Source: Chthonomonadales bacterium
Lineage (GTDB): Bacteria; Armatimonadota; Chthonomonadetes; Chthonomonadales; CAJBBX01
Reading direction: 5' to 3'
Assembly: GCA_020849275.1 (NCBI GenBank)
Contig: JADLGO010000009.1
Location: 1 to 64,000, forward strand
Length of the DNA stretch: 64,000 bases
The position numbers and the translations under genes were made by a program. Within the stretch, counting starts at the first letter, position 1, and each line of letters begins with the position of its first letter. A model generated the notes under the pieces. It was not told where the DNA came from, did not search any database, and saw only the letters and a program-made list of their open reading frames with translations. Positions 1 to 64,000 of the stretch are shown piece after piece.

Positions 1-967
1 CGGGGCCAGGGGCGACGTCGACGTCGAGCTCGCCAAGTCCAACATCATGCTCATCGGGCCCACGGGATGCGGGAAGACCCTCCTCGCCCAGACCCTCGCC
101 CGGATGCTCAACGTCCCCTTCGCCATCGCCGACGCGACGGCGCTCACCGAGGCGGGCTACGTCGGCGAGGACGTCGAGAACATCCTCCTCAAGCTCATCC
201 AGGCGGCCGACTTCGACGTCAAGAAGGCCGAGACGGGCATCATCTACATCGACGAGATCGACAAGATCGCCCGCAAGAGCGAGAACCCCTCGATCACCCG
301 TGACGTCTCGGGCGAGGGCGTCCAGCAGGCGCTGCTGAAGATCCTGGAGGGCACCGTCGCCAACGTCCCGCCGCAGGGCGGCCGCAAACATCCGCAGCAG
401 GAATACGTACAGATCGATACGACCAACATCCTGTTCGTGTGCGGAGGAGCGTTCGAGGGGCTGGACGAGATCATCTCGCGGCGACTGAGCCATCGGCAGA
501 TGGGCTTTCGCGCGAGCCCGAGCGCCGCCGCGCGCGAGGGAGCCGAGATCGGCGAGTTGCTCGCCCAGGTGATGCCGGAGGACCTGCTCAAGCACGGCCT
601 GATCCCGGAGTTCATCGGCCGGCTTCCCGTCGTCGCCACGCTCAACGCGCTGGACGAGGACGCGCTCGTGAAGATCCTGGTGGAGCCGAAGAACGCGCTG
701 ACCAAGCAATATGCGCGCTTCTTCGAGTACGATAGCGTGGAGCTCGTCTTTCAGGAGGACGCCTTGCGGGCCATCGCGCGCGAGGCGATGAAGCGCAGCA
801 CCGGCGCCCGCGCGCTGCGGACCATCATCGAGGAGGTCATGACGAACGTCATGTACGAGATCCCCTCCCTGAAGGATGTGAAGCGCTGTATTGTGACCGG
901 CGCCACGGTTGATCAGCGCGAGGAGCCGATCGTCGTGACGTTGGGCGATCTACGACAGGCCTCCTGA
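1..967 (+). CDS. clpX: ATP-dependent Clp protease ATP-binding subunit ClpX (5' partial)
   Basis: AAA+ unfoldase that recognises and unfolds substrates for the ClpP peptidase in the cytoplasm. The reading frame is open from the first bases, so the N-terminal zinc-binding domain and the start lie before the window. Visible are the family's ELAKSN segment, Walker A GPTGCGKT, the pore loop GYVGEDVE, Walker [10 protein letters not shown], the [10 protein letters not shown] region, and the C-terminal sensor-2 region [14 protein letters not shown]. It ends with TGA at 965-967 and is followed by an intrinsic terminator, so it is probably the last gene of its transcription unit (clpP is typically upstream, not visible). 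The identification is secure; only the start is missing. Confidence 0.97.
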
Positions 968-1025
968 CCCTTCGCGCTGGCGACGGAATGAGCGGGCCGC
1001 CCGACGCGCGGCCGAGCCAGGGACG

Positions 1026-1053
1026 ATGCCGGGCCCGTGCTGCCCGGCATTTT
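1026..1053 (+). terminator. Rho-independent terminator after clpX
   Basis: Perfect 9-bp stem ATGCCGGGC / GCCCGGCAT (1026-1034 and 1042-1050) with a 7-nt loop, followed by TTT (TTTT counting the last stem base). It lies 58 nt after the clpX stop and ends 34 nt before the lon ATG. It argues that lon is transcribed separately or by read-through. Confidence 0.75.
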
Positions 1054-1087
1054 CCGCCGGCCCAGAACGACGTTGGAGTACACGCGC

Positions 1088-3562
<2,475 letters not shown>

Positions 3563-3642
3563 GCGAGACCGGGGCTGCCCGCGGCGGGGCCCCGGCGCGG
3601 ACCGGGCAGGTCTGTGGACGGGCGACGATAGGAGGCAGTCGG

Positions 3643-5778
3643 ATGGCGAGGTGGCGGGCGGCTGCGCGAGCCGCCCTGACATGCGTGGCGGTGCTGTGCG
3701 TGGTCGCGGCGGCCGGAGCGGCGCCGATGGGGGGGGGATCGATGGGAACGGCCGACGACATGACCACGGTGACGCTCAACGGGCTGCAGATCGCGCTGGA
3801 CAGCCGGACGGGCGCCATCCGTCACATGGCCTATCAGGGTCCTGGCGAGTTGCTCGACGCGGACGCCGGCGAGGCCGGCCTCGTCGACGCCGCCTACCCG
3901 ATCGAGACGTTCGAGCCGCTGCGGTTGTCGGCGCGCCATGCGCGGTCCGCCCGCATCGAGCGCAGCCCCGACCGGGTCGTCGTGAGGATCGACGCGCTCG
4001 GGCCGAGCCGTGACGGCATGGCCATCGAGGGCGCGGTTGAGGCGGTCGTCACGCTTCGCGCCGACCCGGACGGCCGCTCGATCGTCCTGACCTGCGAGCT
4101 AGCCAACCATACCCCGCGCCCGCTGCGCCAGGTGGTCTTCCCGGAGCTGCGCGGCCTGCGCGACGTGGCCGGCCCGGACAACACGATCTTCAAGACCTGC
4201 GGCTTGGGCAGCGCCCCGTTCCGCGAGCTCGTGGTGCCGGAGGCCGACCAGTGGTACGGCACCAATTCCTCCACCATCGAGCACAAGTCGGGCGGCATGT
4301 TCCACAGCATGTGGACGCGCTGGATGGATCTCGGCGGGCTCCCCGGCGGCTTCAGCCTCTTCCCGCGCCGCTGGAGCCCGGACCCGCACACCACCACCGT
4401 GCTGCAGCTTCGCCAGGCCACTCGCCGCCTGCGCCTGCTGTGCCTGCACGCGGGCGACGTGGCGCCGGGAGCGCGCTGGTCGAGCGGCGAGTGGGTCCTC
4501 ACGCCGCACCGGAGCGGCTGGGCGAAGGGGATCGAGCCCTACCGCGCCTGGGTGCGCGCGCACGCCAAACGGCGCTACTCGATGCCGCGCCGCATCCGCG
4601 AGAGCCTGGGCTATCGCTCACTCTGGATGTGCCAGAACCAGCCTGCCGACCCGACCGACGTTGTCTGGCGTTTCTCCGACCTCCCGGGCCTCGCACGCGA
4701 GGCGCGTGACCACGGCCTGGCCGAGATGGTCATGTGGGCCTCGCAGCCGCTTTTCGACGCCTCGCTTCCAGCCCCTTACCCGCACCTGGGAACGGAGGCC
4801 GACCTGCTGACGGCCGCGGCCGAGTGTCGTCAGATCGGGGTACCCGTCGTGCCCTTCGTCAGCGTGCTTCAGGCGAGCCCGCGCACCGCGGGGCGCTATG
4901 GCCTGAAGGTGCTCAACAACAACGGCTGGACCTACCACACCGAGATGCTCCCGCGCTGGAACCCGCCCTACGCCACCGGGCTCTCCTGCGTGCAGGTGGG
5001 CCCGGCGAACGCGGCCTGGCAGGATGAGGTCGCCGCGAGCCTGCGGCGATGGGCGGACCGCGGTCTGACCGACGTGAGCTGGGATCAATACTGGACCGGC
5101 GCCGAGAAGCCGACGATGCAGGACCTGACCGCGCGTGTGCGCGACTACGCGCGGTCCCTGGACGCGGAGTCCAGCTTCAGCGGCGAGGAGCTATGGGACC
5201 TGGAGGTTGACTGCGAGTACCTGGACTACACCTGGAACTGGGGGACGTACCGCGACTGCCAGGCGTTCGTGAACGCGTTCCCGGCGCCGCGCCCCAACGT
5301 CAACATCAACCGCTCGGTGGTCGAGGCGCGCTTCGCGTTCATGGACAACCTGTTCCTGAACGTGTGGCCGTCGAAGCCTGACGGCATCAATGGCTCGGAG
5401 CGGATCGCCAACGTGCCGGAGCTCTCCCGAACCCTCAAGACCTGCGCCGCGCTGCGGCGGCGATTCCTGCGCTACTTCACCGAGGGCACGCTGATCGGTA
5501 ACTGCCTGCTCACGGAGCCGGCGCCCGGCGTCCGCCTCTCGGCGTACGTGCTCCCCGATCGGGTGCTTGCCATCGTGCTCAACCAGGGCCCGGATGCCGA
5601 TCTGTCCTTCCGCTACGACCTGGCGCCCTGGCTGCCGGATGGGAAGGCCTTCTCGGTCGCTCGCGTCGATGAAGCGCTGCGCGCCGAGCCGTCGGCCGAC
5701 GCCCCAGTGTCCGGCTCGCTGGAAGCTGGGCGGCTGCGGCACCTGGAGATGCGGCTCCTCGAGTTCACGCCCCGGTAG
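3643..5778 (+). CDS. Secreted glycosidase-like protein (predicted TIM barrel)
   Basis: 711 aa with a signal peptide (Arg-rich n-region, then a hydrophobic stretch ending near AAAGAAP, residues 1-27). Residues about 35-290 look like a beta-sandwich. About 310-600 read like a TIM barrel of the alpha-galactosidase/DUF6259 kind, with motifs ESLGYRSLWMCQNQ, MVMWASQPLF, VVPFVSVLQ and GLTDVSWDQYW. The Asp residues in the last are candidate catalytic groups. A short beta domain (residues about 620-711, YVLPDRVLAIVLNQGP) closes the protein. The start is well set: GGAGG at 3631-3635, 7 nt from the ATG. It stands alone between lon and a convergent glycosyltransferase. Substrate cannot be read from sequence; carbohydrate cleavage is inference. 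Confidence 0.6.
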   Translation: MARWRAAARAALTCVAVLCVVAAAGAAPMGGGSMGTADDMTTVTLNGLQIALDSRTGAIRHMAYQGPGELLDADAGEAGLVDAAYPIETFEPLRLSARHARSARIERSPDRVVVRIDALGPSRDGMAIEGAVEAVVTLRADPDGRSIVLTCELANHTPRPLRQVVFPELRGLRDVAGPDNTIFKTCGLGSAPFRELVVPEADQWYGTNSSTIEHKSGGMFHSMWTRWMDLGGLPGGFSLFPRRWSPDPHTTTVLQLRQATRRLRLLCLHAGDVAPGARWSSGEWVLTPHRSGWAKGIEPYRAWVRAHAKRRYSMPRRIRESLGYRSLWMCQNQPADPTDVVWRFSDLPGLAREARDHGLAEMVMWASQPLFDASLPAPYPHLGTEADLLTAAAECRQIGVPVVPFVSVLQASPRTAGRYGLKVLNNNGWTYHTEMLPRWNPPYATGLSCVQVGPANAAWQDEVAASLRRWADRGLTDVSWDQYWTGAEKPTMQDLTARVRDYARSLDAESSFSGEELWDLEVDCEYLDYTWNWGTYRDCQAFVNAFPAPRPNVNINRSVVEARFAFMDNLFLNVWPSKPDGINGSERIANVPELSRTLKTCAALRRRFLRYFTEGTLIGNCLLTEPAPGVRLSAYVLPDRVLAIVLNQGPDADLSFRYDLAPWLPDGKAFSVARVDEALRAEPSADAPVSGSLEAGRLRHLEMRLLEFTPR

Positions 5779-5790
5779 CCGGCCGGCCGC

Positions 5791-7083
5791 TCACCCGCGC
5801 GCGGCCATCGCCTCTTCCAGCCGGTCGCAGGCGGCGCTGGCGCCCTTCTCGTTGCGGATCGCGCGCCCCAACTCGGCTGCCCGGCGAGCGCACGCCGCAT
5901 CGGCTAGCAGAGGGCCGAGCGCGTCGGCGGCCCGGCGCGCAGTGTAGCGGGCGTGCGGGATGACGCGCGCCACTCCCAGCCGGCGGGCCCGGCGCGCGTT
6001 GTCCGGCTGGTCGAAGGCGAACGGCACGACGAGCATCGGCTTGCCGGCCCGTAGCGTCTCCGCCATCGTCCCGATCCCGCCCTGGTGCACCACCGCCTCG
6101 GCGCGCGGCAGCAGGTCGGCATACCGTGCGTACTCCACTGCGACCATGCCCGGCGGCAGGGGGCCATTCGGCCGGTTGCGCGGGTCTCGCCCGATCAGCA
6201 GCACGGCGCGGCGGCCGAGGGCGGCAGCGGCCCGGGCGCTCTCGGCATAGAACGGCCCCGCCGCCATCACCGCCGACGAGCCAAGCGTGAACACGATGGG
6301 AGGCGGGCCGGCGGCCAGGAACGCCTCCAGGACCGGTTCCGGCGGCGTGGACACGTCCAGAAACGGGAAGCCTGTCGCGCGGGTGTTTGGCGGCCAATCC
6401 GGCTGCGGCGGACCAAACAGGGGCGAGAAGAGCGCCAGGTTCAGGCGCGGCGAGAACTGACCGCGAAACAGCGGCTCGTGTGCCGGCGGGGGCAGCCTCA
6501 GGTCGCGCCGCAGCGCGCGCACCGGCTCCGTCCACGGCCGCACCATGCGCGGACCGACGCGCGACAGCAGCCGGTAGGGCGTCACGCCGAGCGAGCGGAC
6601 GGCCAGCGCCCACGGCGCGGCAGCCAGCAGCGGAGGATCGTGCGCGGAGAACATGGAGGTGGGCGCAAGCGCCACGCCCACCCACGGCAGACCGGCGCGC
6701 TCGGCCAGCGGGGGCAGAGCAAACAGCAGCGGATGGCCCACGAGCAGGTCGGCGCCCACCGCCGTGGCGCGCTCCAGGTCCTCGTAGGTTGCCCGCAGAT
6801 GCGGCATCATGATGCCGCGTACGAGCATCTCCGGGCCGCGGCGGGGGTTCAGGAGCCGTGGCATCCATTCAGCCTCGGGGCCCAGGTCCGGCAGGTTCGG
6901 GCGGAGCGGCGCGAAGCCGACGCCCGCGGCCTCGACGCGCTCGCGATAGAGGCCGCTCGTGGCGACGACCGGGGTATGGCCCCGGCGCCGGAGCTCGCGC
7001 GCCAGGGCCAGGTAGGGGTGCAGGTCGCCGAGCGAGCCGAATGTCGCCAGAACCACGCGCCGCGACCTCACGTCGGACACCAT
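5791..7083 (-). CDS. GT1-family glycosyltransferase (UGT / macrolide glycosyltransferase type)
   Basis: 430 aa, two-domain GT-B fold. The N-terminus VVLATFGSLGDLHPYLALARELRRRGH is the acceptor-domain signature. The C-terminal donor-binding motif VVHQGGIGTMAETLRAGKPM with VPFAFDQPDNA is the GT1 nucleotide-sugar signature seen in rhamnosyltransferases, sterol and macrolide glucosyltransferases. It probably transfers a sugar from an NDP-sugar to a lipid or small hydrophobic acceptor at the membrane or in the cytosol. A GAGG lies about 8 nt before the ATG. It is downstream of a small Cys-rich gene on the same strand, with a hairpin between them, and its end faces the secreted glycosidase-like gene only 12 bp away. 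The acceptor is unknown. Confidence 0.85.
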   Translation of the reverse strand: MVSDVRSRRVVLATFGSLGDLHPYLALARELRRRGHTPVVATSGLYRERVEAAGVGFAPLRPNLPDLGPEAEWMPRLLNPRRGPEMLVRGIMMPHLRATYEDLERATAVGADLLVGHPLLFALPPLAERAGLPWVGVALAPTSMFSAHDPPLLAAAPWALAVRSLGVTPYRLLSRVGPRMVRPWTEPVRALRRDLRLPPPAHEPLFRGQFSPRLNLALFSPLFGPPQPDWPPNTRATGFPFLDVSTPPEPVLEAFLAAGPPPIVFTLGSSAVMAAGPFYAESARAAAALGRRAVLLIGRDPRNRPNGPLPPGMVAVEYARYADLLPRAEAVVHQGGIGTMAETLRAGKPMLVVPFAFDQPDNARRARRLGVARVIPHARYTARRAADALGPLLADAACARRAAELGRAIRNEKGASAACDRLEEAMAARG

Positions 7084-7128
7084 CGCGCGTCCTCGCGGGC
7101 ACGCGGCGCCCGCGGGCCGGGCAGACGA

Positions 7129-7181
7129 AAGCCCCGCCGTCTCTGCTTCCGCGCGGGGCGAAGGCAGGGGCGGTGGGGCTT
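7129..7181 (-). terminator. Imperfect long hairpin, probable terminator of the small Cys-rich gene
   Basis: Arms 7129-7146 and 7164-7181 pair at 15 of 18 positions. The three mismatches are G/T in the + strand, which would be C/A in minus-strand RNA. On the minus strand the stem ends in GGGGCTTTCGTCT, so a short U-rich tail follows. It lies 17 nt past the stop at 7198 and before the GT1 start at 7083. Confidence 0.5.
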
Positions 7182-7197
7182 CCTTCGGGGCGTCGAC

Positions 7198-7383
7198 CTA
7201 TGCCGCGGGCGCGGTAACACTTGCCGCCTCGCAGCAGCGGCGAACCATCATCTTTCGCCCGGTCGGCGACAAGGTCATCACCACATCGGCCTTGTTGCCG
7301 CAGATGCGGCACTTCTGGCCGGCGGCTTTGGCTTCCTGGCGCGCGGCGACGTTCGTCTTTGACTTCTTGCCTTCTCCAGCCAC
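7198..7383 (-). CDS. Small basic protein with CxxC and CC motifs (possible zinc ribbon), unknown function
   Basis: 61 aa. Lys/Ala-rich N-terminus (residues 1-20), then QKCRICGNKADV and, 21 residues later, RRCCEAA: CxxC plus a CC pair, the kind of spacing that binds one zinc. I do not recognise the family. The start is GTG at 7383, supported by AAGGAG at 7394-7399 (10-nt spacer), and an extended -10 box sits about 40 nt further upstream. A hairpin follows the stop. Having its own promoter, SD and terminator makes it a believable gene despite its size. A nucleic-acid or ribosome-associated role is only a guess from charge and cysteines. Confidence 0.65.
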   Translation of the reverse strand: MAGEGKKSKTNVAARQEAKAAGQKCRICGNKADVVMTLSPTGRKMMVRRCCEAASVTAPAA

Positions 7384-7430
7384 GTACGGTTCTCTCCTTG
7401 GCGCGGCAGGGTGGGCCCCGCCGCCGTGAC

Positions 7431-7439
7431 ATTATACCA
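7431..7439 (-). promoter_or_regulatory. Extended -10 promoter box for the small Cys-rich gene
   Basis: Minus strand reads TGGTATAAT, a perfect extended -10 (TGn-TATAAT). Expected transcription start is near 7424, giving a leader of about 40 nt that includes AAGGAG. No recognisable -35 at 17-bp spacing. Confidence 0.65.
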
Positions 7440-7508
7440 GAGGCGGATTCGGGCCGCGGAACGCGCGATCGGGAGGCACGCGCGGTCCGCGGCGCCGCCA
7501 GGGCGAGC

Positions 7509-8276
7509 CTACAGAGAGACGTTGCAGAGGTCCCAGGCGGCCCTGAGGGCCCTCGCCGGGTCACCGCGCGGCACGAACTCGTGGCCAACGTAGCCCTCGT
7601 AGCCGGACTCAAGAATGGCGCGCATGATCGGGGGGTAGTAGAGCTCCTGCGTCTCGTCCATGTCGTTGCGGCCGGGGTTGCCCGCGGTGTGGTAGTGCGC
7701 GAAGTAGCCGCCGCAATTGCGGATCGTTCGGATGATGTCACCCTCCATGATCTGCATGTGGTAGATGTCGTAGAGCAACTTCACGCGCGGCGAGCCGACC
7801 ATGTCGCACATGCGGATGCCCCAGTCGCTCCGGTCGCATTGGTAGTCCTGGTGGTCCACCTTGCTGTTCAGGAGTTCAACCACCAGGTTCACGCCCGCAT
7901 CCTCGGCCGGTTTCGCGACGCGCCGCAGGCCCTCCGCGGTGATCTCCGCGCCGGCGCCATCGTTGAGCCCGTCCCGGTTGCCGCTGAAGCAGATCAGGTT
8001 CGGGATGGCCCACTGCGCGGCGAGCTCCAGGTTCGCCAGGATCTCCCGCTCGATGCGATCGTGGTTCTCGCGGCGGTTCAGCCCGTCCGCAAGCGATCTG
8101 TGCCCGCCGATGGAGGCGATGACCAGCCCGTGATCCCTGGCGAGCGGCCAGTGTTCTGGCCCCACGAGCTCCACCGCGTCGTAGCCGATGTCGGCGGCGG
8201 TACGGACCAGCTTCTCCGGCGTGAAGTCGCCCCGAACGAAGCACCACCACGAGACGGACTGCTTGATGCGCGCCAT
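7509..8276 (-). CDS. Hydroxypyruvate isomerase-like TIM-barrel protein (sugar isomerase/epimerase family)
   Basis: 255 aa, xylose isomerase-like TIM barrel. Metal-site motifs of the Hyi/IolE-type enzymes are present: [15 protein letters not shown] (Glu), [16 protein letters not shown] (Asp/His), [21 protein letters not shown] and [10 protein letters not shown] (final Glu). The GNPGRN-x5-TQELYYPPI stretch is closest to hydroxypyruvate isomerases, so 3-hydroxypyruvate/tartronate semialdehyde interconversion is the best guess. Related enzymes epimerise keto-sugars or isomerise inosose. The start ATG 8276 is set by AGGAGG 6 nt upstream. An in-frame extension to 8855 runs through the hisD promoter and is not coding. 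Monocistronic, divergent from hisD. Confidence 0.82.
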
Positions 8277-8293
8277 TTCATGCCTCCTGTGCC

Positions 8294-8365
8294 GGCGGGA
8301 TTCCGGGGCCCGGCGGCCGCCGGGCCCGACTGTCCTGTTCGCCCCGGCGCGCGCGGATTCCCGCC
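8294..8365. repeat. Nested inverted repeat in the hisD/isomerase intergenic region
   Basis: A perfect 22-bp palindrome at 8306-8327 (GC only, centred on GGCC) sits inside a second inverted repeat: GGCGGGATTCC at 8294-8304 against GGATTCCCGCC at 8355-8365, one mismatch. It lies in the 5' leader or promoter region of the isomerase gene. It could fold as a leader hairpin or be a dimeric regulator site; no function can be assigned. Confidence 0.6.
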
Positions 8366-8483
8366 GCTGATCGACGGGCACCTGAAGCGGCGTGATCTGC
8401 CTCGTTCGCGCGCGCTGATAGGGGCGATGTGAGCGTCGCTCGCCGCGCGGCGGGCCCGGCGCGCGCTCGCGCGGGCGCTGGAG

Positions 8484-8489
8484 TATAAT
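8484..8489 (+). promoter_or_regulatory. -10 box upstream of hisD
   Basis: Perfect TATAAT. Expected start of transcription about 8496, followed by AGGAG at 8505-8509 and GTG at 8518. The ATG at 8488 lies inside this box, so it cannot be the translation start. No clear -35. Confidence 0.7.
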
Positions 8490-8517
8490 GGATCCATTCC
8501 GCTCAGGAGCCCGCCCC

Positions 8518-9828
8518 GTGCGCACCGTGTCCGTGGAATCGGAGGGATATGCCGCCGCGGCGGCCGCCGTGCGGCGCACGGGCCTCGAGACCGATCCAGA
8601 GGTCGAGCGGGTGGTCGCCGGTATCGTGGCGGAGGTGCGCGCGCGGGGTGACGAGGCGCTCCTCGATCTCGGGCGCCGTTTCGACTGCCCCGGCCTCGCC
8701 GCGCTCGAGGTGAGCGCGGACGAGTGGGAGCAAGGATGCGCGGCGGTTCCCGGCGAGGTGAAGGCCGCGCTCGACCGCGCCGCCGCCAGCATCCGCGCGT
8801 TCCACGAGCAGCAGCGCCGCCCGAGTTGGATGGACGCTCGCGAGGGTGCCGTCACCGGCCAGGTCGTGCGCGCTCTCGACCGCGTTGGCCTCTACGTGCC
8901 CGGCGGCACCGCGGTCTATCCGAGCAGCGTGCTCATGGTGGGCGTGCCCGCGCGTGTCGCGGGGGTGAGCGACATCGTGATGACGACTCCGGCGACTCGC
9001 ACGGGCGAGGTGCACCCGTCGGTGCTCTACGCGGCGCGGGTGGCCGGAGTCTCGCGTGTGTTTCGGATCGGCGGGGCGCAGGCCGTGGCGGCGCTGGCCT
9101 ACGGCACGCAGACGGTACCGGCGGTGGACAAGGTCGTGGGGCCGGGGAACGTCTACGTGAACGCGGCGAAGAAGCTGGTGTGGGGCGTCGTCGACGTGGA
9201 CATGCTGGCGGGCCCGAGCGAGGTCTGCGTGGTCGCCGACGACGGCGCGAACCCGGCCTTCGCCGCCGCCGACCTGCTGACGCAGGCCGAGCACGACGCC
9301 GATTGCGCCGCCTATCTGCTCACCCCCTCGGCGCGCCTTGCGGCCGCGGTCGCGCGCGGGATCGAACAGCGAATGGCCCATCTGCCGCGCCGCGGCCTGG
9401 TCGCCCGCGCGCTGGAGGCGCATGGCGCCATCGTGGTCACGCGTACCCTCGACGAGGCGCTCGACCTGGCCAACGTGTGCGCGCCGGAGCACCTGGCCCT
9501 GATGGTTCGCGACCCCTTCGCCGCGCTCGCCCGCGTGCGCAACGCCGGCGCGGTGCTGCTGGGCGACTACTCGCCGCAGACGCTCGGCGACTACCTCGCC
9601 GGGCCGAGCCACACGCTGCCCACCAGTGGCACCGCGCGGTTCGCCTCGCCGTTGCATGTCGACACATTCCTGAAGAAGTCGAGCTTCATCTATTACGACC
9701 GTGCCGCCCTGGCCGCCGTGGGCGGCCTCCTCGTGCGCTTTGCGGAGGAGGAGGGTTTCGGAGCCCACGCGGAGGCCGTACGGGCGCGCCTCGCGCCGCC
9801 GGCGGGCGGCGGAGAGGGGATGGCATGA
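8518..9828 (+). CDS. hisD: Histidinol dehydrogenase
   Basis: Zinc enzyme that oxidises L-histidinol twice with NAD+ to L-histidine, the last steps of histidine synthesis. 436 aa from the GTG start, normal for HisD. Diagnostic segments: [60 protein letters not shown] (zinc/catalytic region), and near the end [18 protein letters not shown]. The start is chosen as GTG 8518 because AGGAG is 8 nt upstream; the in-frame ATG at 8488 overlaps the TATAAT box. It is first in a run that continues with hisB by a 4-bp ATGA overlap, which implies translational coupling. Confidence 0.97.
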
Positions 9829-10439
9829 CGCCGCAAGGCACGCCCGCGCCACGGGAGGCGCTCGTACGTCGGGCGACCAGCGAGACGGAGATCGAGTTGC
9901 GGCTGTCGCTGGACGGGGCGGGCGAAGCCCGGACGCACACCGGGGTCGGCTTCCTCGACCACATGCTCGCGCAGGTTGCGCGCCACGGCATGCTCGACCT
10001 GAGCGTACAGGCCCGCGGTGATCTTCACGTGGACGACCACCACACCGTGGAGGACGTGGGCATCGCGCTCGGCGCGGCGCTGCGCGAGGCGCTCGGAGAT
10101 CGCGCCGGGGTCGCGCGCTATGGCGATGCCGTGGTGCCGATGGACGAGGCGCTCGTGCTCTGCGCGCTTGACCTGAGCGGACGCGGGCTGAGCGTGTGCG
10201 CGCTCGAGATTCCGGCCGAGCGCATCGGTGGCATGGCGGCAGAGATGGTGCCGGAGTTCTTCCGGGCCGTGGCACACAACGCCGGCATGACGCTGCACCT
10301 CCGGCAGCTTGGCGGGACCAACAGCCACCACATCGTGGAGGCGGCCTTCAAGGCGTTCGCGCGCAGCCTGCGCCAGGCCGTCTCTTGCGAGGAGGGGAGC
10401 GGCGCCATCCCCTCCACGAAGGGCTCGCTGCAAGGATAG
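9825..10439 (+). CDS. hisB: Imidazoleglycerol-phosphate dehydratase
   Basis: Dehydrates imidazole glycerol phosphate to imidazole acetol phosphate (histidine pathway). 204 aa, the monofunctional form without the HAD phosphatase domain of enteric HisB. Family motifs: TEIELRLSLDG, GVGFLDHMLAQVARHG, DLHVDDHHTVEDVGIALG (metal-binding His cluster), the second half FFRAVAHNAGMTLHL and GGTNSHHIVEAAFKAFAR. The start ATG 9825 overlaps the hisD stop (ATGA), with GGAGAGG just upstream. Histidinol-phosphate phosphatase must come from another gene; the inositol monophosphatase-like protein at 17529 is one candidate by family, not by evidence. Confidence 0.97.
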   Translation: MTPQGTPAPREALVRRATSETEIELRLSLDGAGEARTHTGVGFLDHMLAQVARHGMLDLSVQARGDLHVDDHHTVEDVGIALGAALREALGDRAGVARYGDAVVPMDEALVLCALDLSGRGLSVCALEIPAERIGGMAAEMVPEFFRAVAHNAGMTLHLRQLGGTNSHHIVEAAFKAFARSLRQAVSCEEGSGAIPSTKGSLQG

Positions 10440-10457
10440 GGGGCGCCTGGGGGGCAC

Positions 10458-11462
10458 ATGGACCTGCTCGTGCTGGGCGGCACGCTCTTCCTCGGCCGCC
10501 ACATCGTGGAGGATGCCCTGCGCCGCGATTGGCGCGTCACGCTCTTCAACCGGGGCCAGCACAATCCCGATCTCTTCCCAGGTGTCGAGCGCATCACGGG
10601 CGACCGCGACGGCGGCCTGGACGGGCTGACCGGCCGCGCATGGGACGCGGTCGTGGACACGAGCGGCTACGTCCCGCGCGTGGTTGCTGCATCGGCGCGT
10701 CTGCTCGCGCGGTCCGTCGGCCACTACGCGTTCGTGTCCACCGTCTCGGTCTACGCCGACTTCCGGCGGGAGGGCATGGGCGAGGCCGCGCCGGTTGGCG
10801 TGCTCGACGACGACTCGGTCGAGACGGTTGACGACGCGACCTATGGGCCGCTGAAGGCGCTCTGTGAGGGGGAGGTCGAGCGCGCCCTGCCGGGACGCGC
10901 GCTGATCGTGCGTCCCGGCCTGATCGTAGGCCCGCACGACCCGAGCGACCGCTTCACCTACTGGCCGCTTCGCGTCGCCGGCGGTGGCGAGGTGCTGGCT
11001 CCAGGGGCTCCGGACGGCCCGGTGCAGGTGATCGACGCGCGCGACCTGGCGGCGTGGGTGCTCGACATGGCCGCCGGCGGCCGCGTCGGCGTGTTCAACG
11101 CCGTCGGCCCCGACGTGCGACTGACCCTTGGAGAGGTGCTTGACACCTGCCGCGAGGTCTCCGGCAGCGACGCGCGTTTCACCTGGGTGCCGGAGGACTT
11201 CGTGCTGGAGCAGGGGTTGCGGCCCTGGGCCGATCTGCCGCTCTGGCTGCCGCGCGGTTCCGGTGAATACGTCGGGTTGGACACCGTGAGCAATGCGGCA
11301 GCCGTGGCGGCGGGGTTGCGGTTCCGGCCCCTGGCCGAGACCGCGCGCGACACGCTCGCCTGGGCATGCGGGCGCCCGCGGACAGCACTGCGCGTGGGCA
11401 TCACGCGCGAGCGCGAGCGGGAGCTTCTGAACGCATGGCGCGCCGCGAGCTACCCGATCTGA
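10458..11462 (+). CDS. NAD-dependent epimerase/dehydratase (extended SDR)
   Basis: 334 aa Rossmann-fold protein. N-terminal nucleotide-binding motif MDLLVLGGTLFLGRHIV (GGTxFLG, atypical SDR glycine pattern), Thr/Ser in FVSTVSVYAD, and the catalytic pair in TYGPLKALCE (Y-x3-K). Such proteins act as nucleotide-sugar epimerases, reductases or isoflavone-reductase-like enzymes, so the substrate is open. It follows hisB by 18 nt and overlaps the next gene by 28 bp, hence is probably co-transcribed with the his genes although no histidine step needs it. GGGGGG lies 4-9 nt before the ATG. Confidence 0.8.
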   Translation: MDLLVLGGTLFLGRHIVEDALRRDWRVTLFNRGQHNPDLFPGVERITGDRDGGLDGLTGRAWDAVVDTSGYVPRVVAASARLLARSVGHYAFVSTVSVYADFRREGMGEAAPVGVLDDDSVETVDDATYGPLKALCEGEVERALPGRALIVRPGLIVGPHDPSDRFTYWPLRVAGGGEVLAPGAPDGPVQVIDARDLAAWVLDMAAGGRVGVFNAVGPDVRLTLGEVLDTCREVSGSDARFTWVPEDFVLEQGLRPWADLPLWLPRGSGEYVGLDTVSNAAAVAAGLRFRPLAETARDTLAWACGRPRTALRVGITRERERELLNAWRAASYPI

Positions 11463-11941
11463 GCGCCCGGCCGGCTCTCGGCGTCTACCGGCCGCCGGCG
11501 GCGCTGCGGTGGGTGTTCGCCCTCGCCGGAGCCGGCTGCGCGGCGGCGAGCCTGCTGGCGGTTGCGCTGGCGGTGGCCCAGGGGAAGTGGGAGCCGCTCG
11601 TGGGCGCGCTGGTGCTCGCGGCGCCGGTGGCGCCGGCGGCCGCCGGGCTGCGGCGCCGGGTGACGGTTGACGGGGGTGGCCTGAGCTCCACGGGCGCCCT
11701 CGGCACGCTCCGGGTGCCGTGGGACGCCATTCGCCGCGTCGACGTGTCGCGCCGCTCTTTCGTCGTGGAGTCGCAGGCCGGCCCGGTGTCGGCCGGATGG
11801 TTGGCCGCGTCGCGTCGCGAGGAGTTGCTGGAGGCTGTAGTGCGGGGCGCCGACCTGGTGCCGGCGTGGACGCGCCTGCCGTGGGGAGTCCGAGCGCGGT
11901 ACGTGCGGCGGGAGGCCGCGCGGTCGAGGGCGGAGCGATGA
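11435..11941 (+). CDS. Small membrane protein with PH-like (bacterial PH) domain, unknown function
   Basis: 168 aa. Two hydrophobic helices (about residues 25-50, WVFALAGAGCAAASLLAVALAV, and 53-73), then a beta-rich region RVTVDGGGLSSTGALGTLRVPWDAIRRVDVSRRSFVVES. The V-PWDxI-x-V pattern is typical of bacterial PH-like membrane proteins. I chose ATG 11435. Longer frames from 11366 would lie wholly inside the epimerase gene and would not begin with the same pattern. Its stop overlaps the hisH start (ATGA), so it is translationally coupled into the histidine operon. No histidine step calls for a membrane protein. Function not assignable. Confidence 0.65.
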   Translation: MARRELPDLSARPALGVYRPPAALRWVFALAGAGCAAASLLAVALAVAQGKWEPLVGALVLAAPVAPAAAGLRRRVTVDGGGLSSTGALGTLRVPWDAIRRVDVSRRSFVVESQAGPVSAGWLAASRREELLEAVVRGADLVPAWTRLPWGVRARYVRREAARSRAER

Positions 11942-12576
11942 TCGCGATCGTGGACTATGGTGCGGGGAATCTGGGCAGCGTCTACAAGGCGTTCCGCCAT
12001 ATCGGCGCCGCCGCCGCGGTGACCGCGGATGCCGGCGAGGTGGACCGCGCCTCGGCGCTGGTGCTGCCCGGCGTCGGCGCCTTCAGCCACTGCATGGCGG
12101 GCCTGGAGGCGGCGGCGCTGACCAGGCCGGTTCGGGCCTTCATTCGCTCGGGGCGCCCCTTCCTTGGCATCTGCGTGGGTATGCAGATGCTCTTCGCGGG
12201 CAGCGAGGAGCAGGCCGCGTGCCCGGGTCTCGGCGTGCTGGGCGGCCGCGTGGCGCGGTTGCAATTTGAGGGCGGCGCCGGAACCCGTGCCGACGGCCGC
12301 GCGCTGAAGGTGCCGCACATCGGCTGGAACGCGCTGGAGTTTCGTCCGGAGGCGCGCCTCTTCCGCGGCCTCTCGCAAGGCGACAGGGTCTACTTCGTGC
12401 ACTCGTACTATCCGCTGCCCGAGGAGGCCGATGACGTGAGCGCGACGACCGACTACGGCCATCGGTTCTGCTGCGCGGTGGAGCACGGGAACGTGCATGC
12501 CACCCAGTTCCACCCGGAGAAGAGCGGCCAGATCGGGCTCGCCATCCTGCGAAACTTCGTGTCCTCATGCTCGTAG
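11938..12576 (+). CDS. hisH: Imidazole glycerol phosphate synthase, glutaminase subunit
   Basis: Hydrolyses glutamine and channels ammonia to HisF to form IGP and AICAR. 212 aa class-I glutamine amidotransferase. Motifs: IAIVDYGAGNLGSVYKAF at the N-terminus, LPGVGAFS, nucleophile Cys79 in GICVGMQ, VPHIGWN, VYFVHSYY, and His192/Glu194 in ATQFHPEKSG. The start overlaps the previous stop by ATGA. hisA follows 10 nt later. The partner hisF is not in the window, nor are hisG, hisC, hisI or hisE. Confidence 0.97.
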   Translation: MIAIVDYGAGNLGSVYKAFRHIGAAAAVTADAGEVDRASALVLPGVGAFSHCMAGLEAAALTRPVRAFIRSGRPFLGICVGMQMLFAGSEEQAACPGLGVLGGRVARLQFEGGAGTRADGRALKVPHIGWNALEFRPEARLFRGLSQGDRVYFVHSYYPLPEEADDVSATTDYGHRFCCAVEHGNVHATQFHPEKSGQIGLAILRNFVSSCS

Positions 12577-12586
12577 AGTCAACCGA

Positions 12587-13327
12587 ATGCTGCTAATACC
12601 CGCGATCGATCTGAAGGGCGGCAGGTGCGTCCGCCTGTCGCAGGGCGAGTTCACGCGCGTCGAGACCTACAGCGAGGATCCGCTCCGCTACGCCCGACGC
12701 TGGTTGGAGGAGGGCGCCGAGCGTCTTCACGTAGTGGACCTCGACGGTGCGCGCCTGGGCGTGCCGCAGACGCGGAACCTGGAGGTCGTGCGCCAGATCA
12801 TCCGGCGCACCGGCCTGCCCGTCCAGATGGGCGGCGGCGTTCGCAGCCTGGAGATCGCCGAGCGCATGCTGCGGATCGGCGCCGATCGTGTGATACTGGG
12901 CACGGCGGTCGCGCGCGAGGAGGCGACGGCTCGCGATCTCTTCGCCCGCCTCGGCGACCGTGCCATCGTGGGCATCGACGCTCGCGACGGGCGTGTGGCG
13001 GTGTCGGGCTGGCAGGAGCAACTGGAGGCGCCGGCTGTCGAGTTCGCCCTTCGCATGGTGGCGCTCGGAGCGCGCCGCATCGCCTTCACCGACATCGCGC
13101 GTGACGGCATGCTGGCCGGCGCCAACCTTCCGCCGCTCCGCGCGCTTCTGGACGCGGTCAGCGTCCCGGTGATCGCGTCGGGGGGCGTCACAACGCTCGA
13201 CGATGTGCGCGCGCTCAGCGCGATGGAGCCGCCGGCGCCCGAGGCCGCGATCGTCGGCAAGGCGCTGTACGCCGGGGCCCTGAGGCTCGCCGACGCCATC
13301 GCGGTTGCCCGGGGAGGCACGCCGTAG
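12587..13327 (+). CDS. hisA: Phosphoribosyl-formimino-AICAR ribotide isomerase (ProFAR isomerase)
   Basis: Amadori isomerase of the histidine pathway converting ProFAR to PRFAR. 246 aa (beta/alpha)8 barrel. LLIPAIDLKGGRCVRLSQG at the N-terminus carries the first catalytic Asp. PVQMGGGVRS and VILGTAVA form phosphate-binding loops, FTDIARDGMLAG holds the second catalytic Asp, and VIASGGV is the second phosphate loop. The AIDLKGGRCVRL/VVDLDGAR pattern fits HisA, not HisF. TrpF activity (PriA-type dual enzymes) cannot be excluded. Start ATG 12587, 10 nt after hisH. Confidence 0.95.
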   Translation: MLLIPAIDLKGGRCVRLSQGEFTRVETYSEDPLRYARRWLEEGAERLHVVDLDGARLGVPQTRNLEVVRQIIRRTGLPVQMGGGVRSLEIAERMLRIGADRVILGTAVAREEATARDLFARLGDRAIVGIDARDGRVAVSGWQEQLEAPAVEFALRMVALGARRIAFTDIARDGMLAGANLPPLRALLDAVSVPVIASGGVTTLDDVRALSAMEPPAPEAAIVGKALYAGALRLADAIAVARGGTP

Positions 13328-13351
13328 CGTCAGAAGCGCCGGAGGTGCGAA

Positions 13352-13657
13352 GTGGCCGAGCATCTTCTTGCCGTGCTCGTCATCGCGATCTTCATGTCGA
13401 TCCCGCTGGCGGCCATTCTTTGCGCTCACCGCCGCAGGATGGCCGAGATCGAGTTGCGCCACAGGCAACCGGGCGACGAGGCGCTCCGTCAGCAGGTGAA
13501 CGCGCTCCAGCAGCAAGTCGCCGCACTGCGCGACACCACGACGAGCTACGACCTGAGCTTCGACACCGCGCTGCAGCGGGTGGAGCGGCGGCTGTCCGCC
13601 GTGGAGCGCAACGGCGCGCACGCGCCCGATGAGCAGCCGTCTCGCAGAGCACTGTAG
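13352..13657 (+). CDS. Small membrane / coiled-coil protein, paralogue 1 of 3
   Basis: 101 aa. One membrane helix (LLAVLVIAIFMSIPLAAILCA, residues 5-25), a short basic/charged segment (HRRRMAEIELRH), then a heptad-rich coiled coil (ALRQQVNALQQQVAALRDTTTSYD) and the motif YDLSFDTALQRVERRLSAVE. The start is GTG 13352 with GGAGG 6 nt upstream. It is 24 nt after hisA and followed by two similar genes. The arrangement (helix, then 'RRRMAE', then coiled coil) recalls PspB-like proteins in shape, but I see no homology strong enough to name it. Likely an inner-membrane-anchored cytoplasmic coiled-coil oligomer; role unknown. Confidence 0.7.
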   Translation: MAEHLLAVLVIAIFMSIPLAAILCAHRRRMAEIELRHRQPGDEALRQQVNALQQQVAALRDTTTSYDLSFDTALQRVERRLSAVERNGAHAPDEQPSRRAL

Positions 13658-13716
13658 CGGCGGGCGGCCGTCGCGCAACGGGGTCCGGAGACGGTGCACG
13701 ACGCGAGGGAGCAGGG

Positions 13717-14064
13717 ATGGGATTCTGGACGTTCGTGACCATCATGGTGCTGGTCGGCCTCGCGAAGTCGGTGATGAAGCACCGGCAGCAGATGGCCGAG
13801 GTGGGCCATATGCGCCGCGAGGACGGCGAGCTCGGCCAACTTCGCGTTCAGCTGAAGCTAGGCGCTCAGCAGAAGGGCGACGCGCGCCTGCTGGCCGAGA
13901 TCGAGCAGCTCCGCAAGGAGTTCGCCTCCCTTCGCGACACGGCCACCCAGTACGACCTGAGCTTCGATACGGCACTGCAGGGCATCGCGAGCCGGGTCGC
14001 GCGGCTGGAGCAGCGCGTGGACCGTGCCGAGGTCGGCGCCGCGCCACGGATCGAGGTGGGCTGA
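13717..14064 (+). CDS. Small membrane / coiled-coil protein, paralogue 2 of 3
   Basis: 115 aa. Short hydrophobic N-terminus (FWTFVTIMVLVGLAKSV), charged segment KHRQQMAEVGHMRRED, then GAQQKGDARLLAEIEQLRK (coiled coil) and the shared ATQYDLSFDTALQ, ending in a second coil RVARLEQRVDRAE. Residues about 51-85 are encoded by a 104-bp stretch identical base for base to part of the next gene. SD GGGAGCAGGG precedes ATG 13717. The membrane helix is weaker than in its neighbours, so it may be a peripheral or soluble partner in the same complex. Confidence 0.7.
   Translation: MGFWTFVTIMVLVGLAKSVMKHRQQMAEVGHMRREDGELGQLRVQLKLGAQQKGDARLLAEIEQLRKEFASLRDTATQYDLSFDTALQGIASRVARLEQRVDRAEVGAAPRIEVG
13867..13970 (+). 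repeat. 104-bp perfect direct repeat, copy 1
   Basis: Identical to 14187-14290 with no mismatches, including synonymous positions, and in the same codon frame of each gene. The flanks differ at once on both sides (first mismatches at 13866/14186 and 13971/14291). This implies a recent duplication or gene conversion. Confidence 0.95.
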
Positions 14065-14069
14065 GACCG

Positions 14070-14390
14070 ATGCCCGAACTGGCCCTCTTCATCCCGATAC
14101 TGGCCGTGCTGCTCATCTTCGGGATCCCGATCATCGCTATCCTGACCAGTCATATGCGCACCATGGCGCAGATGAAGTTGGACGCCCAGCAGAAGGGCGA
14201 CGCGCGCCTGCTGGCCGAGATCGAGCAGCTCCGCAAGGAGTTCGCCTCCCTTCGCGACACGGCCACCCAGTACGACCTGAGCTTCGATACCGCCCTGCAG
14301 CGCGTCGAGGGCCGTCTGGGCTCCATCGAGTCGCGGGTCGGCGCCCTGGAGCGGGGCGAGAACCTGTCCACCGGCAACCGCGCCTCGTGA
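14070..14390 (+). CDS. Small membrane / coiled-coil protein, paralogue 3 of 3
   Basis: 106 aa. N-terminal membrane helix LFIPILAVLLIFGIPIIAILTSH (residues 6-28), 'MRTMAQMKLDAQQKGDARLLAEIEQLRKE', the invariant LRDTATQYDLSFDTALQRVE motif, and a terminal coil RLGSIESRVGALE. It starts 5 nt after paralogue 2 stops. It shares 104 identical bases with paralogue 2 and the LRDTxTxYDLSFDTALQ motif with all three. Probably the downstream end of a three-gene unit following hisA. Function unknown; membrane-anchored scaffold is inference. Confidence 0.7.
   Translation: MPELALFIPILAVLLIFGIPIIAILTSHMRTMAQMKLDAQQKGDARLLAEIEQLRKEFASLRDTATQYDLSFDTALQRVEGRLGSIESRVGALERGENLSTGNRAS
14187..14290 (+). repeat. 104-bp perfect direct repeat, copy 2
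   Basis: Second copy of 13867-13970, offset exactly 320 bp, in frame in the third paralogue. It encodes the coiled coil and the YDLSFDT motif. Confidence 0.95.
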
Positions 14391-14631
14391 GGGGCGCGCT
14401 GGTGCCCTGCCCCCTCCGCCCCCGGTGTGCGCCCGGCGTCCCTTGCCGCCCGTCGATCGGGGCCCGCCGGCGCCCGCCGGCGAGCTCGCTCCTCCCCGTC
14501 TTGCACCCGACAGGCCCGCCATGCTCCGGCAGCCGCCGTCGGTCCGCCACGGCCATCGTCTCGCGTTACCATGGGCAGCTGCCGTGTGGGATCTGGCCAA
14601 ACACAAACGCCGGCCGGAAGGGGGAATCAAC

Positions 14632-15534
14632 GTGCCGCTAGCAAGCACTCAGGCCATGGTGCGTGCCGCGCGGGCCGGCCGCTACGCGGTCGGCGCGTTC
14701 GAGCCGTACGGGCCGGACCAGATCCTGGCGACGGTGGCCGCAGCCGAGGACGAGCGCGCGCCCGTCATTCTACAGTTCTGGTCCGAGGTGATTGAGACGT
14801 GGGGCGTCGGCACCCTGATGGCCGTAGCGCGCGAGGCTGCCCGCCGCGCGCGGGTGCCGGTGGCCGTGCACCTCGACCACTGTACGGACGAGGCCCTGAT
14901 CGAGGAGTGTCTGGAGGCCGGCCTCTCGAGCGTGATGTTCGACGGCTCGCGGCTGCCGCTGGAGGAGAACGTGGCTCGGACGCGGGCCGTCGTGCGCCGC
15001 GCCCACGCGGCGGGGGCCGACGTGGAGGCCGAGCTCGGGATCATCGGAGCGCTTGCGGATTACGCTTCGCCCGAGGAGGCGATGGAGGCGGCCCGCGAGC
15101 TGCTGACCACGCCCGAGCAAGCCGCCGCGTTCGTGCGCGAGACGGGCGTGGACATCCTGGCGCCGGCCGTCGGCTCCGTCCACGGCTGCCCATTCCCGAT
15201 GGCCCGCCTCGACATCGCGCGCATCGCGGCCATCGCAGAGGCGACCGGTGTGCCGCTGGCCCTGCACGGTGGGTCGGGCATTCCGCCCGCGCAGGTGGAG
15301 GCAGCCATCGCGGCCGGGATCGCGAAGGTGAACGTGGACGCCGAGGTGCGCGGCGCCTACATCGCGGCGCTGCGCGAGTCCGTCGAGGCGATCGGGCGTG
15401 GGACGAACGACTGGGAGGACCTGGCGCGCTGGCCGCGAGCGGCGCGCGAGGCGACTCGCAGGGCGGTCCGCGCCCGCATCGGTTCCACCGGCTCGGCCGG
15501 GCGGGCCGGGCAGGGGGCGGCCGCGCGGGTATAA
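14632..15534 (+). CDS. Class II fructose/tagatose-bisphosphate aldolase family protein
   Basis: 300 aa zinc-dependent aldolase of the FbaA/GatY/KbaY fold. Motifs: [16 protein letters not shown] near the N-terminus, [32 protein letters not shown] with the zinc His and catalytic Asp, [30 protein letters not shown] (phosphate/zinc His) and [13 protein letters not shown]. The start is GTG 14632 with GGAAGGGGG just upstream. An in-frame extension to 14425 lacks family sequence. In FBP aldolases the residue after the His pair is usually the same, so reversible aldol cleavage of a ketose bisphosphate to DHAP is likely. The exact sugar is not readable. The promoter of sucD overlaps its stop. Confidence 0.85.
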
Positions 15535-15535
15535 T
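15530..15535 (+). promoter_or_regulatory. -10 box for sucD, overlapping the aldolase stop codon
   Basis: TATAAT with the aldolase TAA (15532-15534) inside it. Expected start near 15542, leader about 30 nt to the sucD ATG 15573. Preceded by GGG; no clear -35. Confidence 0.6.
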
Positions 15536-15572
15536 CGCTAGGGAACCAACGAAGGCTGTACGGGAAGACGCG

Positions 15573-16451
15573 ATGAGCATCATGGTGGACGCCGGCACGC
15601 GCGTCATCGTTCAGGGCATTACGGGAAGGGAAGGGTCGTTCCACACGGCCCAGATGCTGGAGTACGGCACCGCGATCGTCGGGGGCGTGGTGCCCGGCAA
15701 GGGCGGCACTCGGGCGGTGGGCGGCGTGCCGGTGTTCAACACGCTTCAGGCTGCCGTCGAGGCGACGGGCGCCACGGCATCCATTCTCTTCGTTCCCGCG
15801 CGCTTCGCTGCCGACGCCATCCTCGAGGCGGTCTCCTGCCGGCTCGAGACCGTGGTGGCCATTACCGAGGGGATCCCGACACAGGACATGATCCCGGTGG
15901 TGCGCGCCTCGCGCGAGGCGGGGACACGCCTGATCGGCCCCAACTGCCCCGGCGTCATCTCGCCGGGGCAGTGCAAGCTCGGCATCATGCCGGGGGAGAC
16001 CTTCTCGCCGGGCCGTGTCGGGCTCGTCTCGCGATCTGGCACCCTGACCTACGAGATCGTGGACGAGCTGACCCGCGCGGGCCTCGGCCAGTCCACCTGC
16101 GTGGGCATCGGCGGCGATCCGATCCTGGGCACCACCTTTGCCGACGTGCTGCCTCTTTTCGAGGCCGACCCGTGGACCGACGCGATCGTGCTCGTGGGCG
16201 AGATCGGCGGATCGGACGAGGAGAGCGCCGCGGCGATGTGCGGCGGCATGCGGACGCCCGTGGTCGGCTTCATCGGCGGCCGGACGGCGCCGCCTGGTAA
16301 GCGCATGGGCCATGCCGGCGCCATCATCAGCGGCCGCACCGGCACGCCCCAGGCGAAGGTCGAGGCGCTCGAGGCCGCGGGCGTTCCGGTGGCGGAGGCG
16401 ACGCACGACATCCCGGAGCTGGTGCGGCGCGCGCTGGCCAACGCAACCTGA
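15573..16451 (+). CDS. sucD: Succinyl-CoA ligase (ADP/GDP-forming) subunit alpha
   Basis: TCA-cycle enzyme subunit that binds CoA and carries the phospho-histidine during succinyl-CoA to succinate conversion with NTP formation. 292 aa, matching the family. CoA-binding Rossmann motif [104 protein letters not shown], and the active-site His in [10 protein letters not shown]. The beta subunit gene sucC, normally adjacent, is absent here; the next gene is malate dehydrogenase. Confidence 0.95.
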
Positions 16452-16485
16452 CGGCGCGCCCCGTGGTGCGCCGGGGAGGACCGCG

Positions 16486-17496
16486 ATGTATCTCACCGAT
16501 AAGAAGGTCGCCGTGATGGGAGCGGCGGGCGCCATCGGCTCGAACCTGGTGCAGGACCTGCTCTCCACCGGCACGGCCAGCGTGATCGCGATGTACGACC
16601 CGTTCGCTTCGGGCCTGGAGGGGGCGGCCGAGGAGATCTACCACTGTGCCTACCCCGGTGCGCGCGTCGCCTGGACCACGGACCCGGGCGAGGCGCTGGA
16701 GGGCGCCTCCTACGTCATCTCGTCCGGCGGCGCGCCGCGCAAGGAGGGGATGACGCGTGAGGACCTCCTGCGCGGAAACTGCGAGATCGCGCGCGACCTC
16801 GGGCGCAGCATCCGTCAGCACGCTCCGGACGCGGAGCTTGTCGTCGTCATCTTCAACCCGGCGGACATCACCGGCCTGACGACCCTCGTCTACTCCGGCC
16901 TCAAGCCGGGATACGTGTCGACCCTCGCCGCCCTCGACAGCACCCGTCTCCAGACCCGGCTGGCGCAGCACTTCGGCGTCGCCCAGGACGTCGTGGCCGG
17001 CTGCGCCACCTACGGCGGCCATGGCGAGAAGATGGCGGTTTTCAAGGCCGGTATCCGCGTGGCCGGCGTGGCGCTGACCGACATCCTGGCGGGCGCCACG
17101 GCGAACGGCCGGTCGCTCACCGCCGAGACCTGGGCCGCGATTCAGGACAACGTGCGGTCCGGCGGCGCGCGCATCATCAAGCTGCGCGGGCGCTCGTCGT
17201 ACCAATCGCCGTCGCACCAGAGCGTCCAGATGCTGCGGGCACGCATCCAGGGCAGCGACTACCCCTGGCCGTGCGGGGCCTACTTTGCGGATGGACCTTA
17301 CCGTGGGGTGATGATGGCCGCGGATGCGCGCTTCACCGCCGAGGGCATCGTGGGTAGCGTGCCGCGGGGCAGTGAGGACGACATGGCGGCGCTGCGCGAA
17401 AGCTACGAGCACCTGTGCGCGCTGCGCGACGAGGTGGTGGCGGCCGGCATCCTGCCGCCACCGGGAGAGTGGCGCACGCTGAACCCGAACCTCTGA
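16486..17496 (+). CDS. mdh: Malate/lactate dehydrogenase family protein (probable malate dehydrogenase)
   Basis: NAD-dependent oxidation of malate to oxaloacetate. 336 aa. N-terminal [20 protein letters not shown] (glycine-rich NAD loop), [12 protein letters not shown] with the Asp that selects [23 protein letters not shown] with the mobile-loop Arg residues, IFNPAD (usual family NPVD), and catalytic His in [14 protein letters not shown]. The GGAPRKEGM loop fits malate better than lactate. The start ATG 16486 has GGGGAGGA about 6 nt upstream. It lies 34 nt after sucD, so the two TCA-cycle genes form a unit. The C-terminal half diverges from textbook MDH ([15 protein letters not shown]), leaving some doubt on substrate. 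Confidence 0.85.
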
Positions 17497-17528
17497 TCGG
17501 GATGCTCGGGGGGCGAAGGAGGGCGCGC

Positions 17529-18317
17529 TTGCTGGCGGACATCGAGCACGTGAAGCGGCTGGTGGTGGAGGCCGGCGATCGCGCCCGCGAGGGCTGGGGC
17601 GCGGTCGAGGCGGAGACGAAGGCGGACCAGACGCTCGTGACGTGCGTCGATCGCGAGACGGAGCGGTTCCTGGCCGACTCGCTGGAGGAGGCTTACCCCG
17701 GCTACGGGTTCGTCGGCGAGGAGTTCGGGCGGCGTGGTCCCACGGACGCGCCGCTGTGGGCGTGCGACCCGATCGACGGGACCACCAACTTCGTTGTCGG
17801 TCTGCCGCACTGGTGCGTGTCGGTCGGCCTGCTGCATCGAGGCCGTGCCGTGCTCGGAGTCATCTATCTTCCGGCGCTCGACGAGCTCTACTGGGGCGCG
17901 CTGGGCGAGGGGGCCTTCGTGAACGGCGAGCGGATGCGCGCACCGGACCGCGATGCCATCGGCTACGAGGATCCCATCTGCCTGACGAGCAACAGCCTGA
18001 AAACGCTGAACGCCGGGGCGCTCGCCGGCAGGCTGCGCTGCGTGGGGAGCATCGCCGCGGAGCTCGCGGCTACGGCGCGGGGCAGCCTGTGCGCCACGGT
18101 GGGGCTGCAAGAGGGGATCGTGGACATGGCCGCGGCGTTCTGCCTGTGCCACGAGGCCGGCTGCGTGGCGCGGCATCTCGCCGGTCCGGATCTCGACCTT
18201 GGGGCGCTCGTGGAGGCGAAGCGCACGACGGACCACTTCGTGGTGGCGCCGCCACGCCTCGCCAGCTATCTGCAGCGCACGCTGCGCCCGCGAGCACAGA
18301 GCAGCGGGGCCGCCTAG
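17529..18317 (+). CDS. Inositol monophosphatase family protein
   Basis: Mg-dependent phosphatase of the IMPase/SuhB/HisN fold. 262 aa from TTG 17529. Metal-site motifs: GFVGEEFG (Glu), WACDPIDGTTNFVVGLPHWCVSVGLL (the DPIDGTT signature), and the third motif altered to GIVDMAAAFCLCHEAGC where WDxAA is usual. Start: TTG 17529 has AAGGAGGG ideally spaced. An ATG at 17502 in the same frame has no SD and is the alternative. Possible substrates are inositol phosphate, histidinol phosphate (HisN type, of interest because no HolPase is visible with the his genes) or sugar phosphates. The stop overlaps the convergent oxidoreductase stop in CTAG. Confidence 0.82.
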   Translation: MLADIEHVKRLVVEAGDRAREGWGAVEAETKADQTLVTCVDRETERFLADSLEEAYPGYGFVGEEFGRRGPTDAPLWACDPIDGTTNFVVGLPHWCVSVGLLHRGRAVLGVIYLPALDELYWGALGEGAFVNGERMRAPDRDAIGYEDPICLTSNSLKTLNAGALAGRLRCVGSIAAELAATARGSLCATVGLQEGIVDMAAAFCLCHEAGCVARHLAGPDLDLGALVEAKRTTDHFVVAPPRLASYLQRTLRPRAQSSGAA

Positions 18318-19414
18318 ACCGGCTCGTAGACGTCGCGAAAGCCGCGCGGGCCGATGCCGGTCGGGCTGAGGGGCAACGCGATCTTGGCGCGCTCGACCGT
18401 CGACATGCGGGCCGCTTCGAGCACCTCCAGCGCCTTACGGCCGTCGGTGCCGGTGATGCCCGGCGCTTCGTTGTCGCGCGCCGCCGCGACGAACCGATCG
18501 AGCAGGAGCTTGTAGGGGTGGTGGCGCCGGATCTCCTCCTCGAGTCGCGGAAGCGAAGCCGGAGTCAGGTCCTCGGGCTCCTCGCCGTGGAGTTGGCGCG
18601 TCACGCGGCACGGCTCCGAGGAGTCGTGGCTCCAGCCGGTTCCGAAGCTCAGATGCAGCGAGCCGCCCGTTCCCTCCAGGATGTACTGCTCCACGGGGCT
18701 GCGCCGCGTGGTCCGCGAGATGTGGTGCACCGAGATGCCGCCAGAGTGCGTGAGGATCAGGTTGGCCTGGTCGGCGGCGCGCAGCGCGCCGTCCATCTCG
18801 TCCACGTCGGCGCTCACGGTCTCTACCTCGTCCAGCCACCAGCGGCACAGATCGACCGTCTGGTGCGCGTGCTCCCGGAACACCCCCTGCCATGTGCGCA
18901 GCGCGACGCGCCGTTCGCCCCACGGCGAGTAGAACGACCAGTCGCACCGTGCCTGTAGTCTCTCGCCGAGCTCACCCACCGCGACCGACTCGCGGACGCA
19001 GCCGAACGCGCGCTCGAATCGCCTGGCGAAAGCCGGCATGAGCAGGGCGCGCCCCCTGGTCGCCGCCGCCAGGAGTTGGTCGCACTCCGCCACCGAGCGC
19101 GCCAGGGGCACCTCGCACAGAACGTGCACGCCGGCCTCGAGGGCCGCGCAGGCCTGCTCCCACCGGACGGCGAGCGGCGAGGTGATGAGCAGGGCATCGA
19201 GGGGCGCCTCGCGCAGGAGGCGGTCGAACTCCCAGAGCACGGGCGGCCCGCCGAGCACGCGCGCCCATGCGCGCGCGGCCGTCGTGTCCACGTCCATCAG
19301 CGCGGCGACCTCCAGGCCGTCGACCAACCGCAGCACGGGGCCGTAGCTCCGGCGTGCCCCGCCGCATCCCACGATGCCGAGGCGCAGCGGCGGAGCTACG
19401 TGAGGGTCTGACAA
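18314..19414 (-). CDS. Gfo/Idh/MocA family oxidoreductase
   Basis: 366 aa. N-terminal Rossmann motif LRLGIVGCGGARRSYGPVL (GxGxxR variant), then LITSPLAVRWEQACAALEAGVHVLCEVPLARSVAEC. Family members have EKP at the last position; here it is CEVPLA, so the usual Lys is replaced by Val. C-terminal part with HQTVDLCRWWLDEVE (the His/Asp region) and HSGGISVHHISRTT. NAD(P)-linked oxidation or reduction of a sugar or cyclitol is the family role, but loss of the EKP lysine raises the chance of altered or lost catalysis. TTG 19414 is taken as start (weak SD); other starts are possible. Ends CTAG-overlapped with the IMPase gene. Confidence 0.75.
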   Translation of the reverse strand: MSDPHVAPPLRLGIVGCGGARRSYGPVLRLVDGLEVAALMDVDTTAARAWARVLGGPPVLWEFDRLLREAPLDALLITSPLAVRWEQACAALEAGVHVLCEVPLARSVAECDQLLAAATRGRALLMPAFARRFERAFGCVRESVAVGELGERLQARCDWSFYSPWGERRVALRTWQGVFREHAHQTVDLCRWWLDEVETVSADVDEMDGALRAADQANLILTHSGGISVHHISRTTRRSPVEQYILEGTGGSLHLSFGTGWSHDSSEPCRVTRQLHGEEPEDLTPASLPRLEEEIRRHHPYKLLLDRFVAAARDNEAPGITGTDGRKALEVLEAARMSTVERAKIALPLSPTGIGPRGFRDVYEPV

Positions 19415-19470
19415 GGGTCTTTCACTTCCCCCGCCGCGGCTCGGGGCGCCGCGGCGGTCCCTCAACGGCT

Positions 19471-19500
19471 GTGGGCGCTGCCCGGGCAGGCAGCGCCCAC
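19471..19500 (-). terminator. Perfect 12-bp hairpin downstream of the small Cys protein gene
   Basis: Arms GTGGGCGCTGCC (19471-19482) and GGCAGCGCCCAC (19489-19500), 6-nt loop. It is 17 nt past the minus-strand stop at 19518 and 56 nt before the oxidoreductase start. There is no T run on either side. A second 9-bp hairpin (CGCGGCCCT at 19512-19520 with AGGGCCGCG at 19528-19536) overlaps that stop. Confidence 0.55.
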
Positions 19501-19517
19501 AAGGAGACGGCGCGGCC

Positions 19518-19730
19518 CTATCGGGGCAGGGCCGCGGGCGGACGGGCCGGGATCGCCGCCAGCACCGGCGGGCCCCCGAGGCCGTACACCGCCAGTCCGT
19601 AGTAGTAGCACGTTTTCCCGCAGCACGGACAGTCCGCGACCAGCGGACCGTGCGGGTATCGCGGCGGCGGGTTCGCGTGGACACCGAGCATACACAGTGG
19701 ATAGCGCATAATGGCCGCAAGCGTACTCAT
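19518..19730 (-). CDS. Small protein with CPCCGKxC motif, unknown function
   Basis: 70 aa, start ATG 19730 with GGAAAGGGG about 12 nt upstream. The sequence is hydrophobic/Pro-rich with ADCPCCGKTCYYYGLAVYGLGGPP in the middle: three cysteines within CPCCGKTC (four in all), suggesting a metal knuckle or redox site. A TATAAT box on the same strand lies about 75 nt upstream, and hairpins follow the stop. These flanks favour a real gene over a chance frame, yet the composition (Pro, Ala, Arg at the end) is also what random GC-rich DNA gives. I do not recognise the family. Confidence 0.45.
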   Translation of the reverse strand: MSTLAAIMRYPLCMLGVHANPPPRYPHGPLVADCPCCGKTCYYYGLAVYGLGGPPVLAAIPARPPAALPR

Positions 19731-19804
19731 GACTGCCCAATACCCCTTTCCACTGCCGCGCCGGCCCCCGAGGTGTCCACATGGCGCCGGCGCGCGTTTC
19801 GACG

Positions 19805-19810
19805 ATTATA
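19805..19810 (-). promoter_or_regulatory. -10 box (minus strand) for the small Cys protein gene
   Basis: Minus strand TATAAT, expected start near 19798, leader about 68 nt to ATG 19730. It points away from the GHMP kinase promoter 70 bp to the right, so the two promoters are divergent. Confidence 0.5.
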
Positions 19811-19876
19811 ACACAGTGCTGTCCGCCTGACTACCGCCTGTGTGCCGGGATCGCCGCTCCGCTTCACTCTGCCGTA

Positions 19877-19885
19877 TGCTATAAT
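19877..19885 (+). promoter_or_regulatory. Extended -10 promoter immediately before the GHMP kinase ATG
   Basis: TGCTATAAT, a perfect extended -10. The expected start (about 19892) falls within 2-3 nt of ATG 19894, so the mRNA should be leaderless. No SD, and an in-frame TAA at 19882-19884 rules out an upstream start. Confidence 0.75.
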
Positions 19886-19893
19886 CCGGCCGT

Positions 19894-20958
19894 ATGGACA
19901 TCCTGCGCGCGAGCGCTCCCGGCCGCGTGTGCCTCTTTGGCGAGCACCAGGACTATCTCGGTCTACCCGTGGTTGCCGCCGCCGTCGATCTGCGAATCGC
20001 GGTCGAGGGCGCGCCGCGCGACGCCTCCGGCTTCGGCGTCGATATGCCCGACATCGGCCAACGCGCCGATCTGAGCGTCGACGCCGAACTTCCTTACGCC
20101 ACCCGCCGTGACTACCTTCGCTCGGCCGTAAACGTCCTCCGCCGTCGCGGCGTCCGGTGGCCGCGCGGCTACGACGTCACGCTGCGCGGCGACATCCCCA
20201 TCAACGCCGGCGTCAGCAGCTCTTCCGCCATGGTCGTCATGTGGCTGCGCTTCCTGCTGGCGGCGGGAGGCGGGCCCGAACCTGAGCCCGAAGACCTCGC
20301 GCGCCTGGCCTACGAGGCCGAGGTCACCGAGTTCGGCGAGCCTGGCGGGATGATGGACCACTTCTGCGCGGCGCTGGGCGGCCTGCTGTGGATCGACACG
20401 GTCCCGCCGTTTGGCGCGGTGCGGCTATCCTGCGATCTGGGAGGGGTGATCCTCGGCAACTCGCTGGAGCCGAAGGCAACGGTGGAGACGCTGGGGCGCG
20501 CTCGCGCGCAGGTGGCCGAAGGGGCGCGAATGCTGGGCGAGCGGTACCCCGGATTCGACCTGGCCCGCACGCCCCTTGCGGCGGTCGAGGACGAGTTGCG
20601 TCGTCTCCCGGCGGACCCGGCCCGGCGACTCCGGGCCAATCTGGTGAACCGCGACCTCTGCGCGGCTGGAAGGGGCGCGCTCGAGCGCTCCGATGCCGGG
20701 GAGGTCGGCCGGTTGCTGACGCGCCACCACGCCGAGCTCCGCGACGGGCTCGACCTCTCGACGGTCAAGATCGAGCGCATGCGGGAGGCCGCCCTGGCCG
20801 CGGGCGCGCTGGGCGCGAAGATCAACGGCTCCGGGGGCGGCGGGTGCATGTTCGCCCTCGCTCCCGGCAAGGAGGAGGCCGTCGCCGAGGCGATCCGGCG
20901 CGAGGGCGGCGTGCCCTACCGCGTCCGCGTCGATCGCGGCGCGGCGCTCGATCCCTGA
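19894..20958 (+). CDS. GHMP kinase (galactokinase-like sugar kinase)
   Basis: 354 aa. Motif 1 ASAPGRVCLFGEHQDYLGLPVV at residues 6-27 is that of galactokinase-type GHMP kinases (APGRVNLIGEHTDY). Motif 2 INAGVSSSSAMVV (ATP phosphate loop) is near residue 105. EFGEPGGMMDHFC follows, and motif 3 GALGAKINGSGGGGCMFAL is near residue 305. ATP-dependent phosphorylation of a sugar C1-OH or related small molecule is expected; L-fucose, arabinose or mannose-type kinases share these features, so galactose is not certain. It starts without a leader. The GH38 alpha-mannosidase follows 64 nt later on the same strand, hinting that the pair handles sugars released from glycans. Confidence 0.85.
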   Translation: MDILRASAPGRVCLFGEHQDYLGLPVVAAAVDLRIAVEGAPRDASGFGVDMPDIGQRADLSVDAELPYATRRDYLRSAVNVLRRRGVRWPRGYDVTLRGDIPINAGVSSSSAMVVMWLRFLLAAGGGPEPEPEDLARLAYEAEVTEFGEPGGMMDHFCAALGGLLWIDTVPPFGAVRLSCDLGGVILGNSLEPKATVETLGRARAQVAEGARMLGERYPGFDLARTPLAAVEDELRRLPADPARRLRANLVNRDLCAAGRGALERSDAGEVGRLLTRHHAELRDGLDLSTVKIERMREAALAAGALGAKINGSGGGGCMFALAPGKEEAVAEAIRREGGVPYRVRVDRGAALDP

Positions 20959-21022
20959 CGGGCCGCTCCGATCGCCGGCCTGCCGTCATCGCATTCACCA
21001 CACGCCCGAAGGGATCGCCGAC

Positions 21023-24000
21023 ATGCACAAGCACCCGCAGCAGACCCTCGCGCGCGTTGAGCGGTTTGTCACTCGAGAGCTGCGAGATCGGCTCTGGCTG
21101 CGGCAGGCGCCGATGGACGCAGCCGTGTGGCGTCCCGGTGGCCGCGCCGCGCCCCCCGACGCGCCCGGCCAGACCTACCAGTCGGTGGAGCCCGGCTTCA
21201 CCTGGGGGCCGGTCTGGTCGGACGCCTGGTTTCGCTTCTCCGGCCGTGTGCCGGATGACTGGGCGGGCGAGGTCGTGTGCGCTCGCATCGACTGCGGCGC
21301 CGAGGCCATCGTCTGGGATGGTGACGACCCCCGACAGGGGATCGATGGCAACCACGGGGAGTACCTGCTGGAGGGCTCGGCTGAGCCGGGCCACGAGGTG
21401 ACGCTCTACGTGCGGGCCAACGGCATGAACCCGCACGTCAGCGTGGACGCCCGGCCCCAGGAGCCGCCAGCGGAGCCGTTTCGGTTCGGCCATGCCTTCC
21501 TGGCGGCCTACGACGCCGACCTCTGGGCGCTCTACCACGACATGAAGGTGGCCTGGCTCGTGCTGCGCGAGCAGCCGGAGGACAGCCCGCGCCGCGGCCA
21601 GCTTCTTTACGCGCTGAACGCCGCGGTCAACGCGTTCGACGCGGAGGACCGATCCACCGTCGCCCGCTGCAGGCAGATCGTCGCCGCCGTCTACCAGCGT
21701 CCCGCGTGCCCTTCCGCGCACAGCATCAGCGCCATCGGCCACGCCCACATCGACACGGCCTGGCTCTGGCCTCTCGAGCGCACGCAGCAGAAGTGTCTGC
21801 ATACCTTCGCGACCGCCACGCGCTACATGGAGCTCTACCCCGAGTACCGCTTCGTGTGCTCGCAGGCCCAGCAGTACGAGTGGGTGAAGCGGTTGGCGCC
21901 GAAGCTCTACGAGCGCATCCGTGAGCGCATCGCCGCCGGACAGTGGGAGGTGGCCGGGTCGATGTGGGTGGAGGCGGACTGCAACATCACCGGCGGGGAA
22001 TCGCTCGTGCGGCAGGTGCTGCACGGCAAGCGGTTCTGGATGCGCGAGTTCGGTATCGAGACGCGCGATCTCTGGCTCCCTGACGTCTTCGGCTACGCGG
22101 CCTGCCTGCCCCAGATCCTGCGCAAGTCGGGCGTCGACTGCTTCATGACGCAGAAGATCAGCTGGAACCAGACCAACCGGTTTCCCCATCACACGTTCCT
22201 ATGGGAGGGCATCGACGGCACGCGCATCTTCACCCACTTCCCGCCGGCCGAGACGTACAACGCCAGCATGACGCCGGCCGAACTGGCCTTCAGCGTGCGC
22301 AACTTCCGCGAGCATGACCGCGCCACGCGCTCGCTCTATGTGTTCGGCTACGGCGACGGGGGCGGCGGGCCGACGACGGAGATGCTGGAGAACGCCCGGC
22401 GCCTGGCGGACGTGGAAGGGATGCCACGAGTGACGCTGGAGCGATCTGGCGACTTCTTCGCGAAGGCTATCGAGGACGCCGTGGACCCGCCGGTCTGGGC
22501 CGGCGAGCTCTACCTGGAGCTGCACCGTGGCACCTACACCACGCAGGCGCGCACCAAGCGCGGCAACCGCAAGGGGGAGTTCCTCTTGCGAGACGCCGAG
22601 TTTCTCTCGTGCGTCCGCCCGGCCGGTCTGCGCGTCTATCCGGCCGAGTCGCTGGACCGCGCCTGGAAGCTCTTGCTCGTCAACCAGTTCCACGACATCA
22701 TCCCGGGCTCGTCGGTGAACGAGGTCTACCGCGACGCCGAGCGCGACTACGCCGAGGTTGCCCGCCTTGGCGAGGAGGCCGTGGGCGAGGCGCTGCGGGA
22801 CATCGCCGACGCGGTCGACACGCGCGGCATGGAGAGGCCCGTGCTCGTGGCGCGCAACTACGACAAGTGGATCACCGGCGAGCCGGTGCGCGTTGCGCTG
22901 CCGGAGGGCGCGGGGGCCACCAGCGCGAGGTATGGGGGCTCGCTCACGCCGGCCCAGGTCGTCGAGCAAGATGGGGCCCGATGGGCCCTGTTCCAGGAGC
23001 AGAGCATCCTGGAGGGGCATGGCTACGCGGTCTATGAGCTCTCAAATGAGCCCACCGGCGAGCCCAACACCTTCACGGTCGGCCCGCGCCTGCTCGACAA
23101 CGCGTTGCTGCGCGTGGAGTTCGACGAGCGCGGCCAGATCAGCCGCATCTATGACAACCTGCGCCGGCGCGAGGTGCTCGCGCCGGGCGCCGTGGCCAAC
23201 CAGCTCCAGTTGTTCGATGACAGGCCGCTCTTCTGGGATGCATGGGATGTCGATCTCTTCTCACAGGAGACCGGCAAGGTCGTCACGGATCTGGAGAGCG
23301 TCGAGGTGGTGGAGGCCGGCCCCGTGCGCGGGGCGATCCGTCTCACGCGCCGCTTCGGCAGGTCAAGCCTCGTGCAGACGGTGCGCCTGGCGCGCGATCA
23401 CAACCGCCTGGAGTTCGTGACCGAGGTGGACTGGCACGAGGATCGAAAGATGCTCAAGGCCGCCTTTCCGGTCGCCATCCACAGCGCGCGCGCCACCTAC
23501 GAGATCCAGTACGGCAGCGTCGAGCGCCCGACCCACCGTAACACGAGCTGGGACCTGGCCCGCTTCGAGGTGGCCGCCCAAAAGTGGGTGGATCTGAGCG
23601 AGGGCGACTACGGCGTGGCGCTGCTGAACGACTGCAAGTACGGTCACGACGTGGTGGGGAACACGCTCCGGGTCACGCTGCTGCGCGCCCCGAAGGCGCC
23701 GGATCCGGAGGCCGACATGGGGCTCCACCGGTTCGTGTACGCGCTCCTCCCACACTACGGCGACCATCGACGTGGCGGCGTGGTCGACCACGCCTATCGC
23801 CTCAACGCGCCGCCGCGCGCTCTCTCGCTCCCGGGCGGCAGGCCCGGCCCGCTGCAGCCCGAGATGATCTTCTTTCGAACGGACCGCGAGGGCGTCATCA
23901 TCGAGGCGATCAAGCGGGCCGAGGACGAGGACGCCATCATCGTGCGTCTCTATGAAGCGCACAACACGCGCGGCGACCTGCGGCTTCACACCTCGCTGCC

Positions 24001-24130
24001 AGTGCGCAGCGCTCATCTGTGCGACATGCTGGAGCGCGACCAGGAGGCGCTGCCGGTGTCCGAGGGCTGGGTCAGCCTGCGGGTCCGGCCGTTCGAGATC
24101 CACACCGTAAAGCTGCGGCTCGGCGGCTGA
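21023..24130 (+). CDS. Alpha-mannosidase, glycoside hydrolase family 38
   Basis: 1035 aa retaining alpha-mannosidase. Zinc-site motif SAIGHAHIDTAWLWPL (His and Asp, residues about 238-248), nucleophile Asp354 in WLPDVFGYAACLPQIL, the following MTQKISWNQTNRFPHHTFLWEG, and LYLELHRGTYTTQARTKRGNR, all standard for cytosolic-type bacterial GH38 enzymes. The large C-terminal beta domains begin about residue 690. No signal peptide: the N-terminus MHKHPQQTLARVERFVTRELRD is helical and charged, so cytoplasmic action on imported oligosaccharides is likely. Weak SD GAAGGGA at 21008-21014. Substrate probably mannosyl glycans or sugar-linked mannose. Confidence 0.93.
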   Translation: MHKHPQQTLARVERFVTRELRDRLWLRQAPMDAAVWRPGGRAAPPDAPGQTYQSVEPGFTWGPVWSDAWFRFSGRVPDDWAGEVVCARIDCGAEAIVWDGDDPRQGIDGNHGEYLLEGSAEPGHEVTLYVRANGMNPHVSVDARPQEPPAEPFRFGHAFLAAYDADLWALYHDMKVAWLVLREQPEDSPRRGQLLYALNAAVNAFDAEDRSTVARCRQIVAAVYQRPACPSAHSISAIGHAHIDTAWLWPLERTQQKCLHTFATATRYMELYPEYRFVCSQAQQYEWVKRLAPKLYERIRERIAAGQWEVAGSMWVEADCNITGGESLVRQVLHGKRFWMREFGIETRDLWLPDVFGYAACLPQILRKSGVDCFMTQKISWNQTNRFPHHTFLWEGIDGTRIFTHFPPAETYNASMTPAELAFSVRNFREHDRATRSLYVFGYGDGGGGPTTEMLENARRLADVEGMPRVTLERSGDFFAKAIEDAVDPPVWAGELYLELHRGTYTTQARTKRGNRKGEFLLRDAEFLSCVRPAGLRVYPAESLDRAWKLLLVNQFHDIIPGSSVNEVYRDAERDYAEVARLGEEAVGEALRDIADAVDTRGMERPVLVARNYDKWITGEPVRVALPEGAGATSARYGGSLTPAQVVEQDGARWALFQEQSILEGHGYAVYELSNEPTGEPNTFTVGPRLLDNALLRVEFDERGQISRIYDNLRRREVLAPGAVANQLQLFDDRPLFWDAWDVDLFSQETGKVVTDLESVEVVEAGPVRGAIRLTRRFGRSSLVQTVRLARDHNRLEFVTEVDWHEDRKMLKAAFPVAIHSARATYEIQYGSVERPTHRNTSWDLARFEVAAQKWVDLSEGDYGVALLNDCKYGHDVVGNTLRVTLLRAPKAPDPEADMGLHRFVYALLPHYGDHRRGGVVDHAYRLNAPPRALSLPGGRPGPLQPEMIFFRTDREGVIIEAIKRAEDEDAIIVRLYEAHNTRGDLRLHTSLPVRSAHLCDMLERDQEALPVSEGWVSLRVRPFEIHTVKLRLGG

Positions 24131-24159
24131 GCCGTCGGCGTTCGCGCCGCGGCACGGGG

Positions 24160-24765
24160 CTAGCGCACGGCGCCGGCGCGCCCGGGCGGCCAGATGATCG
24201 CGACCACGCGTCCGACCAGCCGATCGGCGCCGAGGGCGCCCCAGGCACGGCTGTCAAGACTGTGCGCGGGGTTGTCGCCCATCACGAACACCATGCCCGG
24301 CGGCACCAGGAGCGCCTCGAAGTCGCGGACGGGAGCCGACGCGCCGGCCGGGCGCGCCAGCGGGCGGCCGTTCACCAGCACGTGGCCCTCGCGCACCTCC
24401 ACGACGTCGCCCGCCAACCCCACGATGCGCTTCACGATGTCGCGCCTGGGGGCGGGCTCGCCCGGGCCGAGCGCCTGCGGCGGGGCCAGGCACACAGCAA
24501 TCTCCTGGCGGGCTGGCCTGCCCAGGCGGTAGGAGAGCCGGTCGACGACCACATGGTCATGCGGCGCCAGGGTGGGTCGCATGGAGGCGCTGGGGATGTT
24601 GTAGGCCTGAAGGACGAAGGGGTCGACGACCAGGAAGAGCAGCGCGGCGGCGATCAGGGCCGCCTCGACGGCGTCGGAGGTGGCAAGCAATGCAGCGCGC
24701 CGCTCGCGCGAGCGCGCGGCCCAGCGCAGGGCCAGGCGCGCCGCCGTGAGGACAACGAGAGCCAT
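24160..24765 (-). CDS. lepB: Signal peptidase I
   Basis: 201 aa membrane serine protease that cleaves Sec/Tat signal peptides on the outer face of the inner membrane. Two N-terminal hydrophobic segments (residues 2-16 and about 32-48). Catalytic Ser61 in YNIPSASMRPTL (box B), Lys112 in RDIVKRIVGLAGDVVEV (box D), and box E GDNPAHSLDSRAWG. All catalytic elements are intact. The gene is 69 nt downstream of the myo-inositol oxygenase gene on the same strand; the association may be incidental. Weak SD before ATG 24765. Confidence 0.95.
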   Translation of the reverse strand: MALVVLTAARLALRWAARSRERRAALLATSDAVEAALIAAALLFLVVDPFVLQAYNIPSASMRPTLAPHDHVVVDRLSYRLGRPARQEIAVCLAPPQALGPGEPAPRRDIVKRIVGLAGDVVEVREGHVLVNGRPLARPAGASAPVRDFEALLVPPGMVFVMGDNPAHSLDSRAWGALGADRLVGRVVAIIWPPGRAGAVR

Positions 24766-24834
24766 GAGAACCCTGGCTACAGTCGGACTCCTGGGCCCTG
24801 GAGTGGAGGGCCCCGCGCGGCGCGAGAGAGCGCG

Positions 24835-25713
24835 CTACCACGCGAGCTCGCCAGGCAGGAACTCCGCGATCAGGTCGTCGTAGTAGGGGCGCAGCGCCTC
24901 CACATTCGGCCGCGACTCACCCTTGGAGTAGAGGTCGTAGGGGTTGAACGCGCGCACCCAGGCGAGCATCTTCCGGTCTTGCTCATTCGTCAGGTGGGTG
25001 TAGGCTCCCTCCCGGTGCCACGGGTAGAAGGAGTGGTACCGGATCATGTAGAGCGCGGGATCGGGCAGACGACCGCGAACGACCTGGTAGAGATACTCGT
25101 CGTGGCCCCAGGAGAGGTGCACGGCGTCCAGGCCGCAGCCCTCGCGGTAGATGCCGCAGGGAGTGGAGTACTCGGGGCGACGCGAGTCGGGGTTGGCGTC
25201 GAAGAACGCGTGGTGCACGATCCGCTCGGAGAAGGCGCACCCGACGGGGAAGGTGTCGCCGACGACGGCCCACTGCGGCTCGCCGAACAGGCAGAGCACC
25301 TTGCCGAGATCGTGGATGAGGCCGGCCAGCACGAACCAGCGCGGCTGCCCGTCGCGCCGAATGGCCTCGGCGGTCTGCATCAGGTGCTCGATCTGGGAGA
25401 GGTCGGTGTCCGGGTCGCTGTCGTCTACCAGCGTGTTCAGGTACTCCATGGCCTGCCACACCGTCATGCGTCGGCGGTTCAGGCGCAGGAACTCGCGCTT
25501 CCTGTCCAGCACGGTCTCGAGTGTCTGGCGCGCATGGTTCTCCAGGTAGAAGGCGCGAACCACGGGCCGCGCCCCGGCCTCGTAGTCCCGAAACGCCCGT
25601 CGGGGCCGGTCGGATGCCGGCCCGGGTGGTGGGTACCGCTGGCGCAAGCTCTCCTCCCACGCCTCGATGAGGGCAACGGGCTCGCTGTGCGCGGACGTCT
25701 CGTTCGGCTCCAT
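24835..25713 (-). CDS. Myo-inositol oxygenase (MIOX family)
   Basis: Di-iron oxygenase that cleaves myo-inositol with O2 to D-glucuronate, the first step of the eukaryote-type inositol route. 292 aa, close to animal MIOX. All six expected iron ligands are present: His110 ([10 protein letters not shown]), His134/Asp135 (GLIHDLGK), His204 (LSWGHDEYL), His227 ([10 protein letters not shown]) and Asp260 (FNPYDLYSK). [16 protein letters not shown] and [13 protein letters not shown] are family-conserved. ATG 25713 has GGAGGGG suitably placed; longer in-frame extension to 26502 has no family sequence. Divergent from the DUF1080 gene. Bacterial MIOX genes are known but uncommon. Confidence 0.92.
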
Positions 25714-25822
25714 GGCGGCCCCTCCGCGTGCGTGCCGGGCGCCTCGTGACGCGCCGGCGGCTCGATCCGCAATACGGGCGCGGGAGGGCGCGTGTGCCGA
25801 GCCGCCGCCGGCGCCGGCTGCG

Positions 25823-25851
25823 TTGACGCGCGCGGGCGCGACTGCTACAAT
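25823..25851 (+). promoter_or_regulatory. Sigma-70-type promoter for the DUF1080 gene (leaderless)
   Basis: TTGACG (25823-25828), 17-bp spacer, TACAAT (25846-25851) preceded by TGC, i.e. an extended -10. The expected start is at or within 1-2 nt of ATG 25858, so the transcript has no room for an SD. Confidence 0.75.
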
Positions 25852-25857
25852 CAACAC

Positions 25858-26556
25858 ATGAACGCACACACTCTCACCGTGGCCACCCTCGGCTGCGCAC
25901 TGCTTCTCGCCCCATTGGCGCGTGGCCAGGCGGACACCCGGCCCGTCCGGCCCCCGCGCGGCGCGATCACGCTGTTCGACGGCAAGAGCGCCTCCGCCTG
26001 GAAGCATCGCGACTCGGATAGGCCGTTCGCCTGGACGCTCGTCGACGGAGCGATGGAGGTCAGCCCCGGCGCGCCCGACGTCCTTACCCGGCGCGAGTTT
26101 GGCGACTTCCAGCTTCACATCGAGTTCAACGTTCCGCATATGCCGGATGCCCGGGGCCAGGCCCGCGGGAACAGCGGCGTCTACCTTCAGGGACGCTACG
26201 AGGTCCAGGTTCTGGACTCGTATGAGAACCCGACGTATGCAAACGGGAGCTGCGGCTCCATCTACGGCCAGAAGGAGCCGGACAGGAACGTCGCGCGCCC
26301 GCCGGGCGAGTGGCAGACCTACGACATCACGTTCCGCGCGCCGCGCCTGGGCGACGATGGGACCGTGCGCGAGCGACCTCGCGTCACGCTCGTGTGGAAC
26401 GGGGTGAAGGTGCACGACAACGTGGAGATCACGCTCCCCAACACGGTGGCCGGCCTGGGCGGGGCCGTGCCAGCGGTCGGCCCCGTCATGTTGCAGAACC
26501 ACGGATGCAAGGTCCGTTACCGCAACATCTGGATCAAGCCGCTCAAGCTGAAGTAG
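25858..26556 (+). CDS. DUF1080 family secreted protein (3-keto-disaccharide hydrolase domain)
   Basis: 232 aa. Signal peptide [25 protein letters not shown], then a concanavalin-like beta-sandwich typical of DUF1080: [14 protein letters not shown] at the start, [56 protein letters not shown], and [16 protein letters not shown] at the end. Family members bind or hydrolyse 3-keto-sugars and are abundant in Planctomycetota, Verrucomicrobiota and Armatimonadota. The start is fixed by the signal peptide; the mRNA is probably leaderless. Probable role: extracytoplasmic carbohydrate processing. Single-gene unit, since the next gene starts 62 nt later and is unrelated in function. Confidence 0.88.
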
Positions 26557-26618
26557 CGCGTTCGGCGCGCGAGCCCGTCCCGGCCGCGCGCCGGCGGGCG
26601 GCGAGCGAGGGGGCAGCC

Positions 26619-27878
26619 ATGCCCGACTACAGCTACAGCGCGCGCGACCGCGCCGGTCGCACCGTGCAGGGCACGGTGACGGCCGACAACGCCGCGCTCG
26701 CGCACGGGAAGATCCGCTCGCTCGGCTACGAGGTTGATCGCGTGCGGGCCGTCGAGGTCGCCCGGACGCAGGAGATCCTGCCGCCGGCGCCGAGCTTGCG
26801 CAACCGGTTCGCCGAAGCGTTCCTCTACCCGGTGGTCTCCGGCGTTCCCCTCAAGGTGCTGGCTGTCTTCTATCGCCAGTTCGCCACGATGGTCAACGCC
26901 GGGATTCCCCTCTACCAGTCGCTGGCTACGCTGGAGGGGCAGACCGCCAACGCCCGGTTGCGCGGGATCCTGCGCGACGCGCAGGTGCAGGTGCTCTCGG
27001 GCGGCAAGCTCTCCGAGGTCCTGGCGAAGCACCGGTACGCCATCGGTGACCTGCAGATCGAGATGATCCGCGCCGCCGAGCATGGAGGCATGCTCGACCA
27101 GATGCTCCTGCGGATCGCGGACTATCTGGAGCAGGAACTGGAACTCCGGCGGCTGATCGGACGGCTGACGCTCTACCCCAAGCTGGTCAGCCTGATGGCA
27201 CTCTTCATTCTTGGCCGGGGCTTCTTCGCGGACCTGACGCCGGCCGTGTCCAAGCTGGTCATCGGCATGATGGGCAAGAACGCCTACACCGGCCTGGACT
27301 ACCTGCGCGACACGGTGCTCTTCCTGGCCGAGATCGGCCTGGTCGCGTTCCTCGTCATTGCCGTTTTCCGCGTCGTCCTCTTCCAGTCGCCGGGGGCGCG
27401 GGTGGCGTATGAGCGGGCTAAGATGGCCATCCCGGGGATCGGCACGGTGGCGCGGCAGTTCGCGCTCGCGCGGTTCGGCCGCGCGTTCGGCGCGATGTAT
27501 GCCGGCGGTCTGCCGCTCGGCGTCGCAATACGGGTGGCCGGGGATGCGAGTGGCAGCCGCCTCATTGCCGGGGCAACGGCGCGAGCCGTCCTCGCGAGCG
27601 AGCGGGGCACGACGCTCTCGCAGGCGTTCCGCGAGACCGGCGTGTTCCCGGCGCTGGTGCTGGACATGCTGCACACCGGGGAGCAGACCGGCAACCTGGA
27701 TGCGATGATGGGCAAGGCGGCGGAGTACCTGGAGGGGGAGGCGTCGACGCGGGCGCACCAGTACGCGCACATCTTTGCCATCGGCATCTACCTCGTGGTT
27801 GCCATCTTCGTGGCCTACGCGGTCATCTCCGGCTACGGCGGCTACGCCTCGGGCGTCGGGGCGGCGCTGGGTGGGTAG
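26619..27878 (+). CDS. Type II secretion / type IV pilus inner-membrane platform protein (GspF/PilC family)
   Basis: 419 aa. N-terminal [23 protein letters not shown] is the conserved start of GspF/PilC. Two homologous cytoplasmic domains each carry [23 protein letters not shown] / [22 protein letters not shown] and [24 protein letters not shown] / [24 protein letters not shown]. Three hydrophobic segments (about 190-215, 235-260 and 385-410) span the membrane. It is the platform that couples the assembly ATPase to pilin insertion. No ATPase (PilB/GspE), prepilin peptidase or pilin gene is in the window, so it is isolated from the rest of its machine. The DnaJ-like gene follows 15 nt later. 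Confidence 0.88.
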
Positions 27879-27893
27879 GCGCGCGGGGGCAAC

Positions 27894-29087
27894 ATGACGG
27901 GGTCAACGCACTACGAGACGCTGGGCGTGCCCGAGGGCGCCTCCGTTGCCGAGATCCGGAAGCGCTACCGAGAGCTCGCCCGCCAGTTCCACCCGGACGT
28001 CGCCAGGTCTCCGGGGGCTGCGGCGCGCTTCAAGGAGATCAACGCGGCGCACCAGGTGCTCTCGGATCCGGAGCGCCGCGGCGCCTACGACGCGGAGCTC
28101 CGCCTGGGGCGCGCCCGCGCGGCCGCCCGTCAGGGCCAGGCCCACGGCGTCAACCCGCGAGGCACCGAGGCCGGCGCTCGCGCGGCCTCGAGCGCGGCGC
28201 GCGCCACGACCGCGCCCTCGGGATCCCGACCACGGCGGACGGCGGGCCGCACGACCGCCGAGCAGGCGGCGGCGGTCATCGCGGAGGCGCAGGCCGCCTT
28301 CCGCCAGATGCGCTTTCGCGAGGCGGAGGCGGCCTGCCGAATGGCGCTGCGCATGGATCGGCGCAGCGCGGTGGCCTACGAGATGCTGGGTGATATCCAC
28401 CGTGCCCGTGGGCACATCGACGAGGCGATCGCGATGTACAGCTACGCGCTCCAGCTCGATCGCCACAACCGCGTACTGCAGGTAAAGTTTGACCGCCTGG
28501 TGGGGCAGCCGGCCGGCCGCTCGGGTGAGCGGCCGGCTCGCCCCGGCGGCCGCTCGCACCGCGTGCCCACCGTCTTCGGCATGCCGGCGGCGCGGGCCGC
28601 CGCCACGGTGCTCGGCTGCGGACTGCTCCTGTTCCTCTCGATGGTTGCGAGCATGGCGCCGGGGCCGGCCACGGCAGGCTGGCTGCCGCTCCAGTGGAGC
28701 GCCACGCTCCTCTTCAGCCTGGGGATGGGCGGTCTCGTGGCTGGCCTGCTGCTCTCGGTGAACGGATACGTGGCGCGCGCACGGGACGAACTCGCGTTCA
28801 CACCGGCCGGCAGGGTGCGCCGACCCACGGTCCCGCTGGGAGGCGTGCTGCTGGCTTTCGCGTTGATCTGGTACTATGCGGCCTTCGCGCTCTACGTCTG
28901 CGTGGCTTACACCCACGAGGCCGTCACAGCCTCGCTGTTCCGCGTGTTCGGCGGCACCTTCGCGCTGATGGCGCTCTTTGCGCTGGCGTGCCCGGATAGC
29001 GCGCTGCACCTGCTGCTGATGGGAGGCAACCTGGTGTTTCCGGCGATGGTGGCGGGATGGATGCTCGGGGACGCGTTTCGTGATTGA
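27894..29087 (+). CDS. Membrane J-domain protein with TPR-like segment
   Basis: 397 aa in three parts. Residues 5-72 are a J domain with the HPD triad at His33-Pro34-Asp35 (ARQFHPDVARSP), the DnaK-stimulating motif. Residues about 130-205 hold TPR-like helices (AFRQMRFREAEAACRMALRMD ... AYEMLGDIHRARGHIDEAIAMYSYALQLD). Residues about 230-395 have some five hydrophobic helices. An Arg/Gly/Pro/Ala-rich linker (about 85-125) separates J and TPR. It may recruit DnaK to a membrane site. Co-transcribed with the GspF/PilC gene 15 nt upstream, so a role in pilus or secretion assembly is possible but only inferred. A strong hairpin follows. Confidence 0.78.
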   Translation: MTGSTHYETLGVPEGASVAEIRKRYRELARQFHPDVARSPGAAARFKEINAAHQVLSDPERRGAYDAELRLGRARAAARQGQAHGVNPRGTEAGARAASSAARATTAPSGSRPRRTAGRTTAEQAAAVIAEAQAAFRQMRFREAEAACRMALRMDRRSAVAYEMLGDIHRARGHIDEAIAMYSYALQLDRHNRVLQVKFDRLVGQPAGRSGERPARPGGRSHRVPTVFGMPAARAAATVLGCGLLLFLSMVASMAPGPATAGWLPLQWSATLLFSLGMGGLVAGLLLSVNGYVARARDELAFTPAGRVRRPTVPLGGVLLAFALIWYYAAFALYVCVAYTHEAVTASLFRVFGGTFALMALFALACPDSALHLLLMGGNLVFPAMVAGWMLGDAFRD

Positions 29088-29091
29088 AGGT

Positions 29092-29122
29092 CCGGCCGGC
29101 ACGCGGAGCGCGTGCCGGCCGG
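29092..29122. terminator. Perfect 14-bp hairpin after the J-domain gene
   Basis: Arms CCGGCCGGCACGCG (29092-29105) and CGCGTGCCGGCCGG (29109-29122), loop GAG. It begins 4 nt after the stop at 29087. No T run follows. It could serve both this gene and the convergent cold-shock gene. Confidence 0.6.
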
Positions 29123-29183
29123 CGCGGGTAGATGGATGATTCCAGGATTCGAATGCGGTGCTCGCCAGCCGACCTGCGTGCCT

Positions 29184-29203
29184 CGCGAGCGCTCCGGCTC
29201 GCG
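29184..29203 (-). terminator. Candidate hairpin downstream of the cold-shock gene
   Basis: CGCGAGC (29184-29190) with GCTCGCG (29197-29203), 6-nt loop, 22 nt past the cold-shock stop. No T run; weak evidence. Confidence 0.35.
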
Positions 29204-29225
29204 GCTTGCTCGGCCGCCGACTCGC

Positions 29226-29429
29226 TCAGGCCGTGGAGATGACGTTGGATGCCTGCGGCCCCTTGGCTCCCTGGACGACCTCGAAATCGACGACTTGGCC
29301 CTCGGACAGGGTCTTGTAGCCGTCCATCTGGATCGCGCTGAAATGAACGAAGATGTCCTTGCCTTCCGGGGTCTCGATGAACCCGTACCCCTTGGCATCA
29401 TTGAACCACTTGACCTTCCCCTTCGGCAT
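29226..29429 (-). CDS. Cold-shock domain protein (CspA family)
   Basis: 67 aa single cold-shock domain that binds single-stranded RNA/DNA and acts as an RNA chaperone. RNP1 KGYGFIE and RNP2 DIFVHFSAI are intact, preceded by [14 protein letters not shown] and followed by [26 protein letters not shown] 29429 has AAGGAGGG about 11 nt upstream. It stands alone between hairpins. It has the clearest promoter in the window (TTGACA, 17 bp, TATACT) and a 5' hairpin in its roughly 48-nt leader, consistent with a highly expressed, structurally regulated mRNA. Symbol left blank since the paralogue cannot be told. Confidence 0.97.
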
Positions 29430-29459
29430 GGCAGGGCGCCCTCCTTACCCAGGTATTAC

Positions 29460-29478
29460 AACTGCCGAGCTGGCAGTT
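29460..29478 (-). repeat. Inverted repeat at the 5' end of the cold-shock mRNA
   Basis: AACTGCC (29460-29466) and GGCAGTT (29472-29478), 5-nt centre. It begins at the predicted transcription start (about 29477), so it would form a 7-bp hairpin at the extreme 5' end of the transcript, or be an operator overlapping the start. Confidence 0.6.
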
Positions 29479-29483
29479 GCGCA

Positions 29484-29512
29484 AGTATAACGCCGGGCAC
29501 GATGGTTGTCAA
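29484..29512 (-). promoter_or_regulatory. Consensus sigma-70 promoter of the cold-shock gene
   Basis: Minus strand: TTGACA (29512-29507), 17-bp spacer, TATACT (29489-29484). Predicted start about 29477. Confidence 0.85.
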
Positions 29513-29515
29513 TAA

Positions 29516-29537
29516 TCGCTATCTTATCGCTACCTTA
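29516..29537 (-). repeat. Tandem 11-bp repeat just upstream of the cold-shock -35
   Basis: TCGCTATCTTA (29516-29526) and TCGCTACCTTA (29527-29537) on the + strand, one mismatch. The 11-bp period is one helical turn and the repeats begin 4 bp from the -35 box. They are unusually AT-rich here. Possible activator or UP-element-like site. Confidence 0.6.
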
Positions 29538-29582
29538 TCCCAGCAGGGCGTCTCTCGCGCGCGATCCCGGTAACCCGCGCAT

Positions 29583-29608
29583 GAACAAAGGGCGCCGCGC
29601 ACCGTCTA
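29583..29608 (+). promoter_or_regulatory. Candidate ECF-type promoter of the sigma factor operon
   Basis: GAAC at 29583-29586, 16-bp spacer, CGTCTA at 29603-29608. This matches the general GAAC...CGTC form of ECF sigma promoters and would allow autoregulation. Leader about 50 nt to GTG 29664. Short motifs, so moderate to low confidence. Confidence 0.4.
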
Positions 29609-29663
29609 CGCGTGTGGGACTCGACCAGATCACTCCGGCGGAGCGCCGGGCCGGGAGCGAAAG

Positions 29664-30299
29664 GTGATCGCAGTGGCCGATGCCGACGCCGCACTGCTCG
29701 CGCGGTGCCGATCGAACGACGCGCAAGCGTTCGATGAGATCGTGGCGCGGTACAAGGACAGGATCTACAACTACATCGGCCGCATGGTGGGGCCCGGGCC
29801 GGACGCCGAGGACCTGGCGCAGGAGACCTTCGTGCGGGCCTATGTGAGTCTGCGGACGTTCCAGAGCCGGGCCAGCCTCAACACGTGGCTCTATCGTATC
29901 GCCACCAACCTCTGCATCGACCACGCACGCCGCGGCCGCGGACGCGCAACGCTCCCGCTGATGCCGGATCGCGATGCCGACCGCGACGAAGGAGCATGTC
30001 GCGAGGTGCGCGACGACCGCTACGGGCCGGAGGCGCTGGCTCTGAACGCCGAGCTCGGCGCGGAGATCGACGCCGCGCTGGCCTCGCTGCCGCGGAAGCT
30101 ACGCAGCGTGGTCGTGCTCTTCGACGTGGAGGGGCTGACTTACGAGGAGATCGCCCGCGTGACGGCGTGCCCGATGGGCACCGTGAAGTCGCGACTGTTC
30201 AATGCGCGTCAGGCATTACGCGCCCGGCTTGCGCCCTACCTGGATGGGGTGCTGACGCCCGCCGCGGACGCTCACAGGAGGCATGGCGGATCGCCATGA
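29664..30299 (+). CDS. ECF-subfamily RNA polymerase sigma factor
   Basis: 211 aa. Region 2: FDEIVARYKDRIYNYIGRMVGPGPDAEDLAQETFVRAYVSLRTFQSRASLNTWLYRIATNLCIDHARR (core binding and -10 recognition). Region 4: LPRKLRSVVVLFDVEGLTYEEIARVTACPMGTVKSRLFNARQALRARL (helix-turn-helix, -35 recognition). A linker of about 45 residues is rich in Asp/Arg. Start GTG 29664 with GGGAG 6 nt upstream. The stop overlaps the next ATG (ATGA), coupling it to an anti-sigma factor. The order sigma / zf-HC2 anti-sigma / RseB-like fits a RpoE-type envelope-stress unit. A short Gly-rich tail (HRRHGGSP) ends it. Confidence 0.94.
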   Translation: MIAVADADAALLARCRSNDAQAFDEIVARYKDRIYNYIGRMVGPGPDAEDLAQETFVRAYVSLRTFQSRASLNTWLYRIATNLCIDHARRGRGRATLPLMPDRDADRDEGACREVRDDRYGPEALALNAELGAEIDAALASLPRKLRSVVVLFDVEGLTYEEIARVTACPMGTVKSRLFNARQALRARLAPYLDGVLTPAADAHRRHGGSP

Positions 30300-30796
30300 G
30301 ATGCTCGGAAGCCGGGCCGCTGCTGTCCGGACACATCGACGATACGCTCACGGCCCGCCAGGCCCTTGAGCTCGGGAAGCACCTTGCGGAGTGCAATGGA
30401 TGTGCGCGGCTCTCGCACGAGTTGCGGCGCACCGTGGCGCTCGCGGCCGCGGCGCCGCGCGCCGCGGCGCCGGATGGCTTCGTTGACGCGGTTCACGCCC
30501 GCATCGCGCGCCGACGCCGCACGCCGACGCCGGTGGTCTGGGCCACGGCCACGTGGGCATGGGTGAGCTGGCGGCGTGGCCCGGTGATGGCCACGGCGCT
30601 GGCGCTCACGCTCGCCGTGGCGCTGCTGAGCACGGGGCAGGGGCCGCCGGACGTGGAGCGCGCGCCGGAACCGCACGCCGTGCAGGCGGCCCGATCGCAG
30701 AGCGTGGCGCTCGCCGCCGCGGATCCGCTTGAAGACATCGCCGCAGCCAACCTGGCGGCCCAGCCGGCCGCCGACCCCGCTCCCGCCGCGTACTGA
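30296..30796 (+). CDS. Anti-sigma factor with zinc-finger (zf-HC2) domain
   Basis: 166 aa. N-terminal anti-sigma zinc motif: Cys3 plus His29-x3-Cys33-x2-Cys36 (LGKHLAECNGCARL), the ZAS fold that holds ECF sigma factors. One membrane helix about residues 100-118 (VMATALALTLAVALLS) follows an Arg-rich stretch (RIARRRRTPTP). The C-terminus, about 48 residues and outside the membrane, is Ala/Pro-rich. It overlaps the sigma gene by 4 bp. Regulated proteolysis or a redox signal at the zinc cysteines could release sigma; neither can be read directly. Confidence 0.88.
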   Translation: MRCSEAGPLLSGHIDDTLTARQALELGKHLAECNGCARLSHELRRTVALAAAAPRAAAPDGFVDAVHARIARRRRTPTPVVWATATWAWVSWRRGPVMATALALTLAVALLSTGQGPPDVERAPEPHAVQAARSQSVALAAADPLEDIAAANLAAQPAADPAPAAY

Positions 30797-30801
30797 TCGC
30801 G

Positions 30802-31830
30802 ATGCGCGCTCCCTCCTGCCTTTCCGCCGCTCTGGCCACGGCCGCGCTCATCCTCGCGGCGTCCGCCGCTCCCGCCACCGCGCAGGCCAACGGCCCGGCC
30901 ATTGGGACCGAGGCTCTCCGTGCGCGCCGAACGTTGGCCCTGTACCTGCGCCAGGGGCTCCGGCAGCGCTACGTGGCCGAGCAGACCACCCGCCTGCTGA
31001 CCGGGCGCGTGCGCGAGTCGCGGCAGATAGTCAAACACGCGGGCCCGGGCCGTGAGCGCATCGAATACGTCAGTCCGCCGCGCATGAAGGGGGAGGTCAT
31101 CCTGATCGCCGGCGGGCACATGCTTCACTACAAGCCGGCGCCGATCGACCGCGTGCTGGAGGGACCGGCGCCGCTCGAGGCGATCCTGACGCGAGCGCGC
31201 GAGTTGCTCGCCGGGGTCCGGACCGGGCGCGTTACGGTGCGTGAGGTCGGCGAGCAGGTGGTGGCCGGCCAGAACGCCCGCATCGTGGAGATCCGCACCG
31301 CTCAGGGGCGCGCCTTCAAGCGCCTGTGGATCGACGGGCAGACCGGAGTGCGGCTGCGTCAGGAGACGGTGAGCCCACGGGGCGACGTGGTTTCGACGAG
31401 CTACTTCACGAGGATCGACTACGACGCGCCGCTGGACCCCGGCGAGTTCGCGCCGGGTTCGCTGCCGAAGGCGCCGCGCGAGGCCCTGCTGCCGGCGCGA
31501 CCGCCGCTCGACTCGGTGGAGGCGGCGCAGCCGCTCGTGGCCTACACGATTCGACAGCCCAGGCCGCCGCCGGGTTTCGCGCTTCGCGGCGTCTGGGTGA
31601 CCGGCTCGCGGCCGCTCCAGACCGTCATTCTACGCTACTCCGACGCGGTCAATAGCTTCACCCTCTTCCAGCGTCCGCGGCCCGTCGGTCCGGGCGCCGG
31701 GCGCGCTCTGCCCGAGCGGCCGCGCGTGCGCGCCGGAGCCGCCCAGTGGGCCTCGGGAGACCGCGTTTTCACGCTGGTCGGCGCCCTTCGCCCGGACCTC
31801 ATGCGCCGAATCGCGGGGTCGCTGCCCTAG
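30802..31830 (+). CDS. Secreted MucB/RseB-like sigma-regulatory or lipoprotein-sensing protein
   Basis: 342 aa. Signal peptide to about residue 28 (ALATAALILAASAAPATAQA). N-terminal LolA/RseB-like beta domain (residues about 40-220): RERIEYVSPPRMKGEVILIAGG, GQNARIVEIRT, FKRLWIDGQTGVRLRQETVSPRGDVVSTSYFTRIDYDAPLDP, which is the usual outer-membrane lipoprotein-sorting/MucB N-terminal pattern. The C-terminal region about 245-340 fits the MucB C-terminal domain (PPPGFALRGVWVTGSRPLQTVILRYSDAVNSFTLFQR). It is 5 nt after the anti-sigma gene. In Proteobacteria RseB shields the anti-sigma factor from proteolysis; the same role is inferred here. Stop overlaps the convergent gene stop by CTAG. Confidence 0.82.
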   Translation: MRAPSCLSAALATAALILAASAAPATAQANGPAIGTEALRARRTLALYLRQGLRQRYVAEQTTRLLTGRVRESRQIVKHAGPGRERIEYVSPPRMKGEVILIAGGHMLHYKPAPIDRVLEGPAPLEAILTRARELLAGVRTGRVTVREVGEQVVAGQNARIVEIRTAQGRAFKRLWIDGQTGVRLRQETVSPRGDVVSTSYFTRIDYDAPLDPGEFAPGSLPKAPREALLPARPPLDSVEAAQPLVAYTIRQPRPPPGFALRGVWVTGSRPLQTVILRYSDAVNSFTLFQRPRPVGPGAGRALPERPRVRAGAAQWASGDRVFTLVGALRPDLMRRIAGSLP

Positions 31831-32876
31831 CTGCCGCCCGCAGCGAACCCAAAGCGCAGCCGCCATCGCGACTGGCCGCGGACGAACAGGCGCGGCTCGC
31901 CGCTGGCCAGCGTGTCCGTCTCGGGCTTCGTCTCGCCCAGCACCTGCGGGTACCACGCGAAGGCGCCCGCGGGCCCCCCATCGATCTCCGGCCGCGCGAG
32001 GATGCGCCGCGGCTCCGACCAGCCAGTCGGCACCGCGAGGTCCGCACAGAAGCTTGCGTAGATTCCCTCCTGCGTCCAGTCGCCGTCCACCGCGCGGTTG
32101 AGCAGCATCACGTAGCGCTCGACCTGCGTGTTCCAGTGCGCAGACGGCCCCCAGAAGGCGTCGGCGTCGGCCCGGTGCCAGTCGACCGCGGCCGGGAAGA
32201 TCGGCGTCACCTTGCCGCCCAGACCGGGCTCGTTCCAGCGCCCGTCGCGCCACTTCCAGACCCGTCCGGTGGGCACATCACGGTCCGGGACCGCCATCCG
32301 GGCGATGGCCACGCCTTGCTGATCGGCCGGGGCGTAGGTGCTCGTCAGGAAGTAGAGGTAGTCTGCCGCGCGGTCAGGGATCACGCAGAAGTCGCCGATG
32401 CCGCCGGCGAAGTAGTAGTTGGCCGTGTCGCAGCGATCCGTGTTCGGCGGAGCGGCGAGCACGAAACCGAGGTCGTGCCAGGTGGCGCCGAGGTCGTCGG
32501 AGCGGACCGCGCCGATGCGCGGCGCCGTCAGGTGGCGGTCGGCGCGCCCCGGGCACACGCCGAGCGGCTCGTTGTGATACCAACCGTAGAGTCGGCCGTC
32601 TGCAGCGCGCCACGTGCTCTCGATCCAGCGGGCGCCGCTCACCTCGTTGTCGAACTCGACGCGCCGGTAGAGCGCCTCCATCCGGTCGGGGGCGTCCCCC
32701 GCCAGGAGCCAGGGGTGCCCGGCCGAGTTGATCAGGTAGAGCGCCTCGCCGTCCCAGTGAGCCGGCGAGTTGCAGTCGACGTCGCCGGGCTCGTCCGGCG
32801 CGGGGCTGGCGGCGCCGCGCATTCGCACGGGCGGCGCGGGCACGACTGTGACGGTTGGCACAGGTTCCGCTGGCAT
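31827..32876 (-). CDS. Predicted beta-propeller protein (DUF4185/GH43-like), unknown function
   Basis: 349 aa. Repeating strand patterns with Trp/Asp turns: CNSPAHWDGEALYLINSAGHPWLL, YGWYHNEPLGVC, IGAVRSDDLGATWHDLGFVL, FAGGIGDFCVIPDRAADYLYFLTSTY, WNTQVERYVMLLNRAVDGDWTQEGIYASFCADL. The 'SxDxGxTW' Asp-box in AVRSDDLGATWHDLG is a sialidase/propeller hallmark. No signal peptide is evident with ATG 32876, but the N-terminal 30 residues are Pro/Val-rich and the true start might lie elsewhere. It follows DUF3500 by 54 nt on the same strand, so it is probably co-transcribed. A carbohydrate-active role is inference. Confidence 0.6.
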   Translation of the reverse strand: MPAEPVPTVTVVPAPPVRMRGAASPAPDEPGDVDCNSPAHWDGEALYLINSAGHPWLLAGDAPDRMEALYRRVEFDNEVSGARWIESTWRAADGRLYGWYHNEPLGVCPGRADRHLTAPRIGAVRSDDLGATWHDLGFVLAAPPNTDRCDTANYYFAGGIGDFCVIPDRAADYLYFLTSTYAPADQQGVAIARMAVPDRDVPTGRVWKWRDGRWNEPGLGGKVTPIFPAAVDWHRADADAFWGPSAHWNTQVERYVMLLNRAVDGDWTQEGIYASFCADLAVPTGWSEPRRILARPEIDGGPAGAFAWYPQVLGETKPETDTLASGEPRLFVRGQSRWRLRFGFAAGGS

Positions 32877-32930
32877 CGGCGGCGACCCCCTTCGCGAGGC
32901 AACGGGTGCGCTCGACCCGTTCCCCGCGGC

Positions 32931-33950
32931 TCACTTCGCGGCGCCGGCTCCATGTCCTTCCCGGTAGTGTTCGATTAGCACGTCCTCTCCCCAGTCGCCC
33001 CGGAAATCGCGCCACACCGTGTGCACGTGGTTGGCGCGGTTCTGGGTGTTGTCGTACTCCACGAGGAACGTGGGGCCCTGGATGCGGTAGTAGTGCCCCT
33101 CGCCCTTGCGCTCGCCGCCCATCCACGCGAAGACCAGGTGGTTGAGCCCCGCCGCTCGGATGGCCTTCAGTCGCGCGCGGGCCGTCGCATCACGTTGCGC
33201 GGCGGCGTGCTCGCCGATCAGCGAGAGCAGCAGGCCGCGCTGGTCGGCCCGCATGGAGGTATAGGGGAGACCGGAGTCGCTCTGGATGGCGGCCTTGCGC
33301 TGCATCCCGGTGACGATGTCGGCCGGCGCGGGGCCGTCGAGCAGGGCGCGCCTGCGCTGCGCGTCGTCGAGGGAGGCGAGGAGCGCGCGCGCCATGTCCT
33401 CGAGCGGGGCGAGGGCCCTCAGGCCGCGCGTCGGGCCGGAGGGCACCTCCGCCGGGTTGGCGCCCAGGAACTGGGGCGTCGACGCCGCGATGCGCCCATC
33501 GACGACCGTGAAGCTGAGCGATACATGGTGGCCCTCGTAGCGCCACGCCCACGGCGCGGCGACCGACGGCGCGCCGAAGAGGGCGATGTAGTAGCGCTCG
33601 GGGTCCCGCTGTGCGTTGCCCTCCATGTCGCGTAGCACGGCCTCCAACGACCGGATGGCGTCCACCGTGCGCAGGCCGCGCGGGCTCAGTGCTGTCCGCA
33701 GGAGCGAGCGCAGCCGCTCGATCTGCGCCGCCGTCATCTCCGAGCGCGGGAGGCCGGGCCGCGGGCCGGGCAGATAGCTCCACGTGAGCCGCTCGGGCGC
33801 GTCGAAGGCCATCAGAGCCCGGCCGCGCTGCTCGGCCGCGAGGCCCCCGAGGAAGGCCTGGGCGGCCGCGACCACGGGGTCCGGCGCGGCGTCGCGCGTG
33901 GTCCTGGCAGCGACCATCAGCGCGAGCACGGCGGCGAGGGTGTAGGGCAT
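32931..33950 (-). CDS. DUF3500 family protein
   Basis: 339 aa. Signal-like N-terminus (PYTLAAVLALMVAART). Family-conserved stretches: LMAFDAPERLTWSYLPGPRPGLPRSEMTAAQ, ERYYIALFGAPSVAAPWAWRYEGHHVSLSFTVVDGRIAASTPQFLGANPAEVPSGPTRGLRAL, HYYRIQGPTFLVEYDNTQNRANHVHTVWRDFRGDWGEDVLIEHY. The conserved His/Asp/Tyr residues suggest a metal site, but no reaction has been assigned to the family as far as I know. Leader gene of a pair with the propeller-like protein. Family recognition is confident; function is not. Confidence 0.88.
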   Translation of the reverse strand: MPYTLAAVLALMVAARTTRDAAPDPVVAAAQAFLGGLAAEQRGRALMAFDAPERLTWSYLPGPRPGLPRSEMTAAQIERLRSLLRTALSPRGLRTVDAIRSLEAVLRDMEGNAQRDPERYYIALFGAPSVAAPWAWRYEGHHVSLSFTVVDGRIAASTPQFLGANPAEVPSGPTRGLRALAPLEDMARALLASLDDAQRRRALLDGPAPADIVTGMQRKAAIQSDSGLPYTSMRADQRGLLLSLIGEHAAAQRDATARARLKAIRAAGLNHLVFAWMGGERKGEGHYYRIQGPTFLVEYDNTQNRANHVHTVWRDFRGDWGEDVLIEHYREGHGAGAAK

Positions 33951-34072
33951 CGTGTGCCTCCGGTGCGGAATGCGGTCGGCGCTGGGGGCCGGCGTCTAGC
34001 TCATCTGTACGGCCATCGCGTTGCGCCCTCTCCCGAGCATCGTTCGCACGTCAGCCAACTAGCTTGCTTATC

Positions 34073-34088
34073 GCGGCCCGCGGGCCGC
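34073..34088. repeat. 16-bp perfect palindrome between the Gfo/Idh and DUF3500 genes
   Basis: GCGGCCCGCGGGCCGC, in a 214-bp intergenic stretch (33951-34164) that also has a GGGCGC/GCCC-rich inverted pattern near 34110. Downstream of the Gfo/Idh gene and upstream of DUF3500 (both minus strand), so it may be a terminator or an operator. No T run. Nothing else recognisable in this gap. Confidence 0.45.
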
Positions 34089-34164
34089 TGCAAGCTTGCC
34101 GTGGTGGGCGCGCCCGGGCGCCCGCGACGCTCGGGCTACGTCGGCGGCGGCCGGCGTCGACGCG

Positions 34165-35214
34165 CTACAGCCGGATCTCGTATCCCTCTGCCGCGCTCCG
34201 GTACAGCCCGTCCAGCACGGCGATCACGTCGAGCGACTGCTCTGCCGGCACCGGCGACGGCTTGCCGTTCGCGACGGCGTCCGCGAAGGCGATGCACTCC
34301 CTGGCATGGGGCTCGCCGCCCTCGGCGTTCACGAGTTGCGTGTTCGTGTGCTGGCGCGTCGGGTTGTTCGTGTGGAGGATCTCGTTCGAGGGCCAGTGCG
34401 ATCCGCCCCCCGTCCCGTACAGCCACATCTGCATGTCCTCGCCGGTTGTCTTGTGGTTGAGGAGCCACGACACCTCGAGCACGAGCGTCGCGCCGGTCTC
34501 GAACCGGACGAATGCAGCGGCGAACTCCTCCACATCCCAGTTGGCGGGGATCGCGCCGCCCCAGTTGCTGAACGCGCCGGGCAGACGGCGCAGCTTGTCC
34601 TGCGTGACGCCGCAGACGGAGACCGGCCTGGGGTTGCCCATCATCCAGAGGGTCAGGTCGAGGATGTGCACGCCGATATCGATGCACGGTCCGCCGCCGC
34701 TGTGGCGCTTCTCGATGAAGCCGGCGCCGGTGGGCGCGCCGGAGCGGCGGAGCATCCAGGAGCGCGCGTGGTAGATCTCGCCGAGCGCGCCGGCCGCGAT
34801 CTCGGCCTTGAGCGCCTTCGAGGTGCCCTGGAAGCGAAAGTGCTGGGCGGTCATGAGGAGCTTGCCGCTGCGGTCGCGCGCGGCGATCATCTGGCGAATG
34901 TCGCCCGGGGTGGGCGCGAGCGGCTTCTCGCAGATGACGTGCTTGCCAGCGTCGAGCGCGGCCACCGTGAGCGGCGTGTGGTACATGTTCGGCGTGCAGA
35001 CGTCCACGATGTCGATGTCGCGGTCCGCGATCAGGTCCTCGGGCCTGTCGTAGAGGCGCGCGATCCCCTCCTCATGTCCCCGTAACTCCAGGGCGGCCGG
35101 GTTGACGTCGGCAAAGGCGGCCATCTCGGCGTGCGGGCTCTCCTTCCAGCCTGGGAAGTGCGTTCGGGCGATGCCGCCGACGCCGATCACGCCGACCTTG
35201 AGGGTCCTCGACAT
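34165..35214 (-). CDS. Gfo/Idh/MocA family oxidoreductase
   Basis: 349 aa. NAD(P)-binding KVGVIGVGGIARTHFPGWKE (GxGxxA), DVCTPNMYHTPLTVAALDAGKHVICEKPLA with the family Lys in EKP, AQHFRFQG, and the His/Asp site in GGGPCIDIGVHILDLTLWMMG (DIGVHxLD). All active-site features are intact, so a working sugar or cyclitol dehydrogenase is likely. Divergent from a DegT aminotransferase with 155 bp between. Start ATG 35214 with GAGAGGAC about 10 nt upstream. The substrate cannot be told. Confidence 0.9.
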   Translation of the reverse strand: MSRTLKVGVIGVGGIARTHFPGWKESPHAEMAAFADVNPAALELRGHEEGIARLYDRPEDLIADRDIDIVDVCTPNMYHTPLTVAALDAGKHVICEKPLAPTPGDIRQMIAARDRSGKLLMTAQHFRFQGTSKALKAEIAAGALGEIYHARSWMLRRSGAPTGAGFIEKRHSGGGPCIDIGVHILDLTLWMMGNPRPVSVCGVTQDKLRRLPGAFSNWGGAIPANWDVEEFAAAFVRFETGATLVLEVSWLLNHKTTGEDMQMWLYGTGGGSHWPSNEILHTNNPTRQHTNTQLVNAEGGEPHARECIAFADAVANGKPSPVPAEQSLDVIAVLDGLYRSAAEGYEIRL

Positions 35215-35369
35215 GGTGATGGTGTCCTCTCTGGGTGGGGGTTCTGGGCCGTCCGGCCCCCGGTAGGTTCGATGTCGCCGTCCGCATCCCTCCAGCCGAT
35301 CGCGCGATGCACCGAGGAACCGCGCCGGCGCGGGCCGAAGGAAGACGCAGCACGCGAAGGAGGTGCCGG

Positions 35370-36644
35370 ATGGGCGACAGGCTGGCCTTGCATGGCGGGT
35401 CGCCGGCCATCCCGGGCGGACTGCCCGGAGCGGCCGGCGGCCCGGGCGTTGGCGCGATGGACAACCGGGAGGTGGAGGCCGTCACGGACGTCCTGCGTTC
35501 AGGCGCGCTGTTCCGGCATACCCCGAACAGCCAGGTCCGCGCGTTTGAGCGGGAGGCGGCGGCCCGCGTTGGTGTTGCGCACTCACTCATGGTAAACACC
35601 GGCACGAGCGCTCTCGTCTGCGGGCTGACGGGCCTCGGCATCGGCCCGGGCGACGAGGTGATCGTGCCCGCCTACACCTACATCGCGACGGCGGCGGCCG
35701 TGGTGGCGGTCGGCGCCGTGCCCGTGATCGCCGAGATCGACGAGTCGCTCGGCATGGACCCGGAGGACCTCACGCGGAAGATCACGCCGAGCACGCGGGC
35801 CGTGATCCCCGTCCACATGCAGGGCGTCCCGGCGCGCGTCGAGCGGCTGCTGCAGGTGGCGCGCGGGCGTGGCCTTAAGGTCGTGGAGGATTGCTGCCAG
35901 TGCATTGGCGGCGAGTATCGCGGTCGCGCGGTGGGCGCCTGGGGCGACGCCGGCGCCTGGAGTCTGAACTACTTCAAGATCCTGACCTGCGGCGAGGGTG
36001 GCGCCGTGCTGACCGACGATTACACCGTCTACGAGCGCGCCTGCTTTGCGTCGGACCCCGCGCTGCCCATGTGGATGAAGGACACCATCGCGGCCGAGGG
36101 CTGGACGACGGCCCCCTTCTCGGCACAGTGTTTCCGGCCGAGCGAGCTGCTGGGCGCGCTGGCCCGCGTGCAACTCGGGCGTCTGGAGGCCATCCTCGGG
36201 CACACGCGGGCGCTCAAGCGCGCCTTCCTGGGCGCGCTCGATGAGCCGCGAGCCTATCGGCTCCAGCACGTTGATGACCCGGCTGGCGACTGCGGCATCA
36301 GCGCGGCCATCGTGGTGCAGACGTGCGAGGCCGCCCGGCGCTACGCGGAGGCGCTGACCGCGGAAGGGCTGCCCTGCGGCACCGCGCACAACGATGGCTT
36401 CCCGGACCGCCACATCTATCGCTACTGGGACTCCATACTGAACAAGGCGGCGCCCCATCCGGCCGCCTCGGTGTGGAGCCACCCGGCCTATCACGGGAGC
36501 GTCATGTATGACCGCGACATGTGCCCGCGCACGATGGACATTCTGGGCCGCGCGCTGCGGTTCGGCTTCAACCTGCGTATGGAGGAACAGGACGCGCGCC
36601 GCATGGCCGCGGCCATCAACAAGGTGGATGCGGCGCTGGCCTAG
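35370..36644 (+). CDS. DegT/DnrJ/EryC1/StrS family PLP-dependent aminotransferase
   Basis: 424 aa. PLP site: Lys203 in SLNYFKILTCGEGGAVLTDD, Asp174 in KVVEDCCQC, MVNTGTSALVCGLTGLGIGPGDEVIVPAYTYIATAAAV near the N-terminal third. Transfers an amino group, usually from glutamate, to a keto-sugar or keto-cyclitol. The N-terminal 'LALHGGSPAIPGG' and the Cys-rich DCCQCIGG are typical of the StrS/aminocyclitol-leaning branch also found scattered outside polysaccharide clusters. AAGGAGG 6 nt before ATG 35370 fixes the start. It is followed 27 nt later by a large secreted protein. Its neighbour on the other side is a divergent Gfo/Idh enzyme; dehydrogenase plus transaminase could convert a hydroxyl to an amine, inference only. 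Confidence 0.88.
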   Translation: MGDRLALHGGSPAIPGGLPGAAGGPGVGAMDNREVEAVTDVLRSGALFRHTPNSQVRAFEREAAARVGVAHSLMVNTGTSALVCGLTGLGIGPGDEVIVPAYTYIATAAAVVAVGAVPVIAEIDESLGMDPEDLTRKITPSTRAVIPVHMQGVPARVERLLQVARGRGLKVVEDCCQCIGGEYRGRAVGAWGDAGAWSLNYFKILTCGEGGAVLTDDYTVYERACFASDPALPMWMKDTIAAEGWTTAPFSAQCFRPSELLGALARVQLGRLEAILGHTRALKRAFLGALDEPRAYRLQHVDDPAGDCGISAAIVVQTCEAARRYAEALTAEGLPCGTAHNDGFPDRHIYRYWDSILNKAAPHPAASVWSHPAYHGSVMYDRDMCPRTMDILGRALRFGFNLRMEEQDARRMAAAINKVDAALA

Positions 36645-36671
36645 CGCCTGTACCCCGATGGGGAGCGCACT

Positions 36672-39500
36672 ATGAGCCTGCTGCCGCTCACGCTCGCTGG
36701 CGGGGCCGCGCTCGTCGCCGCCATGGCGGCGGGCGCCGCGCCGCGCACCGCCTGCGTGCTGGAGACTCGCTACCTGCGGCTGACGGTGCTCGATGACGGG
36801 ACGGTGGGCGCCTTCGTCGCCCGTGCCACGGGCCGCGACTGGCTCGCGACGCCGAGCCGGCCGCTCGCGGCGATCCGGCTGAGCTCGCGCGAGGTTCCCG
36901 CCAGCCGCGCGTCGTTCTCCGAAGGGCTGCTGCGGCTGGCGTTCGGCGAGACGGGAGTCACGGCGACGCTCCGGCCGACGCAGCGCCGGCGCTATCTCGG
37001 GCTGCAGGTCGTGGGCGTGCGAGGGACGCCGGACGCGCTGCGCTTCGTCGACATCGGGCTCGCGCTCGAAGCGAAGCCCGGCGAGCCGTTCGCGGCCTGC
37101 GTGCTCGCGCGCGACCTGCGCACCGACGTGCCCGAGATCCCGCGGCCCACGGCCAGGCTCCGGGCGACCTGCTACCGTCGCTTCGGCATCGAGCGCGCGG
37201 CGGTGGCGCTGATCGGCTGTCCTCCCGGCGAGCTTCGCGCGGCGATGCAGGACGCCGTGCGCGAGTCGCCCGAGCTTCCGCAATCGCCGGTCGGCGGTCC
37301 CTGGGCTCTGGGAAAGCCGATCAACCAGGGGTCCTACCTGTTCAATTTCGGCGGCCTCACCGAGCAGACGAGCGGCGAGTGGATCACGCTCGCGCGCAGC
37401 CTGGGCATGACGCAGATCGACTTCCACGGCGGCTCGTCCTTCCGCTTTGGCGACTGTGAGCCGAACCCGGCCATGTACCCCGATGGCCGCGCCAGCCTCA
37501 AGGCCGCCGTCGATCGCCTGCACGCCGCCGGCATCGCGGCCGGCCTGCACACCTACGCCTTCTTCATCGACAAGAGGTGTCCGTGGGTCACGCCGGTGCC
37601 GGATCGGCGGCTCGCGGCCGATGCCGCGTTCACGCTATCCTCCGACCTGACGGCCGCGACGACGACGGTGCCGGTGGCCGAGTCGACGGGAGCGATGTCC
37701 ACCGTGACCGGGTTTTTCGTGCGCAACAGCGTCACGCTTCACGTGGACGACGAGTTGATCACCTACACCGGCGTCAGCAAGACGGCGCCCTTCACGTTCA
37801 CGGGCTGCACGCGCGGCGCCCTCGGAACGCGCCCGGCAGCCCATCGGCGCGGGGCGCGCGTGCGGCACCTCAAGGAGTGCTTCGGCCTGTTCGTGCCGGA
37901 TCCGGCCACCGGCCTGTTCGCCGAGGTGGCCGCGCGCACGGCCGACACCTTCAACACGTGCGGCTTTGACATGATCTACCTGGACGCGCTGGACGGTGAG
38001 GACATTCTGGGCGGCGCGGACGCCGCCTGGCACTACGGATCGAGGTTCGTCTTCGAGATATGGAAGCGGCTGCGCCGGCCGGCGCTGATGGAGGCGAGCA
38101 CCTTCCACCATCACCTCTGGTTTGTGCGCTCGCGCATGGGCGCCTGGGACCACCCCAACCGCGCTCACAAGCGCTTCATCGACCTTCACTGCGAGGCCAA
38201 CGAGGCGAACCGGCGCATGTTCCTGCCCGGGCAGCTTGGATGGTGGGCGCTCAAGACGTGGAACGGCCCGCAGTCCGAGCCGACGTTCTCCGACGACATC
38301 GAGTACCTGATGGCGAAGTGCCTGGGCACCGAGACCGGCTTCGCGCTGATGGGGATCGACCCCGCAAGCGCGGCCGCGACACCGGCGCTCGCGCGCCTCG
38401 GAGCCCTCATACGACGCTACGAGGACCTGCGACACTCCGGCGTGGTGCCGGAGGCGGTGAAGGCGCGGCTTCGCCGTCCGGGCGCGGAGTTCATGCTCGA
38501 GGCCGGCGTGCGCGGGGAGCCCGTGTTCCGGCCTGTGCAGTGGACGCGGCGCACCCTCTCGGGGCCGGATGACCTGGCGCGGGCCTGGCGCGTGAGCAAT
38601 CCCTACGCGGCCCAACCGCTCGCCTTTCGACTGGAAGCGCTGATGGGCATTGATCCGGCGTCGACCGTCGGCGCGCCGGTCGTCGACCTCTCCTCTGACC
38701 AGCTCTCCGAGCCGTCCGCCGCGCCCGGCGTGACGCTCGCCGTGCGGCCCGGCGCCGACCGCGCTCCGGACGGCGCGCCCGCAGCGGAGCTGGAGGCGCG
38801 CAACGGCGCTTCGGCGGCACGGGGCGCGTGGTGCCAGGTGACGCGGACGTTCGATCCGCCGCTCGACCTGTCCGCCAGGCAGGGGATCGGGGTCTGGGTG
38901 CGCGGCGATGGGTCGGGCGCGTTGCTCAACATCCAGGTACGCAGCCCCGAGCATCTGGTCGGCGGCATCGGCGATCACTACGTTGCGCTCGACTTCCGCG
39001 GTTGGCGCTATGTGGAGCTGGTCGAGCCGGAGGGCGAGCGCTGGGGCGGCCACGGCTGGCCCTACGGGAACCCGTACTCCATCTATCGCGAGTCGGTGCA
39101 GTACGGGCAGGTCGCGTCGTTGAGCGTGTGGCTGAACGAGGTGCCGGCAGGCGGGTCGGCGCGTTGCGCGCTCGGACCGATCTGCTTTGCCGCCCTCGCC
39201 CCGCTGACGCTGCGCCGGCCTGCGCTCGAGGTGAACGGCGTCGCGCTCACGCTGCCCTTCGACGTGGCGAGCGGGCAGTACGTCGAGGTGCTGGAGGGCG
39301 GCGCCTGCCGGCTGTACGGGCCGAAAGGCGAGCTGGTGCGGGAGGCGGCGCTGCCCTCGCCACTGCCCGAGATGCGCAAGGGCGCATGCCTGGTGACGCT
39401 CCGATGCGAGGTGGGGGCCGGGGAGCCCCATCCGCGCGCCCGCCTGGGGGTGGTGTGTCGCGGCGCCCCGTTCGCCGCCGCAGGCGCCCGGAGCCCCTGA
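36672..39500 (+). CDS. Large secreted glycosidase-like protein with carbohydrate-binding-like C-terminus
   Basis: 942 aa. Signal peptide (LLPLTLAGGAALVAAMAAGAAP, 3-24). N-terminal beta domain to about 210, then a barrel-like region: YLFNFGGLTEQTSGEWITLARSLGMTQIDFHGGSSFRFGD, GIAAGLHTYAFFIDKRCPWVTP. Residues about 320-395 are an inserted beta module (FTLSSDLTAATTTVPV ... DDELITYTGVS ... FTGCTRGALGTRPAAHRRGARV), a pattern seen in other large surface or baseplate-like proteins. The barrel resumes with CGFDMIYLDALDGEDI and HHHLWFVRSRMGAWDHPNR, where Asp residues are candidate catalysts. About 715-850 resembles a galactose-binding-like fold (GIGVWVRGDGSGALLNIQV). Substrate unknown. GGGGAG precedes ATG 36672. 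Confidence 0.6.
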   Translation: MSLLPLTLAGGAALVAAMAAGAAPRTACVLETRYLRLTVLDDGTVGAFVARATGRDWLATPSRPLAAIRLSSREVPASRASFSEGLLRLAFGETGVTATLRPTQRRRYLGLQVVGVRGTPDALRFVDIGLALEAKPGEPFAACVLARDLRTDVPEIPRPTARLRATCYRRFGIERAAVALIGCPPGELRAAMQDAVRESPELPQSPVGGPWALGKPINQGSYLFNFGGLTEQTSGEWITLARSLGMTQIDFHGGSSFRFGDCEPNPAMYPDGRASLKAAVDRLHAAGIAAGLHTYAFFIDKRCPWVTPVPDRRLAADAAFTLSSDLTAATTTVPVAESTGAMSTVTGFFVRNSVTLHVDDELITYTGVSKTAPFTFTGCTRGALGTRPAAHRRGARVRHLKECFGLFVPDPATGLFAEVAARTADTFNTCGFDMIYLDALDGEDILGGADAAWHYGSRFVFEIWKRLRRPALMEASTFHHHLWFVRSRMGAWDHPNRAHKRFIDLHCEANEANRRMFLPGQLGWWALKTWNGPQSEPTFSDDIEYLMAKCLGTETGFALMGIDPASAAATPALARLGALIRRYEDLRHSGVVPEAVKARLRRPGAEFMLEAGVRGEPVFRPVQWTRRTLSGPDDLARAWRVSNPYAAQPLAFRLEALMGIDPASTVGAPVVDLSSDQLSEPSAAPGVTLAVRPGADRAPDGAPAAELEARNGASAARGAWCQVTRTFDPPLDLSARQGIGVWVRGDGSGALLNIQVRSPEHLVGGIGDHYVALDFRGWRYVELVEPEGERWGGHGWPYGNPYSIYRESVQYGQVASLSVWLNEVPAGGSARCALGPICFAALAPLTLRRPALEVNGVALTLPFDVASGQYVEVLEGGACRLYGPKGELVREAALPSPLPEMRKGACLVTLRCEVGAGEPHPRARLGVVCRGAPFAAAGARSP

Positions 39501-39502
39501 GG

Positions 39503-39508
39503 TATAAT
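39503..39508 (+). promoter_or_regulatory. -10 box of the ccm operon
   Basis: TATAAT starting 3 nt after the previous stop (TGA 39498-39500). Expected start about 39515, leader about 24 nt to ccmA ATG 39539. No clear -35. Confidence 0.65.
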
Positions 39509-39538
39509 AGCGCTAAGCAATTGCGGGGACGATCGCCG

Positions 39539-40180
39539 ATGCAGGATCGCGGGTTCAGGGACGCGACGCTGACACTGGAGGGCGTCTCACACCGTTACGG
39601 ACGCCGTGTCACGTTCGCCGGCGTCGGCGCGACCGTCCGCACAGGACAGTCCCTCGTGGTGACCGGGCCGAACGGCTCGGGCAAGAGCACGCTCCTGCGG
39701 CTGGTGTGCGGGCTGCTCCGGCCGTCCTCCGGCACCGTGCGGGTTGCGGTCGGGGGGGTCGAGGTGGACGGCGCGGCGCGGCGGATGGCGCTGGGCTACG
39801 TGGCGCCGGACCTCACGCTGTACCCGGAGCTTACGGGTGTGGAGAACCTGAGCTTCTTCGCGCGCCTGCGGGGCCTTGCGCCGACCCGCGCCGACCTGGC
39901 GGAGATTCTGGAGCGCGTGGGGCTTCTGGGCCGCGGCCGCGAGATCGTCCGGGGATACTCCTCGGGCATGCGCCAGCGCCTCCGGTACGCCTTCGCGCTC
40001 ATGCACCGGCCGCCGGTCCTGGTCCTTGACGAGCCGACCGCGAACCTGGACCAGTCCGGGGTGGCGATGGTGGAGGAGGTAGTGCGCTGCCAGAGGAGCG
40101 AGGGGCTGCTGATCGTGGCGACCAATGAGGCGCGCGAGGTCGGCTGGGGCGACGTGCTTGTCCGGCTCGGTCGCGGCTAG
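39539..40180 (+). CDS. ccmA: Heme exporter ATP-binding protein CcmA
   Basis: 213 aa ABC ATPase that powers release of holo-CcmE during cytochrome c maturation. Walker A GPNGSGKST (43-51), signature YSSGMRQRL (about 141), Walker B VLVLDEPTANLD (about 163), switch His replaced by the sequence VATNEA. The identification as CcmA rests on the following ccmB-F genes, since the ABC core alone is generic. ATG 39539 has only a weak SD (GCGGGGACG). Overlaps ccmB by 56 bp if the latter starts at 40125. Confidence 0.9.
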   Translation: MQDRGFRDATLTLEGVSHRYGRRVTFAGVGATVRTGQSLVVTGPNGSGKSTLLRLVCGLLRPSSGTVRVAVGGVEVDGAARRMALGYVAPDLTLYPELTGVENLSFFARLRGLAPTRADLAEILERVGLLGRGREIVRGYSSGMRQRLRYAFALMHRPPVLVLDEPTANLDQSGVAMVEEVVRCQRSEGLLIVATNEAREVGWGDVLVRLGRG

Positions 40181-40901
40181 CGAGCAGGGCACTCAGGCGG
40201 CGACGGCCTGGCGCGATCGCGCCGCCGGCGCGGGCTGGGTCCGTCAGGCCCTCGCGATCTGCGGTAAGGACCTGCGGATCGAGGTTCGGGAGCGCACGTC
40301 GCTGAACGCCGTGCTGCTCTTCGCCGTAACGTCGGTTGTCGTGACCGGAGCGGCGGTCGGCATGGCGGCCCCCGACGGGGCGCTGCTGGCCGCGCTTCTG
40401 TGGATCGTACTGTTCTTCGCGGCGTTCTCCGGCCTTGCCCGCGCATTCGTGCACGAACACGAGCTCGGGACGGCGCTCGCGTTGCGTCTGACGGCGCGGC
40501 CCGGGGCCGTCCTCGCGGGCAAACTGCTGTGCAACTGGGCGATCCTGGCGGCCGTGAGCGTCGTGGCGGTGCCGGTGTGTCTGGTGGTGCTGCGTGTCCC
40601 AGTGGCGCACGCGGGCCTGTTCGTCGGAGTGCTCTGCGCGGGCCTGCTCGGCCTGGGCGCTGCCGCCACGATGGTGTCGGCGATCATCGCCCGCGCGCGC
40701 TCGGGCGGCGCGCTCTTTGGGGCGGTGGGGCTGCCGATCCTGCTGCCGCAGTTGTTCCTGGCGGTGCACTCGACCAAGGGCACGCTGGCCGGCGGCCCGG
40801 GGCCGGAGGCCGCGTGGGATGGGCTGGTCGGCCTGCTCGCCTTCGCGGCGATGCTGGTCACCGCTTCGGCGCTCGTTTTCCCGTACGTTTGGGAGGACTA
40901 G
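40125..40901 (+). CDS. ccmB: Heme exporter membrane protein CcmB
   Basis: 258 aa with about six membrane helices (LNAVLLFAVTSVVVTGAAVGMA, ALLWIVLFFAAFSGLARAF, LLCNWAILAAVSVVAVPVCLVVL, LFVGVLCAGLLGLGAAATMVSAIIA, LPILLPQLFLAVHST, GLLAFAAMLVTASALVFPYVWED). The KDLRIEVRERTSLNAVLLFAVTSVV start and FVHEHELGTALALRLTARP motif are the CcmB pattern. Membrane partner of CcmA. ATG 40125 lies within ccmA; TTG 40158 is an alternative start and neither has a convincing SD. The helix-poor first 35 residues may not all be translated. Confidence 0.9.
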   Translation: MRRARSAGATCLSGSVAASEQGTQAATAWRDRAAGAGWVRQALAICGKDLRIEVRERTSLNAVLLFAVTSVVVTGAAVGMAAPDGALLAALLWIVLFFAAFSGLARAFVHEHELGTALALRLTARPGAVLAGKLLCNWAILAAVSVVAVPVCLVVLRVPVAHAGLFVGVLCAGLLGLGAAATMVSAIIARARSGGALFGAVGLPILLPQLFLAVHSTKGTLAGGPGPEAAWDGLVGLLAFAAMLVTASALVFPYVWED

Positions 40902-40903
40902 TC

Positions 40904-41701
40904 TTGGGTCAGGCAAGGGCCCGCGACCATCAAGCGGGCACACCGATCGGTGGCCTCAGCGGCCACGCGGCGCCGGCGGATCGGCCGGCCGTGCGTTTCC
41001 GGGGGCTCTGGTGGAAGGCGGCGACGGCGCTGTGGATGTGCGCGGCGATCGCGGCGGCGTTCGTCTACGTGGGGCCGGTGCAAACGGCGTCCGGCCAGCC
41101 GGTCTTCACGATGGGCGGGCACGGGGCGAAGCTCATCTTCTTCCACGTGCCGTGCGCCTGGATGGCCTGCGTGGCGTATGTGGCGGCGGCATGGTACGCG
41201 GCGCGCTACCTGGCCCGCTGCCGGCGGCCGCTGCCGGCCGGGCCACCCGAGGACGACCTGAAGTCCGCCGCCGCCATGGAGCTCGGCCTCCTGTTCGCCG
41301 TGCTCGCCACGGTGACCGGCAGCATTTTCTCCCACAATGAGTGGGGGATGTACTGGAGTTGGGACCCGCGCCAGACCTCGATCGTGGTCGTGATGCTGCT
41401 CTTCGCGGGCTACCTCGTGCTGCGCGGCGCGCTCGACGACCCCGGCGTGCGAGCGAGGCTCTCGGCCGCCTACGCCGTGGTGGCCGTTGTCCCGGCGCTC
41501 TTCCTGATCTGGGTTCTGCCGCGGATCGTGGAGACGCTGCACGGCTTCGCGAACGAGGCGGTGTTCGTGGGCCTGGGCGCGAGCTTCCGCCTCGTGCTCT
41601 ACGGCCTCGCGCTCCCGGCCTTCATCGGGCTCTTCACCTGGATGTTTCAGCTTCGCCTGCGCGCCATGAAGCTGGAGTGGCGGCGCGACGAGGCTCCCTG
41701 A
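40904..41701 (+). CDS. ccmC: Heme exporter protein CcmC
   Basis: 265 aa, six-helix heme-handling protein that loads heme onto CcmE. The tryptophan-rich WWD motif EWGMYWSWDPRQTS (residues about 146-159) is intact, with flanking heme-axial His candidates His81 (IFFHVPCAW) and the His of ETLHGFA. Start TTG 40904 has GGGAGGA 6 nt upstream and is only 2 nt after the ccmB stop; upstream in-frame extension would overlap ccmB deeply. The N-terminal 30 residues before the first helix are more polar than usual. Confidence 0.94.
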   Translation: MGQARARDHQAGTPIGGLSGHAAPADRPAVRFRGLWWKAATALWMCAAIAAAFVYVGPVQTASGQPVFTMGGHGAKLIFFHVPCAWMACVAYVAAAWYAARYLARCRRPLPAGPPEDDLKSAAAMELGLLFAVLATVTGSIFSHNEWGMYWSWDPRQTSIVVVMLLFAGYLVLRGALDDPGVRARLSAAYAVVAVVPALFLIWVLPRIVETLHGFANEAVFVGLGASFRLVLYGLALPAFIGLFTWMFQLRLRAMKLEWRRDEAP

Positions 41702-41750
41702 GGTCACCCGCCCGGTCCGGCGCCCCGGGCTGCGTGGGGAAGGACGCGCG

Positions 41751-41879
41751 ATGCCAACCAACATGATCTCGCTCGCGATCGTGCCGCTCGTCGTGTGGAT
41801 CGGCGTGGTCGCGTATCTCTTCGTCATCGATCGGCGGCTCGCCCGGCTTGAGGCCGACAAGGAGACCGACGGCCTATGA
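41751..41879 (+). CDS. ccmD: CcmD family small membrane protein
   Basis: 42 aa, too short for ordinary gene callers. MPTNMISLAIVPLVVWIGVV followed by AYLFVIDRRLARLEADKETDGL: one membrane helix (residues 6-26) then a basic/charged cytoplasmic tail with the DRRLARLE pattern characteristic of CcmD (AYLLxxDRRLRRLE in many species). It sits between ccmC and ccmE and its TGA overlaps the ccmE ATG (ATGA). CcmD holds CcmABC-E together and helps release holo-CcmE. Confidence 0.88.
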   Translation: MPTNMISLAIVPLVVWIGVVAYLFVIDRRLARLEADKETDGL

Positions 41880-42265
41880 AACCGGCCTATCTTGGCGCCG
41901 TCGGGGTGCTAGCTGTCTCGATGGTCGCCGTGCTGTTCAGTTTCGGCGGGGCTGTCGCGCACCACGTCGACATCGCGCAAGCGCGCGCGCAGCCCAACCG
42001 CACCGTGCAGGTGCCCGGTGACATCCTGAAGGAGACGGTGCGGTTCGATGCGGCGCGCGGGGTGCTCCTGTTCGACATCGCGGACCGGCGAAAGCCGTCC
42101 GAGACGATGCAGGTGGTCTACGCGCGTCCGAAGCCCGAGAACTTTGACACGGCTCGAAGCGTCGAGGCGATCGGGCAGTACCGCGACGGAGCGTTCCAGG
42201 CACACACGCTGCTCGTGAAGTGCCCCTCGAAGTACAACGATCAGACGGCCGCGGCGCAGCCCTGA
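41876..42265 (+). CDS. ccmE: Cytochrome c maturation heme chaperone CcmE, Cys (CxxxY) variant
   Basis: 129 aa periplasmic heme chaperone with an N-terminal membrane anchor (AYLGAVGVLAVSMVAVLFSF, residues 4-23). OB-fold region VQVPGDILKETVRFDAARGVLLFDIAD, then the heme-binding loop LLVKCPSKYN, where Cys116-x3-Tyr120 replaces the classical His-x3-Tyr. The CxxxY form defines the 'System I*' variant known from archaea and some Deltaproteobacteria. The start overlaps ccmD. Downstream ccmF follows 47 nt later. Heme attachment through Cys is expected from the family, not shown here. Confidence 0.92.
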   Translation: MKPAYLGAVGVLAVSMVAVLFSFGGAVAHHVDIAQARAQPNRTVQVPGDILKETVRFDAARGVLLFDIADRRKPSETMQVVYARPKPENFDTARSVEAIGQYRDGAFQAHTLLVKCPSKYNDQTAAAQP

Positions 42266-42312
42266 CGCGCCGGGGCCACGCCCCACGACGGGCGGGCAGG
42301 ACCCAGGCAAGC

Positions 42313-44826
42313 ATGGACCCAGGTAAGTACGCGGTGTTCGCTGGCCTCGCGACGTCGGTAGCGGCCTTTGCCCTCTACCTTGGCGCCCTCCGCGGGGGCC
42401 GGCGGCCGCTGGCCCCCGCGCGGCTGGCCTTCGGTCTGGCGGCGGCCGCGACGGTCTTCTGCTTCGGCCGGCTGATGTGGCTGGTTGCGGGGAAGCAGTT
42501 CCAGTACCAGTACGTCTTCGACTACGTGTCCCGCGACCTTCACGGGAGCTTCCTCTACGCGGCGACGTGGGCGGGGCAGGAGGGCAGCTTCCTGCTGTGG
42601 GCCGTGTGGACGGCCGTCATCGGATGCCTGGTAGCATGGAAGGCGGGCCGGTGGGAGCCGCGCGTGATGGTGGTGTATGTCACCGTCCTCGCCACGCTCT
42701 TCGGTGTGCTGGCCTGGCTCAGTCCCTACAACGTGATCCCTCGCGGCGGGGGTCCGAACGACTATCCGCTCGATCTTCCCTGGCCGCCGACCGATGGCAA
42801 GGGCCTCAACCCCAGCCTCCAGAACTACTGGATGGCTATCCACCCGCCCACGATCTTCTTCGGGTTCGCCTCGCTCGCGGTGCCGTTCTGCTACGCGTGC
42901 GCGGCCATGCTCTGGCGCGAGTACGAGAGCTGGAGCACGCGGGTGATGCCCTGGGCCTTACTGTCGATGACTACCCTGGGCATGGGACTCTTCCTGGGCG
43001 GCTACTGGGCGTACGAGACGCTCGGCTGGCACGGCTTCTGGGCCTGGGACCCCGTGGAGAACGCGTCGCTCTTCCCATGGCTGGGCACGCTGGCCCTGGT
43101 CCACGGGCTCGTGGTGCAGAAGAGCCGCGGGGGCATGGCAAGAACGAACCTGTTCCTTGCCATCGCCTCCTGGCTCATGTTCTTGTACGGAACCTACCTC
43201 ACGCGCTCGGGCGCGCTCGCCAATTTCTCCGTTCACGCCTTCGGCATGCTCGACAACCCGGCCCTCAAGTTGCTGCTCGCAATGATCGCCGTCTACGGCA
43301 TCGGGGGCATGGCGCTGCTCGCGGTGCGATGGCGCGGCGTGCCCGGCCGGCCCATCGCCGACCGGCTCCTCTCGCGCGACACCGCGATGGTGCTTGCGGT
43401 CACGCTGATGGTGGCGGCCTCGATCGTCGTCGTGGTCGGCACGTCCTGGCCGATCGTCTCGCAGTGGCGCGGCTGGAAGGCCGTGCCTGCGCTTGCGCCC
43501 CACCTGTACGCGGAGCGCGGAATGACGCTGGAACGGATCTTCTACAATCGAGTCGGCTCCATCCTGCTCATCCCGACGCTGCTGCTGCTGGGCATGGTGC
43601 CGTTCCTGGCATGGGGGCGCACGAACGCAGATCGCTTCCTCTGGCGGCTCCTGCTGCCCTGGTGGATCGCCATCGCCGGCGGTGGCTGCGTGCTCGTGTT
43701 CGTTAAGCACGAGGCCGCCATCGGCTTCGTGTCCGACACTCCGAAGCTGCTCGTGCTCGTGATCGCGACGCTCGGCCTGTTTGCCGCCGCCGCGAACGTG
43801 CTGCTGGCGGTGCGCGTTCTGCGGGCGCGGGCCGTGACGCTCGGCGGATGGCTCGCGCATGTGGGAATGGGCCTTCTCTTCGTCGGCGTCGTTCTCACGA
43901 ACGTCTACGAGAAGACGGAGAGCTTCGCGCTCCTGCAGGGCGCTCCGCCCGTGCGCACGCCGTTCGGGTACTCGCTGCAGTACGCGGGCTGGACGGATGA
44001 CGGGAAGGGCGCGCAGGAGTCGCAGGCGGACTGGTGGCGGTTCGACCACGCCGTGCGGATCCGTGTGATCCCGACTCGCGGGTCGGAGGCCGACTCGCAG
44101 GGCTTCGTCGCGAACGCCCCCGTCTTCTACCATCGGCAACTCGCGGTGTCGGGCGACGACGGCCCGCAGACGATGCGCTGGCCCTACATCCACAAGGAGT
44201 GGCACCGTGACCTCTACGTGGCGGTGGCGAGCGACCCGCAGCTGATCCGGGCCTCCGCCACGCTGCGGCCCGGTGAGACCTCGCTGGTTGCCTACCCCGG
44301 CATGGGCGAGACCGGCTACCGCGTGCGCTACAGGCGCTTCTACATGGACGGCGGCGCCCAGCAGGCCGGCACCGTGATGGGCGCCGAGATGGACCTGATC
44401 ACGCCGGCCGGTCGGAGCGTGCCGATCCGTCCCGGACTGCGTCTTGGGGGCGAGGCCGGCCCCACGCACGTTAACATCCCCATTCGGGGGGTGGATGGCG
44501 CGGTGATCCTGCAGGGCGGTCTGAACGCCGCCACCAAGGAGGTGACCGCCGCGTTTGAGCTTCCCGGGGCCCCGGCGATGTGGATGATCCCGCTGGCCGT
44601 CACGAACAAGCCCGCGATCAACCTCGTGTGGCTGGGCGTTGCCCTGGTGGGCATCGGGGGCATGATCGCGATGCTGCGGCGAGCGCTGGAGGCGCGGCGG
44701 GGGAGGGTGGTCGAGACTGCGGTCGCGGCGGGAGCGCCGGACGAGCCGGAAGGCGCCGACACGGCCTCGTCGCCGCGGGAGCGTCGCCCGGCACGCGCGA
44801 CGGCCGCGACACGCGGGCGGTCATAG
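42313..44826 (+). CDS. ccmF: Cytochrome c maturation heme lyase subunit CcmF
   Basis: 837 aa with about 14-15 membrane helices. WWD heme-binding region GGYWAYETLGWHGFWAWDPVENASLFPWL and flanking helices are intact; FLYAATWAGQEGSFLLWAVWTAVIGCLVAWKAGRWE and LNPSLQNYWMAIHPPTIFFGFASLAVPF (His axial ligand region) match CcmF. It transfers heme from CcmE to apocytochrome c. A periplasmic region (about 590-770) precedes the final helix; the last 45 residues are an Arg/Ala-rich disordered tail beyond the usual end. No ccmG or ccmH follows here: the next gene is on the other strand. Confidence 0.95.
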   Translation: MDPGKYAVFAGLATSVAAFALYLGALRGGRRPLAPARLAFGLAAAATVFCFGRLMWLVAGKQFQYQYVFDYVSRDLHGSFLYAATWAGQEGSFLLWAVWTAVIGCLVAWKAGRWEPRVMVVYVTVLATLFGVLAWLSPYNVIPRGGGPNDYPLDLPWPPTDGKGLNPSLQNYWMAIHPPTIFFGFASLAVPFCYACAAMLWREYESWSTRVMPWALLSMTTLGMGLFLGGYWAYETLGWHGFWAWDPVENASLFPWLGTLALVHGLVVQKSRGGMARTNLFLAIASWLMFLYGTYLTRSGALANFSVHAFGMLDNPALKLLLAMIAVYGIGGMALLAVRWRGVPGRPIADRLLSRDTAMVLAVTLMVAASIVVVVGTSWPIVSQWRGWKAVPALAPHLYAERGMTLERIFYNRVGSILLIPTLLLLGMVPFLAWGRTNADRFLWRLLLPWWIAIAGGGCVLVFVKHEAAIGFVSDTPKLLVLVIATLGLFAAAANVLLAVRVLRARAVTLGGWLAHVGMGLLFVGVVLTNVYEKTESFALLQGAPPVRTPFGYSLQYAGWTDDGKGAQESQADWWRFDHAVRIRVIPTRGSEADSQGFVANAPVFYHRQLAVSGDDGPQTMRWPYIHKEWHRDLYVAVASDPQLIRASATLRPGETSLVAYPGMGETGYRVRYRRFYMDGGAQQAGTVMGAEMDLITPAGRSVPIRPGLRLGGEAGPTHVNIPIRGVDGAVILQGGLNAATKEVTAAFELPGAPAMWMIPLAVTNKPAINLVWLGVALVGIGGMIAMLRRALEARRGRVVETAVAAGAPDEPEGADTASSPRERRPARATAATRGRS

Positions 44827-44843
44827 GGGAACGGTCGCCGCGC

Positions 44844-45836
44844 TCACGCCGACTGGGCGCCGCAGGCGACCTCCGGCGAGCCAGGAATCGCGGCCGATTC
44901 GAGCGCGGCGCGCGTGAAGTGCACGATGGGCCGCGCGGCGTCCGGCGGGGCCCAGTTGGGCCCGGCTCCTCGCACCAGGCGAACGAAGGCGGCATCCGCG
45001 GTCTCGGAAGGCTCCGAGGGCTCGATGGGGGCCATGTCGCCGGCCTTCGCCCACAGGGCGCGGCCGTCGTCGAGAGCGAAATCCATGCCTTCGCAATGGA
45101 CGTTGACCTGCTCGCGCCAGACTCGCGCGGTCCCGACGACGTGGAAGGTCATGGGCACGGCGCCGGTGAGCCGCGCGGTTCCCCACACGCACATCGGCAC
45201 CGGCGTGCCGGCCTGGTCGCTCTCGGCCCGGACCCGGACGGGTTCCAGTCCGGTGACCCAGAAGAGGGTGTCGATCTGGTGGCCCGACGCGTCGTAGAAG
45301 AAGCCGCCGGGGCAGATGGCCGGGTCGTGGCGCCACGTGCCGCGGTTCGTGCTCACCCAGTCCTCGCTGTTGTGGACGGTGACGTGCGTCACGCGCCCCC
45401 AACGGCCCGAAAGGATCTCCCGACGCATCGCGCGCAATCCGCCGTCGTAGTGGCGCGGATAGGTGAGCGCGACGACGCGGCCGACCTCGGCGCTCGAGGC
45501 TACGACGGCCTCAAGCGCCTCGGGGTCGAGCGTGAGGGGTTTCTCGCAGAGCACGTGCAGGTTGGCGGCCAGCGCGTCGAGAACCTGGGGGACGTGGTAA
45601 GCGTCGGGCGAGGCGATGCAGACGGCGTCCAGGCCGCAGTCCAGCAGGTCGCGGTAGTCGGTGGCGCGTACGGCCGGCGGATCCGCGAGCGCCTCGGCCG
45701 CGCGCGCGAGGCGTCCGGGATCCGGGTCGGCCAGCGCGACCACGCGGGCCCCCTCCATGTCGGCGAAGCGGCGCGCGTGCACGGCGCCCAGGTCGCCACA
45801 TCCGATGATGCCGATCCGAAGCCGTTCGCCGCCCAT
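44844..45836 (-). CDS. Gfo/Idh/MocA family oxidoreductase
   Basis: 330 aa. LRIGIIGCGDLGAVHARRFADM (NAD loop), CIASPDAYHVPQVLDALAANLHVLCEKPLTLDPEA with the EKP Lys, VALTYPRHYDGGLRAM, and GGFFYDASGHQIDTLFWVTG (His/Asp region). Intact family features. Start ATG 45836 has GAAGG-containing purine-rich sequence upstream; the longer frame to 45992 is not family sequence. Third Gfo/Idh member of the window and, like the other two, on the minus strand. It lies between the convergent ccmF and the divergent polysaccharide cluster, so could belong to sugar synthesis. Confidence 0.9.
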   Translation of the reverse strand: MGGERLRIGIIGCGDLGAVHARRFADMEGARVVALADPDPGRLARAAEALADPPAVRATDYRDLLDCGLDAVCIASPDAYHVPQVLDALAANLHVLCEKPLTLDPEALEAVVASSAEVGRVVALTYPRHYDGGLRAMRREILSGRWGRVTHVTVHNSEDWVSTNRGTWRHDPAICPGGFFYDASGHQIDTLFWVTGLEPVRVRAESDQAGTPVPMCVWGTARLTGAVPMTFHVVGTARVWREQVNVHCEGMDFALDDGRALWAKAGDMAPIEPSEPSETADAAFVRLVRGAGPNWAPPDAARPIVHFTRAALESAAIPGSPEVACGAQSA

Positions 45837-46059
45837 CACGTGCCTTCGCTTCCCTGGTTCGGAGCCCGAGCTCGCGGCGCGCGGGCGGTTCTCCTGCCGG
45901 GCCGGGCAGGCGGGCCGAGCACGCGGCTCGCGGCTGCGCGACTCTACCGGCTCGGCGCCGTCGCCGATAATGACACGGGGCGTGCGTCCCACGCCTGCAC
46001 CGCCAGCGCGCGTCGGGACGGCCCCGACCCGCTCGCGTTCGCTCCCGCGTAGAGGCTCG

Positions 46060-47601
46060 ATGAGCGTGCCCAGTCAGTCATCGACAGCGGCCCCTGCCGC
46101 GGCAGAGGCCACCGTCCCAGCGGACAACGGGGGGACCGGTGCGGGCCCGGCCGCGGTTGCGCACAGCCGCGTAGCCTCCAACGCCGTCATCTACCTTCTC
46201 GGCCAGCTCCTCTCGTGGAGCGTGACGTTCGTCACCGTCTCGATCATCCCGCGCAGGCTTGGGGAGACGGGCTACGGCCAGTTGATGGTTGCGTCGACGG
46301 CTGTGGGCACCGTCTCGAGCATCCTTGCCCTGAGCATCGAGCAGCACGTGATGACCGAGGTCGGGCGCGACCACCGACGGGCGGCGCACATGGTCGGCGC
46401 GCTGTGGGGCCTGCGGACGCTGATGGCGCTCCCGATGGTGGCATGCGCGCTGATCGTCCTCACGGTGACGCATGCGTCGCCGATGGTCTTCGCGCTCGGG
46501 TACCTGATGATCGCCGCGGCCGTGGTCGGCTATATGAGCGGCCCGCTCAAGGGCGCCCTGATCGGATTCGAAGAGGCGCGCCGGGTGACCGTCCTGGACA
46601 TCATCGGGGCGTTCTCGGCGCTGCTTGCCGTGCCGTTGCTGGCATACGGCCCCATCGCGGTGCCGGCGGTCGGGCTCGGCATGGCGGTGATCGTCTTCGT
46701 CGTCGCCGCGGCGTTCGTGCGTCGCGAGTGCCGGCCGCGGCCACGGTTCGAGCCGCTCGCATGGCTCGCGCTGATTCGGGGCGGCCTGCCTTTCCTGATG
46801 AACGACTCGGTGACACAGTTCTACGGCTTCAGCTCGATCTTCCTGCTGCGGCGCTTCGCCGGCGAGGCCGCCGTCGGGGAGTTCGCCCAGGCGCTCCGGC
46901 TTCAGGGCACCTTCATGTTCGTTCCGGTCGCCATGGGCACCGCGCTTCTGCCGTCACTCGCCCGGCTGGCCGATGCCGACGAGGGCGAGTTCCGGCGAAT
47001 GCAGTCGCGCGTGCTGGCCCTGATGCTGGCCCTCTCGCTGCCCGTGGCCACTACGGTGTTTCTGCTGGCGCATCCGTTCTGCCGGCTGCTGTACGGCCCG
47101 GACAAGTTCCAGCACGTCCCGCTTGCGCTCCAGGCGGCCGCGCTGTGCGTAGTACCGTTGTACGTGAACATCATCATCTATCGCTTCCTGGTGGCCCAGC
47201 GCAAGAACCTCGTCTGGAGCTTCTTCATGATGGGCACGGTCGGCATGAACGCGGCAGGCTGCTACGTACTGATTCCGGTCACGGTGCGGCGCCTTGGGAA
47301 CGCGCCGGTGGGCGCGGTCGTTGCGTCGCTGCTGGCGGAGTGCATCACCGTCGTGTTCGCGTTCGTGCTGCTGCGCAACAACCCGCTCAATGCCTCGACC
47401 GTCGGGCGGATCGCGCGCTCGCTGGTGGCGACGGCCGCCATGGCCGGCGTGATGCTCGCCACTCGACGCCTGTTCGTCGTGGTCCCGGCCGCGCTCGGCC
47501 TGACGACCTTCGCCGTGATCGCCTGGCGCCTGCGGGTGCTGGGCGCGGACGAGCAGGCGCGCTTGATGGCGCTGCTTCGCCAACGGTTGGCGCGGCGCTG
47601 A
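46060..47601 (+). CDS. Polysaccharide flippase (Wzx/MOP superfamily)
   Basis: 513 aa with about 12-14 membrane helices after a 30-residue Ala/Pro-rich lead-in. VASNAVIYLLGQLLSWSVTFVTVSIIPRRLGETGYGQLMVASTAVG is the MOP/Wzx N-terminal pattern, and helices continue to LTTFAVIAWRLRVLG. It would move lipid-linked oligosaccharide across the inner membrane, the export step of Wzx/Wzy-type surface glycan. ATG 46060 with AGAGG upstream. First gene of the cluster; the next is 65 nt downstream. No Wzy-type polymerase is visible within the window. Confidence 0.85.
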   Translation: MSVPSQSSTAAPAAAEATVPADNGGTGAGPAAVAHSRVASNAVIYLLGQLLSWSVTFVTVSIIPRRLGETGYGQLMVASTAVGTVSSILALSIEQHVMTEVGRDHRRAAHMVGALWGLRTLMALPMVACALIVLTVTHASPMVFALGYLMIAAAVVGYMSGPLKGALIGFEEARRVTVLDIIGAFSALLAVPLLAYGPIAVPAVGLGMAVIVFVVAAAFVRRECRPRPRFEPLAWLALIRGGLPFLMNDSVTQFYGFSSIFLLRRFAGEAAVGEFAQALRLQGTFMFVPVAMGTALLPSLARLADADEGEFRRMQSRVLALMLALSLPVATTVFLLAHPFCRLLYGPDKFQHVPLALQAAALCVVPLYVNIIIYRFLVAQRKNLVWSFFMMGTVGMNAAGCYVLIPVTVRRLGNAPVGAVVASLLAECITVVFAFVLLRNNPLNASTVGRIARSLVATAAMAGVMLATRRLFVVVPAALGLTTFAVIAWRLRVLGADEQARLMALLRQRLARR

Positions 47602-47666
47602 TCGCGGGCGCCGTGCTGCGCTGGCTGGCCGCGCGCGCTCGCCCGAATGGCGAACGAAGAGCTGTG

Positions 47667-48788
47667 ATGACTCAGGGGCGATCTATCGGCGATGACGAGG
47701 ACGCGGTCGCGCACCTGCGCGTCGCGTTCATCATGTGCACGGAGGTCGGCCTGCGAACCCAGTACCTCAACTGGCGCGCGGGCCTGACGCGCGATCACGA
47801 CATCGATCCGGTGTGGATCGAGGTGGACTGGTGGCGGCCCGAGGGCCTGTTGGAGCGCATACCCGTGGTGCCGCGCGCCGTCAAGGCTCGGCTGCGCGCC
47901 CAACTCGAGATCCGCGACGGCATGACTGCCGGTCCGTTCGACGCGGTCTTCGTGGCCGGGCACACGCTCTACGGTCTGTCCTCCATCCTGGCGCGCCAGC
48001 CGTATTTCGTGACGGCCGACGTTACCGCGAAGCAGCTCTACGCGTTCGGCGACCTCTATGGGAAGCAGCCGAGCTCGTTCGGCTTTGTGGAGGCCCGAAA
48101 GCACGGGGAGCGGACCCGGCTGTACCGTCGGGCCGCCGCGCTCTTCCCCTGGTCGCACTGGGCGGCCGCGAGCATGGTGGAGGACTACGGGGCCGATCCG
48201 GCGCACGTGCACGTCATTCCACCGGGCGTCGACGTCGAGCGGTGGCGTTGCCCGGCCCGCGCGGATCGGGAGTCGGTGCGCATCCTCTTCGTGGGCGGCG
48301 ACTTCGAGCGCAAGGGCGGCGACCTGCTGCTGGCGTGGGCCGCACGGACCGCCGCTCGCGGCTGGGAGCTCGACCTGGTGACGCGCGCGCCCGTGGGAAG
48401 TCCCGATCCGCGGATCCGTGTGCACAATGGCATCGCGCCCAACTCGCCCGAGCTGATGGAGCTCTACCGACGCGCGGACGTGTTCGCGCTTCCGACCCGG
48501 GGCGACTGCTACTCTCTAGCGGGCATGGAGGCGATGGCGGCGGGCCTGCCGGTCGTCCTCTCGCGGACGGGCGGCACGGGCGACATCATCCGCGACGGCG
48601 AGACCGGGTTCCTGATCGGCCCGGGCGACGGCGCCGCGCTCGGGGAGCGGCTGGAGTACCTGGCCGCGCGGCCGGCCGAACGCAGGCAGATGGGCGCCTG
48701 CGCGCGCGCCGACGCCGAGGAGCGCTACGACTCGCGCCGCAACATCGCGCGAACGGTGAAGACCATGCGCGCGGCGCTCGGAGCGTGA
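47667..48788 (+). CDS. Glycosyltransferase family 4 (GT-B)
   Basis: 373 aa. C-terminal donor-binding half: RILFVGGDFERKGGDLLLAWAAR, ELMELYRRADVFALPTRGDCYSLAGMEAMAAGLPVVLSRTGGTGDIIRDGETGFLIGPGD. The E-x7-E pattern in this GT4 motif is partly preserved (GDCYSLAGMEAM, where PSxxEGFGL is usual). The N-terminal half is acceptor-binding, with VIPPGVDVERW. ATG 47667 follows GAAGAGC. The stop overlaps the next start by GTGA. Probably adds a residue to the lipid-linked glycan. Confidence 0.85.
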   Translation: MTQGRSIGDDEDAVAHLRVAFIMCTEVGLRTQYLNWRAGLTRDHDIDPVWIEVDWWRPEGLLERIPVVPRAVKARLRAQLEIRDGMTAGPFDAVFVAGHTLYGLSSILARQPYFVTADVTAKQLYAFGDLYGKQPSSFGFVEARKHGERTRLYRRAAALFPWSHWAAASMVEDYGADPAHVHVIPPGVDVERWRCPARADRESVRILFVGGDFERKGGDLLLAWAARTAARGWELDLVTRAPVGSPDPRIRVHNGIAPNSPELMELYRRADVFALPTRGDCYSLAGMEAMAAGLPVVLSRTGGTGDIIRDGETGFLIGPGDGAALGERLEYLAARPAERRQMGACARADAEERYDSRRNIARTVKTMRAALGA

Positions 48789-49906
48789 GCGGGCGCGGGG
48801 TGCGGGTGCTGTTGCTGTGCACAACCGACGCGATCGGCGGCACGGAACGCGTCGTGCAGACGCTGGCACGCGAGCTGCCGGCGCGCGGGGCCGAGGTGCG
48901 GACGCTGTTCCCCGCCACGCCGGGCATCGCGGCGACGCTGGAGTGGTTTCGCGCGGGCGGCGTCCGGGCCGAGCCATCGTCCGCGGTGCTCACGGTCTAC
49001 CAGGCGCGCGGCCCGCGCGCCATCGCCGACCTGGCGCGCCTGGCGCGCACCAGCGGCGCCGACATCGTCAACGTTCACTACGGCGCCAACCACATTTCGG
49101 CCAAAGATGTGCTGGCGATCCGCCTGGGCGGCCGACGGTGCGTGGTGAGCGCGCACCATGCCGTGCCGATCGCGGAGGAGCAGAAGCGGCGCATGACGCG
49201 GCTGGGCGCCCGGCTTGCGCGGCGCGTCGTGGTGGGCACCGAGGCCATGCGCGGCCTGATGGTCGGGTACGGAGTACCCGCCGCGCGGCTCGAGGTGGTA
49301 CCCTACGGCATCTCGCCGCCCATCGGTGCCGCGCCCGAGCGCGCGGCGGCACGCCGTGCGCTCGGCCTGCCGGAGAACGCGCTCGTTGTGGCGTCGCTGG
49401 CACGGCTTGTGCCGAAGAAGGGGCTGGCGGACCTGATCCGCGCGCTCGGGGCGGTGCGCGGCGTCGGAGCCGGGGCCTGGCTCGTCGTGGGCGGCGATGG
49501 GCCGGAGCGCGCCGCGCTGGAGGCGCTCGCCAGGGAACGCTTGGCCGGGCGGGTGGTCTTCGCGGGCCGCCTGGCCGAGACCGGCCCGCTGTACGCCGCC
49601 GCCGACCTGTTCGCGCTGCCGTCTCACGAGGAGGGGTTCGGCCTCGTCTTCGTCGAGGCGGCGTTCGCGGGCCTGCCGAGCGTGGCGGCCGCCGTTGGGG
49701 GCGTGCCGGAGGCGGTGCTTGACGGCGTGACCGGGCTGCTCGTTCCAGCGGGCGACATCGGCTCGCTGGTGGAGGCGCTCGAGCGGCTGTGCGACGATGC
49801 CGGCGTGCGGGCACGCCTCGGCGCGGCCGCCCGCGAGCGCGCGATGGCGCGGCACACGGAGGCCGCGATGGCGGACGGTTACGCCCGCGTACTCGGGCTG
49901 ATATGA
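48785..49906 (+). CDS. Glycosyltransferase family 4 (GT-B)
   Basis: 373 aa. N-terminus VRVLLLCTTDAIGGTERVVQTLARELPARGAEV (Gly-rich GT4 start, IGGTERVV). SLARLVPKKGLADLIRAL, VVGGDGPERAALEAL, and PLYAAADLFALPSHEEGFGLVFVEAAFAGLPSVAAAVGGVPEAVLDGVTGLLVPAGD, with the EEGFGLVFVEA catalytic pattern. GTG start overlapping the previous TGA. Mannosyl-, glucosyl- or rhamnosyltransferases share this family, so the sugar is not set. Confidence 0.92.
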   Translation: MSGRGVRVLLLCTTDAIGGTERVVQTLARELPARGAEVRTLFPATPGIAATLEWFRAGGVRAEPSSAVLTVYQARGPRAIADLARLARTSGADIVNVHYGANHISAKDVLAIRLGGRRCVVSAHHAVPIAEEQKRRMTRLGARLARRVVVGTEAMRGLMVGYGVPAARLEVVPYGISPPIGAAPERAAARRALGLPENALVVASLARLVPKKGLADLIRALGAVRGVGAGAWLVVGGDGPERAALEALARERLAGRVVFAGRLAETGPLYAAADLFALPSHEEGFGLVFVEAAFAGLPSVAAAVGGVPEAVLDGVTGLLVPAGDIGSLVEALERLCDDAGVRARLGAAARERAMARHTEAAMADGYARVLGLI

Positions 49907-49922
49907 GGGGAGGTATGTCTGG

Positions 49923-50951
49923 ATGCGTGCGCTGATCACCGGCATCACGGGGCAGGATGGCGGCTACCTGGCGAAGCTGCTGCTGGAGAAGGGCTACGAG
50001 GTATTCGGGGCGTACCGGCGCAGTTCCTCGCTCAACATGTGGCGCCTGGAGGCTCTCGGAATCGTCGACTCGGTCCAACTCGTGCCGATGGACCTTCTCG
50101 AGTTCACGAACGTGCTGCGCGTCGTCCGCCAGGTGGCGCCCAGCGAGGTGTACAACCTGGCCGCCCAGAGCTTCGTCGGGCTCTCCTTCGAGCAGCCGCT
50201 CTACACGGCTGACGCGGACGCTCTCGGCGTGGCGCGCGTGCTGGAGGCCGTCCGCACGGTCGACCCCGGCATCCGGTTCTACCAGGCGTCCACGTCCGAG
50301 ATGTTCGGCAAAGTGCGCGAGGTGCCCCAGACCGAGACGACGCCGTTTCACCCCCGGAGCCCATACGGAGTCGCCAAGCTCTACGGGCACTGGATCACCG
50401 TGAACTATCGCGAGGCCTATGACATGCACGCGTCGTGCGGCCTCCTGTTCAACCACGAGTCGCCGATGCGGGGCATGGAGTTCGTGACCCGCAAGGTGAC
50501 CGCGGCCTTCGCCCGCATTCGGCAGGGCCGCCAGGAGGTGCTGGAGCTCGGCAACCTGGATGCGCGACGCGACTGGGGGCACGCGGCGGACTACGTGGAT
50601 GGAATGTGGCGGATGGTGCAGCAGCCGAAGCCCGACGACTACGTGCTTGCCACCGGCGAGACCCGGTCCGTGCGCGAGTTCGTGGGCTGCGCCGGCGCCG
50701 CCGCCGGCTTCGACCTGGCGTGGGAGGGCGAGGGCGCCGGTGCGCTGGCCCGGGACCAGGCGACGGGCGAGGTCCGTGTCCGCGTGAACCCTGCCCTCTA
50801 CCGGCCCGCCGAGGTCGATGTCCTGGTTGGCGATGCCTCGAAGGCCGCCCGCGTCCTCGGCTGGCGCCCGACCACCTCCTTCGAGACGCTCGTCGAGGAC
50901 ATGGTGCGCACCGACTGTGACCGTCTGGAGCGCGGTATGCTGCAGGCATGA
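49923..50951 (+). CDS. gmd: GDP-mannose 4,6-dehydratase
   Basis: Converts GDP-mannose to GDP-4-keto-6-deoxymannose, the branch point to GDP-fucose, -rhamnose, -perosamine and -colitose. 342 aa extended SDR: RALITGITGQDGGYLAKLLLEKGYEVFGAYRRSS (NADP loop), YQASTSEMFGKV with the catalytic Thr, Tyr148/Lys152 in SPYGVAKLYGHWI, GLLFNHESPMRG and the substrate-binding RRDWGHAADYVDGMW. All catalytic residues intact. SD GAGGGGAGG upstream. Next to a GT4 gene and, further down, DegT and acyltransferase genes, consistent with synthesis of an amino-deoxy sugar. Confidence 0.93.
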   Translation: MRALITGITGQDGGYLAKLLLEKGYEVFGAYRRSSSLNMWRLEALGIVDSVQLVPMDLLEFTNVLRVVRQVAPSEVYNLAAQSFVGLSFEQPLYTADADALGVARVLEAVRTVDPGIRFYQASTSEMFGKVREVPQTETTPFHPRSPYGVAKLYGHWITVNYREAYDMHASCGLLFNHESPMRGMEFVTRKVTAAFARIRQGRQEVLELGNLDARRDWGHAADYVDGMWRMVQQPKPDDYVLATGETRSVREFVGCAGAAAGFDLAWEGEGAGALARDQATGEVRVRVNPALYRPAEVDVLVGDASKAARVLGWRPTTSFETLVEDMVRTDCDRLERGMLQA

Positions 50952-50961
50952 GGGGGAGGAC

Positions 50962-51894
50962 GTGAAGGCGTCCGTGGTCGTTCCGACCTACAACGGCCGC
51001 CGATTCGTCGGCGAGACCATCGCGAGCGTGCGCGCGCAGACCATGCCGGACTGGGAGCTCGTGGTGGTCGACGACGGCTCAACCGATGCAACGCTGGATC
51101 TGCTCGCGGAGGCGGCCGCCGCGGATCGCCGGGTTCGCGTGTTGCGCCAGGCGAACGGAGGCATCGCGGCCGCGCGGACCGCCGGGCTCGCCGCGACCTG
51201 CTCGGAGTCGGAGTTCGTGCTCTTTCTTGACCACGACGACGTGCTGCGGCCGGACGCGCTCGCCACCTTGATCGGCGCGCTCGAGGCCGAGCCGAGCGCG
51301 GTCGCCGCGCAGGGAATCGCCTCCTACATCGACGGCGAGGGCCGTCTGTCGCGCGCCGGCGAGTGTGAGCAGGAGTGCCGTAGCCGCGGCCAGTTGGTCG
51401 GCGGTCGGGTGAGGCCGCTGGCGCCCGGCCAGCCGGCCGGCTTCGCGACGATCGCGCTGTGGGGCTGCATCATGACGATGGGCCTGGTGGTGATGCGGGC
51501 GCGCACGGTGCGCCAGGCCGGCCCGTTCGACGGCGCGATGGTGCCGAGCGACGACTGGGATATGTACCTGCGCATCGCGCGCTCAGGCGACATCCTGTTC
51601 GTGGATCGCGTCACGCTCCACTACCGCCGCCACGAGTCGAACGTGTCGCGCAACATGCATCGGGTGCGCGCCGCGCAGCGGCGCGTGATGCGCAAGGCGC
51701 TCGCTTCGCCGGAGAACTCCGCGGAGCAGGCGCGGACCCTTAGCGAGGCGTTCCGCGCTTCGCAGCGCTACTTCCTGGCCGAGAAGGCCGGCCTGGCCGT
51801 GGGGTGCTTGCGCCGGGGCGACCTGGCGGGCGCGGCGCGGCAGACCATCTACTCGGTGCGCCACGCCGCGCGCTATCTGCGGGGCCGGCCGTGA
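50962..51894 (+). CDS. Glycosyltransferase family 2 (GT-A)
   Basis: 310 aa. KASVVVPTYNGRRFVGETIASVRAQTMPDWELVVVDDGSTDATLDLL is the GT2 opening with the nucleotide-binding DDGS; FLDHDDVLRPDAL holds the metal-binding DxD-type motif, and MVPSDDWDMYLRIARSG the catalytic region (usual ED replaced by DDWD). Start GTG 50962 with GGGGGAGGA directly upstream. The last residues overlap the acyltransferase start. Predicted cytoplasmic, acting on lipid-linked glycan. Confidence 0.9.
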   Translation: MKASVVVPTYNGRRFVGETIASVRAQTMPDWELVVVDDGSTDATLDLLAEAAAADRRVRVLRQANGGIAAARTAGLAATCSESEFVLFLDHDDVLRPDALATLIGALEAEPSAVAAQGIASYIDGEGRLSRAGECEQECRSRGQLVGGRVRPLAPGQPAGFATIALWGCIMTMGLVVMRARTVRQAGPFDGAMVPSDDWDMYLRIARSGDILFVDRVTLHYRRHESNVSRNMHRVRAAQRRVMRKALASPENSAEQARTLSEAFRASQRYFLAEKAGLAVGCLRRGDLAGAARQTIYSVRHAARYLRGRP

Positions 51895-52547
51895 GCGAGA
51901 CGGTCGACGTGGTGGTGTGGGGCGCGGGCGGCCATGCGGCCGTGGTCGCCGATGTGCTTGCCGCCGCCGGAGGGTTTCGCGTGGTCGGCTTCCTGTGCGA
52001 TGCGCCGCACGCGGCGAGCGTCCGCGGGGAGTTGCGTAGCTCGCTGCTTGGAGGCGAGGAGGCCCTCCACGGGCTGATCGCCCGGGGCGTGCGGCACGGC
52101 ATCGCGGCGATCGGTGACGCTGGCGCGCGGCGGAGCGCGGCCGACCGAATGCGCGCCATGGGCATGGGGCTGGCGACGCCCGTGCATCCCTCGGCGGTGG
52201 TGGCGCCCGGCGCGCTGATCGGCGCCGGCACCGTGGTCTGTGCGCGCGCCGTGCTGAATCCCGGCGTGCGCGTGGGCGCGGACGTGATCGTGAACACCGG
52301 CGCCATCGTCGACCACGATTGCGTCGTGGGTGACGCGGCGCACCTGGCGCCCGGTGTGACCCTGGCCGGCCGGGTCACGGTCGGCGCGCGGGCCTGGGTC
52401 GGCGTGGGCGCCACCGTCATCGACGGAGCCAGCATCGGCGAGGGCAGCCTGGTCGGCGCGGGCGCCGTCGTTGTTTGCGACATCCCGCCGGGAGTTGTCG
52501 CCTACGGCGTTCCCGCGCGGGTGATCCGGGAGCGCTCAGCAGGGTAG
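51891..52547 (+). CDS. NeuD/PglD-type sugar O/N-acyltransferase (left-handed beta-helix)
   Basis: 218 aa. N-terminal Rossmann-like sugar-binding part VDVVVWGAGGHAAVVADVLAA (GAGGHAxVV, the NeuD/PglD signature), then hexapeptide repeats from about residue 100 (AVVAPGALIGAGTVVCARAVLNPGVRVGADVIVNTGAIVDHDCVVG) with the active-site His in NTGAIVDHDC. Such enzymes N-acetylate 4-amino-sugars (PglD, PerB) or O-acetylate sialic acid. GTGA overlap with the GT2 gene. Together with gmd and the DegT enzyme, N-acetylation of an amino-dideoxy sugar is the likeliest role. Confidence 0.9.
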   Translation: MSETVDVVVWGAGGHAAVVADVLAAAGGFRVVGFLCDAPHAASVRGELRSSLLGGEEALHGLIARGVRHGIAAIGDAGARRSAADRMRAMGMGLATPVHPSAVVAPGALIGAGTVVCARAVLNPGVRVGADVIVNTGAIVDHDCVVGDAAHLAPGVTLAGRVTVGARAWVGVGATVIDGASIGEGSLVGAGAVVVCDIPPGVVAYGVPARVIRERSAG

Positions 52548-52641
52548 CCAGGCGTCGGCGCCATCGAGGCTCCCGAGAGGGCGCGGCCTCGGCGTTCGGC
52601 GCGCCGCGTACCGGCGCCGGCCAGGACGGGAGACGCCCCGC

Positions 52642-53607
52642 ATGGGTACCCGAATCGGCGTGATCATAGCGGCCTACAACGGCGCGGCGTTCCTGCCCGC
52701 GACGCTCGAGGGCGTGCTCGCCCAGGTCCATGTCGATCTGGAGTGCGTCGTCGTCGACGACGGATCGAGGGACGAAACGGCGCGCGTCGCCGCCGCCTTC
52801 GCCGCGCGCGACCGGCGCGTGCGCGTGCTGACGCAGGCCAATGCCGGGGCCCCGGCGGCCTACAACCGCGGCCTGCGCGAGACCAACGGCGCCGAGCTCG
52901 TCGCGCTGCTCGACCAGGATGACGTGTGGGAGCCCGGCGCGCTTGCCGCGCTCGCGTCACGCCTGTCCGCCGAGCCGGCCGCCGTCGCCGCGCACGGGCT
53001 CGCGCGCTTCATCGACGCCGGGGGCCGCCCGACGGCGCCGCCGCCGTTCGCGGCCGACATGCTCGAGCGGTGGACCGTGGTCGCCGGGCGCGCGCGCCGT
53101 GTGCCGGACGCTCCGCTCACCACGCTCTCCACGCTGCTCATCGCCAACTGCATCGCGACGCCAGGCGCCGCGCTCCTGCGGCGCGACGCCCTCACCCGGG
53201 CGGGGGGGCTCGATCCCGAGCGGTACATCGCCGACTGGGACCTCTGGCTGCGCCTCGCCGCCATCGGTCCGTTCGCGTTCGTCGGCGAGCCGGTAATCGC
53301 CTATCGCGTTCACGACTCCGGCATGTCGGCGCGGGAAGGGCCGATGCGCCGGGAGGCCGACCTGGTATGGCGGAGAGCGATGGCGCGCGCCGCCGCCGAA
53401 CCGGCCCACGCGGCGACGGTGCGGGCGGTCTGGAGGTTCACCGAGGCTCGCCTGGCGCGCAGACGGCTCGCGTGGGCCAGGGAGGCGCTGGCCCACGGCA
53501 GGGTGCTCGATGCGGCGCGGCAACTCCGGCACGCGGCAGTTTCGGCCGTTGCCAAGCTTGCGCCGGCCCGCGGGCTGCGTGGGCTAACAGACGGTCCCGT
53601 TGCGTGA
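52642..53607 (+). CDS. Glycosyltransferase family 2 (GT-A)
   Basis: 321 aa. RIGVIIAAYNGAAFLPATLEGVLAQ opening, VVVDDGSRDETARV, LLDQDDVWEPGAL (DxD-like), IADWDLWLRLAAIGPFAFVGEPVIAYRVH. Similar in length and motif order to the GT2 at 50962, but not close enough to call a recent duplication. GGGAGA lies a few bases before ATG 52642; a 94-bp gap separates it from the acyltransferase. The tail about 255-321 is Ala/Arg-rich helices. Confidence 0.9.
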   Translation: MGTRIGVIIAAYNGAAFLPATLEGVLAQVHVDLECVVVDDGSRDETARVAAAFAARDRRVRVLTQANAGAPAAYNRGLRETNGAELVALLDQDDVWEPGALAALASRLSAEPAAVAAHGLARFIDAGGRPTAPPPFAADMLERWTVVAGRARRVPDAPLTTLSTLLIANCIATPGAALLRRDALTRAGGLDPERYIADWDLWLRLAAIGPFAFVGEPVIAYRVHDSGMSAREGPMRREADLVWRRAMARAAAEPAHAATVRAVWRFTEARLARRRLAWAREALAHGRVLDAARQLRHAAVSAVAKLAPARGLRGLTDGPVA

Positions 53608-53648
53608 GGCGCGAGGCGCCGCCCGGCGGTCAGAGAGGAGCATGGACG

Positions 53649-54851
53649 ATGCCTTTGGACCTGGATGATCTGGCCGTCTTCGGCGGAACGCCCGCGTTCG
53701 CGGAGCCGCTGCACGTGGGCCGGCCCAACATCGGCGACCGTGAGCGGCTGCACGCGCGGATCGACGAGATGCTCGATCGGCGGTGGCTGAGCAACAACGG
53801 CCCGTTCGTGCGCGAGCTCGAGCAGCGCATCGCCGATATGGTGGGCGTCCGACACTGTATCGCCATGTGCAACGCCACGATCGCGCTGGAGATCGCCATT
53901 CGGGCGGCGGGGCTGACGGGCGAGGTGATCGTGCCCTCGTTCACCTTCGTCGCCACGGCGCACGCGCTCCAATGGCAGGAGGTGACGCCGGTCTTCTGCG
54001 ATGTGGACCCCGAGACACACAACCTGGATCCGGCCCGCGTGGAGGCGCTGATCACGCCCCGCACGGCCGGGATCATCGGCGTGCACGTGTGGGGGCGCCC
54101 GTGCGCCGTCGACCGCCTCGCCGAGATCGCCGATCGGCGCGGGCTGAGCTTGCTCTTCGACGCGGCGCATGCGTTCGGCTGCTCGCATGGCGGCCGCATG
54201 ATCGGCGGCTTCGGGCTGGCCGAGGTGTTCAGCTTCCACGCCACGAAGTTCCTGAACACGTTCGAGGGCGGCGCGGTGGTGACCAACGACGACGACCTGG
54301 CCCGGCGTATTCGGCTGATGAAGAACTTCGGTTTTGCCGGGTACGACAGCGTGATCTACATCGGCACGAACGGCAAGATGACCGAGGCGACGGCGGCGAT
54401 GGGCCTCACCAGCCTGGAGTCGATGGAGAGCTTCGTCGACGTCAACCGGCGCAACTACCGGGCGTACCAGGCCGAGCTTGCCGGCGCGCGGGGCCTGAGG
54501 ATGGTGACTTACGACGAGGCGGAGCGCTGCAACTACCAGTACATCGTCGTCGAGGTGGACGGGGGCACGCTCGGCCTCTCGCGCGACGCGCTGGTTCAGG
54601 TGCTGCACGCGGAGAACGTGCTGGCCCGGCGCTACTTCTTTCCGGGTTGCCACCAGATGGAGCCGTACCGCTCCTACTTCCCCCATGCCGGGCTGCTGCT
54701 GCCCGAGACGGCGCGCATCGCCGAACGCGTGCTGATCCTGCCCACGGGCACGGCCGTGGGCTGCCCTGAGATCGAGCGCATCGCGGCGATCGTCCGCCTC
54801 TGCGCGGCGCGCGGCGGCGAGGTGACCCGCCGGCTCGCCGAGAGCGCGTGA
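53649..54851 (+). CDS. DegT/DnrJ/EryC1/StrS family sugar aminotransferase
   Basis: 400 aa PLP enzyme. Internal aldimine Lys200 in VFSFHATKFLNTFEGGAVVTND, Asp171 in LLFDAAHAFGC, and NATIALEIAIRAAGLTGEVIVPSFTFVATAHALQW. It opens with VFGGTPAFAEPLHVGRPNIGDRERL like nucleotide-sugar transaminases. In this cluster, with Gmd and a NeuD/PglD-type acyltransferase, the best candidate substrate is GDP-4-keto-6-deoxymannose (perosamine-type synthesis); dTDP-sugars are the alternative, but no dTDP-sugar genes are nearby. GAGAGGAG 8 nt before ATG 53649; a frame-shifted ATG at 53642 is not the start. Confidence 0.9.
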   Translation: MPLDLDDLAVFGGTPAFAEPLHVGRPNIGDRERLHARIDEMLDRRWLSNNGPFVRELEQRIADMVGVRHCIAMCNATIALEIAIRAAGLTGEVIVPSFTFVATAHALQWQEVTPVFCDVDPETHNLDPARVEALITPRTAGIIGVHVWGRPCAVDRLAEIADRRGLSLLFDAAHAFGCSHGGRMIGGFGLAEVFSFHATKFLNTFEGGAVVTNDDDLARRIRLMKNFGFAGYDSVIYIGTNGKMTEATAAMGLTSLESMESFVDVNRRNYRAYQAELAGARGLRMVTYDEAERCNYQYIVVEVDGGTLGLSRDALVQVLHAENVLARRYFFPGCHQMEPYRSYFPHAGLLLPETARIAERVLILPTGTAVGCPEIERIAAIVRLCAARGGEVTRRLAESA

Positions 54852-54873
54852 TGGGCGCCGGAGGCGATCGCGC

Positions 54874-56103
54874 GTGAGCGGGCGGCTGGGAGAGATGGCG
54901 CGCAAGGTGCCGCGCGGCCTGCGCAAGCTCTGGTGGACGGCGGGCGTGCTCGCGGAGAACGCCCGCGGCGCTCGATCGCCCACGCACAGCGTCGCGGTGC
55001 TGGACGATCTGTTCCCGAGCCCGCTCTCCGGATTTCGGATGGCGGAGTACGGCACGTATCTGCAGGCGTTTCGCGATGCCGTGGTGTACACGAGCGCGGC
55101 CACGCAGATCGGTGAGTACCGCTCCTACGCCGAGCTCGTCGCCGACTACGCGCGTGAGTGGCCCGAGCTCGCCCCGCGCGTGCTTCGCCACCACTCGCTG
55201 CGTCGCCTGCGCGCCCGCCTCGGCTACACCATGTTCCTGAACAACGCCGTCGGGTTCGTCGACGCGTTCGATCGCTCGCGCGTGCCGTTCGTCTTCACGC
55301 TCTACCCGGGCGGCGGCTTCCGCCTGGACGACCCGGCGTCCGACCGAAAGCTGGAGCGGGTCCTCGGCTCTCCGTGGTGTCGCCGCGTGATCGCCACGCA
55401 GACGATCACGCGCGACTACCTCGAGCGCCGCGGGCTGTGCCGCGCCGAGCATGTGGCGTTCATCTACGGGTGTCCGCTTCCACCTGGCGGTTGCGGCGAC
55501 GTACCCGCGGAGCGGCCCCGGTTCGGGATGGGCAAGCCCACGCTCGACATCTGTTTCGTGGCGCACCGCTACATGCCGGGCGGCGCCGACAAGGGCTACG
55601 ACGTGTTCTGCGCCGCCGCGCGCGCGATCGGCGGGGCGGTGCCCGAGGCGCGCTTCCACGTCGTCGGCGGCTTCGACTCGAGCGACGGAGACCTGGCCGC
55701 GCTCGGGGAGCGGGTGCGGTTTCAGGGGCCGCGCGAGTCGGCGTTCCTGGCGCCGTTCTACGCGGGGATGGACCTGATCCTGTCGCCGAACGCTCCGTCC
55801 CTTCTTGGGCCCGGCGCGTTCGATGGCTTTCCGACGGCGAGTTGCATGGAGGCCGGCCGGGCCGGCGTCGCCGTGTTCTGCACCGACCCGCTCGGCCTCA
55901 ACGTGGCATTCGAGGACGGGCGCGAGATCGTGCTGATCGGCCGCGATGCCGACGCGATCGCGGAGCAGGTGCTCGCCTATCGCGGCTGCCCCGAGCGCCT
56001 CGCCGCCATCGGCGCGGCCGGCATGGCCGCCTTTCGGCGGGCCTTCGGCGCCGACGCCCAGATCGCGCCGAGAATCCGGCTGCTGACGGAGGAGCTGAAC
56101 TGA
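54874..56103 (+). CDS. Glycosyltransferase family 4-like (GT-B)
   Basis: 409 aa. The N-terminal half lacks the usual Gly-rich loop (SVAVLDDLFPSPLSGFRMAEYGTYLQAF instead). The C-terminal half has DICFVAHRYMPGGADKGYDVFCAAARAI, FHVVGGFDSSDGDL, and MDLILSPNAPSLLGPGAFDGFPTASCMEAGRAGVAVFCTDPLGLNVAFEDGREIVLI. The E-x7-E motif is replaced by DGFPTASCMEAG. The ending fits the GT4 donor domain. GTG 54874 with GGAGG upstream. Its acceptor is unknown, and the divergent N-terminus suggests a specialised role. Confidence 0.75.
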   Translation: MSGRLGEMARKVPRGLRKLWWTAGVLAENARGARSPTHSVAVLDDLFPSPLSGFRMAEYGTYLQAFRDAVVYTSAATQIGEYRSYAELVADYAREWPELAPRVLRHHSLRRLRARLGYTMFLNNAVGFVDAFDRSRVPFVFTLYPGGGFRLDDPASDRKLERVLGSPWCRRVIATQTITRDYLERRGLCRAEHVAFIYGCPLPPGGCGDVPAERPRFGMGKPTLDICFVAHRYMPGGADKGYDVFCAAARAIGGAVPEARFHVVGGFDSSDGDLAALGERVRFQGPRESAFLAPFYAGMDLILSPNAPSLLGPGAFDGFPTASCMEAGRAGVAVFCTDPLGLNVAFEDGREIVLIGRDADAIAEQVLAYRGCPERLAAIGAAGMAAFRRAFGADAQIAPRIRLLTEELN

Positions 56104-56138
56104 CCGGCGGGCCGCCTGCCCGCGAAAGGACCGCGCAA

Positions 56139-56843
56139 ATGCCCGACACGCTGCTGGAGGACGTCCGCTCGCTGCTCGGGGAGATCCCGCTCGACTTCGG
56201 GGGCGGCTGCAGTGTGTTCAAGGCTTACCTGATGGCCTGGCTGATCCGCAAGCACGGCGTGACGGAGAGCGTTGACATCGGGGTCTACCGTGGCCGCTCG
56301 CTCTTCCCACAGGCGCTGGCGCACAGGGCGACGGGTGGGCGAGTGTACGGCGTCGATCCGTGGGAGGCCGGCGAGGTGATGGAGCACGACAACGCCGAAC
56401 TCCGCGAGCAGATCCGCCGCTTCGTGGAGACGACCGACTTCGGGGCCATCTATCGGTCGGTCGACGACTTCCGAGTGTCGCATGGTCTTGCCGACCACTG
56501 CGTGTTGGTCCGGAAGACCTCGCAGGAGGCCGCCGAGGAGTTTCGCGGCCGTGGCGCGTCGTTCGGCCTCATTCACGTTGACGGCAACCACGACACCCGC
56601 CTGGTGGTTCAGGATGTGCAGCTCTACCTTCCGCTGCTGCGCGAAGGCGGCTTCATGGTGCTCGACGACGCCTCGTGGGGATCGGTGCAACCCGCGCTGC
56701 GCCTGCTGGAGCAGTCGGCGCAGCCCCTGTTCGCCTTGACGGACCGCGAGAAGGCCAACGACTTCGCCGTCTTCTGGAAGGGCGGCTCGCGGATGGACGC
56801 GCTCGGGCTGCGCCTGGCTCTCCGCCGGCTTCCGAGGGCGTAG
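56139..56843 (+). CDS. Class I SAM-dependent methyltransferase (Methyltransf_24-like)
   Basis: 234 aa. ESVDIGVYRGRSLFPQALAHRATGGRVYGVDPWEAGE is the SAM-binding loop with acidic residue after beta-2, and SFGLIHVDGNHDTRLVVQDVQLYLPLLREGGFMVLDDASWGSV is the motif of the CmcI/Methyltransf_24 group, where the DG-H pair can bind metal. It probably O-methylates a sugar hydroxyl or caps the glycan. Last gene of the polysaccharide cluster, 35 nt after the GT4 gene; SD GAAAGGA precedes ATG 56139. Confidence 0.85.
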   Translation: MPDTLLEDVRSLLGEIPLDFGGGCSVFKAYLMAWLIRKHGVTESVDIGVYRGRSLFPQALAHRATGGRVYGVDPWEAGEVMEHDNAELREQIRRFVETTDFGAIYRSVDDFRVSHGLADHCVLVRKTSQEAAEEFRGRGASFGLIHVDGNHDTRLVVQDVQLYLPLLREGGFMVLDDASWGSVQPALRLLEQSAQPLFALTDREKANDFAVFWKGGSRMDALGLRLALRRLPRA

Positions 56844-56989
56844 GCCAGGAGCGCGACCCACGCAGGCAGCCGCCCGGGCGTCGGCACGAGCCCGGTCGCG
56901 GCCACCATCGCGCTGCACGGTACGGCCCCGGATTCGGAGTGAGAGGCCGCTCTGATGGGCCTGTACCGGAGCGGGGTCAGGTGAGCCGG

Positions 56990-58543
56990 TTACCAGCGCT
57001 CCGCGACCGACTTGGCCTGCGTGAAGAGGGAAAGGTAGTCACGGCCGCCAGCCTTGCTGTCGGTGCCGCTCATGTTGAACCCGCCAAACGGCTGAACGTC
57101 GACGAGCGCCCCGGTGCACTTGCGGTTCAGATAGAGGTTGCCCACGTGGAACTCGTGCCGCGCGCGCTCCAGGTGCTCGCGGCTTCGGGAGTAGACGGCG
57201 CCTGTCAGCCCGAACTCGGTGCCGTTGGCGATCTTGAGCGCGTGCTCAAAGCTCTCGGCGCGGAGAACGGCGAGAACGGGGCCAAAGATCTCCTCCTGCG
57301 CGATGCGTGACTCGGGCGAGAGATCGGCGACGATCGTCGGGGAGACGAAATGGCCGGGGCCCGGCGCGGTCGGAGTCCCGCCGCCATAGACCACCCGTCC
57401 CTCGGTGGCGGCGAGCGCGATGTACCCCTCGATCTTGCGCCTGGCGCCGGCGTCGATGACCGCGCCCATCTGGGTTCGCGCGTCGGTCGGGTCGCCCAAA
57501 ACCAGGCCGCGCGTGCGCTCGACCACGCGGGCGAGCAGGTCATCGTGGATGGCGGTGTGGGCGATCAGGCGGGAGCAGGCCGAGCACTTCTGCCCCTGGT
57601 AGCCGAAGGCGGAGGCCACGACGCCGTCCGCGGCGTCATCCAGGTCGGCGTCCTCGTCAACGATGACCGCGTCTTTGCCGCCCATCTCGAGGATGGTTCG
57701 CTTCAGCCAGACCTGGCCCGGATGCACGGCGGCGGCGCGCTGGAAGATGCGCAGGCCGACCTCCTTGGAGCCAGTGAACGCCACGAAGCGTGTACGCGGG
57801 TGGTCGACCAGGGCATCGCCGATCTCGGCGCCCGAGCCGGGTACGAAGTTGACCACGCCGGCGGGGAGCGACGCCTCGCGGAGCACGTCCACAAAGCGCG
57901 CCGCCACGACGGGCGACTGCGACGCCGGCTTGAGCAGCACCGTGTTGCCCGTGACGATCGCGGCCGTCGTCATTCCCGCCATGATGGCCAGCGGGAAGTT
58001 CCAGGGAGAGATGACGGCGCCGACGCCGAGCGGCACGTAGCGCACCTCGTTCTCCTCGCCGGCGAACGGGGTGGTTGGATGGGCGCCCTTGAGCCGCATC
58101 ATCTCGCGGGCGTAGAACTCCATGAAGTCGATGGCCTCCGCCGTGTCGGCGTAGGCCTCCGCCCACGACTTACTCACCTCGTAGACGAGCACCGCGGAGA
58201 ACTCATAGATTCGGCGGCGCACGATGGCCGCCGCCTTCAGCAGGTAGCGAGCCCGCACGTCGGGATCCGTCGCGCTCCAGGCCGGGAACGCGCCCCACGC
58301 GGCCGCCATGGCACGCTCAACATGCTGCGAGCGCGCCCGGCTCACCACGCCGACCACCTGGGCGGGGTTCGCCGGGTTGGTCGACTCGACGGGGTCCTCC
58401 GCGCACACGTACTCCCCGCCGATCAGCAGCGGGTAGTGCCGGCCGAACTCGGCCTCGACGGCGCGCAGGGCCGCCTGCATACGCTCGCGCGGGCCGTCCT
58501 CGCGGAAATCGACGTAGGGCTCGTTGGCATACGCAGAGAGCAC
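56990..58543 (-). CDS. 1-pyrroline-5-carboxylate dehydrogenase (L-glutamate gamma-semialdehyde dehydrogenase)
   Basis: Oxidises glutamate semialdehyde to glutamate, the second step of proline degradation (also arginine/ornithine routes). 517 aa ALDH. SPWNFPLAIMAG with Asn182, TGSKEVGLRIFQRAA (NAD loop), Glu286 in ILEMGGKDAVIV, Cys320 in YQGQKCSACSR, KCTGALVDVQPFGGFNMSGTDSKAGGRDYL at the end. The N-terminal arm (YANEPYVDF) and C-terminus are those of RocA-type enzymes. Start GTG 58543, about 33 nt after the predicted transcription start. No proline dehydrogenase (putA/fadM) is visible here. It is divergent from the methyltransferase. Confidence 0.93.
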   Translation of the reverse strand: MLSAYANEPYVDFREDGPRERMQAALRAVEAEFGRHYPLLIGGEYVCAEDPVESTNPANPAQVVGVVSRARSQHVERAMAAAWGAFPAWSATDPDVRARYLLKAAAIVRRRIYEFSAVLVYEVSKSWAEAYADTAEAIDFMEFYAREMMRLKGAHPTTPFAGEENEVRYVPLGVGAVISPWNFPLAIMAGMTTAAIVTGNTVLLKPASQSPVVAARFVDVLREASLPAGVVNFVPGSGAEIGDALVDHPRTRFVAFTGSKEVGLRIFQRAAAVHPGQVWLKRTILEMGGKDAVIVDEDADLDDAADGVVASAFGYQGQKCSACSRLIAHTAIHDDLLARVVERTRGLVLGDPTDARTQMGAVIDAGARRKIEGYIALAATEGRVVYGGGTPTAPGPGHFVSPTIVADLSPESRIAQEEIFGPVLAVLRAESFEHALKIANGTEFGLTGAVYSRSREHLERARHEFHVGNLYLNRKCTGALVDVQPFGGFNMSGTDSKAGGRDYLSLFTQAKSVAERW

Positions 58544-58578
58544 GGGTGCCTCGCTTTCCGCCTCGGCTCGGAGGTCGC

Positions 58579-58591
58579 TGGTATTATATCA
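58579..58591. promoter_or_regulatory. Overlapping divergent extended -10 boxes
   Basis: One 13-bp stretch gives TGG-TATTAT on the + strand (58579-58587) and TGA-TATAAT on the minus strand (58591-58583). Starts would be near 58594 (+) and 58576 (-), serving the methyltransferase (58632) and the dehydrogenase (58543). RNA polymerase could bind only one orientation at a time. Confidence 0.7.
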
Positions 58592-58631
58592 TACGGCGGC
58601 CTCGCCGGGCGGCCGCCGGAAAGGCCTCGAG

Positions 58632-59831
58632 ATGCTCGATGCCGACCACCTTCGCGCGCTCATGTCGCCGGCCGGCGAGGCGCTCGTGGCAGCCGCGTCG
58701 ATGGCCGAGGGCGACGTGGTCCGGCGCCTCTCGGCGCTACGACGCGTCGCGCCGCCTGGCCTGGCGGCGGCCGCGCTTGAGTTGGCGGACCTGCGCCTGC
58801 GCGCCACCCGGCGCTTTCCGGCAGCAGGGCGTATGTACCTCACGCGCGCCGGGCTCGAGCAGGCGAGCAGCGCCGCGGTTGCCGCCTGGCGCGCCGCGCG
58901 TTTCCCGGCGGGCGTCGCCACGCTTGACCTCTGCTGCGGCATCGGGGGCGACACGATGGCGCTGGCAGGCCGGGGCCCGGTCATCGGCTTCGACCTGGAC
59001 ATGGCCCACGTTCTCTGCGCGAAAGCCAATGCCTCGGCCGCTGGCCACTCCAGGGTGGAAGTCGCGCGGGCCGACGTTACTGGCCTGCGCCTGCGCGGCG
59101 AGGCCGCCTTCCTTGACCCATCGCGCCGTCCCGACGGACGGCGCGAGCGCCGCGCCGACCGCTACGCCCCGCCGCTCGAGTGGGTCCGCGATGTCGCGCC
59201 GCGCGTCGGCAGCCTGGCCGTCAAGGTGTCGCCCGCTCTCGACGACGCCGTCCTCGCCGGCTTCGGCGCCCGGTTGGAGTTCGTGTCGGAGGCGGGCGAA
59301 TGCAAGGAGGCCGTGCTCTGGATCGGCGATGCCGGGCCGGCACACGCGCGCTGTGCGAGCGTCCTGCCCGCCGGCGTGACGCTCGCGGCGGACCCTGACG
59401 CGCGCCCGCCGTCCATCGGCGCGCCGAAGGCATGGCTCTACGATCCGGACCCGGCCGTCGTTCGCGCGCACGCGATCGCCGACCTGGCCGCGCGGATCGA
59501 CGCCTCGCTCCTGGATTCGCGCATCGCGTATCTCACGGGCGACAACGAGTGTGGCACCCCGTTCGCGGAGGCGTTTCGTGTTCTGGAGTGGCTGCCGTTC
59601 GGCCTGCGGGCGCTCCGAAGCCGACTTGCCGCGCTCGACCTCCGCGCCGTCTCCGTGAAGCGCCGCGGCGTCCCGATGGAGCCCGCGGACGTGCTGCGGG
59701 CGCTTCCGCGCGAGGGGGATCGGCCCGCCGTGATCGTTCTGACCCGCGTCGCGGGGAGACCCGCCGCGCTCATCTGCGACGGGCCCGTCGCCCTCGCGCC
59801 GGCCGCCGCGGACATGGGGTTCTTGCCATGA
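58632..59831 (+). CDS. SAM-dependent methyltransferase with THUMP-like C-terminal domain
   Basis: 399 aa. Central Rossmann fold: VATLDLCCGIGGDTMALAGRGPVIGFDLDMAHVLCAKANA (SAM motif with acidic residue), DPSRRPDG (catalytic-loop-like, NPPY position), and a C-terminal THUMP-like part ending VEWLPFGLRALRSRLAALDLRAVSVKRRGVPMEPADVLRALPREGDRPAVIVLTRV (written with V for context, begins at FRVLEWLPF). Family members are annotated as THUMP-like class I methyltransferases, thought to act on RNA or an unknown substrate. Start ATG 58632 with GGAAAGG upstream; the frame upstream to 58524 crosses the promoter. Couples to the FGGY kinase by ATGA overlap. Confidence 0.83.
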   Translation: MLDADHLRALMSPAGEALVAAASMAEGDVVRRLSALRRVAPPGLAAAALELADLRLRATRRFPAAGRMYLTRAGLEQASSAAVAAWRAARFPAGVATLDLCCGIGGDTMALAGRGPVIGFDLDMAHVLCAKANASAAGHSRVEVARADVTGLRLRGEAAFLDPSRRPDGRRERRADRYAPPLEWVRDVAPRVGSLAVKVSPALDDAVLAGFGARLEFVSEAGECKEAVLWIGDAGPAHARCASVLPAGVTLAADPDARPPSIGAPKAWLYDPDPAVVRAHAIADLAARIDASLLDSRIAYLTGDNECGTPFAEAFRVLEWLPFGLRALRSRLAALDLRAVSVKRRGVPMEPADVLRALPREGDRPAVIVLTRVAGRPAALICDGPVALAPAAADMGFLP

Positions 59832-61354
59832 CAGACCTCCTGCTTGCCCATGACGTCGGCACCACTGGCGCCAAGACCACGCTCTTCGACTCTTCCGGCG
59901 CCCTGGTCGCGTCGAGCTTCGCTCCCTACCCCACGCACCGCCCCGGGCCGGGCGCCGAGGAGCAGGACCCGAATGACTGGTGGGAAGCCGTCTGCCGCGG
60001 CACCCGGGCGGTCCTCTCCGAGCATCCGGGCGCGTCGGGACGGATCGCCGCGGTCGGGATGTGCGCGATGATGAACGGCTGCGTGCTGGTGGACACCACC
60101 GGCGCGCACGTTCGCCCTGCGCTGATCCACGCCGACATCCGCTCCGCCGAGGCGGCTCAGCGCATCGCGGCGGACGTGGGCTGGCGGCGTGCCTACCAGC
60201 TCAGCGGGCATCGCGTGGCGCCCTACTACACGCTCGCCAAGCTCGCGTGGCTCAGCGAGCACGAGCCAGCCACCATGCGCCGCGCGCGCTGGTGCGTGCA
60301 GGCCAAGGACTGTCTCGCCAGCCGGCTGACCGGCGTGGTTGGCGTTACCGACCCGTCGGACGCGTCGCTGACCGGGATGCTGAACATGGCGAGCGGCCGC
60401 TGGTCCGACGAGCTCATTGGAGCCGGCCGGATCGAGCGGAGGCTGCTGCCGGACATCGTGCCGTCGACGGCGGTGGTGGGCCATGTCACGCAGCGCGCGG
60501 CGGCGGAGACCGGCCTGTTGAAGGGAACTCCGGTGGTGCTCGGCGGAGGCGACGGCGCCTGTGCGACGGCCGGAGCGGGCGCCGTGCGCCCGGGCGATGC
60601 CTACCACTACCTGGGCGGCACGTCGTGGATCGCCTCGCTCAGCGCCCGCTACGTGCCCGACTCGGCGGCGCGCGTCTCGGTCCTGCTCGGGCTGGCGCCC
60701 GGCATGTACGTGACGTATGGCACCGTGCAGACGGCCTCGGCAGCCGTGGACTGGTTCCGATCCGCCATCGGGGTGGGGGAGCGCGAGCCGGGCGAGGACG
60801 AGCACGCCGCGCTCGATCGGCTCGTCGCGGGCTCGCCGCCGGGCGCGAACGGCCTCATGTTCCTTCCCTACCTCCAGGGCGAGCGCGCGCCCATATGGGA
60901 CCCGCACGCTCGCGGCGCCTTCATCGGCCTGACGCCCGCGCACACGCGGGCCGACCTCGCGCGGGCCGTGATGGAGGGCGTGGCGCTGGCGCTCACCAGC
61001 GTGCTGGCCGTGTTCGAGGAGAAGGGGGCCGCTCCGGGCGCGATCCGCGTGCTGGGCGGAGGCATGCGTTACGCCGTGTGGCGCGGCATCCTCGCCTCGG
61101 CCTACAACCGCCCGCTGCACGTCCTGACCAGGCTGCTCCAGGCGACCTCGAGCGGAGCCGCGATGGCCGCCGGAGTCGGCGTGGGGCTCTATCCGGACCT
61201 CGCGGCCGCCGCGCCGCTGTTCGCGGCGGTCGGCTCGCACGAGACTCCGGATCCCGGGGCGGCCGCGCTCTACGCCCGCCTGGCCCCGTTCTATCGCTCC
61301 CTGCACCCGGCGCTGGCGGAGCGGTTCGTCGCGCTCAGCGCCCTCGCGCCGTGA
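59828..61354 (+). CDS. FGGY-family carbohydrate kinase (xylulokinase-like)
   Basis: 508 aa. LLLAHDVGTTGAKTTLFDSSGALVAS (phosphate-1 motif), CAMMNGCVLVDTTGAHVRPALIHADIRSAE (substrate loop), GGGDGACATAGAGAVRPGDAYHYLGGTS (phosphate 2), FLPYLQGERAPIWDPHARGAFIGLTPAHTRADLARAVMEGVALAL and VLGGGMRYAVWRGILASAYNRPL (adenosine region). Phosphorylates a pentulose or related polyol; D-xylulose is the commonest substrate for this subgroup but ribulose, erythritol or cyclitols are possible. ATGA overlap with the methyltransferase gene, an odd functional pair. Confidence 0.9.
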   Translation: MTDLLLAHDVGTTGAKTTLFDSSGALVASSFAPYPTHRPGPGAEEQDPNDWWEAVCRGTRAVLSEHPGASGRIAAVGMCAMMNGCVLVDTTGAHVRPALIHADIRSAEAAQRIAADVGWRRAYQLSGHRVAPYYTLAKLAWLSEHEPATMRRARWCVQAKDCLASRLTGVVGVTDPSDASLTGMLNMASGRWSDELIGAGRIERRLLPDIVPSTAVVGHVTQRAAAETGLLKGTPVVLGGGDGACATAGAGAVRPGDAYHYLGGTSWIASLSARYVPDSAARVSVLLGLAPGMYVTYGTVQTASAAVDWFRSAIGVGEREPGEDEHAALDRLVAGSPPGANGLMFLPYLQGERAPIWDPHARGAFIGLTPAHTRADLARAVMEGVALALTSVLAVFEEKGAAPGAIRVLGGGMRYAVWRGILASAYNRPLHVLTRLLQATSSGAAMAAGVGVGLYPDLAAAAPLFAAVGSHETPDPGAAALYARLAPFYRSLHPALAERFVALSALAP

Positions 61355-61381
61355 ACCGCGCCGGGCCCGGGGGCTCCCGGT

Positions 61382-64000
61382 CTACGCCGCCCGGCGCGCC
61401 GTCGCCTTCGTGCAGCCTCGGAGCGCCTCCAGCAGCTCCTGAGGGCGCACGGGCTTGGCGATGTAGCCGTCCATGCCGGCCTCCAGGCAGCGCTCCCGGT
61501 CGCCCTCCATCGCGTGCGCCGTCATCGCGATGATCGGGACACGACGGCCGCCGCCCTCCGCGGCTCGAATCGCGGCCGTGGCGGCGAGGCCGTCCATCTC
61601 GGGCATCTGCACATCCATCAGGACCAGGTCATAGGGCACGGACGCGAGCGCCGAGATCGCCTCGCGCCCGTTCGAGACCGCGTCGGCCCGGCATCCCCAC
61701 CGCTCCAACATGCGCAGGGCCACCTTCTGGTTAACCGCGTTGTCCTCGGCGAGGAGGACGCGCAGGCCCAGGTCGGCGACGGGCGTGGCCGTGAGACTCG
61801 CCCCAGAGCGGGCGCTCGAGGCGGCGCCAACCGTATGGAGCGCCTGCTCGAGGGCCTGCCGGAGCGCCGACGGGCGGACCGGCTTGGTAAGGGTGGCCGC
61901 GAAGACCGGAGCGTCCGCCGCGTCGACCGCCGACCTGCCGCCGGCCGAGGAGAGCAGAAGGATCGGCGTGGCGCCGGGCAGGCCGGCCCCCCGTAGCGCG
62001 GTCGCCGCCTGCACGCCGTCCATCGCCGGCATGTGCATGTCCATCAGCACGGCCACGAAGCTCCTGTCGGCCGGCGCGCGAAGCGCCTCGAGTGCCTCGG
62101 GCCCGCTTGCCGCGGCGATGGGCTGGCATCGCCAGGAGCGGAGCTGCTCGACAAGGATGCGCCGGTTCGTCTCGTTGTCGTCCACCACGAGCACGCGGGA
62201 GCCTGCCAGGACGTCTGGCGGAGCGGTGTCGGCGGTGCGCTCCGGCTGGAGCGGCAGGCGCAGCGTGAACCAGAACGTGCTGCCCTGCCCGGCCTGGCTC
62301 TCGCACCCGATCTGGCCGCCCATCAGCTCGACGAGTTGACGGCTGATGGTCAGGCCGAGCCCCGTTCCTCCGTACTGTCGCGTCGTGCTCCCGTCGGCCT
62401 GCGTGAAGCTCTCGAAGATCGCGTCCAGCCGATCCTGGGCGATGCCGATGCCCGTGTCGCGCACGGAGAGCTTGACCACGGGGTCCTCGTCGGCGCTCTC
62501 GACGGCGGTGGCCTCGACGACGACCTCGCCGTGCTCGGTGAACTTCACGGCGTTGGAGACCAGATTGGTGAGTACCTGGCGAACGCGGCCGGCATCGCCG
62601 ACGACGTGCTCCGGGAAGCCCGGGGGCACTCGGCAGGCGAGTTCGACATTCCGATCGTGGGCGCGCGGGCCGAGCAAGTCGGCCACCTCCTCGATGACGG
62701 TTCGCAGGCTGAAGCCGGCGCTGTCGAGAGACAGCTTGCCGGCCTCGATCCTCGAGAAGTCAAGGATGTCATTGATGAGCCCGAGAAGCGCCTCCGCGCT
62801 GGCTCGCACCGCCTCGGCGTAGTCCGCCTGCTCGCCGTCGAGGCGCGTTTCGAGCAAGAGCCCGGTCATCCCGATGATGCCGTTCATCGGCGTGCGTATC
62901 TCGTGGCTCATGTTGGCCAGGAACTGGCTCTTGGCGCGGGTCGACGCCAGCGCCTGGTCGCGCGCGCTGGCGAGCTCGCGGGTCTGCCGCGCAAGGAGCG
63001 TCGCCTGCAGCGACGCGCGGCGATGCGCCGCCTCCAGTTCGGCAGCGCGCCGTCTCAACTCCTCCTCGGCCCGCTCTCGCTCGGCCAACTCACTCCGCGC
63101 GGCGTCGCGAAGGCGGGCGTTCTGCACGGCGACGGCGGCCTGCTCGGCGAACGGGAGGAGGCCGGCCACGTCGGCCGGGGAGATTGGGCGCTGCGTGATC
63201 AGATTGTCCACGGCGATCGCGCCCACCACGACACCATCGGCGCGCAGCGGCACGGCCGCGTTGGCGCGGACCCCGTACATCGGGTGCCCGGGCGGTAGGT
63301 CGGCCATGGCCGCCAGATCGTCGACGAGCGAGTACTCCGCGCGGCCCTCCAGGACGATGCGCAGCGGGCTCTGCCGGCCCTCGCCCAGCGCCATGATCTC
63401 GCCGCGCTCGTCGCACGCGAGGCCCTCGCGGTCCGTACCCCAGGAGCCGATGGCGGTGGCCGACTCAGCGTCGTAGAGAAACACGCCCGCGCGATCGAAC
63501 CCGCCCGCCTCCACGACGGCGTCGCGCACGAGCCGCAGCACGTCGTTCAGCGAGGCCTGTGACGCCACGGCTGCCGCCAGCCGCGCGAGACGGTGCTGCC
63601 GATCCAGCGCGCGCGCAGTCGCCTGGTCGGCAGCCCGGCGCTCGGTTACGTCGTGCGCGGTCACCAACACTCCCCCCACGTCCGGGTCGCTGGACACGTC
63701 CTGGGCGATCACGTCGAAGGTCCGCCACGCGCCGTCGCTTCGCATCAGGCGCAATTCGGCCCGCCGCGGCTCGCGCGAGGCGAGGGCCGCCGCGAGCAGG
63801 TCGCTGACCGCCCTTGCATCGTCCGGGTGAGCGTGGGCCCCGGGAGCCGTGCCGAGTAGCGCGGCGGGGTCCTGCCCGAGCATGGTCGCCACGGACGGGC
63901 TCACGTAGGCGAGGAGGCCGTCGCCTCCGATGACAGCGACGACGTCTGACGCATGCTGAAGCAGGCTGTGCAGCCGGGCTTCGCTCCGGCGGGCCGATTC
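61382..64000 (-). CDS. Hybrid sensor histidine kinase / response regulator (5' partial)
   Basis: 872 residues visible; the frame is open to the window edge, so the N-terminus is missing. Order: PAS ([23 protein letters not shown] ... DVTERRAA), GAF (about residues 130-280 from the visible start, [34 protein letters not shown]), coiled coil, HisKA with phospho-His in [15 protein letters not shown], HATPase with N box (NLVSNAVKF), G1 (DTGIGI) and G2 ([10 protein letters not shown]), then two receiver domains: [14 protein letters not shown] ... [11 protein letters not shown] and [15 protein letters not shown] ... [11 protein letters not shown], each with Asp and Lys (ATLTKPV, YIAKPV). No HPt domain at the C-terminus, so phosphotransfer needs a separate partner. 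BarA-like architecture; signal unknown. Confidence 0.94.

Follow-up and report, generated by a model that had tools for sequence, protein, structure and literature searches.

Tandem paralogues of a predicted membrane-anchored coiled-coil family downstream of hisA in Armatimonadota

What are the three small genes that directly follow hisA in this genome of the order Chthonomonadales (phylum Armatimonadota), and what might their products do at the end of a histidine operon? In the window (the whole 64,000-nucleotide stretch of DNA that was analysed), three same-strand open reading frames at 13352-14390 (+) encode proteins of 101, 115 and 106 amino acids. They were confirmed as the real tandem paralogues that the earlier note on this DNA had described (13352-13657, 13717-14064 and 14070-14390, all +): each has a hydrophobic N-terminus (best 19-residue Kyte-Doolittle mean of 2.9, 1.7 and 3.0, respectively) and each matches a common family profile. 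Paralogue 1 (P1) has a GTG start with GGAGGTG upstream, and consists of an N-terminal membrane helix, an HRRRMAE basic stretch, a motif-bearing coiled coil and the trimerisation motif RLSAVE. Paralogue 2 (P2) combines a weaker membrane helix and a longer linker with a motif-bearing coiled coil and RVARLE, and paralogue 3 (P3), the nearest of the window copies to the family consensus, was modelled by AF2 as one long single helix (pLDDT 90). The shared motif, RDT(T/A)T(S/Q)YDLSFDTALQ, reads RDTTTSYDLSFDTALQ in P1 (13529-13576, +) and RDTATQYDLSFDTALQ in both P2 (13933-13980, +) and P3 (14253-14300, +). Pattern and profile searches of the genome returned no copies besides P1-P3; a search of 6-20 kb of the window against Rfam gave no match, and a promoter/terminator scan found none.

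The earlier note had taken the constancy of this motif as a sign of function, and part of that constancy has another source. P2 and P3 share 104 consecutive identical nucleotides (13867-13970 = 14187-14290, +), nested in a 146-nt tract at 92% identity whose flanks drop abruptly to background, the mark of recent gene conversion or partial duplication, with one tract copied onto the other. Given such a recent event, the identity of the motif between P2 and P3 is not in itself evidence of selection, and that portion of the claim is weakened. Independent support for constraint comes from P1, whose DNA in this stretch is 60% identical, and from the rest of the phylum, where the claim holds. Concerted evolution by gene conversion between tandem copies, proposed as the sole cause of the invariance, accounts for the P2/P3 tract and is valid solely there; the motif is kept in single-copy genomes and in old, position-distinct paralogues, and dN/dS is low, so that for the family as a whole the proposal is refuted, and we give it almost no credence as a general account.

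Of 291 Armatimonadota genomes, 159 matched a family profile built from a 64-member alignment. When 84,980 species were scanned for the core LR[DE]T..YD, the matches were Armatimonadota or MAGs, and the MAGs that could be placed belonged to the same phylum; a scan with a single motif would overlook diverged relatives in other lineages, and the apparent restriction to Armatimonadota applies to the motif-bearing form. For P1-P3, searches of Pfam, NCBIfam, PHROGs and PADLOC yielded either coiled-coil matches below threshold or no match, and the family carries no Pfam or NCBIfam name. Plasmid sequences did not match the family, matches among PDB sequences were limited to generic coiled coils and designed bundles, and in the literature we found no paper on the family and two PSP surveys that do not mention Armatimonadota.

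Across 77 distinct loci, arrays range from one to six copies (1 in 26 loci, 2 in 29, 3 in 19, 5 in 2 and 6 in 1), with some counts distorted by contig ends and frameshifts. At least two copies are present in 51 of these loci, which supports tandem arrangement as the rule. The earlier note had named scattered single copies lacking motif constraint, or a match to a known family, as grounds against its reading; we found copies that are not merely scattered singles, a motif that is constrained, and no named family at its cut-off for the window proteins. Values of dN/dS between same-genus orthologues (mostly 0.03-0.2) indicate purifying selection. In a paralogue tree with few columns and many open forks, each of the three array positions of one genus makes up its own clade with full support, and family f3 likewise has separate clades for the last and the penultimate copy; many array copies are thus old, distinct lineages, overlaid by local duplication or conversion. 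In several genera the orthologues group by array position, which would also fit specialised or heteromeric subunits, as in the hetero-oligomeric complex proposed earlier; against hetero-oligomers as the only form, 26 of the 77 loci hold one copy, and homo-oligomers must therefore work somewhere. Fimbriimonadaceae-type members (f14) are shorter and have largely lost the motif wording, so that the constraint is strongest in Chthonomonadia and neighbours.

On average 0.1 K/R residues precede the membrane helix and 3.1 follow it, a bias that predicts an N-out, C-in topology with the C-terminus inside, and the remainder of the protein beyond this helix is helical by AF2. Column hydrophobicity revealed a heptad pattern over residues 47-93, with a block 1 core of L47-I51-L54-F58-L61-(65)-Y68-F72 and a block 2 core of L76-V79-L83-I86-V90-L93. 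Hydropathy, K/R bias and heptad pattern together support, by prediction, the membrane-anchored coiled coil first read from the sequence. A single 4-residue offset from F72 to L76 constitutes a stutter (defined as in PMC4786415), and YDLSFDTALQ sits exactly on this offset. The two heptad blocks carry mirrored g/e charges, with E at g57 and R at e62 in block 1 and R at g82 and E at e87 in block 2 (73-95% of members).

RhxxhE occupies positions 82-87 in 52 of 62 members (84%) in g-a-x-x-d-e register and is present in all three window copies; in block 2 it was observed in 57 members, whereas shuffles preserving heptad classes averaged 3.0 (maximum 10). According to Kammerer et al. 2005, as cited in PMC5940361, the usual reading of this motif is a parallel trimer. 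The family resembles RhxxhE trimeric coiled coils in having R at g, E at e and hydrophobic a/d positions in block 2, but RhxxhE is a structural motif and denotes no family, and the oligomeric state here is a prediction from sequence; RhxxhE and g/e charges are also found in coils of other oligomeric state. Outward positions of the stutter motif are far more conserved than those elsewhere in the coil (2.60 vs 1.17 bits, p = 9e-6), and D63, T66, Q67, L70, T74, Q77 and R78 show roughly the conservation of the core. This conserved outward face points to a partner surface, and the motif is probably a partner-docking joint.

The closest design among named families is that of PspB, in which a helical domain in the cytoplasm follows an N-terminal membrane helix; PspB is rare outside Proteobacteria and can be duplicated (PMC11237479). 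By prediction (hydropathy, K/R bias and an all-helix model), the family has the same layout of a small bitopic protein, and PspB (PF06667/TIGR02976) also carries an RhxxhE-like ERIQALE near its end; unlike PspB, the family has a longer coil and a conserved stutter motif, lies outside a psp operon and is found without PspC. P1, P2 and P3 did not match PspB (PF06667) even at an E-value of 10, fall below its gathering cut-off, and come from a genome (G000) with no PspB match. Of the library models that align over both membrane helix and coil, PspB scores best; it is the top family model for some members, reaching at most 25.6 bits, which equals the cut-off, and PRK09458 and TIGR02976 are also among the matches; PspB matches were limited to 3 of the 64 members, the 25.6-bit match being the third copy in genus g23. 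Comparison of the family profile with E. coli PspB aligned only 14 residues at 24% probability; the E. coli sequence used scores 112.5 bits against Pfam PspB and carries its ERIQALE in the aligned stretch. On these comparisons the family appears PspB-like in design and distinct from PspB itself.

Of the genomes tested, 52 of the 53 carriers have PspA, compared with 28 of the 50 non-carriers, and PspA is present in 30 of the 31 genomes of the order. It is kept in four relatives where the family was not found (G001, G002, G014 and G021), and the co-occurrence could be confounded by shared ancestry. Family genes were not found beside pspA; in the window genome they adjoin hisA, away from pspA and pspC, and PspA is encoded on another contig (C52:157584-158234). 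PspC was found in none of the 31 genomes of the order and was absent from 88 of 89 genomes searched in the phylum. The only PspC among the phylum genomes tested consists of two adjacent PspC domains (G087:C6:265627-266001). The idea that the family replaces PspC proved uninformative, PspC being missing from nearly all tested genomes, carriers or not.

We tentatively favour membrane-anchored, PspB-like trimers whose stutter joint docks a cytoplasmic partner, with PspA as the leading candidate. Small single-pass membrane proteins would assemble through their cytoplasmic coiled coil, most likely as parallel trimers, and the paralogues could form homo- or hetero-trimers. Two heptad blocks of opposite g/e salt-bridge polarity would be joined by the YDLSFDTALQ stutter, whose conserved outward surface would dock the partner and which could relay conformational change from the membrane. 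Such proteins may act, as PspB does, as a membrane-anchored sensor or recruiter with a putative stress role. A bolder form, in which hetero-trimeric coiled coils encoded in his operons replace PspB/PspC in Armatimonadota and the stutter serves as both signal-relay and PspA-docking joint, we consider quite unlikely. With the favoured reading, an undescribed, widely conserved family of one phylum gains a structural interpretation and a short list of candidate partners, and the family might explain how PspA is attached to the membrane of phyla that have neither PspB nor PspC.

The position of the genes raises the separate question of histidine synthesis. In the window, hisD (8488-9828, +; PF00815, 534 bits), hisB (9825-10439, +), hisH (11938-12576, +) and hisA (12587-13327, +; PF00977, 242 bits) precede P1, with a gap of 24 nt between hisA and P1, and the order hisD-hisB-hisH-hisA-family recurs across loci. 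The suspected link to hisA is real: among 75 loci with upstream sequence, hand-picked from the match list so that fractions describe the sample, the same-strand gene just upstream is hisA in 47, hisB in 7 and hisH in 1 (a his gene in 55). These 55 loci span eight families of the phylum, and the gap to hisA is often 0-30 nt or an overlap, as would be expected of a histidine-pathway accessory whose trimers tether HisA (or a HisH/HisA/HisF group) to the membrane or regulate HisA. Against this role, four genomes at 97-99% completeness (G132, G145, G154 and G155) keep the family with no full HisA/HisF and weak TIM-barrel matches. Elsewhere the family adjoins hisB or rpoB, or stands alone, away from his genes, in family f29; in G015 it lies at 1.18 Mb beside a BatA-VWA gene, far from both of that genome's full PF00977 genes (1.93 and 2.58 Mb). 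These cases disfavour the accessory role, which we judge very unlikely, and from them we conclude that the family is best read as a his-operon passenger outside histidine synthesis. Its place at the operon end would then reflect expression and not service to the pathway, and stable coupling to hisA despite this independence would make a clean case of an operon passenger.

Two further readings concern the protein itself. It could serve another envelope machine as a general membrane scaffold, for instance together with the BatA/VWA protein encoded just downstream, or within a division or secretion complex. In nine Chthonomonadaceae-type loci (L034, L035, L036, L037, L039, L040, L041, L047 and L049) the next gene after the array, often overlapping it, encodes a BatA-VWA protein; this gene also accompanies the family in G015, where hisA lies elsewhere, and position-specific copies hint at ordered subunits. 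However, families f1, f6, f14 and f15 lack BatA downstream of the array, and no partner gene except his is common to the loci. Division proteins of the FtsL/DivIC/FtsB type likewise combine one membrane helix with a coiled coil in about 100 amino acids, but their coil is periplasmic, whereas the charge bias puts that of the family inside; matches to division models were sub-threshold, and comparison with FtsB gave 0.4% probability. We consider the scaffold reading somewhat unlikely. True descent from an ancestor common to proteobacterial PspB, followed by divergence and independence from PspC, is unlikely: it would explain why the third copy of g23 reaches the Pfam cut-off over membrane helix and coil and why E. 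coli PspB has the same RhxxhE motif (RIQALE) in the aligned stretch, but few members match PspB, PspC is nearly absent from the genomes searched, LRDTxTxYDLSFD is absent from PspB, and short coils converge easily.

Several observations on gene order accompany these results. The his genes of Chthonomonas calidirosea are dispersed (PMC4959169), and hisA scores are low (36-56 bits) in family f28. In the window, hisD-hisB and hisH-hisA are separated by two ORFs (10458-11941), one NAD-epimerase-like and one for a small membrane protein, and a similar insertion of ~1 kb is present in L025, L028 and L031. In Fimbriimonadaceae-type genomes (L053, L057, L142, L143, L146 and L147) the array is flanked by his genes on one side and rpoB on the other. 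After P3, class II aldolase-like, SucD-like, malate-dehydrogenase-like and inositol-monophosphatase-like genes, named from sequence reading, follow at 14635-18317 in an order kept only in f1, the family of the window genome. Genus g23 (L051, L161, L162 and L163) has a second, single-copy family locus, divergent to two tandem Gfo/Idh-like oxidoreductase genes and beside a response regulator.
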